DNA of 42,842 bases, from contig JARRBR010000009.1 in assembly GCA_029982755.1 (NCBI GenBank), positions 1-42,842 on the forward strand, given 5' to 3'. This document shows, piece after piece, positions 1 to 42,842 of the stretch (the first letter of the stretch is position 1; every line of letters starts with the position of its first letter). The notes under the pieces are model-generated. The model did no database searches. It saw nothing but the letters and a program-made list of their open reading frames with translations, and was not told the DNA's origin. The stretch comes from Rhodocyclaceae bacterium (GTDB taxonomy: Bacteria > Pseudomonadota > Gammaproteobacteria > Burkholderiales > Rhodocyclaceae). The position numbers and the translations under genes were made by a program.

Positions 1-1
1 G

Positions 2-682
2 CCGATGACCCGCCTGCGCGCCCGCATCGCCGAGCGCCTGATCCAGTCGAAGAACGAAAACGCCATCCTGACCACGTTCAACGAAGTGAACATGGCGCCG
101 GTGATGGCCCTGCGCAAGCAGTACGGCGACAAGTTCGAGAAGGCCCACGGCGTGCGTCTGGGCTTCATGGGCTTCTTCGTCAAGGCCGCCGTGGCCGCGC
201 TGAAGAAGTTCCCGATCCTCAACGCCTCGGTCGATGGCAACGACATCGTCTACCACGGCTACATCGACATCGGTATCGCGGTCGGTTCGCCGCGCGGCCT
301 GGTGGTGCCGATCCTGCGCAACGCCGAGACCATGTCGATCGCCGAGATCGAGCTCAAGATCGCCGAGTTCGGCCAGAAGGCCAAGGACGGCAAGCTCTCG
401 CTCGACGACCTGTCGGGCGGCACCTTCTCGATCTCCAACGGTGGCGTGTTCGGCTCGATGATGTCGACCCCGATCATCAACCCGCCGCAGTCGGCCATCC
501 TCGGCATCCACGCCACCAAGGATCGTGCCGTGGTCGAGAACGGCCAGGTCGTCGTCCGTCCGATCAACTACCTGGCGATGTCCTACGACCACCGCATCAT
601 CGACGGTCGCGAGGCGGTGCTCGGCCTGGTGACGATGAAGGAAGCGCTGGAAGATCCGGCTCGCCTGATCCTCGACGTCTGA
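2..682 (+). CDS. odhB: Dihydrolipoamide succinyltransferase (E2 of 2-oxoglutarate dehydrogenase), 3' part
   Basis: The gene runs in from the left edge, so the lipoyl and E1/E3-binding domains are missing and only about 226 C-terminal residues remain, against about 400 in the family. What is left is the catalytic acyltransferase domain. It opens with the conserved [12 protein letters not shown] stretch and closes with [12 protein letters not shown], which carries the active-site His and Asp of the DHxxxDG motif. E2 moves the succinyl group from E1-bound thiamine diphosphate to CoA in the TCA cycle. The succinyl rather than acetyl assignment rests on the [12 protein letters not shown] segment, typical of SucB/OdhB, and on lpdA downstream, as in the betaproteobacterial odhA-odhB-lpdA operon. 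The internal ATG at 5 is not the start. Confidence 0.93.
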
Positions 683-694
683 TCACAACGCACA

Positions 695-750
695 GGGGCG
701 CGTCACGCCGCCGGGCTCATCGTCCGGGCGGCGGGGCAGCGCCCCGTTTT
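695..750 (+). terminator. Large hairpin plus short T run between odhB and lpdA (terminator or attenuator)
   Basis: Two nested perfect 7-bp stems are visible: GGGGCGC (695-701) pairs with GCGCCCC (739-745), and CGCCGCC (706-712) pairs with GGCGGCG (727-733). GTTTT follows at 746-750. The structure sits just before the lpdA ribosome-binding site, so it could partly terminate the odhAB transcript or protect its 3' end. Its effect in the cell is inference. Confidence 0.55.
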
Positions 751-767
751 CCTGTAGGGAGAGATGA

Positions 768-2192
768 ATGTCCAAAGAATTCGACGTCCTCGTCATCGGC
801 GGCGGCCCCGGCGGCTATGTCGCGGCCATCCGTGCAGCGCAACTCGGCTTCAAGACCGCCTGCTGCGAATCCAACCCCTATGCCGACCCCAAGGGTGAGC
901 CGCGCCTCGGTGGCACCTGCCTGAACGTTGGCTGCATCCCCTCCAAGGCGCTGCTGCACACCTCGCACCTGTTCGAGGAAGCGGGCCATGCCTTCGAAGG
1001 CCAGGGCATCAGTGTCGGCACCCCGAAGATCGACGTGCCGAAGATGATCGCGCGCAAGGCCGGCATCGTCGATCAGCTCACCGGCGGCATCAAGGGCCTG
1101 TTCAAGAAGAACAAGGTTACGCTGCTGAACGGCCACGGCTCCTTCGCCGGCAAGGGCGATGCGGGCTGGCACGTGAACGTCGGTGACGAGCTCGTCGTCG
1201 CCAAGCAGGTGATCGTCGCCACCGGTTCGTCGCCGCGTCACCTGCCGGGCATCCCGGTCGACAACAAGATGGTGTGCGACAACGTCGGCGCGCTCGAGCT
1301 AGACGCGGTGCCGAAGAAGCTCGCCGTGATCGGCGCCGGCGTCATCGGCCTGGAGATGGGCTCGGTGTGGCGTCGCCTCGGCGCGGAAGTGACCGTGCTC
1401 GAAGCCCTGCCGGAGTTCCTCGGCGCCGCGGACCAGGACGTGGCCAAGGAAGCGCTCAAGGTCTTCACCAAGCAGGGCCTGCAGATCAAGCTCGGCGTGC
1501 AGATCGGCGAGGTCAAGGTCGGCAAGAAGAACGTCACCATCGCCTACAAGGACAAGGACGGTGCCGACCAGAAGCTCGAAGCCGATCGCCTGATCGTGTC
1601 CGTCGGCCGCGTGCCCAATACTCAGGGCCTGAACGCCGACGCCGTCGGCCTCAAGGTGAACGAACGCGGCCAGATCGAGGTCGACGACCACTGCAAGACC
1701 AACCTGCCCGGCGTGTGGGCGGTGGGTGACGTGGTGCGCGGCCCGATGCTGGCACACAAGGCGATGGAAGAGGCGGTGATGGTCGCCGAGCTGATGGCGG
1801 GCCAGGCCGGCCACTGCAACTTCGACACCGTGCCCTGGGTCATCTACACCAGCCCGGAGATCGCCTGGGTCGGCAAGACCGAGCAGCAGCTCAAGGCCGC
1901 CGGCGTGGCCTACAAGGTCGGCAAGATCCCCTTCCTCGCCAACGGCCGCGCGCTCGGCATGGGCGACTCGACCGGCTTCGTGAAGATGCTGGCCGACGCC
2001 GCCACCGACCGCATCCTCGGCGTGCACATCATCGGCGCCAACGCCTCCGAGCTGATCTCGGAAGCCGTGGTGGCGATGGAGTTCGCCGGCTGCTCGGAAG
2101 ACCTGGCGCGTATCTGCCACGCCCACCCGACGCTGTCGGAGGTGGTGCACGAGGCCGCGCTCGCCTGCGACAAGCGCCCGCTGCACTTCTGA
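768..2192 (+). CDS. lpdA: Dihydrolipoyl dehydrogenase (E3)
   Basis: E3 reoxidises the dihydrolipoyl arm of 2-oxoacid dehydrogenase complexes and passes electrons through FAD to NAD+. The 474-residue product has the family's usual length. It shows an N-terminal FAD-binding GGGPGGY, the redox-active disulfide in [15 protein letters not shown], a second Rossmann motif [13 protein letters not shown] for NAD, the FAD-contacting [13 protein letters not shown], and the C-terminal [13 protein letters not shown] with the catalytic His-Glu pair. The start at 768 has a clear GGGAGAG site 4-10 bases upstream. The position directly after odhB fits the OGDH operon, although a hairpin separates the two genes. 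One E3 often also serves pyruvate dehydrogenase; that cannot be judged from this window. Confidence 0.97.
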
Positions 2193-2197
2193 GCGAT

Positions 2198-2225
2198 GCG
2201 TGAAGCATGAGGGGTGAGGCGCGAG
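2198..2225 (+). repeat. Four tandem heptads, consensus GCGTGAG
   Basis: Four consecutive 7-mers read GCGTGAA, GCATGAG, GGGTGAG and GCGCGAG, starting six bases after the lpdA stop. The last heptad doubles as the left arm of the terminator. No other copy was noticed in the window. Confidence 0.7.
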
Positions 2226-2250
2226 GCATTCTCGCGCCCGCCCCTTTTTG
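2218..2250 (+). terminator. Rho-independent terminator of the odhB-lpdA operon
   Basis: GGCGCGAG (2218-2225) pairs perfectly with CTCGCGCC (2231-2238) around the loop GCATT, and CGCCCCTTTTTG follows. This is a textbook intrinsic terminator. It also argues against starting the next gene at the in-frame ATG at 2207, because that start would put the terminator inside the coding region. Confidence 0.85.
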
Positions 2251-2293
2251 CGTTAACCTGCTGCCCCCGATCAACGCCGACCATCGACTCATC

Positions 2294-3409
2294 ATGCCTC
2301 ATCGCATCCTGAACGTTCCCCAGCACGGGATGATCGACGCCTACGAAAGCCAGTTGAAGGCGCGCGGATTCAAGTCCGACCCTGCCCAGCGCGCCGCTGC
2401 GCAGCGCCTGCAGGGGCTGTACACCGAGCTGATCGGCTTCAAGGCCGCGCGCCAGGGCAGCCGGATCAAGCAGTTCTTCAACAAGCCGCAGATGCCGCGC
2501 AGCGTGTATTTCTGGGGCGGGGTAGGGCGCGGCAAGAGCTTCCTGATGGACTGCTTCTACGACGCCGTGCCCTACAGGCGCAAGCGCCGGGTCCACTTCC
2601 ACGCCTTCATGCAGGAAGTGCAGAACGACCTCAAGGACCACAACCACGAACCCGATCCGCTGCAGAAGGTGGCCGACCGCATCGCCAGGGCGACCCGGCT
2701 GCTGTGCTTCGACGAGTTCCACGTCTCCGACATCGCCGACGCGATGATCCTCGGACGGCTGCTGGAGGCGCTGTTCGCGCGCGGCGTCATCTTCGTGATG
2801 ACCTCGAACTATCCCCCAGACGGCCTCTACCCGAACGGGCTGATGCGCATCAACTTCCTGCCCACGATCGCGATGATCAAGCAGCGCTTCGACGTCATCG
2901 AGGTCGATCACGGCACCGACTACCGCCTGCGCACGCTGGAGAACATGGAGATGTACCTCGTCCCCCACGACGAGGCGGCCCAGCGCAAGATGGCCGAGGA
3001 CTTCCGCCGCCTGGCGGCGAGCGAGGGGCAAGGCGGCGCCGTCGAGGTGCTCGGGCGCAGTCTGCCGGTGGTGCGCCAGGCGCCGGGGGTGATCTGGTTC
3101 GATTTCGCCACGCTGTGCGGCGGCCCGCGCTCGCAGAACGACTACCTAGAGATCGCGCGCGAGCACCACACCGTGATCCTCTCCGAGGTGCCGAAGATGC
3201 TCGTCGGCAACGCCTCGGAGGCACGGCGCTTCACCTGGCTGATCGACGTGCTTTACGACCACCGCGTGAAGCTGATCATGAGCGCGGCCGTGGAGGCCCA
3301 CGACCTCTACACCGAGGGCCACAACGCCCACGAATTCGTGCGTACCGTCAGCCGGCTGATGGAGATGCGCACGCGCGACTATCTCGCGGAAGCGCACCGC
3401 ACCGAGTGA
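2294..3409 (+). CDS. zapE: Cell division protein ZapE / AFG1-family P-loop ATPase
   Basis: The 371-residue AFG1-like ATPase compares with 375 in E. coli YhcM/ZapE. The Walker A motif GGVGRGKSFLMD and Walker B LCFDEFHVSDIADAM are clear, followed by the sensor-like MTSNYPPDGLYPNGL typical of AFG1 proteins. In E. coli ZapE binds FtsZ and is needed for division under low oxygen or heat, while mitochondrial AFG1 homologs act in protein quality control. The start at 2294 was chosen because the longer frame from 2207 would begin before the lpdA terminator, and because MPHRILNVPQHGM precedes the conserved core closely. An ATG at 2330 is a further option. The gene appears monocistronic. Confidence 0.93.
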   Translation: MPHRILNVPQHGMIDAYESQLKARGFKSDPAQRAAAQRLQGLYTELIGFKAARQGSRIKQFFNKPQMPRSVYFWGGVGRGKSFLMDCFYDAVPYRRKRRVHFHAFMQEVQNDLKDHNHEPDPLQKVADRIARATRLLCFDEFHVSDIADAMILGRLLEALFARGVIFVMTSNYPPDGLYPNGLMRINFLPTIAMIKQRFDVIEVDHGTDYRLRTLENMEMYLVPHDEAAQRKMAEDFRRLAASEGQGGAVEVLGRSLPVVRQAPGVIWFDFATLCGGPRSQNDYLEIAREHHTVILSEVPKMLVGNASEARRFTWLIDVLYDHRVKLIMSAAVEAHDLYTEGHNAHEFVRTVSRLMEMRTRDYLAEAHRTE

Positions 3410-3471
3410 TCGCGCGGGCCCCGGCCCGAGGGCGGGGCGGGCGCTGCCGGGAAGGGGTCGGACGGGCATGA

Positions 3472-3477
3472 TATAAT
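3472..3477 (+). promoter_or_regulatory. Consensus -10 box (TATAAT) for the MscS gene
   Basis: TATAAT sits in the sequence ATGATATAATTGCCC, 166 bases before the chosen MscS start. No convincing -35 hexamer lies 16-18 bases upstream. It is the most AT-rich spot in this gap, so it is a likely transcription start region. Confidence 0.5.
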
Positions 3478-3589
3478 TGCCCAAAACTAAATGGCTGCAG
3501 GCTTCGGCTGTCCTCGTTCCGTAGCGGACGGGCACGACGAATCCGTCGCGCGTCCTGGCGCAGGTCGCGATCGCGACGCCATGCGGCCC

Positions 3590-3610
3590 CGGTACCACCT
3601 TCGGGTACCG
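3590..3610 (+). other. Hairpin in the MscS leader
   Basis: CGGTACC (3590-3596) and GGTACCG (3604-3610) form a perfect 7-bp stem with a 7-base loop ACCTTCG, about 34 bases before the ATG at 3644. The predicted leader from the -10 box is roughly 160 bases. It matches no riboswitch I recognise. Confidence 0.4.
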
Positions 3611-3643
3611 AACCCCGACAACCCCGACTGCCGGAGCCTCGCC

Positions 3644-5854
3644 ATGAAGCACGCGCTCATGGCCTGCCGCACTGTTATCTTCGCGTTCGTGCTCGCAGGC
3701 CTCTTTCCCCCCGTTTCGTCGGCCGCGGAGACAGCCGCGCAGGATGCGGGCAGCGACGCCGGGCACCAGCGCCTCGCCGATCTGCTCGAGGACGATGCCA
3801 CCCGCGCCGCCCTGATCGAGCAGTTGCGCAAGCTTGGCGAGGAGGACAGCGCGGCCGCGCTTTCAGCCGAAAGCGCGGCGCCCCCGATCACCGCGCGCAT
3901 CGCCGACCTCTCGCAGCGCCTGGCGCAGGGCGCGGTGGACGAGGCACGCAAAGCGCTCGATGCCATTGGCGACGGCTGGCAGCGCCTGCAGGCCGCGGAT
4001 GCCAGGGCGCTGGCCTGGCTGGTGGGCGAGTTCGCGCTGCTGGTGGCGGCGACGCTGATCGCCTTCCGCCTGCTTGCGATGCTTGCAGGGCTGGCGCTGC
4101 GGGCGCTCGACCGCTTCGCCGCGCGCGCGGACGGCTCGGGTGCGCTCGCCTGGGTGCGCCGCGGTCTCGGCATCGCGGGGGCGCTGCTGTGCGACCTGGC
4201 TGCGATCGCGCTCGCCTGGATGACGGGCCATGCGGTTGCGGTGTTCGCGCTCGGCGTGCCGGGTGAGTTGCGCGCCGAGGCGTCGCTCTTCCTCAATGCC
4301 TTTCTCGTCGTCGAGAGCCTGCGCGCCATCGTGCGAATCCTGCTCTCGCGTCGCGGCGAGCACCTTGACGTCCTGCCGATCGCGGCGGAGGAGAGGGCCT
4401 ACTGGTACGCGTGGGCATCGCGCATGGTGTTCTTCCTCGGCTACGGGCTGACGCTGGCGGTGCCGCTGATTGAGCACTTCATCACCGCCGGGCTGGCGCG
4501 TGCGGTGGCGATCATGGTCATGCTCAGCGCGCTGCTGCGAGCGGTGGTGATCGTCATGCAGAACCGCGTGCGTGCGCGCACGGCGCTCGAGGCCCTCGGC
4601 GAGCGCATGAGTTCGCCGTTCGCGCGCGTGAGTCTGGCGATCGGCGCGCGCCTGTGGCACATCGCGGCCATCGCGTATCTCGCCGCCATCCTCGTGACGG
4701 CGATCCTGTACCCGGACGAGGCACTCCCCTTCATGCTGCGGGCGACGGGACAGACGATCGTCGCCGTGGTCGTCGGCATTGCGCTCGCGGCCATGCTGAC
4801 CCAGGTGATCCTGCGCCGCATCCGCCTCGGCGACGAATTGCGCACCAGGTTCCCGCTGCTGGAGGCGCGCCTCAACGCCTATGTGCCGAGCGCGCTCAGG
4901 ATCGCGCGCTTCGTGATCCTCGCCGTCGTGGTGGCTTTCGTCGCCGATGCGTGGACGCCCTTCGATCTGGGCGCCTGGGTGACCTCCGATGCGGGGGCGG
5001 GCGTGATCGGGCGCTTCCTGTCGGTGGTGCTGATTGTGCTGGTCGCGCTGCTGGTGTGGCTGGTGATCGCGAGCTGGATCGAGTTTCGCCTGAATCCCGA
5101 CGCGGGGGGCGCGCCCAATCCGCGTGCGCGAACCTTGCTGACCATCTTCCGCAACGCGGTGGCGATCGCGCTGGTCGTGGTGACGGCGATGGTGGTGCTC
5201 GCCGAGATCGGCATCAACATCGCGCCCCTGCTGGCGGGGGCGGGCGTGCTCGGCCTGGCGATCGGCTTCGGTGCGCAGAAGCTGGTGCAGGACGTGATCA
5301 CCGGGGTCTTCATCCAGCTCGAGCGCGCGATCGACGTCGGCGACACCGTCACCGCCGGCGGCATCACCGGCACGGTGGAGCGCATGACCATCCGCTCGCT
5401 CGGACTGCGCGACCTGTCGGGGACCTATCATCTGCTGCCGTTCTCGTCGGTGGACACGGTGTCGAACTACAACCGCGAGTTCGCCTACCACGTGGGCGAG
5501 TACGGCATCGGCTATCGCGAGAACACCGACGAGGCGATCGTTCACTTGCGCGCAGCCTTCGACGAACTGGTGCAGGATGCTGCGCTGCGGGACCAGATTC
5601 TCAGCGACACGCTGGAGGTGCACGGGGTCACCGCGCTCGCGGACAGCGCGGTCAACATCCGGGTCCGGATCAAAACGCTGGCGGGCGCCCAGTTCCCCAT
5701 CGGGCGGGCGTACAACCGCCTGGTCAAGCGCCATTTCGATGCGGCGGGGATCGAGATTCCGTTCCCGCACATGACGCTGTATTTCGGCGCGGACAAGCAC
5801 GGCAAGGCCCCGCCGGCCCGCCTCACGCTGGCCGACTCGGGCGGGGCTGGATGA
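3644..5854 (+). CDS. Large MscS-family mechanosensitive channel (YbiO-like)
   Basis: The product is an inner-membrane channel that would open under membrane tension and release solutes during osmotic downshock. The 736 residues match the large YbiO/moderate-conductance subclass (741 in E. coli YbiO). A signal-peptide-like start is followed by a soluble N-terminal region, then many hydrophobic segments. The pore helix lies in the Gly/Ala-rich stretch LLAGAGVLGLAIGFGAQKL, and the MscS beta domain starts at DVITGVFIQLERAIDVGD. The cytoplasmic part ends with IPFPHMTLYFG. The start at 3644 gives a clean export signal (MKHALMACRTVIFAFVLAG); the frame is open back to 3491, but that stretch is low-quality coding and lies in the probable leader. 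It is convergent with phoX. Confidence 0.9.
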   Translation: MKHALMACRTVIFAFVLAGLFPPVSSAAETAAQDAGSDAGHQRLADLLEDDATRAALIEQLRKLGEEDSAAALSAESAAPPITARIADLSQRLAQGAVDEARKALDAIGDGWQRLQAADARALAWLVGEFALLVAATLIAFRLLAMLAGLALRALDRFAARADGSGALAWVRRGLGIAGALLCDLAAIALAWMTGHAVAVFALGVPGELRAEASLFLNAFLVVESLRAIVRILLSRRGEHLDVLPIAAEERAYWYAWASRMVFFLGYGLTLAVPLIEHFITAGLARAVAIMVMLSALLRAVVIVMQNRVRARTALEALGERMSSPFARVSLAIGARLWHIAAIAYLAAILVTAILYPDEALPFMLRATGQTIVAVVVGIALAAMLTQVILRRIRLGDELRTRFPLLEARLNAYVPSALRIARFVILAVVVAFVADAWTPFDLGAWVTSDAGAGVIGRFLSVVLIVLVALLVWLVIASWIEFRLNPDAGGAPNPRARTLLTIFRNAVAIALVVVTAMVVLAEIGINIAPLLAGAGVLGLAIGFGAQKLVQDVITGVFIQLERAIDVGDTVTAGGITGTVERMTIRSLGLRDLSGTYHLLPFSSVDTVSNYNREFAYHVGEYGIGYRENTDEAIVHLRAAFDELVQDAALRDQILSDTLEVHGVTALADSAVNIRVRIKTLAGAQFPIGRAYNRLVKRHFDAAGIEIPFPHMTLYFGADKHGKAPPARLTLADSGGAG

Positions 5855-5886
5855 GGCGGCAAGACGTCTGCGATGCGAGAATGGAA

Positions 5887-5924
5887 TCGGCCCTGCCGCG
5901 GTGATGCTGCCGCGCCAGGGCCGA
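5887..5924. terminator. Inverted repeat between convergent MscS and phoX genes
   Basis: TCGGCCCTG (5887-5895) pairs with CAGGGCCGA (5916-5924), with an inner GCGG/CCGC pair. No T run follows on either strand, so a factor-independent terminator is only a possibility. The rest of the 137-base gap shows nothing else. Confidence 0.4.
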
Positions 5925-5991
5925 CGGTGTTGCGGTCGGCGCGCGCCTGGCCCGCACGGGGCCGTCAGCGGGCGCCGGGTGGAGGCAAGTC

Positions 5992-8019
5992 TCAGGTCCC
6001 GATCACGCCGCCGTCGTCCTTGGTGATGACCACGGTGGCCGAGCGCGGGCGACCGCCGGTGGCATCCGGCCACTGGCTGAAGGCCAGCGGGTTGGCGGCG
6101 ATGAACTCATCCATTCCGACGCCAGCCGGCGGGGTGGGGCGGTTGGGGTGGCTGCCGACCTCGCCCGGATGCTGGACGTTGATGAACATCGTCCTGCCGT
6201 CCGGGGTGAAGGTGAGGCCGGTGATCTCGCACCCCGCCGGGCCGACCAGGAAGCGGCGGATCTCGCCGGTTTCCGGGCTGGCGCACAGCATCTGGTTGTT
6301 GCCCTGGCCCGCATAGACGCCGGTGTTGCTGAAGTTGCCGTCGGTCTGGATCCACAGGCGGCCGTCGGCGTCGAAGCCGATGCCGTCCGGGCTGTTGAAG
6401 GTGTTCGAGGTGTCGATGCTGGCCGAGCCGGCGTTGAGGTCGCCCGCCGCGTAGACGTTCGGGTTGCCGGCAATCACGAACAGGTCCCAGTCGAAGCTCA
6501 TCGCGCCGGCGTCGCTGCCGGCCTCGCGCCAGCGCACGATCTGGCCGAAGCGGTTGGCGGCACGCGGGTTCGCGTCGTCGACCTGCGCGGCGCTGCGGCC
6601 GCTGTTGTTGGTGAGCGCGCAGTAGACCTCTTTGGTCGCCGGATGCACGGCGATCCATTCCGGGCGGTCCATCTTGGTAGCGCCCACCGCGTCGGCGGCC
6701 AGGCGGGTCTTGATCAGCACTTCGGCCTGGTCGGCGAAGCGGTCATCGGCAGCCAGCACCGGATTGTCCTGCTTGTCGAGCAGCACCCATTCGCCCGTGC
6801 CCATGAAGTCGCCGGCAGTCGCGCCGTTGCCGAACTTCGCCACGTAGAGCTTGCCGTGGTCGAGCAGTTGGCGGTTGGCAGCGTCCTTGCCCGGCACGAA
6901 GCGGCCGTCCGACACGAACTTGTAGATGTAGTCGTTGGTCTGGTCGTCACCCATGTAGACCACGACGCGACGGTCGGCGGTCAGGGCGTAGGCGCAGTTC
7001 TCGTGCTTGAAGCGGCCGAGCCCGGTGCGCTTGACCGGCTTCGACTCGGGGTCGAAGGGATCGATCTCGACCACCCAGCCGAAGCGGTTGGACTCGTTCG
7101 GCTCCTTCGCGTAGTCGAAGCGCTCGTCGAACTCTTCCCAGCGATAGCCGGTGCCGCGCGCATTGATGCCGTAGCGCTTCATCGACTCGTCGCGGCCATC
7201 GACGCCGCTGGTGGTGCCGAAGTAACCGTTGAAGTTCTCTTCACAGGTGAGGTAGGTGCCCCAGGGCGTGAAGCCGTTGGCACAGTTGTTCAGGGTGCCG
7301 AGGACGAGGGTGCCGGAGGGGTCGGCCAGGGTCTTCATCAGCGCGTGGCCGGCGGCCGGGCCGCTGATCTGCATCGGCGTGTTGCCGGTGATGCGGCGGT
7401 TGTACTTGGAGTTGAGGACGATCTCCCACTTGTTGCCCTGCTTGCGGACGTGGATGACCGAGGCGCCGTGGGCGTTCTGCGCCTTCAGGACCTTGTCGGC
7501 CGTCCACGGCGTCATGAACTCGGCGCCGAACAGGTACTCGTAGTTGCAGTACTCGTGGTTCATCACCAGCAGGCCTTCCTGGCTCGACTTGCCGTTGAGC
7601 GGGAAGAAGTGCATGCCGTCGTGGTTGTCACCGATCTGACGGGCCTGGTCCGCGCCGGTGTTGGTGCCGTCCGGCTTCCACATCGGCGAGTCGGCAAACA
7701 GCGCATCGCCCCACGGCGCGAAGATCTGCGCGCTGTAGCCCTCGGGGACGACGATGGCGTCGCCACTGGAGGCGGCAACCTGGGCAAAGCCGATCTTCGG
7801 CGCGGTGCGCGGGCCGTTGTTGCCGTAGCCGGCGGCCATGTGCTGGTGCGCGTGCTGGGCGGCGTGGGCAGCGAGCGGGGCAGCGAGGAACGCGGCGGCA
7901 CCGAGGCCGAGGCCGCTCTTCAGGAAGCCGCGGCGCGACACCACGCGGTCCACGACGTGCTGGAAGTGCTCGTTGTCGGAAAGGTTGCTGGGCAGGTCGT
8001 CGAGGTCGAACTGACTCAT
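5992..8019 (-). CDS. phoX: PhoX family alkaline phosphatase (DUF839), Tat-exported
   Basis: PhoX enzymes are periplasmic, calcium- and iron-dependent phosphatases that release phosphate from organic esters. The 675-residue product begins with a twin-arginine signal: SRRGFLK at residues 28-34, then a hydrophobic stretch and an AHA cleavage site near residue 53. The mature part carries family features such as EGLLVMNHEYCNYEY, TYLTCEENFNGYFG, GRFKHENCAYAL and the SPDGIGFDADGRLWIQTDG stretch near the end. The start at 8019 has GGAG eight bases upstream; the open frame back to 8370 lacks coding character and overlaps dinG. I could not identify a Pho box upstream, so phosphate control is unproven here. 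Confidence 0.92.
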   Translation of the reverse strand: MSQFDLDDLPSNLSDNEHFQHVVDRVVSRRGFLKSGLGLGAAAFLAAPLAAHAAQHAHQHMAAGYGNNGPRTAPKIGFAQVAASSGDAIVVPEGYSAQIFAPWGDALFADSPMWKPDGTNTGADQARQIGDNHDGMHFFPLNGKSSQEGLLVMNHEYCNYEYLFGAEFMTPWTADKVLKAQNAHGASVIHVRKQGNKWEIVLNSKYNRRITGNTPMQISGPAAGHALMKTLADPSGTLVLGTLNNCANGFTPWGTYLTCEENFNGYFGTTSGVDGRDESMKRYGINARGTGYRWEEFDERFDYAKEPNESNRFGWVVEIDPFDPESKPVKRTGLGRFKHENCAYALTADRRVVVYMGDDQTNDYIYKFVSDGRFVPGKDAANRQLLDHGKLYVAKFGNGATAGDFMGTGEWVLLDKQDNPVLAADDRFADQAEVLIKTRLAADAVGATKMDRPEWIAVHPATKEVYCALTNNSGRSAAQVDDANPRAANRFGQIVRWREAGSDAGAMSFDWDLFVIAGNPNVYAAGDLNAGSASIDTSNTFNSPDGIGFDADGRLWIQTDGNFSNTGVYAGQGNNQMLCASPETGEIRRFLVGPAGCEITGLTFTPDGRTMFINVQHPGEVGSHPNRPTPPAGVGMDEFIAANPLAFSQWPDATGGRPRSATVVITKDDGGVIGT

Positions 8020-8116
8020 TGGGTGCTCCACGGATCGGGTGACTGAAGGGGAAGTCGGATTCTCCCGAGTGCAGATTTCACTTCCGTGACCGGCGTGTGA
8101 AGATGTCGCGCGCGCA

Positions 8117-8126
8117 ATGGCGCCAT
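8117..8126. promoter_or_regulatory. Intergenic palindrome ATGGCGCCAT, copy 1
   Basis: The perfect palindrome extends to AATGGCGCCATT at 8116-8127. It lies in the 190-base gap between divergent phoX and dinG. The same ten bases recur at 19357 and 35754, also between genes. The gap also holds TATACT at 8176-8181, a possible dinG -10 box without a visible -35. Confidence 0.4.
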
Positions 8127-8209
8127 TCAGGACAAATGAATTTTCGCAAGCGGGCGGGAGTGACCTGACGGGCGCTATACTCTCGCGTTTCCATCGTTTC
8201 CCAGTGTCG

Positions 8210-10171
8210 ATGTCCGACCCCGCCCCGATCTTCGCCGCCGACGGCCCGCTCGCCGCCGCGATCCCCGGCTTCCGCGCCCGTCCGCAGCAGATCGAGATGG
8301 CGCAGCAGATCGCCGCGGCGCTGCGCGACAACCGCGTGCTGGTGGCCGAGGCGGGGACCGGCACCGGCAAGACCTTCGCCTACCTGGTGCCGGCGCTGCT
8401 GGCCGGCGGCAAGGTCATCATCTCCACCGGCACCAAGACCCTGCAGGACCAGCTCTTCAACCGCGATCTGCCCACGGTGCGTGCCGCGCTGAAGGTGCCG
8501 GTGAGCATTGCGCTGCTCAAGGGGCGCGCCAACTACGTCTGCCACTACCACCTCGAGCGCAACGCGCGCGACGGCCGCTTCCTGACCGCGCAGGACGCCG
8601 CCGACCTGCGCGCGATCGGCCGCTTCGCGCAGGTCACGCAGAGCGGCGACAAGGCCGAATGCACCGACGTGCGCGAGGATTCCGCGGCCTGGATCGCCGC
8701 CACCTCCACGCGCGACAACTGCCTCGGCCAGGACTGTCCGTACAAGGAAGAGTGCTTCGTGATGCAGGCGCGGCGCAACGCGATGGACGCCGACGTGGTG
8801 GTGGTCAATCACCACCTGTTCTTCGCCGACGTGATGCTGCGCGACGAGGGCATGGGCGAGCTGCTGCCGGCCTGCAACGCGGTGATCTTCGACGAGGCGC
8901 ACCAGCTGCCCGAGACCGCGAGCCTGTTCTTCGGCGACAGCGTGTCGACTGCCCAGGTGCTGGAGCTGGCGCGCGACACGCGCTCCGAGACCGTGGCCGC
9001 GGCGCGCGACTGCGTGCCGATGATCGACCAGACGCGCAACCTGGAGAAGGCCGCGCGCGACCTGCGCCTGGTGTTCGGCACCGAGAGCGCGCGGATGTCC
9101 GCCGCGCAGGCCGCCGAGCGCGAGAATTTCGATGCCATGGTCGAGGCGCTCGAGAAGGTGCTCGCCGACTTCCACGCCGTGCTCGGCACCCAGGCCGAGC
9201 GCTCCGAGGGCCTGGGCAACTGCCTGCGCCGCACCGAGGAGATGGCCGAGCGCCTGGCGAGCTGGCGTAATCCAGAGGACAAGGAGTTGATCCGCTGGGT
9301 CGAGGTGTTCACCCAGTCGCTGGCGCTCAACGCCACCCCGCTGCACGTGTCGGACGTGTTCAAACGCCAGCTCGAGGGCCATCCGCGGGCGTGGATCTTC
9401 ACCTCGGCCACGCTCGCGGTGGGCAAGGCGGATTTCGGCCACTACTGCCGGGAGATGGGGCTGGCGTGGATGGACCCGCCGCCGCTCACCGCGGTGTGGG
9501 GCAGCCCCTTCGACTATGCCGAGCAGGCCCTGCTGTACGCGCCCGCCGGCATGCCCGAGCCGAATTCCCCCGACTACACCGAGCGCGTCGCCCGGGTTGC
9601 GCTGCCGCTGATCCGCGCCGCGCGCGGGCGCGCCTTCGTGCTATGCACCTCCCTGCGCGCGATGCGCCGCATCCACGAGCTGATCCTCGATGGATTGCAG
9701 CAGAGCGGCGACGCGCTGCCGGTGCTGCTGCAGGGCGAGGGCTCTCGCACCGAACTGCTCGAGCGCTTCCGGCGGTTGGGCAACGCGGTGCTGGTCGCGA
9801 GCCAGAGCTTCTGGGAGGGCGTGGACGTGCCGGGTGATGCGCTGTCGCTGGTGGTGATCGACAAGCTTCCCTTTGCCCCGCCCGACGATCCGGTGCTGGC
9901 GGCGCGTGTCGAGCACATGCAGAAGCAGGGCCTGAGTCCCTTCGTGCATCACCAGCTGCCGAAGACCGTGATCAACATGAAGCAGGGCGCCGGGCGGCTC
10001 ATCCGCACCGAGCGCGACCGCGGCGTGCTGTGCATCTGCGACCCGCGCATGATCGAAAAGTCCTACGGCAAGGTGGTGTGGCGCAGCCTGCCGCCGATGC
10101 GGCGGACCCGCGTGGAGGCCGACGCGGTGGCCTTCCTCGAATCCCTGCCGCCGCCGCGACAGGGCGGCTGA
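8210..10171 (+). CDS. DinG/YoaA-type ATP-dependent DNA helicase
   Basis: This is a superfamily 2, XPD-like 5'-3' helicase of 653 residues (E. coli YoaA has 636). Walker A EAGTGTGKT is at residues 47-55. Four cysteines for the iron-sulfur cluster are visible in NYVCHYH and DNCLGQDCPYKEECF, and the DEAH box is IFDEAHQLPE. C-terminal motifs include SQSFWEGVDVPGDAL and QGAGRLIRTERDRGVL (motif VI). Such enzymes unwind forked DNA, D-loops and R-loops, and YoaA also works with the replisome. The short form without the extended DinG ends favours YoaA. The start at 8210 was preferred because the frame from 8117 reads through the probable promoter. The mobB gene follows after 56 bases. Confidence 0.92.
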   Translation: MSDPAPIFAADGPLAAAIPGFRARPQQIEMAQQIAAALRDNRVLVAEAGTGTGKTFAYLVPALLAGGKVIISTGTKTLQDQLFNRDLPTVRAALKVPVSIALLKGRANYVCHYHLERNARDGRFLTAQDAADLRAIGRFAQVTQSGDKAECTDVREDSAAWIAATSTRDNCLGQDCPYKEECFVMQARRNAMDADVVVVNHHLFFADVMLRDEGMGELLPACNAVIFDEAHQLPETASLFFGDSVSTAQVLELARDTRSETVAAARDCVPMIDQTRNLEKAARDLRLVFGTESARMSAAQAAERENFDAMVEALEKVLADFHAVLGTQAERSEGLGNCLRRTEEMAERLASWRNPEDKELIRWVEVFTQSLALNATPLHVSDVFKRQLEGHPRAWIFTSATLAVGKADFGHYCREMGLAWMDPPPLTAVWGSPFDYAEQALLYAPAGMPEPNSPDYTERVARVALPLIRAARGRAFVLCTSLRAMRRIHELILDGLQQSGDALPVLLQGEGSRTELLERFRRLGNAVLVASQSFWEGVDVPGDALSLVVIDKLPFAPPDDPVLAARVEHMQKQGLSPFVHHQLPKTVINMKQGAGRLIRTERDRGVLCICDPRMIEKSYGKVVWRSLPPMRRTRVEADAVAFLESLPPPRQGG

Positions 10172-10227
10172 GCGCGCTCTGTTGTATCCTCTCGGGTCAC
10201 GCAACCCGAACCCGAAGCGGCTTTTCG

Positions 10228-10734
10228 ATGAAAGTTTTCGGTTTCGCCGGCTGGTCCGGCTCCGGCAAGACCACCCTGGTGGAAAGGCTGATCCCCGAGT
10301 TCACCCGGCGCGGCCTGCGCGTGTCGGTGATCAAGCATGCCCACCACGGCTTCGATCTCGACAAGCCCGGCAAGGATTCCTGGCGCCACCGCGAGGCCGG
10401 CGCCACCCAGGTGCTGATGCTGTCCAACGAGCGCTGGGTGCTGATGCACGAGCTGCGTGGCGAGCCCGAGCCCACGCTGGAGGATCAGCTGCGCCTGCTC
10501 GAACCCTGCGACCTGGTGCTGATCGAAGGCTACAAGGCCGCCGCGGTGCCCAAGATCGAGATCCACCGCCCCGCGCACGGCAAGCCGCCGCTGTGGCCGG
10601 AAAACGCGCATGTGGTCGCGGTGGCCACCGACGCCGGCGAGGATGCCGATCTCGACTGCCCGCTGCCGCGCCTGCCCTTGAACGAGCCGGCGCCGATCGC
10701 CGACTTCATCCTGGATTATCTGAAGACCCGATGA
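10228..10734 (+). CDS. mobB: Molybdopterin-guanine dinucleotide biosynthesis adapter MobB
   Basis: This 168-residue P-loop GTP-binding protein assists MobA in adding a guanine nucleotide to molybdopterin. Walker A is GWSGSGKTTLVERL near the N-terminus, followed by the family's IKHAHHGFDLDKPGKDSWRH and, later, LVLIEGYKAAAVPKIEIHR. The start at 10228 begins directly with MKVFGFAGWSGSGKT; the frame open from 10030 only reads through dinG in another register. The stop overlaps the moeA start as ATGA, implying translational coupling. A TATCCT box at 10194-10199 could be its promoter, but that is weak. Confidence 0.94.
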   Translation: MKVFGFAGWSGSGKTTLVERLIPEFTRRGLRVSVIKHAHHGFDLDKPGKDSWRHREAGATQVLMLSNERWVLMHELRGEPEPTLEDQLRLLEPCDLVLIEGYKAAAVPKIEIHRPAHGKPPLWPENAHVVAVATDAGEDADLDCPLPRLPLNEPAPIADFILDYLKTR

Positions 10735-11936
10735 ACGCCAACATGCTTTCCTTCGACGAGGCCTACGCCAAGCTGCTGGGCTTCGTGCGCCCGGTGCGCG
10801 AGATCGAGCAGGTGGACACGATGTTCGCCGCCGGCCGCGTGCTCGCCGTGGCGCAGCACTCCACCATCAACCAGCCGCCGATGGACAACTCCGGCATGGA
10901 CGGCTATGCGCTGCGCGCGGCCGACGTGCCCACCGCCGGCACCCGTCTGCCGGTGAGCCAGCGCATTCCGGCCGGGAGCGTCGGCCACGAACTCACGCCC
11001 GGCACCGCCGCGCGCATATTCACCGGCGCGCCGCTGCCGCCGGGGGCCGACACCGTGGTGATGCAGGAGCTGTGCGAGCACGACGGCGAGCATGTCGTCA
11101 TCAACACCGTGCCGCGCATCGGTGAGGCGGTGCGCAGGATGGGCGAGGACATCGCGGTCGGCGACCTGATCCTGCCCGCCGGCGAACGCCTCACGCCGCA
11201 GGCGGTGGCGCTCGCGGCCTCGGTCGGGCTGGCGCAGCTGCCGGTGCTGCGCCGGGTCAAGGTGGCGATGTTCTCCACCGGCTCCGAACTGGTGATGCCG
11301 GGCGAGCCGTTGCCGCCGGGCGGCATCTACAACTCGAACCGCTTCATGCTGCGCAGCCTGCTCGCCGACCTGGGCTGCGAGGTCGAGGACTTCGGCATCG
11401 TGCCCGACCGCCTCGATGCCACCCGCGAGGTGTTGCGCCGCGCCGCGCACGGCCACGACCTGATCCTCACCAGCGGCGGCGTGTCGGTGGGCGAGGAAGA
11501 CCACGTCAAGCCGGCGGTCGAGGCCGAGGGCAGCCTCGACATGTGGAAGATCGCGATGAAGCCGGGCAAGCCGCTGGCCTACGGCCACGTCCACGGCGCG
11601 GCCTTCATCGGCCTCCCGGGCAACCCGGTATCGAGCTTCGTGACCTTCCTGATGATGGTGCGCCCCTTCGTGCTCGCCACTCAGGGCGTGCGCGAGGTGG
11701 CGCCGGCCTCCATCACGCTGCGGGCGGATTTCGACTGGCCGAAGCCCGACCGCCGGCGCGAGTTCCTGCGCGCGCGCATGAACGCGCAGGGCGGAGTGGA
11801 GCTGTTCGCCAACCAGGGTTCGGCGGCGCTGAATTCGACCGTGTGGGCCAACGGCCTGGTCGACATCCCGGCCGGCACCGCGATCGCGCGTGGCGAGCCG
11901 GTGCGCTTCCTTCCCTATGGCGACCTGATGCACTGA
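10731..11936 (+). CDS. moeA: Molybdopterin molybdenumtransferase MoeA
   Basis: MoeA inserts molybdate into adenylylated molybdopterin, the last step in making Moco. The 401-residue product matches the family length. Visible landmarks are NSGMDGYALRAAD, FTGAPLPPGADTVVMQE, the MPT-binding SGGVSVGEEDHVK, WKIAMKPGKPLAYG and GLPGNPVSSFVTF. The start codon shares ATGA with the mobB stop. It sits in a Moco operon, mobB-moeA-moaD-moaE, whose product is needed by the molybdenum hydroxylase encoded at 35.9-38.6 kb. Confidence 0.97.
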   Translation: MNANMLSFDEAYAKLLGFVRPVREIEQVDTMFAAGRVLAVAQHSTINQPPMDNSGMDGYALRAADVPTAGTRLPVSQRIPAGSVGHELTPGTAARIFTGAPLPPGADTVVMQELCEHDGEHVVINTVPRIGEAVRRMGEDIAVGDLILPAGERLTPQAVALAASVGLAQLPVLRRVKVAMFSTGSELVMPGEPLPPGGIYNSNRFMLRSLLADLGCEVEDFGIVPDRLDATREVLRRAAHGHDLILTSGGVSVGEEDHVKPAVEAEGSLDMWKIAMKPGKPLAYGHVHGAAFIGLPGNPVSSFVTFLMMVRPFVLATQGVREVAPASITLRADFDWPKPDRRREFLRARMNAQGGVELFANQGSAALNSTVWANGLVDIPAGTAIARGEPVRFLPYGDLMH

Positions 11937-11985
11937 GCTGGAGCGCGACTGCGCATTCCGGGAATCGACTGTGGATGTACGAGCG

Positions 11986-12246
11986 ATGACGACGACGGTG
12001 AAGGTTCTTTACTTTGCGAGCCTGCGCGAGGCGGTGGGGCGATCGGCCGAGGAGTTCGCACTGCCGGCGGGGGTGGGCACGGTCGGTGCGCTGCGCGCCC
12101 ACCTGGCGGAACGCGGCGAGGGCTGGCAGGCCCTCGGTGCGGGGCGCAACGTGCGTGCCGCCCTCAACCAGCGCATGGTCGGCGCCGAGGCGGCGGTCGC
12201 GGCCGGCGACGAGGTCGCGTTCTTCCCGCCGGTCACCGGAGGCTGA
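11986..12246 (+). CDS. moaD: Molybdopterin synthase small (sulfur carrier) subunit MoaD
   Basis: This is a ubiquitin-like sulfur carrier of 86 residues. The C-terminus FFPPVTGG has the double glycine that is adenylated and thiocarboxylated, then donates sulfur to cyclic pyranopterin phosphate inside the MoaD-MoaE synthase. The start at 11986 (MTTTVKVLYFASLRE) is preferred over an ATG at 11971, because homologs begin just before VKVLYFA; the upstream GGA at 11973-11975 is only a weak ribosome site. The moaE gene begins three bases after the stop, so the two subunits are surely co-translated. Confidence 0.94.
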   Translation: MTTTVKVLYFASLREAVGRSAEEFALPAGVGTVGALRAHLAERGEGWQALGAGRNVRAALNQRMVGAEAAVAAGDEVAFFPPVTGG

Positions 12247-12249
12247 GCC

Positions 12250-12747
12250 ATGGACAGATCCGGGGTGGAAAGCGCCGCGGTCAGCGTGCAGCAGGCCGAC
12301 TTCGACGTCGGCGCCGAGATCGACCGCCTCGGTGCGGGCCGACGCGATGTCGGCGCGATCGCGAGCTTCGTCGGCCTGGTGCGCGACGTGAACGACGGCA
12401 GCGGCGTGCATGCGATGACGCTCGAGCACTATCCGGGCATGACCGAGCGCGCGCTCGAGGAGATCGTCGACCAGGCGAAGGCGCGCTGGGCGCTGTTCGG
12501 CGTGCGCGTGATCCACCGCTACGGGCGGCTCGAGCCGACCGACCGCATCGTCTTCGTCGGCGTGGCCAGCAGCCACCGCGGGGATGCGTTCGCGGCCTGC
12601 GAATTCATCATGGACTACCTGAAGACGCGCGCGCCGTTCTGGAAGCGCGAGGAAACACCCGAGGGCGCGCGCTGGGTGGATGCGCGCGAGACGGACGATT
12701 CGGCGGCGGCACGCTGGGACGAGGGCGTGGCGGACGGGCAGGGCTGA
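12250..12747 (+). CDS. moaE: Molybdopterin synthase catalytic subunit MoaE
   Basis: MoaE joins two MoaD thiocarboxylates to cyclic pyranopterin monophosphate, making the dithiolene of molybdopterin. The 165 residues contain ASFVGLVRDVNDG, the MTLEHYPGMTE segment, and the active-site lysine region DYLKTRAPFWKREET. A strong GGAGG at 12237-12241, inside the end of moaD, supports the start at 12250. The C-terminal 20 residues are acidic, loosely conserved and probably disordered. An inverted-repeat terminator follows 56 bases after the stop. Confidence 0.95.
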   Translation: MDRSGVESAAVSVQQADFDVGAEIDRLGAGRRDVGAIASFVGLVRDVNDGSGVHAMTLEHYPGMTERALEEIVDQAKARWALFGVRVIHRYGRLEPTDRIVFVGVASSHRGDAFAACEFIMDYLKTRAPFWKREETPEGARWVDARETDDSAAARWDEGVADGQG

Positions 12748-12803
12748 GAGGGGCCGGCGGGGACCGCAGTGCCGCGCGGTGCGATGCCGGTGCCGTAAAC
12801 GCA

Positions 12804-12829
12804 GAAACGGCGCCTTGCGGCGCCGTTTC
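12804..12829. terminator. Bidirectional terminator between moaE and the phasin gene
   Basis: GAAACGGCGCC (12804-12814) and GGCGCCGTTTC (12819-12829) form a perfect 11-bp stem around TTGC. Each strand ends in TTTC, so the structure can serve both convergent genes. The same arms recur at 18512-18548. Confidence 0.85.
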
Positions 12830-12847
12830 TCATCGAGCCGGCGGGGT

Positions 12848-13354
12848 TCAGCGACGGCCGCGACCGCCCTGCTGGGTGAAGGCCTGGAAGGCCTCGGTCG
12901 AGGCGCGCGTCATCTGCTCGAAGGCCGCGCGGGTGGTGTCCATCGCGGTCTGCATCGCACCGAGGGCGTTGTGGTCCGAGATCGGCATGCCCTTGAACAT
13001 CTTCTGCATGGCTTCGAACACGTCGGTGCTGCCGCTGTTGAGCTGCTCACCGATGAGCTTGCCGAACTCGGCCTGCGTCGAGGCGGTGATCTCCGCGATC
13101 TGACGGGCGCAGGCGAGCATCTGCTCGGTCGTGCTCTGCGCGTATTGCGTGCGCAGATCCATGATGCCCTTCGGATCCTTGGCGGCGGACAGCGCCTTGG
13201 CATTCTCGACGCCTTCCTCGAACAGCCGCTTGGCGGTGTTCACCTGGATTTCCATGATGCGCTGCGAGTTCTCGATGGACAACTGAGCCAGCCGCATCGC
13301 GGCCTCCAGGTTCTTCTTCTGAAGTTCGTTCAACTGATCTTGCTTGCTGGCCAT
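12848..13354 (-). CDS. Phasin family protein
   Basis: Phasins coat polyhydroxyalkanoate granules and control their number and size. The 168-residue product fits the phasin_2 pattern: an N-terminal helix-rich segment (SKQDQLNELQKKNLEAAMRL), heptad-like hydrophobic spacing throughout, the typical ASTQAEFGKLIGEQL, and a short Gly/Arg tail. The start at 13354 has AGAGGA five bases upstream; a second ATG at 13378 lacks such a site. No PHA synthase or depolymerase lies in the window, so the link to storage rests on the family. A TATGTTAT stretch upstream on the minus strand near 13483-13490 could hold its promoter. Confidence 0.88.
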   Translation of the reverse strand: MASKQDQLNELQKKNLEAAMRLAQLSIENSQRIMEIQVNTAKRLFEEGVENAKALSAAKDPKGIMDLRTQYAQSTTEQMLACARQIAEITASTQAEFGKLIGEQLNSGSTDVFEAMQKMFKGMPISDHNALGAMQTAMDTTRAAFEQMTRASTEAFQAFTQQGGRGRR

Positions 13355-13527
13355 AAGGTCCTCTCCACTCGCATTCATTGATTGTCTGGTTACATTCGGG
13401 ACCGCGCACGCAAACGACCGCACGCGCCCTTATCGGGCACGATCGATGCGTCGGAATGCAATCCCGCTCTCACAATAACATATGCGGCAGGCCGGACCCG
13501 AGCGGCGACGCACGGCGAGCCGGATGC

Positions 13528-14067
13528 TCAGCGGATCGTAGGACGGTCGGGCAGCCCGGCATCGTCGCCCGGAGGCAGGTGCTGGCCGGTACGCGGGAAA
13601 TGCTCGGCCAATAGCGTGCCCACGACCTCGACCGCCACGCCCAGTCCTTCCTCGAGGCGTCCGGCACGGCAGGCCGCGGCGACGCGCTCGACCAGCGCGC
13701 GCCATTGGTCCTCTCCGGCGCAGCGGGCGAGGGCGCGGTCGGCGACGATCTCGATGCGGTGCTCGGCGAGCAGCAGATACACGAGTACGCCGTTGTTGAG
13801 CTCCGTGTCCCATACCCGCTGCTTGCCGAACAGCGTGAGCGCGCGGTCGCGCACCACGTCCCCGATCGCCTCGCCACGGACCAGGTGGCGCCACAGGTAG
13901 CTCGGCGGCAGGCTGGCCTCGACGCACAGGCAGATCTGGCCGCTGTGCGAGCGTTCGCTGGCGGTGACGCGGGCTTCGAGGCGGCCGATGGCGTCCTCGC
14001 CGAGCGCGCGCCGCGCGTCATCGGCATCCAGCCACAGGTGGCGCAGGCAACGCAGCAGGCGCGCCAT
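13528..14067 (-). CDS. TPM-domain protein (short paralogue, no export signal)
   Basis: The 179 residues are largely one TPM domain (DUF477 family): ARVTASERSHSGQICLCVEA, then LFGKQRVWDTELNNGVLVYLL and IEIVADRALARC, which match the beta-alpha pattern of the gene upstream. There is no signal peptide or membrane segment, unlike its partner. The start ATG shares one base with the stop of the preceding gene (TGATG), which implies coupling. LemA-TPM-TPM gene sets are common in Proteobacteria. Their role is poorly defined, although TPM domains have been linked to photosystem II repair in plants and to membrane stress in bacteria. Confidence 0.82.
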   Translation of the reverse strand: MARLLRCLRHLWLDADDARRALGEDAIGRLEARVTASERSHSGQICLCVEASLPPSYLWRHLVRGEAIGDVVRDRALTLFGKQRVWDTELNNGVLVYLLLAEHRIEIVADRALARCAGEDQWRALVERVAAACRAGRLEEGLGVAVEVVGTLLAEHFPRTGQHLPPGDDAGLPDRPTIR

Positions 14068-15035
14068 CACCAGCCTCCCGATGCGCCGCCGCCGCCGAAG
14101 CTGCCGCCCCCGCCCGAGCGGAAACCGCCGCCACCGCGCCCGCTGCCGCCGAAACCGCCGAAGCCCCCGCCGCGGATGAGCGGCCCGCCGCCGCGGTGCG
14201 GTGGCCCGCCACGGCCACCACCGCCGACGCCGAGGGCGAGCACGAACACCACCGCCAGCACGCCGGCGACGATGGCGAGCACTAGGCTGGCCGTGAGCAC
14301 GTGGACGACGAGGCCGGTGAGGCCGCCGGTCAGCAGCGACCCCGGCTTGCGCCCGAACATCCCGATCAGTACCGCACCGAGCATCGGCACGCCGACGAAG
14401 AGCAGGGCGCCGAGATCCTCTAGGCTGGTGCTGCGCTCGGCGCTGCGGTCCTGCGCTGGCAGAGGCAAGGCCTCGCCCCGGATCAGTCCGATCAGCGCAT
14501 CGACGCCGGCGTTCAGGCCGCCGGCGAAGTCGCCGCGGCGGAAGGCGGGCGTGATCGCGCCGTCGATGATCCGCCAGGCGGCGAGGTCGGGGACCGCGCC
14601 CTCCAGTGCCCGCGCAACCTCGATCCGCACCTTGCGGTCTTCCCTGGCGACCACGATCAGGATGCCGTCGCCGACCTCGCGGCGGCCGATCTTCCAGGCG
14701 TCGGCGACGCGGAAGGCGTAGGCGGCGATGTCCTCCGGCTGGGTGGTCGGGACCAGCAGGATGACGACTTGGCTGCCGTGGGCGGCTTCGAACGCGGCGA
14801 GCTTGTCTTCCAGCGCCTGGCGCTCGGCGGCGCTCAGGCTCGCGCTGCGGTCGATGACCCGCGCGCTGAGCGGCGGCACGGCCTGCACGGACTGGGCGAG
14901 TACGAGGGGGGCGAACAGCGCCGACGACAACAGCAGGACGCACATCAGCAGCGTCTGGATCCCGAGCCATGGCGGCGAGAGCCGCGATGAGCGCCCGGGT
15001 GCGGCGGTGCACGCCATGCGGCAGGAAGCGCTCAC
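14067..15035 (-). CDS. TPM-domain membrane protein, YgcG family
   Basis: The 322-residue protein has an N-terminal signal segment (LLMCVLLLSSALFAPLVLAQ), a TPM domain from VIDRSASLSAAERQALEDKL to about residue 185, two hydrophobic segments around LGALLFVGVPMLGAVLIGMF and VHVLTASLVLAIVAGVLAVV, and a very Gly-rich tail ending in GGGGASGGW. The topology suggests a periplasmic TPM domain anchored in the inner membrane. The frame starts with GTG at 15035, which has GGAA nearby; an ATG at 15017 has no ribosome site. It lies 19 bases after lemA and overlaps the next TPM gene, forming an operon. Confidence 0.87.
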   Translation of the reverse strand: MSASCRMACTAAPGRSSRLSPPWLGIQTLLMCVLLLSSALFAPLVLAQSVQAVPPLSARVIDRSASLSAAERQALEDKLAAFEAAHGSQVVILLVPTTQPEDIAAYAFRVADAWKIGRREVGDGILIVVAREDRKVRIEVARALEGAVPDLAAWRIIDGAITPAFRRGDFAGGLNAGVDALIGLIRGEALPLPAQDRSAERSTSLEDLGALLFVGVPMLGAVLIGMFGRKPGSLLTGGLTGLVVHVLTASLVLAIVAGVLAVVFVLALGVGGGGRGGPPHRGGGPLIRGGGFGGFGGSGRGGGGFRSGGGGSFGGGGASGGW

Positions 15036-15054
15036 GGCGTTCCGGATCCGCGCA

Positions 15055-15669
15055 TCAACGTCCGCCCTGGCCGCCGAAGTCGACCCGCGGCGGAGCAGAG
15101 ATCTCGGCTTCGTTGGCGACGGTGAAGCCCGCCTTCGGCTTGTAGCTGAAGATCATCGCGGTGAGGTTGGTCGGGAAACTGCGCGCCAGCACGTTGTACG
15201 CCTGCACCGCCTCGATGTAGCGGTTGCGCGCGACGGTGACGCGGTTCTCGGTGCCTTCGAGCTGCACGCGCAGGTCCTGGAAGCCCTGGTTGGCCTTCAG
15301 GTTGGGGTAGTTTTCCGATACCGCGAGCAGGCGCGACAGCGCGCTGCCGAGCTGGCCCTGGGCCTGCTGGAAGCGTTCCATCGCCTGCGGGTCGTCGAGC
15401 ATCTCCGGCGTGACCTGGATCGCGGTCGCGCGCGACCGCGCCTCGATCACCCGGCTCAGCGTTTCCTGCTCGAAGTTCGCCTCGCCCTTGACCGTCTCCA
15501 CCAGGTTGGGAATCAGGTCGGCGCGGCGCTGGTACTGGTTCAGGACCTCGGCCCAGGCCGACTTCGTCTGCTCGTCCAGACGCTGGAAGTCGTTGTAGCC
15601 GCAGCCCGACAGGCCGAGCGCGGCGATGAACGCGAGGATGACGGGGAAGCGGCTGAGGGTCGCGGACAT
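15055..15669 (-). CDS. lemA: LemA family lipoprotein
   Basis: The 204-residue LemA protein begins with a lipoprotein signal: FIAALGLSGCGYND, with the lipobox LSGC. The helical LemA core follows (AWAEVLNQYQRRADLIPNLV, NRYIEAVQAYNVLARSFPT). LemA proteins are helix-bundle envelope proteins of unclear function, often encoded beside TPM/YgcG genes as here. The start at 15669 has GGAG seven bases upstream; the ATG at 15687 adds only six residues. This is the first gene of a lemA-TPM-TPM operon. Confidence 0.92.
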   Translation of the reverse strand: MSATLSRFPVILAFIAALGLSGCGYNDFQRLDEQTKSAWAEVLNQYQRRADLIPNLVETVKGEANFEQETLSRVIEARSRATAIQVTPEMLDDPQAMERFQQAQGQLGSALSRLLAVSENYPNLKANQGFQDLRVQLEGTENRVTVARNRYIEAVQAYNVLARSFPTNLTAMIFSYKPKAGFTVANEAEISAPPRVDFGGQGGR

Positions 15670-15817
15670 GGAGGTTCTCCGGCGCATGCTGTGGTTATAC
15701 GAAGCACTTTAGCAGCGCGCGGGGCGTTTTTGTTCTTGCTCAAGGATTCGGGGCGCGACAGCCAATAAGCTCCATACGCTGCGATTCCGGCCGCAGAACG
15801 AGACCGGAGCCCAACCG

Positions 15818-16162
15818 ATGGAAGAGACCACGATGTTCGAGAATGCTGTTCACCCCTTCGATGCGCGCGGCGTCGCCAAGCGCTTCCGCCATGCCGCGAT
15901 CTTCGGCGCGCTCGAGTCGCTCGAGGACGGCGAGGTGATGCGCTTCGTCAACGACCACGACCCGCTGCCGCTGCTGAACCAGATCCAGCAGCGCTACGGC
16001 AACCAGGTCGGCATCAACTACGTTGCGCGCGAGCCGGGCAACATCGTCATCGACTTCACCATCCAGCTCGGCGCGCCGGCTGCCGTGGGTGCGCCCGCGG
16101 CCGCGGCTGCCGCCGTCGGCGGTGGCTGCGGCGGCGGTGGCGGTCACGGCTGCTGCTCCTAA
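15818..16162 (+). CDS. DUF2249-domain protein with Cys/His-rich tail
   Basis: The product is a 114-residue soluble protein. Residues 12-85 resemble DUF2249: the FDARGVAKRFRHAAIFGALE start, then EVMRFVNDHDPLPLLNQIQQ and the final strand NIVIDFTIQLG. After an Ala-rich linker, the tail GGGCGGGGGHGCCS offers three Cys and one His, which could bind a metal or carry a redox thiol; that is inference. DUF2249 proteins occur near hemerythrins and denitrification genes, but none is seen here. The start may be 15818 or 15833, since both have purine-rich sites. The stop overlaps the stop of the opposite gene. Confidence 0.78.
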   Translation: MEETTMFENAVHPFDARGVAKRFRHAAIFGALESLEDGEVMRFVNDHDPLPLLNQIQQRYGNQVGINYVAREPGNIVIDFTIQLGAPAAVGAPAAAAAAVGGGCGGGGGHGCCS

Positions 16163-16368
16163 GCCTTCCCGTACTTGCGGGAAACCGCGCGGGCGTCTGC
16201 CTGCGCGCGTTCCAGCGTGCAGATCGACGGATCGTCGTCGTGCCCGCTGAAGAAGTCGTCCGCCTGGGCGGCCATCACCAGCTTGATGGCCGCCTCCTCG
16301 CTCTGGTCGTAGCGCTCGTAGAGCAGTGTGGCGACCTCGTCGAGGTGCTGTTCGTAGGTCATCGGCAT
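16159..16368 (-). CDS. Small conserved-looking protein downstream of gor, unknown function
   Basis: The 69 residues begin MPMTYEQHLDEVATLLYERY and contain an acidic middle (DDFFSGHDDDPS) and a single Cys. The protein is predicted soluble and helical. I do not recognise a named family. A clear AAGGAG site precedes the start at 16368, and it follows gor by 13 bases on the same strand, so co-expression with glutathione reductase is likely. Its stop overlaps that of the DUF2249 gene by four bases. Coding reality is supported by the ribosome site and the compact operon layout. Confidence 0.7.
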   Translation of the reverse strand: MPMTYEQHLDEVATLLYERYDQSEEAAIKLVMAAQADDFFSGHDDDPSICTLERAQADARAVSRKYGKA

Positions 16369-16381
16369 CGCTCGCTCCTTC

Positions 16382-17722
16382 TCAGCGCAGGGTGACGAAT
16401 TCTTCGGCGCTGGTCGGATGGATCGCGATCGTGTCGTCGAAATCCGCCTTGCGCGCGCCCATCTTCACCGCCACCGCGAAACCCTGCAGCATCTCGTCCG
16501 CGCCTTCGCCGATCACATGGGCGCCGACGATGCGCTCGTCCGCACCGACGCACACCAGCTTCATCGAGGTCTTCGGGCGATGCTCGGTGAGGGCATGGTA
16601 CATGCCCGTGAAGCGGGTCTTGTACACCTTGACCTCGGCGTGGCGGCGGCGCGCCTCGTCCTCGGTCAGGCCCACGGTCCCGATCGGCGGATGGCTGAAG
16701 ATCACCGTCGGGATGTTGTCGTAATCGAGCTTGCTGTCGGGCCTGTCGAGGAACAGGCGCGCGGCCAGCCGGCGGCCGGCGGCGATCGCGACCGGTGTCA
16801 GCTCGGCTCGGCCGGTGATGTCGCCGATGGCGTAGATGCCGGGCACGGCGGTGTTCTGGAAGGCGTCGGTGGCGATCACGCCTTTGTCGTCGGCGGCGAG
16901 ACCGGCGGCGGCGAGATCCAGCCGGTCGGTGTTGGCGCGGCGGCCGGTGGCCCATACCAGCGCGTCCACTTCCAGCGTGCTGCCGTCGTCGCACGCGATG
17001 CGCAGCGCGCCGTCGGCCTGGCGGGCGACGCTGCGCACCTGGGTGCCGAAGTGCAACTTCACCCCGTCCTCCTGCATCTGGGCCATCAGTTCGTCGCGCA
17101 GCATGGCGTCGAAGGGGCGCAGCAGGTGGGGCCCGCGCACCAGCATGCTGACCTCGCTGCCCAGTCCGTTGAACACGCCCGCGAGCTCGACCGCGATGTA
17201 GCCGGCGCCGATCACCGCGACACGGCGCGGCTGTTCCTCGAGCGCGAAGAAGCCGTCCGAGTCGATGCCCAGCTCGGCCCCCGGGATGTCCGGCACCAGC
17301 GGTCTGCCGCCGGTGGCGATGACGATGTGCGGGGCGCTGAAGCGCTCGCCGTTCGCCTCGATCGTGTGCGCATCGACGAAGCGGGCGAAGCCGCGCACGA
17401 CGTCGACGCCCGCCTTCTCCAGCATGGTGCCGTAGATGCCGTTGAGGCGCGCGATGTAGGCGTCGCGGCGGGCCTTGAGCGTGTTCCAGTCGAAACCGAC
17501 GTTGCCCACGCTGAAGCCGTAGCCCGGCGCGTCGCGCATCGTCTGCGCGATGTTCGAGGCGTACCACATCACCTTCTTGGGCACGCAGCCCACGTTGACG
17601 CAGGTGCCGCCCAGGCGCGCCGCCTCCACCACCAGCGCACGGGCACCGTATTCCGCCGCGCGCCGGGCCGTGGCCACGCCACCGCTGCCGCCGCCGATGG
17701 CGATGTAATCGTAGTTCTTCAT
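16382..17722 (-). CDS. gor: Glutathione-disulfide reductase
   Basis: This FAD enzyme uses NADPH to reduce GSSG to GSH in the cytoplasm. The 446 residues match E. coli Gor (450). Evidence: the FAD motif [15 protein letters not shown], the redox disulfide [19 protein letters not shown], whose PKKVMW is typical of glutathione rather than lipoamide reductases, the NADPH Rossmann motif [28 protein letters not shown], and the C-terminal [13 protein letters not shown] with the catalytic His-Glu. The start at 17722 has GGAG six bases upstream. A small protein follows in the operon and an exported glutathione peroxidase lies just upstream, together suggesting a peroxide-defence cluster. Confidence 0.95.
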
Positions 17723-17778
17723 TCCTAGCTCCAATCCTGTCGGGCTCCGGCGGCGCAAGGCCACGCCCGCGCCGCAGC

Positions 17779-17794
17779 GGGTCTGCGAAGACCC
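17779..17794. terminator. Short hairpin between the peroxidase gene and gor
   Basis: GGGTCT and AGACCC form a perfect 6-bp stem around GCGA. It lies downstream of the peroxidase gene on the minus strand, without a T run in that direction. It could be a weak terminator or a transcript-end stabiliser. Confidence 0.3.
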
Positions 17795-17830
17795 TATTGT
17801 CGCCCGGTCGCGTGCCGTGCGGGCAGCGGC

Positions 17831-18433
17831 TTAAAGGATCTTTTCGATCGCGGCCTGGACCTCGGGGGCGTCGGGCTTCACCCGGCTGGGGAAGGTGGCG
17901 ACGACCCGGCCGTTGCGATCGATCAGGTACTTGTGGAAGTTCCACTGCGGCGCCGCGGACTGGCGCGCGATCTCGCGGAACAGCGGGTGCGCCTTGTCGC
18001 CGGTGACCGGGATGGGCGCGAACATGTCGAAGGTGACGCCGAAGTTCTCGAAGCAGACCTCGGCGGTCTTGGCCTCGTCGTCCGCCTCCTGGCGGAAATC
18101 GTCGGACGGGAAGCCGGCGACCTTCAGGCCGCGGTCCTTGTATTTCTGGTGGATCGCCTCGAGTTCGCGGAACTGGCGGGTGAAGCCGCAGTGGCTGGCG
18201 GTATTGACCACCAGCACCGGCTGCCCGGCGAAACGGTGGGCGAGGCGCACGACCTCGTCGGCATGCAGGCGGCGCAGCGCGTGGTCGAACAGGGCGGCGG
18301 ACTCGGCGCTCGGGTGGATGGTCGATGCCGCGGCGGCTTCGCTCGGTCCCTGAGCCAGGGCGGCGGTGCCGTGTAGGGCGAGGGCGGCGAGGGCCGCGGA
18401 GAGGGCGGTGTGTCGAAGGGCGTGGCGAGTCAT
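17831..18433 (-). CDS. Glutathione peroxidase-family protein, exported
   Basis: The product is a thiol peroxidase of the GPx fold with 200 residues. It starts with a Sec signal (RHTALSAALAALALHGTAALAQ), so it should act in the periplasm. The peroxidatic site is Cys in LVVNTASHCGFTRQF (Sec in some animal enzymes). The FPSDDFRQE segment holds the equivalent of the catalytic Gln, and PQWNFHKYLIDRNG carries the Trp and Asn of the tetrad. The lack of the usual FPCNQF cysteine and the periplasmic location make glutathione itself a doubtful donor; a thioredoxin-like partner is possible. The start at 18433 has GGAG nine bases upstream; the ATG at 18442 overlaps that site. Confidence 0.87.
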   Translation of the reverse strand: MTRHALRHTALSAALAALALHGTAALAQGPSEAAAASTIHPSAESAALFDHALRRLHADEVVRLAHRFAGQPVLVVNTASHCGFTRQFRELEAIHQKYKDRGLKVAGFPSDDFRQEADDEAKTAEVCFENFGVTFDMFAPIPVTGDKAHPLFREIARQSAAPQWNFHKYLIDRNGRVVATFPSRVKPDAPEVQAAIEKIL

Positions 18434-18511
18434 TGCGGTCATCTCCGCTGAAGGTTCGGACGAAGCTGCCGGATAGACTGCGCCAGGGGCGCGGTGGTTC
18501 GCGTCGCGAAG

Positions 18512-18548
18512 GAAACGGCGCCGGCGGGATGGCCGCGGGCGCCGTTTC
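18512..18548 (-). terminator. Terminator after the CigR-like gene
   Basis: GAAACGGCGCC (18512-18522) pairs perfectly with GGCGCCGTTTC (18538-18548), leaving a 15-base loop. The arms are identical to those of the terminator at 12804. It sits 20 bases past the stop of the CigR-like gene on the minus strand. Confidence 0.7.
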
Positions 18549-18567
18549 GGGGCCGGACAGGGGCGGG

Positions 18568-19218
18568 TCAGAACCCGCTCAGGTCCTCGATCGCATCGAC
18601 CACCATGCCGGTGCCGACCGCGATCAGCAGGATGTCGGCGGCGACGCGGACGTAGCGATGGCCTTCGGGCGGCATGCCGAAGCGCAGCACGATGTCGCCG
18701 GGAGCGTCGTAATAGACCAGGTCGCGCGGCAGCGGATAGCCGATCCGCCATTTCTTCGCCAGGCCCGGGGGCAAGCAGCCGTTGCGCTTCTTGGCGAGTC
18801 CCGGCGGGCAGCTGCCGCTGCGGTAGCGCTCGTCGTAGTAGCTGCGTACGACTTCGCGGTGGCGATCGGTGAAGTAGGCGCCGGCGCGCAGCGACCCGTC
18901 GCGGTAGTCGTGGTCACGATCACGGTCATGCGTCCGATCACGGTCGCCATCCCGATCGCGGCTGCGGTCGCGGTCGCGGTCACGGTCGTCGTCGCGCCCG
19001 TCACGGCGGTCGACGTCGTTGCGGCGTTCGCGCTGATCGACGCGCTGCTGGTTCTTGCGCTGCTCGGGCTTCGCGCCGGGGCCGCGATCGTTCTGTACGC
19101 GATCGGGCTTGCCCCCGCCGGCATGTGGCGGCTTTTCGGCCAGCACCGGCGTCGCGAGCAGCGAACCGGCCAGGGCCATCGCCAGGACGGTCATGGTTTT
19201 CGAACGAAGCTTGGCCAT
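18568..19218 (-). CDS. Exported CigR/RcnB-like protein
   Basis: The 216-residue protein has a clear Sec signal (MAKLRSKTMTVLAMALAGSLLATPVLAE). A long charged tract rich in Arg-Asp repeats follows (about residues 70-105). The C-terminal half has RAGAYFTDRHREVVRSYY, then a paired motif CPPGLAKKRNGCLPPGLAKKW and a hydrophobic end VAADILLIAVGTGMVVDAI. This arrangement matches proteins annotated as CigR (Salmonella anti-virulence regulator) or the RcnB family (periplasmic metal homeostasis). Which role applies cannot be decided; membrane attachment through the C-terminal segment is likely. GGGGAG lies nine bases before the start. ATGGCGCCAT lies 139 bases upstream. Confidence 0.75.
   Translation of the reverse strand: MAKLRSKTMTVLAMALAGSLLATPVLAEKPPHAGGGKPDRVQNDRGPGAKPEQRKNQQRVDQRERRNDVDRRDGRDDDRDRDRDRSRDRDGDRDRTHDRDRDHDYRDGSLRAGAYFTDRHREVVRSYYDERYRSGSCPPGLAKKRNGCLPPGLAKKWRIGYPLPRDLVYYDAPGDIVLRFGMPPEGHRYVRVAADILLIAVGTGMVVDAIEDLSGF
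18907..18999. repeat. Imperfect 6-bp repeat coding for Arg-Asp
   Basis: On the minus strand the codons alternate CGx GAx, so the plus strand shows runs like GGTCACGATCACGG and GGTCGCGGTCGCGG. This internal repeat of the CigR-like gene is a likely site of slippage and length variation between strains. Confidence 0.75.
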
Positions 19219-19356
19219 CTCGTTTCTCCCCTTGCATGTCCTGCCGGCCCCGATCGGACGGCATGACGCCAGTCTAGCCAATTCCCCGCCACCCGGCGGC
19301 CGCATGCTTACGTCTTGTGACCGGCAATGGCGAATTGATGCGAAAAACCACGCCTC

Positions 19357-19366
19357 ATGGCGCCAT
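19357..19366. promoter_or_regulatory. Intergenic palindrome ATGGCGCCAT, copy 2
   Basis: This copy lies between ppk2 (stop at 19376) and the CigR-like gene (start at 19218), both on the minus strand. It shares ATGGCGCCATTC with copy 1 at 8117. The remaining gap shows no other clear signal. Confidence 0.4.
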
Positions 19367-19375
19367 TCGAGCCGT

Positions 19376-20563
19376 TTACAGCAGCGGAACGGCGTCTTTC
19401 TCGCCGCGCTCGTACACCACGTTCGCGCGACCGACCAGCAGCGGGTCGAGCGGGCCGATGCGCTCGATGTCCTTGTTGGCGTAGGGCAGCTTGTGCAGCA
19501 CGTAGCGCAGGGCATTGAGGCGCGCGCGCTTTTTGCAGTCCGACTTCACCACGGTCCAGGGCGAATCGGCCGTGTCGGTGTAGAAGAACATCGCCTCCTT
19601 GGCCTTGGTGTAGTCGTCCCACTTGTCCAGCGAGGCGAGGTCGATCGGCGACAGCTTCCACTGCTTGAGCGGGTGCGATTCCCGCTCCTTGAAGCGGCGG
19701 CGCTGTTCCTCGCGGCTGACCGAGAACCAGAACTTGATCAGGTGGATGCCGCTGCGCACCAGGTTGCGCTCGAACTCCGGCACCTGGCGCATGAACTCGT
19801 TGTACTCGTCGTTGGTGCAGAAGCCCATTACGCGCTCGACGCCGGCGCGGTTGTACCAGGAACGGTCGAACAGCACGATCTCGCCGGCGGTGGGCAGGTG
19901 CTGGATGTATCGTTGGAAATACCACTGGCCGCGCTCCATGTCCGAGGGCTTCTCCAGCGCCACCACGCGCGCGCCGCGCGGGTTCAGGTGTTCCATGAAG
20001 CGCTTGATGGTGCCGCCCTTGCCGGCGGCGTCGCGGCCTTCGAACAGGATCACCACGCGCTGGCCGGTCTCCTTGACCCAGGCCTGGAGCTTGAGCAGCT
20101 CCACCTGCAGGCGGTACTTCTGCTTCTCGTAGGCCTTGCGCGACATCAGGTTGCGATAGGGGTAGCCGCCCTGGCGCCAGTCGGGCGCGAGCTCGTCGTC
20201 CGGGTTGGCGACCGTGCCCGGGGGGCAGCTGTCGGCGCGCATCAGCGCGCGGCGGAGTACATGGATGTCGTCGGGCGAGGCGCCGGCGAGGATGGCGTCG
20301 AGGGCACGTGCTGCGCGTCTGGGGTCGCGCCCGGTCTCGGTCTTGAGGATGTCGGAGACGGCGACGACTTTGGAGGTCTCGGCGGCGGCGATGGCCTGTT
20401 CGACCTCGTAGCGCTCGATGCCGTCGGTGCTCAGCTCGGGCGCGGTGTCACCGTCCCGCGCACGGCGGCTCGCCGGCTTCCTGCGCGGGGACTTTTTCGG
20501 GCCGGCAGCGGAGGTCGGTGCTGCGTCGTTGACGGGGGACTGAAGGTCTTCGGCCTTGCTCAT
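19376..20563 (-). CDS. ppk2: Polyphosphate kinase 2
   Basis: PPK2 enzymes transfer phosphate between polyphosphate and nucleotides, mostly making ATP or GTP from the diphosphate. The 395 residues hold one PPK2 domain from about residue 130, preceded by a basic, low-complexity N-terminus (KKSPRRKPASRRARD) and a helical spacer. Walker A is EGRDAAGKGGTIKRF (176-184 core), the lid region is HLNPRGARVVALEKPSD, and Walker B is LFDRSWYNRAGVERVMGF. The single domain suggests class I rather than a two-domain AMP phosphotransferase; substrate preference cannot be read with certainty. AGAGGAG lies eight bases before the start at 20563. Its first 130 residues make it longer than most class I enzymes. Confidence 0.93.
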   Translation of the reverse strand: MSKAEDLQSPVNDAAPTSAAGPKKSPRRKPASRRARDGDTAPELSTDGIERYEVEQAIAAAETSKVVAVSDILKTETGRDPRRAARALDAILAGASPDDIHVLRRALMRADSCPPGTVANPDDELAPDWRQGGYPYRNLMSRKAYEKQKYRLQVELLKLQAWVKETGQRVVILFEGRDAAGKGGTIKRFMEHLNPRGARVVALEKPSDMERGQWYFQRYIQHLPTAGEIVLFDRSWYNRAGVERVMGFCTNDEYNEFMRQVPEFERNLVRSGIHLIKFWFSVSREEQRRRFKERESHPLKQWKLSPIDLASLDKWDDYTKAKEAMFFYTDTADSPWTVVKSDCKKRARLNALRYVLHKLPYANKDIERIGPLDPLLVGRANVVYERGEKDAVPLL

Positions 20564-20701
20564 CGCGGTTCTCCTCTTGCGTTCCCGTAGTGTAATCCTG
20601 CCGTCCTTGCAGGGCGTCGGGCGCGGTGAGCCGGGCGTGACCGATTCCTGCCGGTAGGCGGCGCGCGGCGCGGGCGTGCGCGTCGAGTGGCCAAGGGACG
20701 C

Positions 20702-20707
20702 TAGAAT
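20702..20707 (+). promoter_or_regulatory. Putative -10 box (TAGAAT) for the esterase gene
   Basis: The context GCTAGAATTG (20700-20709) is identical to the one before tadA at 22433-22442. No good -35 is seen. The expected transcript start is about 45 bases before the ATG at 20759. Confidence 0.4.
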
Positions 20708-20758
20708 TGCGCCCCATTCAGTTCATCGCGCGGGCTTCGTCCCGTCCTCCTGCTGCCC

Positions 20759-21709
20759 ATGCCCCTGACCCCCGAAGCACGCTCCCTGCTGGACATGGCC
20801 TACCGTGTCGGTGCGCCGCGCTTTCATCACCTGTCCGCGGCGCAGGCGCGCCACTCGTTCGAGAAGCTGCAGTTCGCCTTCCGCCCGGAAGCACCGGCGG
20901 TCGCGTCCACCGTCGAGGTGCCGATGCCGCGCCCGGATGGCACGGTGCTGCTGGGCCGCTACTACCGGCCGCTGTCGGGCCATGCCGGCGAGCGCCTGCC
21001 GCTGCTGATCTATTTCCACGGTGGCGGCTGGTGCGTCGGCGACGTCGCCAGCTACGACGTGGTGTGTCGCGAGCTCGCGAACGAATCGGGGTGTGCGGTG
21101 TTGTCGGTCGAGTACCGGCTCGCGCCCGAGCACCCGTTCCCGGCGGCGCTGGACGATGCGCGCTTCGCCTTCGATTGGGCGGCGGACAATGCCGACCTGC
21201 TCGAGATCGATGCCGAGCGGATCGCGCTCGGCGGCGACAGCGCAGGCGGCAACCTGTCGATCGTCACCGCGCTCGCACTGCGCGGGGCCGCGATCCGGCC
21301 GCGTTTCCTGATGCTGGTCTATCCGAGCACCGAGATCCGCAGCGAACGCCCGTCGCGCGAGCGCTACGCCGACGGCTTCTTTCTCGATCGCGAGACCCTG
21401 CAGTGGTTCTTCGAGCGCTACCTGCCGGCGGGCAACACCGAGGACTGGCGCGCCTCGCCGATGCGCGCCGCCTCGCTCGCGGGCCTGCCGCCGATGCTGG
21501 TGATCGGCGCCGAGTTCGACCCGCTGGTGGATGACTGCGAGGCCTTCGCCGCCCGTGTCGCGGCCGAGGGGGGCGAGGCGCGCTACCACGCCTTCGCGGG
21601 CGTGGTGCATGGCTTCTTCACGCTCGGCAAGGTGTTCCCGGAGGCGCGCCAGGCGGTGGAGATGTGCGCCGCCGCGCTACGCCGGCATCTGCGCGACGGG
21701 CGCGACTGA
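20759..21709 (+). CDS. Alpha/beta hydrolase, hormone-sensitive-lipase (family IV) esterase
   Basis: The 316-residue protein has the HSL hallmark HGGGW oxyanion-hole motif (IYFHGGGWCVGDVASYD), the nucleophile elbow GGDSAGGNLS, and the Asp and His of the triad in EFDPLVDDCEAFA and VVHGFFTLG. Such enzymes hydrolyse short- to medium-chain acyl esters; the substrate is unknown. There is no signal peptide, so it should be cytoplasmic. No strong ribosome site precedes 20759, but the product begins as homologs do. It is convergent with xpt, with an 18-base gap, and divergent from ppk2. Confidence 0.9.
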   Translation: MPLTPEARSLLDMAYRVGAPRFHHLSAAQARHSFEKLQFAFRPEAPAVASTVEVPMPRPDGTVLLGRYYRPLSGHAGERLPLLIYFHGGGWCVGDVASYDVVCRELANESGCAVLSVEYRLAPEHPFPAALDDARFAFDWAADNADLLEIDAERIALGGDSAGGNLSIVTALALRGAAIRPRFLMLVYPSTEIRSERPSRERYADGFFLDRETLQWFFERYLPAGNTEDWRASPMRAASLAGLPPMLVIGAEFDPLVDDCEAFAARVAAEGGEARYHAFAGVVHGFFTLGKVFPEARQAVEMCAAALRRHLRDGRD

Positions 21710-21727
21710 ACGGGGCGCGGCGCGACC

Positions 21728-22330
21728 TCAGGGCTGGGTGAGCACGGCGCGGCCGTTCTCGAGCGCCTCGACCTGGGCCAGGGTGCACACCGGCACGCCG
21801 AGCGCCTCGATCGTCGCGTGGCCCTTCTTGAAGCGCTTCTCGACGATGAAGCTCGCACACAGCACGGTCGCCCCCGCCTCGCGCGCCATCTCCACCAGCG
21901 CGACCGCGGTGCGGCCGTTGGACAGGAAGTCGTCGACGATCACCACCCGGTCGGTCGGGACGACGTAGCGCTGCGACAGCACCAGCTTGGTCTCGCCGCC
22001 TTTGGTGGGCGAGGGGATCACACGCGAGATCGCCGGCGATTCCACCTGCGGTGCGTACTTCTTCGCATACACCAGTGGCACGTTCAGCGCCTGCGCCACC
22101 ACCAGGCCGGGAGCGATGCCGCTGGCCTCGGCGGTGAGCACCACCGTGGGTTCGAAGTGCGCCAGGCGGCGGGCGAGTTCCTGGCCCATCTCGGTGATGA
22201 AGCTGGGCTCGATGCGGTGATTCAGGAAGTGGTCGATCTTCAGGATCTGGTCGCCGATCACGGTGGCTTCGGCTTCGATGCGGCGCACCAGCGGCGCGTA
22301 GGGGCGGATGAGGGTGGGATCGACGTTCAT
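21728..22330 (-). CDS. xpt: Xanthine phosphoribosyltransferase
   Basis: This purine-salvage enzyme converts xanthine (and more weakly guanine) plus PRPP to the nucleotide. The 200 residues resemble the Bacillus-type Xpt of 194. Evidence: the hood segment ILKIDHFLNHRIEPSFITEM, the VLTAEASGIAPGLVVAQAL loop, AKKYAPQVESPAISRVIPSPTKGG, and the PRPP-binding VIVDDFLSNGRTAVAL. The start at 22330 begins MNVDPTLIRPYAPLVRR; the ribosome site is poor. The leader contains a GC-rich hairpin (GCCCCC/GGGGGC, 22350-22370 region) but no sign of a purine riboswitch. It is divergent from tadA across mirrored promoter-like boxes. Confidence 0.92.
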   Translation of the reverse strand: MNVDPTLIRPYAPLVRRIEAEATVIGDQILKIDHFLNHRIEPSFITEMGQELARRLAHFEPTVVLTAEASGIAPGLVVAQALNVPLVYAKKYAPQVESPAISRVIPSPTKGGETKLVLSQRYVVPTDRVVIVDDFLSNGRTAVALVEMAREAGATVLCASFIVEKRFKKGHATIEALGVPVCTLAQVEALENGRAVLTQP

Positions 22331-22380
22331 GCGCAAGTCCGTAAACGGGAACGCCCCCGGGCCGGGGGCAGGTCGCGCGG

Positions 22381-22932
<552 letters not shown>

Positions 22933-23412
22933 ATGCGGGTGCGTGTGGACATCGGCGCGCAGCTGCTGTCGCTGTTCGGCGAGGACGGCGCCTGCATCCG
23001 CCGCTACCCGGTATCGACCGCGGCCAATGGCGCGGGCGAGGAGAGCGGCAGCTACCGCACGCCGCGCGGACGCCACCGCATCCGTGCCCGAATCGGCGCC
23101 GGTGCGCCCTGTGGTGCGGTGTTCCGCGGCCGGCGGGCGACCGGCGAAGTCTGGAGCCCGGAGTTCGCCGCTGCCCATCCCGGCCGGGACTGGGTGCTGA
23201 CCCGCATCCTGTGGCTGTGTGGCGAGGAGCCCGGGCGCAATCGCGGCGGCAGGGTCGATTCGATGCGGCGCTACATCTACATCCACGGCACCGGCGACGA
23301 CCAGCCAATGGGCGCGCCGCGTTCGCACGGCTGCGTGCGCATGCGCAATTGCGACATCATCGAGCTGTTCGACCTGCTGCCCGTCGGCACTGCGGTGGAG
23401 ATCGTCGAATGA
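22933..23412 (+). CDS. YkuD-type L,D-transpeptidase-like protein without export signal
   Basis: The 159 residues form a minimal YkuD catalytic domain. The signature is IYIHGTGDDQPMGAPRSHGC, with catalytic Cys, His and Gly in SHGCVRM. Early strands read RVDIGAQLLSLFGEDGA, and the substrate loop is AANGAGEESGSYRTPRGRHR. Classic L,D-transpeptidases cross-link peptidoglycan in the periplasm, but this product starts directly with the domain and shows no signal peptide. It may therefore act in the cytoplasm, need another export route, or have a mis-set start. It follows tadA with no gap and overlaps the GNAT gene by ATGA. Confidence 0.85.
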   Translation: MRVRVDIGAQLLSLFGEDGACIRRYPVSTAANGAGEESGSYRTPRGRHRIRARIGAGAPCGAVFRGRRATGEVWSPEFAAAHPGRDWVLTRILWLCGEEPGRNRGGRVDSMRRYIYIHGTGDDQPMGAPRSHGCVRMRNCDIIELFDLLPVGTAVEIVE

Positions 23413-23882
23413 GTCCGGTGCGGAAGGGCGTGGTGGATCCGGCGCAGCCCGTCTGCCGGGCTGGCGTGCAGGTCGAGATCGCCGACTGGGAGACGGCCGC
23501 GGCGCTGGTGATGCCGGTGCGCATGACGGTGTTCGTGCACGAGCAGGGCGTGCCGGAGGAGATCGAGCGCGACGACTTCGATGCCCTGAGCCGGCACGCG
23601 ATCGCCCGCGATGGGCGCGGTGCGGTGGTGGCCACCGGCCGCCTGCTGCCCGACGGCCACATCGGCCGCATGGCCGTGCTCGCGCCGATGCGCGGCAAGG
23701 GCGCGGGCGGCGCGGTGCTGCAGGCGCTGGTCGCGGAAGCGGTTCGCCGCGGGCTGTCCGGGGTGGCGCTGAATGCGCAGGTGCATGCGCTCGATTTCTA
23801 TCGCCGCCACGGCTTCGTCGAGCACGGCGAAGTGTTCATGGAGGCGGGGATCGCGCACCGTGCCATGCGGCGCGCACTCTAG
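23409..23882 (+). CDS. GNAT family N-acetyltransferase
   Basis: This is a 157-residue acyl-CoA-dependent acetyltransferase of unknown target. The region RMTVFVHEQGVPEEIERDDF is typical of the YjcF/ElaA-like GNAT group. The acetyl-CoA loop is VLAPMRGKGAGGAVLQALVA, and the closing LDFYRRHGFVEHGEVFMEAG carries the conserved Tyr and FYxxxGF. The start overlaps the preceding stop (ATGA), giving a three-gene unit tadA-ykuD-GNAT. The stop shares CTAG with the stop of the opposite NRDE gene. Confidence 0.87.
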   Translation: MSPVRKGVVDPAQPVCRAGVQVEIADWETAAALVMPVRMTVFVHEQGVPEEIERDDFDALSRHAIARDGRGAVVATGRLLPDGHIGRMAVLAPMRGKGAGGAVLQALVAEAVRRGLSGVALNAQVHALDFYRRHGFVEHGEVFMEAGIAHRAMRRAL

Positions 23883-24679
23883 ACCGGCTTGAAGCGGTGC
23901 TCCACCCGGCTGCGCAGCTCGCCGTGCGCGTCCCAGGTCCATTCCACGAAGCGCGTTCCCGCGCTCTCGTCGTGCAGTGCCACGGTGCTGCAGCGCGTGC
24001 CGTAGCCGGGGGCGCGGATGAAGGCGGGCGACAGCCAGCGTTCCCATTCCAGGCTCACGCCGGTCTCCGGCAGATGCGGGTCGGCGGCGGGCGTGGGGTC
24101 GCGCATCAGCTGCAGCAGCGACTCGATCAGCCTGTCCTCGCCGGTTGCGCGTTCCGCCTCGGGCGTTTCCGCGCTGGCGGCAAGCTGGTGCTGCAGGCCG
24201 GTGCGCGCCTTGACCAGCTTGGGCCAGGGCGTGTCGAGCAGGTGGTTGGACAGGCCATACACGCCCGGCTGCAGCAGGCGCACGGTGCCGGTCGTGCTCT
24301 CCAGCACGCCGAGCCGTTCGCCGTCGCCGACCAGCAGGTTGAATGCGGCGTAGGCATCGGCCTGCGCCGCCAGCGCGTGCAGGCAGGCGGCGGCATCGTG
24401 CTGATCTTCCAGCGCGCCGCGCACCAGGGCGCCGCGCGAGGGCGCGCCGGCGACGTGGCGGCTGGGGTCGCGGTAGTTGGTCAGCGCGGCGAAGCGCCCC
24501 TTGCGGCTGAAGCCCATCCAGGTGCCGCCGGCCTCGAGGTCGCGGCCGGCGAGCAGCTCCGGGGCATCGGTCCACCAGTGCGCGGGCGCCGCCGGCCGGT
24601 TCAGGAACTCGTCGCGGTTGGCGGCAAGCACCAGCGGGTAGCGCGGATGCATCCGCCACGCGAACACGACCAGGCACAT
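23879..24679 (-). CDS. NRDE/TANGO2 family protein
   Basis: The 266-residue protein begins MCLVVFAWRMHPRYPLVLAA and continues NRDEF, the signature that names the family. The Cys at position 2 resembles the nucleophile of Ntn hydrolases. Other landmarks are GGTWMGFSRKGRFAALTNYR and TGVYGLSNHLLDTPWPK-like sequence (here GVYGLSNHLLDTPWPKLVKA). TANGO2 relatives have been implicated in haem trafficking and lipid homeostasis; the bacterial role is unclear. GGAG lies 10 bases before the start. It follows ygfZ by 19 bases on the same strand, so they are probably co-transcribed. Confidence 0.88.
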   Translation of the reverse strand: MCLVVFAWRMHPRYPLVLAANRDEFLNRPAAPAHWWTDAPELLAGRDLEAGGTWMGFSRKGRFAALTNYRDPSRHVAGAPSRGALVRGALEDQHDAAACLHALAAQADAYAAFNLLVGDGERLGVLESTTGTVRLLQPGVYGLSNHLLDTPWPKLVKARTGLQHQLAASAETPEAERATGEDRLIESLLQLMRDPTPAADPHLPETGVSLEWERWLSPAFIRAPGYGTRCSTVALHDESAGTRFVEWTWDAHGELRSRVEHRFKPV

Positions 24680-24698
24680 GGCGGCAGCGCTCCGGCGT

Positions 24699-25730
24699 TC
24701 AGCTCAGCGCGTAGGGCAGGGCGAGCACGCTGAGGCGCGGGCCGTCGGGCGCACCGAGGCGGATGTCGCCGGCTTCGGCGCTGCTCGACTGGAGCACCGC
24801 CAGCGCCTCGGCGCCACCGTCTGCGGTGGGGGCGACGTTGACCAGCTTGCCGGCCGACTGCTCGCCGAAGTCCGGCGCGTACAGGTCCATGCCCGCGGCG
24901 GCGGCCACCCCGGCCGGCAGCGCGACGCGGTAGGTGCGCTTCTTGAGCTTGCCGAGGTACTGGGTGCGGGCCACGATCTCCTGACCGGGATAGCAGCCCT
25001 TGTGGAAATTGACCCCGCCGATCAGCTCGTAGTTGAGCATCTGGGCAACGAACTCTTCCTGCGTCGGCGCGGTGATCAGCGGCAGGCCGGCGCGGATCAT
25101 CGTCAGCTGCCAGGCGGCGGTGCCGGCGCGCTGGGCGCCGGCGGCGAGCAGGGCGTCGTAGGCGGACGGCGCGGCCTCGGCCGGCACGGCGAGCACGTAG
25201 CGCGTCGCGCCGAGGCGGATGCAGCGCAGGCCGGAGGCGGCGAGGGTCTGCTTCATGTCGGCGGCCGGCAGCTCGGCACCGGCGGCCTGCACCGCAGCGG
25301 CGGCGTTCGGCCCGGCGATGCCGATCAGGGCGACGTCGGCGCTGGCGTTCGACAGCTTGACCTTGCTGCGCAGGACGTACATCGAGAACTTCTTCAGGAA
25401 GGCCGGCAGGATGTCGGCCGACAGCACCAGCGCATGGCCTTCGGCCTCGGGCCACATCAGGAAGCTGGCGATCATGCGGCCCTTGGGCGAGTTGAAGCTG
25501 TTCCACGCCGCGGCGTCGGCTTCGAGCTTCTTGACTTCGTTGGACACGAGGTTGTGCAGGAAGACGGCCGAATCCGGACCCACCGAGCGGATCGTGCCGA
25601 GGTGCAGCAGCGGCACGGCGATGGTCGACTCGGTCGCGGCACGGGCCTCGCTGGCCGCGTCGCTGAAATGCAGGGAGGCTTCGCCAAGGGTGGCACCCAG
25701 GCGGGCGAGGTGTTCGGTCCAGGCTGTCAT
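24699..25730 (-). CDS. ygfZ: Folate-binding YgfZ/IBA57-type protein
   Basis: YgfZ uses tetrahydrofolate to support iron-sulfur enzymes such as the tRNA thiomethylase MiaB. The 343 residues show the GcvT-like fold: SVGPDSAVFLHNLVSNEVKK, NSPKGRMIASFLMW, and the defining KGCYPGQEIVART with Cys246. The start at 25730 (MTAWTEHLARLGA) gives the family's usual length. It is the first gene of a pair with NRDE and is divergent from mltG, the same neighbourhood (ygfZ-mltG-tmk-holB) found in many Betaproteobacteria. Confidence 0.93.
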   Translation of the reverse strand: MTAWTEHLARLGATLGEASLHFSDAASEARAATESTIAVPLLHLGTIRSVGPDSAVFLHNLVSNEVKKLEADAAAWNSFNSPKGRMIASFLMWPEAEGHALVLSADILPAFLKKFSMYVLRSKVKLSNASADVALIGIAGPNAAAAVQAAGAELPAADMKQTLAASGLRCIRLGATRYVLAVPAEAAPSAYDALLAAGAQRAGTAAWQLTMIRAGLPLITAPTQEEFVAQMLNYELIGGVNFHKGCYPGQEIVARTQYLGKLKKRTYRVALPAGVAAAAGMDLYAPDFGEQSAGKLVNVAPTADGGAEALAVLQSSSAEAGDIRLGAPDGPRLSVLALPYALS

Positions 25731-25766
25731 GATCGGGGTTCGGGCTCGGGGGTTGGTGCGATGAAG

Positions 25767-25772
25767 TATTAT
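25767..25772 (+). promoter_or_regulatory. Putative -10 box (TATTAT) for mltG-tmk-holB-pilZ
   Basis: TATTAT lies in GAAGTATTATAAGCGCC, the only AT-rich spot in the ygfZ-mltG gap. No clear -35 is present. The predicted leader is about 60 bases. Confidence 0.45.
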
Positions 25773-25837
25773 AAGCGCCCTCCGCAGCCCGGTCGCCCAT
25801 GGCGCGGGCAGGGCTTTTCCGTCGATTGCGAGCGCCG

Positions 25838-26842
25838 ATGAAGCGTCTTGTCCTCCGTCTCGTGCTGTTCCTGATCCTTGCCGCGGCGCTCGTCGCCGGC
25901 GCGGGGTGGTGGTACGCGCATCGCCCGCTCGCGCTGCGGGCCGAGGCGGTCGACTTCACGGTCCCGCGCGGCGTCGGCATGCGCCAGGCCGCGGGCCTGA
26001 TCGAGCGAGCCGGCGTGCCGGTGGATGCGCGCGTGCTCACCCTGTTCGCCCGCATCAGCGGCCGCGCCCATCGCATCCAGGCCGGCAGCTACGAGGTGCA
26101 TGCCGGCATCACCCCCTGGCAGCTGATCCTGAAGCTCTCGGACGGCGACGTCTCGCAAGGGGCACTGCTGCTGCCCGAGGGCTGGACCTTCCGCCAGGTG
26201 CGCCAGGCGCTGGAGTCGCATCCCGACCTCGAACCCGACACCGCCGGCCTCAGCGACGGCGAGATCCTCGCCCGCATCGGCGCCGGCGAGAAGCATCCCG
26301 AGGGCTTGTTCTTCCCCGACACCTATCTGTTCGACAAGCGCTCGGGTGCGCTCGGCGTGCTCAAGCGCGCCTACGGCGCGATGCACGCGCGCCTGGAGCG
26401 GGCCTGGGCCGAGCGCGACCCGGAGACGCCGCTCGCCTCGCCCTACGAGGCGCTGATCCTGGCGTCGATCATCGAGAAGGAAACCGGCCGCCCGGAAGAC
26501 CGCGGCCTGGTGGCCTCCGTGTTCGCCAACCGGCTGCGCATCGGCATGCGCCTGCAGACCGACCCGTCGGTCATCTACGGCCTGGGGCCGGAATTCGACG
26601 GCCGCCTGCGCCGCATCCATCTCGACACCGATCACCCGTGGAACACCTACACCCGTGCCGGGCTGCCGCCGACCCCGATCGCGATACCGGGCGAGGCCGC
26701 GCTGCGCGCCGCGGTGCAGCCGGAAAAGAGCGAGTTCCTCTATTTCGTCGCCCGCGGTGACGGCAGCAGCGAGTTCTCCCGGAATCTCGCCGACCACAAC
26801 CGCGCGGTGAACAAGTTCATCCGCAACGGAGGCGGCCAGTGA
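25838..26842 (+). CDS. mltG: Endolytic murein transglycosylase MltG
   Basis: MltG is an inner-membrane enzyme that cuts nascent glycan strands and sets their length. The 334 residues (340 in E. coli) start with a membrane anchor ([22 protein letters not shown]), then a LysM-like segment ([20 protein letters not shown]) and the YceG domain. The catalytic Glu is E213 in [28 protein letters not shown] and [20 protein letters not shown] follow, as in all MltG proteins. The start at 25838 places the anchor at the very N-terminus; an ATG at 25799 would add 13 basic residues. The stop overlaps the tmk GTG start. Confidence 0.95.
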
Positions 26843-27567
26843 GCAAGATGCCGCCCGTCCGCCCGCTGTCCGACCTTCCCATGAGCCAGACCGATCCGAC
26901 CATCCCTGCATCCGCGGGCAATCCTGAGCCGCGTCCGGCGCTCGCCCCCGCGCGCGGCCGCTTCATCACCTTCGAGGGCATCGACGGCGCCGGCAAGAGC
27001 AGCCAGATTGCCGCCACCGTCGCCCTGCTGCAGGCCGCCGGCATCGACGTGGACCAGACCCGGGAACCCGGCGGCACCGCGCTCGGCGAGCGCTTGCGCG
27101 ATCTGCTGCTGCACGAGCCGATGCACCTCGAGACCGAGGCCATGCTGATGTTCGCCGCCCGCCGCGAGCACCTCGCCGTGCGCATCGAGCCGGCGCTGGA
27201 GGCCGGGCGCTGGGTGGTGTGCGACCGCTTCTCCGACGCCACCTTCGCCTACCAGGTCGGCGGGCGCGGGCTGGACCGCGACAAGTTCGACGCGCTGGAG
27301 GCCTGGGTCCATCCCGGCCTGCAGCCCGACCTTACACTGGTGTTCGACCTCGACCCGGCGGTGGCCGCGGCGCGCGTGGCCTCGACCGGTGCCGATCCCG
27401 ACCGCTTCGAGCGCGAGCAGCGCGACTTCTTCGTGCGCGTGCGGACGGCCTACCTCGAGCGCGCCGCGCGCGCCCCCGAGCGCATGCGCGTGATCGACGC
27501 CGACCGCCCGCCGGAGATCATCCGCGCCGAGATCGAGCGCATCCTGCGCGAGCGCTTCTTCTCATGA
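26839..27567 (+). CDS. tmk: Thymidylate kinase
   Basis: The enzyme phosphorylates dTMP to dTDP. The 242-residue frame has the P-loop EGIDGAGKS at residues 46-54, the DRF motif in [20 protein letters not shown], and a lid with [18 protein letters not shown]. The P-loop is unusually far in because the GTG start at 26839 gives a 40-residue Pro/Ala-rich extension. The GTG has a good GGAGG six bases upstream and overlaps the mltG stop, but an ATG at 26881 would bring the protein closer to the usual 205-215 residues. The stop overlaps the holB start (ATGA). Confidence 0.94.
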
Positions 27568-28625
27568 TCCACGCCTGGCTGCAGCCGACCTGGCAGCGTC
27601 TCGTCGAGCTCGGCGAGCGCCTACCGCACGCGCTGCTCTTCGTGGGCCCGGCCGGCCTGGGCAAGCGCGAGCTGGCCGAGGCGCTCGCCGCCCGCCTACT
27701 GTGCGACTCACCGCGCGCCGACGGCCACGCCTGCGACCACTGCGAACCCTGCCAGTGGCGGCTGACCGGCAACCATCCCGACCTGATCCGCGTGGTGCCG
27801 GCCGCCGAGCTCGCCGCCGCAGCCGAAGGGGCGGGCGAGGGCGAGGCGCCCGCACGCGAGACTCCCGCCAAGGCCGCCTCCGAGCAGATCGTCATCGAGC
27901 AGATCCGCGACCTGCAGGCCGCGCTCAGCATCACCGGCCACCATGGCGCGCGCCGGGTGGTCGTGCTCGACCCGGCCGAGGCGATGAACGTGTTTACCGC
28001 CAACGCCCTGCTCAAGCTCCTGGAGGAGCCGCCCGCCGGCTGCGTGTTCCTGCTCGTGTCCTCGGCGCCGCGCCGGCTGCTGCCCACCATCCGCAGCCGC
28101 TGCCAGCAGTGGCATTTCGTGCGTCCCGCCGAGGCCGAGCTCGCGCACTGGAAGGCGCAGGCCGATCGCGACACGCAGGCGCTGCTCGCGCTCGGCGGCG
28201 GCATGCCGCTGGCGGCCGAGCGTCTGGCACAGGCCGGTGGCGGCGCGCTGCTGGCGCGGTTCGTGCGCGACATCGGCGGATTGCAGGCGGCCGACGTGCT
28301 GCGCGTGGCCGGGCAGTGGGAGGCCTGGCTGAAGTCGAAGGAGGCCGCGGCGGCCGGCTTCGGCCTGCCCGAGCTCTCCGACTGGATGCTGCGCTGGGTG
28401 GGCGATCTCGCCGCGCTGCGTCTCGGCGGCCGGGTGCGCTTCTTCCCGGCGCAGGAGGGCGTGCTGTCGGCGCTTGCCAGCCGCATGACGGTGGCGGCGG
28501 CGAGCGGCTGCTACAATGAGCTCCTCCAGATCCACAAGGTGTCACGCCATCCGCTCAGCCTGCGGCTGGTGCTCGAAGACATGCTGATGCGCTACGCCCG
28601 CGCCATTGCCGGAGCCAGAGGATGA
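27564..28625 (+). CDS. holB: DNA polymerase III subunit delta prime
   Basis: This clamp-loader subunit has 353 residues. The N-terminal AAA+ domain has [20 protein letters not shown], then the zinc module with C47, C57, C60 and C63 ([17 protein letters not shown]), the [20 protein letters not shown] segment, and the [18 protein letters not shown] and [10 protein letters not shown] motifs of delta prime. Between residues 82 and 107 there is an extra Ala/Glu/Pro-rich loop ([20 protein letters not shown]) that looks disordered. The start overlaps tmk and the stop overlaps pilZ, both as ATGA. Confidence 0.95.
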
Positions 28626-28987
28626 CCGAAGCCGCCCGCCCCGCCGTCGCCCGCCCGAGCGTGCTGTCGCTCAACATCAACTCCAAGTCGGCGCTCTATG
28701 CGTCGTACATGGCCTTCCTGACCAACGGCGGCATCTTCGTGCCGACGCCGAAGGCCTACAAGATCGGCGATGAGGTCTTCATGCTGCTGCAGCTGATGGA
28801 CGACCCGACCCGCCATCCGGTCGCCGGCACGGTGGCGTGGATCACCCCGCATGGCGCCACGGGCGGCAAGACGCAGGGCATCGGCGTGCATTTTTCAGCC
28901 GACGAATCGAGCAAGGTGCTGCGCAGCCGCATCGAGCAGGTGCTGGCCGGGCACCTGGGATCGAACCGGCCCACGCATACGCTCTGA
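28622..28987 (+). CDS. pilZ: Type IV pilus protein PilZ
   Basis: The 121-residue single PilZ domain has the canonical type IV pilus form: SLNINSKSALYASYMAFLTN then GGIFVPTPKAYKIGDEVFML, and GTVAWITPHG near the end. The RxxxR and (D/N)xSxxG motifs for cyclic-di-GMP are absent, as in Xanthomonas and Pseudomonas PilZ, which act through PilB/FimX contacts. The place directly after holB is the standard one for this gene. The start overlaps the holB stop. No other pilus gene is in the window. Confidence 0.92.
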   Translation: MTEAARPAVARPSVLSLNINSKSALYASYMAFLTNGGIFVPTPKAYKIGDEVFMLLQLMDDPTRHPVAGTVAWITPHGATGGKTQGIGVHFSADESSKVLRSRIEQVLAGHLGSNRPTHTL

Positions 28988-29029
28988 TTCCTCAACCCAC
29001 CATAACTCGCCCCGACCCGCAGGACCCCG

Positions 29030-29806
29030 ATGTTCGTCGATTCGCACTGCCACCTCGATTTCCCCGACCTCGCCGCACGCGAGGACGAGATCCTCGCCAC
29101 CATGGCCGCCAATGACGTCGGCACCGCGCTGTGCATCGGCGTGAAGCTGGAGGATTTCCCGCGCGTGCTCGGCCTGGCCGAGCGCCACGCCCACCTGTGG
29201 GCGACGGTCGGCGTGCATCCCGACAACGACGGCGTCGAGGAGCCCGACGTGGCGCGTCTGGTCGCGCTCGCCGACCATCCCAAGGTGGTCGCGATCGGCG
29301 AGACCGGGCTGGACTACTACTGGCAGAAGGACGCTCCGGAGTGGCAGCGCACGCGTTTCCGCACCCACATCCGCGCCGCGCGCGAGACCGGCAAGCCACT
29401 GGTCATCCACACCCGCAGCGCCGCGGACGACACCCTGCGCCTGATGCGCGAGGAAAACGCCGGCGAGGCGGGCGGCGTCATGCACTGCTTCACCGAGAGC
29501 TGGGAAGTGGCCGAGGCGGCGCTGGAGCAGGGCTTCTACATCTCCTTCTCAGGCATCGTCACCTTCCGCAACGCGAAGGACCTGAAGGAAGTCGCCAGGC
29601 GCGTGCCGCTCGACCGCCTGCTGATCGAGACCGATTCACCCTATCTCGCCCCGGTGCCGCACCGCGGCAGGACCAACGAACCCGGCTGGGTCGTGCACGT
29701 GGCCGAGGAAATCGCCCGCCTGCGCGAGCTACCGCTGGCCGCCATCGAGCAGGCCACCACCGACAACTTCTTCCGCCTGTTCCGCCATGTACAAAGACCC
29801 GTCTGA
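29030..29806 (+). CDS. tatD: TatD family metal-dependent deoxyribonuclease
   Basis: The TIM-barrel hydrolase has 258 residues. Metal ligands are visible in FVDSHCHLDFPDL (HxH), GETGLDYYW (Glu), VIHTRSAADD, MHCFTESW and ETDSPYLAPVPHRGRTNEPG (Asp). Relatives are 3'-5' exonucleases with roles in repair and RNA turnover; the YcfH-type family usually sits by holB-pilZ, as here. It starts 42 bases after pilZ. Its last 20 bases overlap the next gene in a different frame. Confidence 0.94.
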   Translation: MFVDSHCHLDFPDLAAREDEILATMAANDVGTALCIGVKLEDFPRVLGLAERHAHLWATVGVHPDNDGVEEPDVARLVALADHPKVVAIGETGLDYYWQKDAPEWQRTRFRTHIRAARETGKPLVIHTRSAADDTLRLMREENAGEAGGVMHCFTESWEVAEAALEQGFYISFSGIVTFRNAKDLKEVARRVPLDRLLIETDSPYLAPVPHRGRTNEPGWVVHVAEEIARLRELPLAAIEQATTDNFFRLFRHVQRPV

Positions 29807-30518
29807 AACCGCCCCGCTGCGCCGCCCGTCGGCCGTGCTGTCGCGCAAGCTCCTGGCCGCCACCGTGCTCGCGGCCAGCACCCTGTTCTCGTGCGCGACC
29901 ATCGCCGGCAGCTACGAGGATGCGCTCGGCGCCGCCAGCCTGGGTGACACGTCCCAGCTCACCGGCCTGCTCGACCGCGGCATCGACCCGAACACGGTCG
30001 ATGCTCAGGGCAACTCGCTGCTGATCCTCGCCGCGCGCGAGGGCCAGCTCGATACGGTCGCGGCGCTGCTGAAGTACCGCCCCAAGCTCGACTACCGCAA
30101 CCTCGCCGGCGACACCGCGCTGATGCTCGCCGTGCTGCGCGGTCACGATGCGGTCGCGCAGCGGCTGATCGAGGCCGGCGCGCAGGTGAACCACGAGGGC
30201 TGGGCCCCGGTGCACTACGCCGCGTTCGAGGGCCGCGAGGCGATCCTCGACCGGCTGCTGGCCGCCGGCGCCGACGTCAATGCGCCCGCGCCCAACAAGG
30301 CGACCGCGCTGATGCTGGCCGCGCGCAACGGCCACATCGGCGTCGTCCGCCGCCTGCTGGCGCTGCCGCAGACCAATCTCAATGCGCTTAGCGACACCGG
30401 CCTCTCCGCCGATGCGTTCGCGCTGCAGAACAAGAACACCGACATCGTCGAGCTGATCGCGGCCGAGCGCAAGCGCCGCGGCCTGCGTCCGCCGGCGATG
30501 AAGGTCACGATAGATTGA
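29787..30518 (+). CDS. Exported ankyrin-repeat protein
   Basis: The 243-residue protein has an N-terminal export signal ([20 protein letters not shown], cleavage probably after AG near residue 41) and at least four ankyrin units: [60 protein letters not shown] and [20 protein letters not shown]. The repeat surface suggests protein binding in the periplasm; the partner is unknown. The ATG at 29787 lies inside tatD and has no good ribosome site, so translation is probably coupled, or begins at a later GTG. Ankyrin proteins after tatD recur in Betaproteobacteria. Confidence 0.85.
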
Positions 30519-30579
30519 TTGCGGCCACGCTGGCCGCGCGCTGCGGCCCCGCCCGCAAAGAAGACGACAAGGAAACAGG

Positions 30580-30921
30580 ATGAGCAGCCTGCCCAGGTGC
30601 CCCGCGTGCAACTCCGAATACACCTACGAGGACGGCGACAACTACGTCTGTCCGGAATGCGCGCACGAATGGTCGAAGCACGCCGCCACCGAGGCGGTCG
30701 AGGCGCAGAAGGTGTGGAAGGACGCCAACGGCAACGTGCTGCAGGACGGCGACAGCGTCACCGTGATCAAGGACCTCAAGGTCAAGGGCTCGTCGCTGGT
30801 GGTGAAGGTCGGCACCAAGGTCAAGAACATCCGCCTGGTCGAGGGCGACCACGACATCGACTGCAAGATCGACGGCATCGGCGCGATGAAGCTGAAGTCG
30901 GAGTTCGTGAAGAAGAGCTGA
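30580..30921 (+). CDS. yjdM: Zinc-ribbon protein YjdM (PhnA family)
   Basis: The 113-residue protein starts with a zinc ribbon, [20 protein letters not shown] and then C (four Cys in two CxxC pairs). The PhnA domain follows: [20 protein letters not shown], then [20 protein letters not shown]. Despite the old name it is not needed for phosphonate use; its function is unclear. AGGAAACAGG precedes the start. It closes the plus-strand run and is convergent with the dienoyl-CoA fusion gene. Confidence 0.93.
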
Positions 30922-30963
30922 TCCCCCGCTTCGGGCATCCGCGCGCCAGGGCAATGGAAAGCG

Positions 30964-30990
30964 GCGCGGCCGGGGGCGACCTGGCCGCGC
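30964..30990. terminator. Hairpin between convergent yjdM and the fusion gene
   Basis: GCGCGGCC (30964-30971) pairs with GGCCGCGC (30983-30990) around an 11-base loop. TTCATT follows on the plus strand and CGCTTTCC on the minus strand. It is a moderate candidate for a shared terminator. Confidence 0.5.
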
Positions 30991-31011
30991 TTCATTGAGG
31001 GGATGCGCGCC

Positions 31012-34125
<3,114 letters not shown>

Positions 34126-34127
34126 CT

Positions 34128-34143
34128 ATGCAACGCGTTGCAT
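34128..34143. promoter_or_regulatory. PadR-type operator, perfect palindrome 2
   Basis: ATGCAACGCGTTGCAT is a perfect 16-base palindrome, 30 bases before the padR start. It begins exactly 40 bases after the first copy, close to four helical turns, so two dimers would bind the same DNA face. Confidence 0.7.
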
Positions 34144-34173
34144 GGTGCCACAGTGCGCGGATAGACTTGGGTC

Positions 34174-34758
34174 ATGTCGCTAGCCCATGCACTGCTCACT
34201 TCGCTGCTCGAACAACCCTCGTCCGGCTACCAGCTGGCGCGGCGCTTCGACAAGTCCATCGGCCACTTCTGGCGGGCGACCCACCAGCAGATCTACCGCG
34301 AGCTCGGGCGCATGGAAAAGGCGGGCTGGATCCGCTCCGAGCCCGACCCCGACGCCGGTCGTGGCCGCAAGCGCAGCTACAGCGTGCTGCCGGCGGGCGA
34401 GGCGGAACTGATGCGCTGGGCGGGCGAATCCGCGCCGCTGACCGAGCTGTGCGACGAGTTCCTCGTCCGCCTGCGCGCCGACGCCGTCATCGGCCCGCTC
34501 GGTCTGGGCCCGGAGCTCGAGCGTCGCCGCGCGCTGCACGCCGACAAGCTGCGTGCCTATCACGCCATCGAGGCGCGCGATTTTCCGCCCGGGGCCGAAG
34601 GCTCGCGCCAGCGCCGCATCCATCACCTGATCCTGAAGGCGGGCATCCAGTACGAGGCGGGCTGGATCGCCTGGTACGACGAGGCGCTCGCCGCCCTGGC
34701 CCTGGACGGGCCGGGCGAGGGCAAGCCCCAGGCCCGCTGCGCCGACCGCGGCCGCTGA
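34174..34758 (+). CDS. PadR family transcriptional regulator
   Basis: The 194-residue regulator has the PadR winged helix at the N-terminus: LAHALLTSLLEQPSSGYQLA, QIYRELGRMEKAGWI and the wing DAGRGRKRSYSVLPAGE. The C-terminal helices (PADR4/Vir-like, LHADKLRAYHAIEARDF) form the dimer and effector region. Members are usually repressors released by small aromatic or other ligands. It is divergent from the dienoyl-CoA fusion gene with two palindromes in between, so control of both promoters is likely. An alpha/beta hydrolase lies convergent downstream. The effector could be an unsaturated acyl-CoA or its acid, which is inference only. Confidence 0.9.
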   Translation: MSLAHALLTSLLEQPSSGYQLARRFDKSIGHFWRATHQQIYRELGRMEKAGWIRSEPDPDAGRGRKRSYSVLPAGEAELMRWAGESAPLTELCDEFLVRLRADAVIGPLGLGPELERRRALHADKLRAYHAIEARDFPPGAEGSRQRRIHHLILKAGIQYEAGWIAWYDEALAALALDGPGEGKPQARCADRGR

Positions 34759-34770
34759 CGGGGCCAGCCC

Positions 34771-35571
34771 TCAGGGCAGTTCGCGCACGAAGTCCGCAAC
34801 CATCGCGATCACCTCCGCTTCTTTCTCCCGGTGCGGCACGTGGCGGGTGTCCGGCATCAAGGCAAGGCGGGTCGGGCCGCCGCTCAGCTCGGCGATCAGT
34901 TCCGGATGGCGGGTGGTGCCGTATTCGTCCTCGACACCGTGGATGGCCAGGGCGGGGCAGCGCAGCTGCGGCAGCACTTCGCGCAGCGACCAGTTCTCGA
35001 ATTCCGGGTGCAGCCAGGACTCGATCCAGGCATCCAGCACCCAGCGCGCCTTGTCGCCGTGGTAGCGCTCCAGGCGCGCGACCTGGGCGGGATCCTTGAA
35101 GAACTCGCGCGCCTCCTCCAGCCCCTTCACGGTCCGGTCCTCGAGAAAGCTCTGCGCCGACTCGGTGATCAGCCCGACGCAGGTCTCGGCGTGGTGCGCG
35201 GCGCAGTTCACCGCCATGCCGCCGCCGACGCTGTGGCCGAAGAGTATGAAGCGTTCGATGCCGAGGTGGCGCAGCACCGCGTCGAAGCCGTCCTCGGCCT
35301 CGCGGGCGATGAAATCCAGCGCCAGCGTCGCCGGATGTGCGTCGGACCTGCCGAAGCCGAGGCGGTCGTAGGCGACGACCTGGCGGCCGGTCGCCGCGCA
35401 CAAGGCCTCCGGAAAGCCGCGCCACAGCTCGACGCTGCCCAGCGAGTCGTGCAGCAGCACGATCGGCGCGCGCGCGCCGGAAACGGCCGGCGGCCACACC
35501 CGGCAGAACAGAACGCCATCCGGCGTGTCGATACGGTGATCCTGAATCTGGGGACTGGCGGCGTTCGTCAT
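34771..35571 (-). CDS. Alpha/beta hydrolase
   Basis: The 266-residue alpha/beta-fold protein has the oxyanion strand PIVLLHDSLGSVELWRGFPE, the nucleophile elbow FGHSVGGGMAV, a probable acid Asp in AIHGVEDEYGTTRHPE, and the His near the end in PDTRHVPHREKE. The substrate cannot be told from sequence; the fold includes esterases, C-C bond hydrolases and haloperoxidase-like enzymes. The start at 35571 precedes the conserved HRIDTPDGVLF closely, but lacks a ribosome site; an ATG at 35625 with a GGGTGGA site would add 18 residues. It is convergent with padR (12-base gap) and divergent from the molybdenum hydroxylase operon. Confidence 0.85.
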   Translation of the reverse strand: MTNAASPQIQDHRIDTPDGVLFCRVWPPAVSGARAPIVLLHDSLGSVELWRGFPEALCAATGRQVVAYDRLGFGRSDAHPATLALDFIAREAEDGFDAVLRHLGIERFILFGHSVGGGMAVNCAAHHAETCVGLITESAQSFLEDRTVKGLEEAREFFKDPAQVARLERYHGDKARWVLDAWIESWLHPEFENWSLREVLPQLRCPALAIHGVEDEYGTTRHPELIAELSGGPTRLALMPDTRHVPHREKEAEVIAMVADFVRELP

Positions 35572-35636
35572 TGGCAGGGGCGTCCGGACTGGGTCGGGGT
35601 GGAAAGGGGCGACCGAAGGCTTCATTCCACCCCGGG

Positions 35637-35652
35637 TTGACGTGCACGTCAA
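35637..35652. promoter_or_regulatory. Perfect 16-base palindrome TTGACGTGCACGTCAA
   Basis: This sits in the 279-base gap between the divergent hydrolase and hydroxylase genes and overlaps a TTGAC that could be a -35. The shape recalls operators of MerR- or TetR-type regulators of acyl-CoA catabolism, but I cannot name the factor. No other copy was noticed. Confidence 0.55.
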
Positions 35653-35753
35653 TAGTGGCGTGCAGCAGTTCGTCGCGCCGGCATCGCGCGGGAGGAGCGC
35701 GGCACGGTGTCGATGAGGACATTAGCCGCCGGTCCGACACAGGTGTTTACCCG

Positions 35754-35763
35754 ATGGCGCCAT
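35754..35763. promoter_or_regulatory. Intergenic palindrome ATGGCGCCAT, copy 3
   Basis: This is the same ten bases as at 8117 and 19357. It lies 88 bases before the start of the hydroxylase small subunit, which has a strong AAAGGAGG site at 35840-35845. Confidence 0.4.
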
Positions 35764-35850
35764 GCGGCCCGCCGGGCGCACTCTTGCACGCTGGCGTCGT
35801 CGGCGGGACGCGGGCGGGCTCATCGAAGGGAACCACACAAAGGAGGCGTC

Positions 35851-36305
35851 ATGACCAAATTCATCGTCAATGGCAGCAGCCATCAGGCGGATGGGGACCC
35901 CGAGATGCCCCTGCTCTGGTATCTGCGCGACCTCGCCGGGCTGACCGGCACCAAGTACGGCTGCGGCCTGGGCCTGTGCGGCACGTGCACGGTGCTGGTC
36001 GACGGCCGGCCGGCGCGCGCCTGCCTGCTGGCGGTGGGCGAACTGGAAGGGCGCGCGATCACCACCATCGAAGGCCTGTCGGCCGATGGCATGCATCCGG
36101 TGCAGGAAGCCTGGCGCCAACTCAACGTGGCGCAGTGCGGCTACTGTCAGACCGGGCAGATCATGCAGGCGGCGGCCCTGCTGGCGAAGACGCCCGACCC
36201 GAGCGACACCGAGATCGACGCGGCGATGAGCGGCAACCTCTGTCGCTGCGGCACCTACCCGCGCATCCGTGCTGCGATCAGGCAGGCGGCCAAAGGAGGC
36301 GCGAA

Positions 36306-36309
<4 letters not shown>
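35851..36309 (+). CDS. iorA: Molybdenum hydroxylase 2Fe-2S subunit (isoquinoline 1-oxidoreductase alpha type)
   Basis: The 152-residue subunit carries two 2Fe-2S clusters that take electrons from the molybdenum centre. The plant-ferredoxin-like cluster is in [19 protein letters not shown] plus a Cys in RACLLAVG. The second is in [12 protein letters not shown] and [12 protein letters not shown]. Enzymes of this group (IorAB, and aldehyde or nicotinate-type hydroxylases) oxidise N-heterocycles or aldehydes; the substrate is unknown. There is no FAD subunit gene, as in IorAB. An excellent AGGAGG site fixes the start at 35851. The stop overlaps the large-subunit start (ATGA). Confidence 0.92.
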
Positions 36310-38612
<2,303 letters not shown>

Positions 38613-38622
38613 GGAGGCTTGC

Positions 38623-39651
38623 ATGCACAGCACCGACCGGCAAGTCCTCGACGCGGTGTGCCGCTGGGCCGCGGCGGGGCAGCGCTTCGCCCTCGTGACG
38701 GTCGCGCGCACCTGGGGCTCGGCGCCGCGCCCGCCCGGCGCGTGGATGGCGCTGCGCGCGGACGGCGTGGTGCAGGGCTCGGTGTCCGGCGGCTGCCTCG
38801 AGGCCGACCTGATCGAGCGCATGCTGGGCGGCGAGTTCATGTCCAGCGCACCGCTCGTTCACGCCTACGGCCTCACCCAGGACGAGGCGCGCCGCTTCGG
38901 CCTGCCCTGCGGCGGGCGGATGGAGCTCGTGATCGAGCCGCAGCCCGACGTCGCCGCGCTGCAGGCGCTGGCCGAACGCATCGCGCGCGGCGAGCTCGTG
39001 CGCCGCAGCGTCACGATCGGCGTGGCGGGCAACCGGATCACGGCAGGCAAGGCCGGCGATCGGGTGCATTGGGACGGGCGGACGCTGAGCTCCCCCCACG
39101 GCCCCGCCTGGCGCCTGCTGATCGTCGGCGCCGGGCAGATCTCCAGCTATCTTGCGCAGATGGCGCAGGCGCTGGACTACCAGGTCTTCGTCTGCGACCC
39201 GCGGGAGGAGTATGCCGCCGAGTGGCAGGTGCCCGGCACCACGATCGTCCCCGGCATGCCCGACGATGCGGTGCTCGAACTCCGGCTCGACCCGCACAGC
39301 GCGGTGGTCGCGCTGACCCACGACCCCAAGCTCGACGACATGATGCTGCTCGAGGCGCTGAAGTCGCCGGCCTTCTACGTCGGTGCGCTCGGCTCCACGG
39401 TCAATAGCCAGCGCCGGCGCGAGCGCCTGCTGCAGTATTTCGACCTGACGCCCGCGGAAGTCGATCGCCTGCATGGCCCGGTCGGGCTGCCGATCGGCAG
39501 CCGCACGCCGCCCGAGATCGCGGTGGCGATCCTCGCCGAGATGACCGCGGTGCGTAACGGCGTGGCCGCGCGCTTCGCGCATGTGGCTGCGGCGACAGCT
39601 TCATCGCTCGGCGGAGTGGCCGCCGCTGTCTCGATCGGTGCCTGTCCATGA
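38623..39651 (+). CDS. XdhC family Moco sulfuration/insertion chaperone
   Basis: XdhC proteins bind molybdenum cofactor, promote its sulfuration and insert it into XDH-family enzymes. The 342 residues have the N-terminal VTVARTWGSAPRPPGAWMAL and the conserved GSVSGGCLEADLIERML, then the Rossmann part RLLIVGAGQISSYLAQMAQA and the closing FYVGALGSTVNSQRRRERLL. A GAGGAGG site sits before the start at 38623, 10 bases after iorB. It is clearly dedicated to the hydroxylase encoded just upstream. The stop overlaps the next start (ATGA). Confidence 0.92.
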   Translation: MHSTDRQVLDAVCRWAAAGQRFALVTVARTWGSAPRPPGAWMALRADGVVQGSVSGGCLEADLIERMLGGEFMSSAPLVHAYGLTQDEARRFGLPCGGRMELVIEPQPDVAALQALAERIARGELVRRSVTIGVAGNRITAGKAGDRVHWDGRTLSSPHGPAWRLLIVGAGQISSYLAQMAQALDYQVFVCDPREEYAAEWQVPGTTIVPGMPDDAVLELRLDPHSAVVALTHDPKLDDMMLLEALKSPAFYVGALGSTVNSQRRRERLLQYFDLTPAEVDRLHGPVGLPIGSRTPPEIAVAILAEMTAVRNGVAARFAHVAAATASSLGGVAAAVSIGACP

Positions 39652-40274
39652 GCGGTGCCATGCCCGGCAGCGCCAGTAGCGGTGAAATCGTCGGCATCCT
39701 GCTCGCCGCCGGCAAGGGGCGGCGCTTCGGCAGCGACAAGCTGATGCACCCGCTGGCCGATGGCCGGCCGATGGCGCTGGTCGCCGCGGCAAACCTGCGC
39801 CCGGCCTGCGATCGGGTGGTGGTCGTGCTGCGCGCCGCCGATCACCCCTTGGCAGGGGGGCTGGTTGACGCGGGGTGCGAGATCGTCGTCTGCCCCGAGG
39901 CGGACGGCGGCATGGGCCACAGCCTCGCCGCCGGCGTGCGCGCCACGGCCGACGCCGCGGGCTGGGTCGTGGCCCTGGCCGACATGCCCTTCATCCAGCC
40001 ATCCACCCACCGGGCGATCGCGGCCGCGTTGCGCGCCGGCGCCAGCCTTGCCGCCCCGCAGTACCAGGGGCGGCGCGGACACCCGGTCGGTTTCGCCGGA
40101 AAGTGGCTCGAGGCCTTGTCCGCATTGAGCGGCGACCACGGCGGCCGCGCCATCCTCGGCGCGCATCGCGCGCAGCTCATGCTGCAGCCCGTCGACGATC
40201 CGGGCGTGCTGATGGACGTCGACCGGCCCGAGCAGCTCCCGGCCGGAGCTCAGGCTGCGCCGAGCACCGACTGA
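39648..40274 (+). CDS. MobA-like nucleotidyltransferase (MocA-type, cytosine nucleotide for Moco)
   Basis: The 208-residue GT-A fold protein begins with the nucleotide-binding IVGILLAAGKGRRFGSDKLM. VVALADMPFIQPSTHRAIAA follows with the metal Asp, then GRRGHPVGFAGKWLEAL. MocA homologs add CMP to molybdopterin to give MCD, the cofactor form used by XDH-family hydroxylases outside the DMSO reductase family. Coupling to xdhC and iorAB supports that role over GMP addition. The last 25 bases overlap the 3' end of the opposite cold-shock/DUF1294 gene. Confidence 0.87.
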   Translation: MSGAMPGSASSGEIVGILLAAGKGRRFGSDKLMHPLADGRPMALVAAANLRPACDRVVVVLRAADHPLAGGLVDAGCEIVVCPEADGGMGHSLAAGVRATADAAGWVVALADMPFIQPSTHRAIAAALRAGASLAAPQYQGRRGHPVGFAGKWLEALSALSGDHGGRAILGAHRAQLMLQPVDDPGVLMDVDRPEQLPAGAQAAPSTD

Positions 40275-40858
40275 AGCGTCCGCGCACCGGCCGGCGACAG
40301 CAGCCAGCCGAGCGCCGCGCAGTTCAGGGCAACGGTGATCCAGTAGGTCGTCTGGAACGAAGTCTTCGACGACTTGTGGCGGAACATCCGCTGCGCCGCA
40401 AGCGCGCCGGGCCAGCCGCCGAGAAGGCCGAACAGGTGCAGCGTGCTCTCCTGTGTCCGCCACGCATTGCGCACCGCGGCCGACTTGTCGGCGCCGTAGG
40501 CGATGAAGGCGACCACGCTGGCGACGATGTAGAGCCCGAGAATCGCTACCGGCAGCCGGCCCGAAAACACCATCGCGGCGATGAAGGCGAGAAAGCCGAT
40601 CGCGAAAACCGCAGGTAGCGCGCTGCGCCCCGAAGAAGCCGGCGCCACCGCACGCTCGCCGACGAAGGCCACGGCTTTCGCCTGCGCGCGCCCCTTGCCG
40701 TCGGTGACGCACTCGTAGGTCACCAGTTCGTTCCCCTGCGGCCGGCGCTGCCGGCTGGAGAGCGCGCTGATGTGCACAAAGACACGCTCGCCCCCGCCGT
40801 TGGGCGTGATGAAGCCTTTGTCGTCGTTCCAGGTGGTGATTCGTCCTTGGTAGCGCAT
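40250..40858 (-). CDS. Cold-shock domain fused to DUF1294 membrane domain
   Basis: The 202-residue protein starts with a cold-shock domain at residues 1-66: YQGRITTWNDDKGFITPNGG, then VFVHISAL. RNP-1 is KGFITP and RNP-2 VFVHIS, so nucleic-acid binding is likely. The C-terminal part has three or four membrane segments (LPAVFAIGFLAFIAAMVFSG, LPVAILGLYIVASVVAFIAY, YWITVALNCAALGWLL) with DUF1294 landmarks YGADKSAAVRNAWRTQE and LFGLLGGWPGALAAQRMFRH. This fusion is widespread; its role is unknown. No ribosome site was seen before the start. A G-quadruplex motif begins at the very next base. Confidence 0.9.
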   Translation of the reverse strand: MRYQGRITTWNDDKGFITPNGGGERVFVHISALSSRQRRPQGNELVTYECVTDGKGRAQAKAVAFVGERAVAPASSGRSALPAVFAIGFLAFIAAMVFSGRLPVAILGLYIVASVVAFIAYGADKSAAVRNAWRTQESTLHLFGLLGGWPGALAAQRMFRHKSSKTSFQTTYWITVALNCAALGWLLSPAGARTLQSVLGAA

Positions 40859-40896
40859 GGGGGTGAGGTGGGTGGGTTGAGAAGGGATTAAGGGGG
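40859..40896 (+). other. G-quadruplex motif abutting the cold-shock gene start
   Basis: Five G runs (40859-40863, 40870-40872, 40874-40876, 40884-40886, 40892-40896) have loops of 6, 1, 7 and 5 bases. The G-rich strand is the template strand of the neighbouring minus-strand gene. Folding is predicted from the pattern only. Confidence 0.55.
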
Positions 40897-41053
40897 ACTC
40901 ATGACGAATGTCGTGAGTGGTGCGACAAGGCAGGCGGGAGGGGTGCCTCCGGCCGGGCTGCTGTGGAGCGGGGACAAGGGGGGCAGGTAACGCTGTCAGG
41001 CAGGCGTGTATGACGGCTAGTCGGCCACTCCGGCGATCCAGGCCTCAACGACC
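40897..41053. other. Intergenic DNA without recognised genes
   Basis: No ORF with coding character, terminator or promoter was recognised here. GC falls toward the right, where the atypical block begins. Confidence 0.5.
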
Positions 41054-41210
41054 TTATCCGAGATGGATGACCGCTCGGCCGAGTCGCCAATTTCCGTGTT
41101 CGACCCTGACCTGCCTGATGATGTTTGCAAGGTCGAAGTCGGCTTTCTGATCTTCAAGCTGCCAGTCTTTTCCTCAAGAAGACCGCCTCGTCCTCGGCCA
41201 TTGCCGCCAT
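41054..41210 (-). pseudogene. Frameshifted remnant of a 51-residue ORF
   Basis: On the minus strand, ATG at 41210 opens MAAMAEDEAVFLRK, and a different frame continues DWQLEDQKADFDLANIIRQV to a stop at 41054-41056. The span is 157 bases, one more than 52 codons. Removing one base of the TTTT run at 41167-41170 joins both halves into 51 residues. I do not recognise the protein, and overlapping frames on both strands are also open (41017-41250 minus, 41063-41281 plus), so this is tentative. The stretch 41211-41330 holds an inverted repeat (CATTGCCGCC at 41199, GGCGGCAATG at 41231) but no gene. Confidence 0.35.
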
Positions 41211-41330
41211 TGCCGAGCCAGGGAATGTCGGGCGGCAATGCGCCAGTCACCAGTCATTCAGCCGCCGATGTCCGGCAATGACCGCTTACCCCTTCAGGCT
41301 ACAGCTGATCCCCAGTTGAGCGAAATAGAA

Positions 41331-42359
41331 CTATGCACTGCGGGAATGCGATCGATAGGCACCGGGGGGGCTACCTGTCCATGACTTGAAAGCCCGCTGA
41401 AATGCAGTGCTGCCCGTGAATCCTAGTTCCTCTGCAATGTCGCTCAGGGGGGTTCTGGTGCTTGCTAATCGAATGATGGCCATATCGCGCCTTAACTCGT
41501 CCTTCAACATCTGGAACGACTTCCCTTCAATGGCCAAGTGCCGTTGCAGGGCGCTGACCGACATGTGCAGGCGCTGTGCAGCGCCGGTCAAATCTGGCCA
41601 TTCTGGACACATCTGCTGCAATAGCGCGCGCACCCGTGCGCTATACGTGTGCTCGTTCAGGTTGGGGCCCACCAGATTGCCCGGTGTGGAGCGCAGGAAA
41701 GATTGCAGCGCGACCGCGTCACGGTGCATTGGTTGCGCGAACTCGGAGGCGTCGAACCAGACTGCCGAACGCATCTGCCCGAACCGCAAGGTACCAGAGA
41801 AGATTCGATCATAGCCTTCAGCATGCACAGGTTGTTCGAATGGGAAGTCGAAACCCTTAGGTACCAGACGGCCGCCATGCAGCCACACTAGAAGGCGCCA
41901 GAAGACGCGTAGCAGGAGGCCATGCAGAAAGTCTGCGTGCGCACCCTGATTGCCTCGCATCTCCAGGGCAGCGCCAAACAGCGAGCCATCGGAGACAGGC
42001 ACAAGCAGTAAATCATCCTGCAGCAGGGCAAAGGATTCGCACACGCGTTGCAAAGCTGCTGCCAGCGTTCGCACCCCAAGTGTGGAGCGAGCCATCAGCG
42101 CGAAGCTGCCGCAGCGTAGCGGCCTGCCGCGCAGATAGCCTAGGCATTCGTCATCTAGGCTGTCCTTTACCGCACTGAAGAGCGCAATGTATTGCTCGAC
42201 AGTTACCCGTGACTGCTCGAGATGCAGCAACGGCTCGGCGATGCAGGCCTGCTCCAGAACGCTGACAAGCCAAGATTCAGTGGCTAGGCCGTTGCTGCGC
42301 GCACCGTCCAGCAACCCATGTACGGCAAAGATAGGAACTGTGTTGACAGATCTCACCAT
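41331..42359 (-). CDS. AraC family transcriptional regulator with arabinose-binding-like N-domain
   Basis: The 342-residue regulator has an N-terminal effector domain of the Arabinose_bd type (WLVSVLEQACIAEPLLHLEQ, DECLGYLRGRPLRCGSFALM) and a C-terminal AraC helix-turn-helix pair (MSVSALQRHLAIEGKSFQML, then LSDIAEELGFTGSTAFQRAF and KSWTGSPPGAYR). Such regulators often sit beside acyl-CoA or lipid catabolism genes and activate them. Here it is divergent from an acyl-CoA dehydrogenase. GC and codon use are lower than in the genes to the left (more AAT, ATA, TTG), which suggests recent transfer. No strong ribosome site precedes 42359. Confidence 0.9.
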   Translation of the reverse strand: MVRSVNTVPIFAVHGLLDGARSNGLATESWLVSVLEQACIAEPLLHLEQSRVTVEQYIALFSAVKDSLDDECLGYLRGRPLRCGSFALMARSTLGVRTLAAALQRVCESFALLQDDLLLVPVSDGSLFGAALEMRGNQGAHADFLHGLLLRVFWRLLVWLHGGRLVPKGFDFPFEQPVHAEGYDRIFSGTLRFGQMRSAVWFDASEFAQPMHRDAVALQSFLRSTPGNLVGPNLNEHTYSARVRALLQQMCPEWPDLTGAAQRLHMSVSALQRHLAIEGKSFQMLKDELRRDMAIIRLASTRTPLSDIAEELGFTGSTAFQRAFKSWTGSPPGAYRSHSRSA

Positions 42360-42548
42360 GGTTAAAGGACACAGCTATGGCTGGGCCAAGAAATGGAGGT
42401 CGTTTGTTAGTTTATAGAAGTCGTTGGGTATCGGCACTTTAGAGCCTGACTACTACGATCCTGTCTAGGCCCTGAATACGCGCAACTGAATCGTTCAGTA
42501 CGACGCAATGAATACGATTCGGGCCTTACCAAAACAGGAGACAAGCAC
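42360..42548. promoter_or_regulatory. AT-rich control region between araC-type and acyl-CoA dehydrogenase genes
   Basis: This is the most AT-rich part of the window (43 percent GC at 42361-42420 by hand count). TGAATACG occurs at 42473-42480 and 42509-42516, TGAATCG at 42487-42493, CTGAATCGTTCAG at 42486-42498 is an interrupted palindrome, and GAATCGT/ACGATTC form an inverted repeat at 42488-42520. These are candidate AraC-type sites. Confidence 0.45.
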
Positions 42549-42635
42549 ATGCCTTTACTCAATGAGCATGGAACCAGCAGACGTCATCCCGGTACCCCCC
42601 TGAACTTGCAGGGCTGCGGTTTAGTCGATATCTGA
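42549..42635 (+). CDS. Putative 28-residue leader ORF before the acyl-CoA dehydrogenase
   Basis: The frame reads MPLLNEHGTSRRHPGTPLNL and ends QGCGLVDI. AGGAG lies eight bases before the ATG, which is a better site than many real genes here have. It stops 10 bases before the acyl-CoA dehydrogenase ATG, and the dehydrogenase ribosome site GAGGAG overlaps its stop codon. It could be a regulatory leader peptide, a small protein, or the relic of a longer gene. I recognise no family. Confidence 0.4.
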   Translation: MPLLNEHGTSRRHPGTPLNLQGCGLVDI

Positions 42636-42645
42636 GGAGCCCCCG

Positions 42646-42842
42646 ATGCTTCCACAATTACATCGTCATGCTTGGATGGACGGAGAGATAGAAGCTTTCC
42701 GTGAACAGGTGCGCCGCTACGTTGCCGCCGAATTCACGCCCCGGCTCGACGAATGGCGCCGCCAGGGCTACATCCCGCGCGAGGTCTGGCGTCCGTTCGG
42801 CGAGATGAGCTTTCTGCTGCCCGAGATGCCCGAGACCTATGG
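42646..42842 (+). CDS. Acyl-CoA dehydrogenase, 5' part
   Basis: The gene runs off the right edge after 65 complete codons. The start has GAGGAG seven bases upstream. The translation begins MLPQLHRHAWMDGEIEAFRE and continues with QVRRYVAAEFTPRLDEWRRQ and GYIPREVWRPFGEMSFLLPE, the N-terminal helical domain of FAD acyl-CoA dehydrogenases, where the WRRQGYIPREVW type is common in long-chain enzymes. The FAD and catalytic regions lie outside the window. GC is 45 percent in the first 60 bases and 72 percent at 42721-42780, an abrupt change within one gene. The AraC-type gene upstream is its likely regulator. Confidence 0.88.
   Translation, partial: MLPQLHRHAWMDGEIEAFREQVRRYVAAEFTPRLDEWRRQGYIPREVWRPFGEMSFLLPEMPETY

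Follow-up and report, generated by a model that had tools for sequence, protein, structure and literature searches.

Near its end, the 42,842-nucleotide window (the whole stretch of DNA analysed here, contig C104 of the metagenome-assembled genome G000, which comprises 3.24 Mb in 180 contigs and is 86.21% complete with 1.28% contamination) carries a sharp rise in GC content just inside the start of an acyl-CoA dehydrogenase gene, which raises the question of whether the two sides of this step share the same ancestry. The initial annotation had counted by hand 27/60 GC at positions 42646-42705 and 43/60 at 42721-42780 within one intact frame; both counts are exact, giving a step of 16 inside a frame that is open from the ATG at 42646 as far as the last base of the contig, 42842. 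Its claim that the low-GC side runs on through the control region and into the AraC gene also held, with 51.0% and 58.7% GC, respectively, compared with 69.8% for window positions 1-40850. At third codon positions, GC is 30% in the first 20 codons of the dehydrogenase (hereafter the head), 87% in the rest of its visible part (the body), and 65% in the AraC gene, the counterparts of which reach 61%, 83%, and 86% in the related loci L018, L008, and L012.

To place these values, the dehydrogenase of C116, a second contig of the same assembly, was used to search species genomes for relatives; the best 80 of 403 relatives were considered, among which records very near the window's genome are possibly absent. 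Over the same codons, the step in 78 other rows (C116 and 77 of the 80 loci; L042, L059, and L077, whose match begins past residue 1, were left out) is 6.6 +/- 2.9 GC counts of 60, with a maximum of 12. The values are 3 for C116, 5 for L018, and 6 for both L008 and L012, and the window has the largest step of the 79 aligned rows. Given the family mean, about 7 of its 16 counts correspond to the ordinary AT-rich gene start of the family, and the GC step is larger than the family's usual one.

Table 1. Features at the right-hand end of the window.
Feature	Positions	Strand	Basis
AraC-family regulator gene, 342 aa, L018 type	41331..42359	-	Pfam, amino acid identity, tree
Control region between the divergent genes, L018 type	42360..42645		Aligned bases compared with L018, L008, and L012
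Acyl-CoA dehydrogenase, first 20 codons (head), low GC, L018-like	42646..42705	+	Identity counts
Best-supported junction	42705..42708		Last L018-like diagnostic site 42705, first L008/L012-like site 42708
Rest of visible dehydrogenase (body), L008/L012/C116 type, cut by the contig end	42706..42842	+	Identity counts

The features are compiled in Table 1. The product of the regulator gene is predicted to have an AraC-type DNA-binding domain, with Pfam scores of 57.9 bits for HTH_18 (cut-off 33.6) and 103 for Arabinose_bd (cut-off 27.6), while HTH_AraC, at 25.3, falls just below its cut-off of 26.6. Neither the regulator nor the dehydrogenase reaches an NCBIfam equivalog cut-off, and the score for QhpR, 130.3 bits, lies below its cut-off of 250. 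Between the divergent genes there is a perfect inverted repeat, ACTGAA-N3-TTCAGT, at 42485-42499, which is imperfect in L018 and is a possible operator. Positions 42549-42635 hold a 28-codon open reading frame with a plausible ribosome-binding site, whose counterpart in L018 has equal length, the same place and, by eye, a similar C-terminal end; this candidate conserved leader peptide has no plasmid matches.

The identities change sides within the dehydrogenase gene. The regulator is 90% identical in amino acids to those of L018-L020 and 68-70% identical to those of L008-L017 and L021. In the control region, the identity over aligned bases is 214/285 with L018, 85/186 with L008, and 91/187 with L012, and the head matches L018-L020 at 52/60 bases, C116 at 45/60, and L008-L017 and L021 at 44/60. 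The body, in contrast, is identical at 134/137 bases to each of C116, L008, and L012 (133-134/137 across L008-L017 and L021) and at 113/137 to L018. Head and body were compared in 47 of the best 80 (of 403) relatives, and a window-like head occurs only in L018, L019, and L020, the other 44 having at most 46/60. BLAST over the loci gave the same picture: L018-L020 are colinear with 41324-42842 at 85% over 1521 bases, and L008-L017 and L021 share the AraC region at 69-70% and the dehydrogenase start at 89.5-90.4%.

The point of change was located with diagnostic sites, defined as those at which the base of L018 differs from the base on which L008 and L012 agree. The window carries the L018 base, the L008/L012 base, or neither at 187, 40, and 29 of the 256 sites in the AraC gene, at 65, 11, and 9 of the 85 in the control region, and at 8, 1, and 1 of the 10 in the head; in the body, all 22 are L008/L012-like. 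Thus, from 41324 to 42705 the window is of the L018 type at 260 of 312 informative sites, and all 22 sites between 42706 and the contig end follow the L008/L012/C116 type, the best split being at 42706. The L018-like sites alone give a wider range for the junction, 42684-42708, because 42690-42702 differs from L018 as well. In site-order shuffles, which treat sites as independent and use a split point picked from the data, the observed excursion was reached in 0/5000 for both parent pairs, over the whole stretch as well as from the control region onward, and in 7/5000 (L008) and 0/5000 (L012) within the 197 gene bases alone; in the control triple, L012 with L018 and L008 as parents, 449/5000 shuffles reached it. 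The ratio of head to body divergence is 11.4 for the window and C116, and among 1430 other pairs its median is 1.00 and its maximum 3.43, the pair L008-C116 being omitted since its body has no differences (head 3, body 0).

Phylogenetic trees place the AraC gene of the window with L018 at a support of 100/100 and reject its grouping with L008/L012 (p-AU 3.8e-9), the tree program flagging an odd base make-up in the window and L018 rows. The 137-base body groups with L008/L012/C116 at 92/90, and a tree that forces it with L018 is not significantly worse (p-AU 0.141); the 60-base head groups with L018 at 84/52, and forcing it with C116, L008, L012, L017, and L021 is likewise not rejected (p-AU 0.061). 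Since 8 of the 60 head bases are unlike those of L018 (five lie in 42690-42702), the left parent would be a cousin of L018 and not L018 itself. Two head residues common to the window and L018, H6 and E16, are present in L022 and L029 too. The body has no exact match to any known copy, with three differences each from C116, L008, and L012. That the contig sequence is a mosaic is well supported.

Could the gene, nevertheless, be vertically inherited, with no exchange and with its first codons driven toward AT-rich synonymous ones? Gene starts are often AT-rich in their synonymous codons, and the milder step of the same sign in the dehydrogenase family accords with this explanation, as do the codon differences between the head and C116, all but two of which are synonymous, and the private AT-ending choices at codons 15-19. 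Codon choice, however, offers no account of the agreement with L018 at eight of the ten diagnostic sites in the head and likewise in the AraC gene and control region, and a comparable GC step is seen in 0 of 78 other rows. Codon bias at the 5' end explains part of the step and is rejected as its full cause; we regard descent with no exchange as highly improbable. The other explanation to be weighed, which we consider unlikely, is an assembly chimera in which an assembler or a chimeric read joined an L018-like regulator end to an L008/L012-like dehydrogenase from a different strain or copy. The junction lies only 137 bases from the end of contig C104, and C116 opens with another allele of this gene start, so that the assembly graph probably branched here; no further, independent mosaic of this kind turned up among the best 80 of 403 loci, plasmids, 395 genomes of the family, and 399 of the order, and the junction as an exact 28-base word occurs in 0 viral contigs.

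Yet, because the body differs from C116 at 3/137 bases and from every close copy, a chimera needs a third allele. Moreover, L018 and the L008/L012 type have no exact run longer than 17 bases in common within the first 200 bases of the gene, so that bridging through a shared word of at least 21 bases is unlikely, provided that the left parent resembled L018; the true left parent is not L018 itself. A patchwork comparable to that of the window also lies inside contig C116, where the operon changes its nearest relative along its length (0/5000 shuffles): the 239 bases at 62-300 are identical to L008, and other stretches are 95-100% identical to L012. Exchange within this operon family therefore looks common, which makes the mosaic of the window plausible and ordinary in kind. 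On balance, we think it probable that the mosaic reflects real recombination between operon variants, and likely that the exchange took place in a cell and not in an assembler.

C116 begins 10 bases before the same dehydrogenase gene, and its first 110 bases are 95% identical to L008. There is no second, L008-type AraC gene in the assembly; a probe made from that of L008 matches only the gene in C104 (69%) and the two dehydrogenase starts. The two contigs may lie next to each other in the genome and have been separated by strain variation, or they may represent two copies.

The end of the window is the start of a mobile beta-oxidation-type catabolic operon, with a divergent AraC regulator followed by the acyl-CoA dehydrogenase. 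Under real recombination, the regulator, the control region, and the first 20 codons would derive from an operon related to the L018 type as a cousin, and from codon 21 on the dehydrogenase would be of the L008/L012/C116 type, the two having been joined by homologous (homeologous) recombination between operon variants in the conserved 5' end of the gene. Regulator and operator would thus move together, while the enzyme differs from that of C116 by two residues in the 65 complete codons that are visible. Such a swap might alter the inducer response and regulation of the operon, and, if the junction is real, it offers a near-base-resolution view of a catabolic operon changing its control with its first enzyme nearly unchanged. 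We hold it doubtful that in this operon family the regulator, control region, and dehydrogenase start form an exchangeable cassette, swapped by recombination within the conserved 5' end of the first enzyme gene, for which the population carries swapped (C104 end) and unswapped (C116 start) alleles.

The initial annotation had further proposed that the AraC gene, the leader, and the first 25 codons were swapped as a unit, replacing the native promoter and gene start. The unit itself is borne out, inasmuch as the AraC gene, control region, and gene start share L018-type ancestry and the rest is of the other type, except that the boundary falls after 20 codons and not 25; the replacement of a native promoter and start is not supported. 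Up to about 40943 the window resembles its congeners (77-87% in the seven best matches besides the window itself). The genus is probably Thauera, since a match in congener G001, at C2:129867-130001, has the same coordinates as that in plasmid pTX1 of Thauera sp. K11. Among 60 relatives, none has a match to the AraC gene at E <= 1e-60; the dehydrogenase is matched at E <= 1e-100 in 15 of the 60 (best 64%, in G035), among them 3 of 28 congeners (45-48%), for which reason we discarded a native gene with a foreign promoter. Neither half, on these comparisons, looks native to the genus, and the direction of exchange cannot be told from them. At E <= 1e-20, a match of any kind occurs in four of the 395 genomes of the family (G000 included), and G717 is the sole genome other than G000 to match the whole stretch (85%), its locus of 4513 bases being identical to L018. 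In the order, 4 of 399 genomes, including G000, have a match, and the other three lack the junction and the AraC gene in one piece. Beside the AraC gene, positions 41020-41106 have copies of 98-99% identity in contig C169 of G000 and in G010, and positions 41094-41200 have copies of 74-91% in several other congeners.

The operon is best seen in C116, where the dehydrogenase, with its N-terminal, middle, and C-terminal acyl-CoA dehydrogenase domains all above the Pfam cut-off, is followed by a class III CoA-transferase, an AMP-dependent acyl-CoA ligase, a thiolase, an enoyl-CoA hydratase, and an SDR (Pfam), a predicted catabolic set of the beta-oxidation type. Both halves of the mosaic belong to an operon type that is found nearly identical in distant taxa. 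Near-identical stretches of 9-11 kb that carry it link L018-L020 and L008-L011: L018 is 100% identical to L019 over 10.5 kb and 99.99% to L020 over 9.1 kb, and L008, from a Curvibacter MAG, is 99.8-99.98% identical over 9.8-11.1 kb to L009 (Malikia), L010 (Sphingobium), and L011 (Achromobacter). The near-identity of copies from distant taxa, together with the clear patchwork, makes this family well suited to mapping exchange sites. Names of DEHP degraders occur among the operon loci, and a substrate guessed from these names was set aside.

Real recombination here would be a new example of a known process. In horizontal regulatory transfer, as the portion of PMC5890482 used here describes it for switched intergenic regions in E. 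coli and S. aureus, a divergent control region precedes a closely related gene body and their histories disagree. In the window, too, a highly divergent control region precedes a homologous gene (85/186 with L008 and 91/187 with L012, against 134/137 each in the body); as to histories, the AraC side gives a p-AU of 3.8e-9, the 137-base body alone one of 0.141, and the site-order shuffles are significant. What sets the window apart from the cases in that portion is that its control region is accompanied by the divergent regulator gene and by the first 20 codons of the target gene. A second parallel is ICEbph-salKF702, for which the part of PMC10282184 drawn on here reports fused catabolic clusters, sal:bza and bza:sal, on ICEs. 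The reshaping of mobile catabolic clusters through homologous recombination of related genes, probable for the window, is common to both, and whereas whole pathway parts fuse there, the junction in the window parts a regulator end from an enzyme body.

The same gene order as in C116 occurs on the Acinetobacter baumannii plasmid pEC_mcr4.3 (NZ_CP038265.1), with an AraC gene divergent from the dehydrogenase and then a CaiB/BaiF CoA-transferase, ligase, thiolase, enoyl-CoA hydratase, and SDR, and with IS3-family transposase genes on both sides. This operon tracks L008, and its regulator end is not of the L018 type (mean identity to the window 72.8%); unlike the window, it has a longer gap between regulator and enzyme, with an annotated hypothetical gene. 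The Acinetobacter plasmid that carries the operon (L112) is named for mcr-4.3. In C116, the dehydrogenase has a 27-base repeat near codon 130 (L003:389-442), which adds 9 residues, with AIAMTEPG present twice, and is absent from L008, L012, and L018. Directly after the operon of this contig, at L003:7506-9257, lies a transposase-like open reading frame that is IS66-like by eye.
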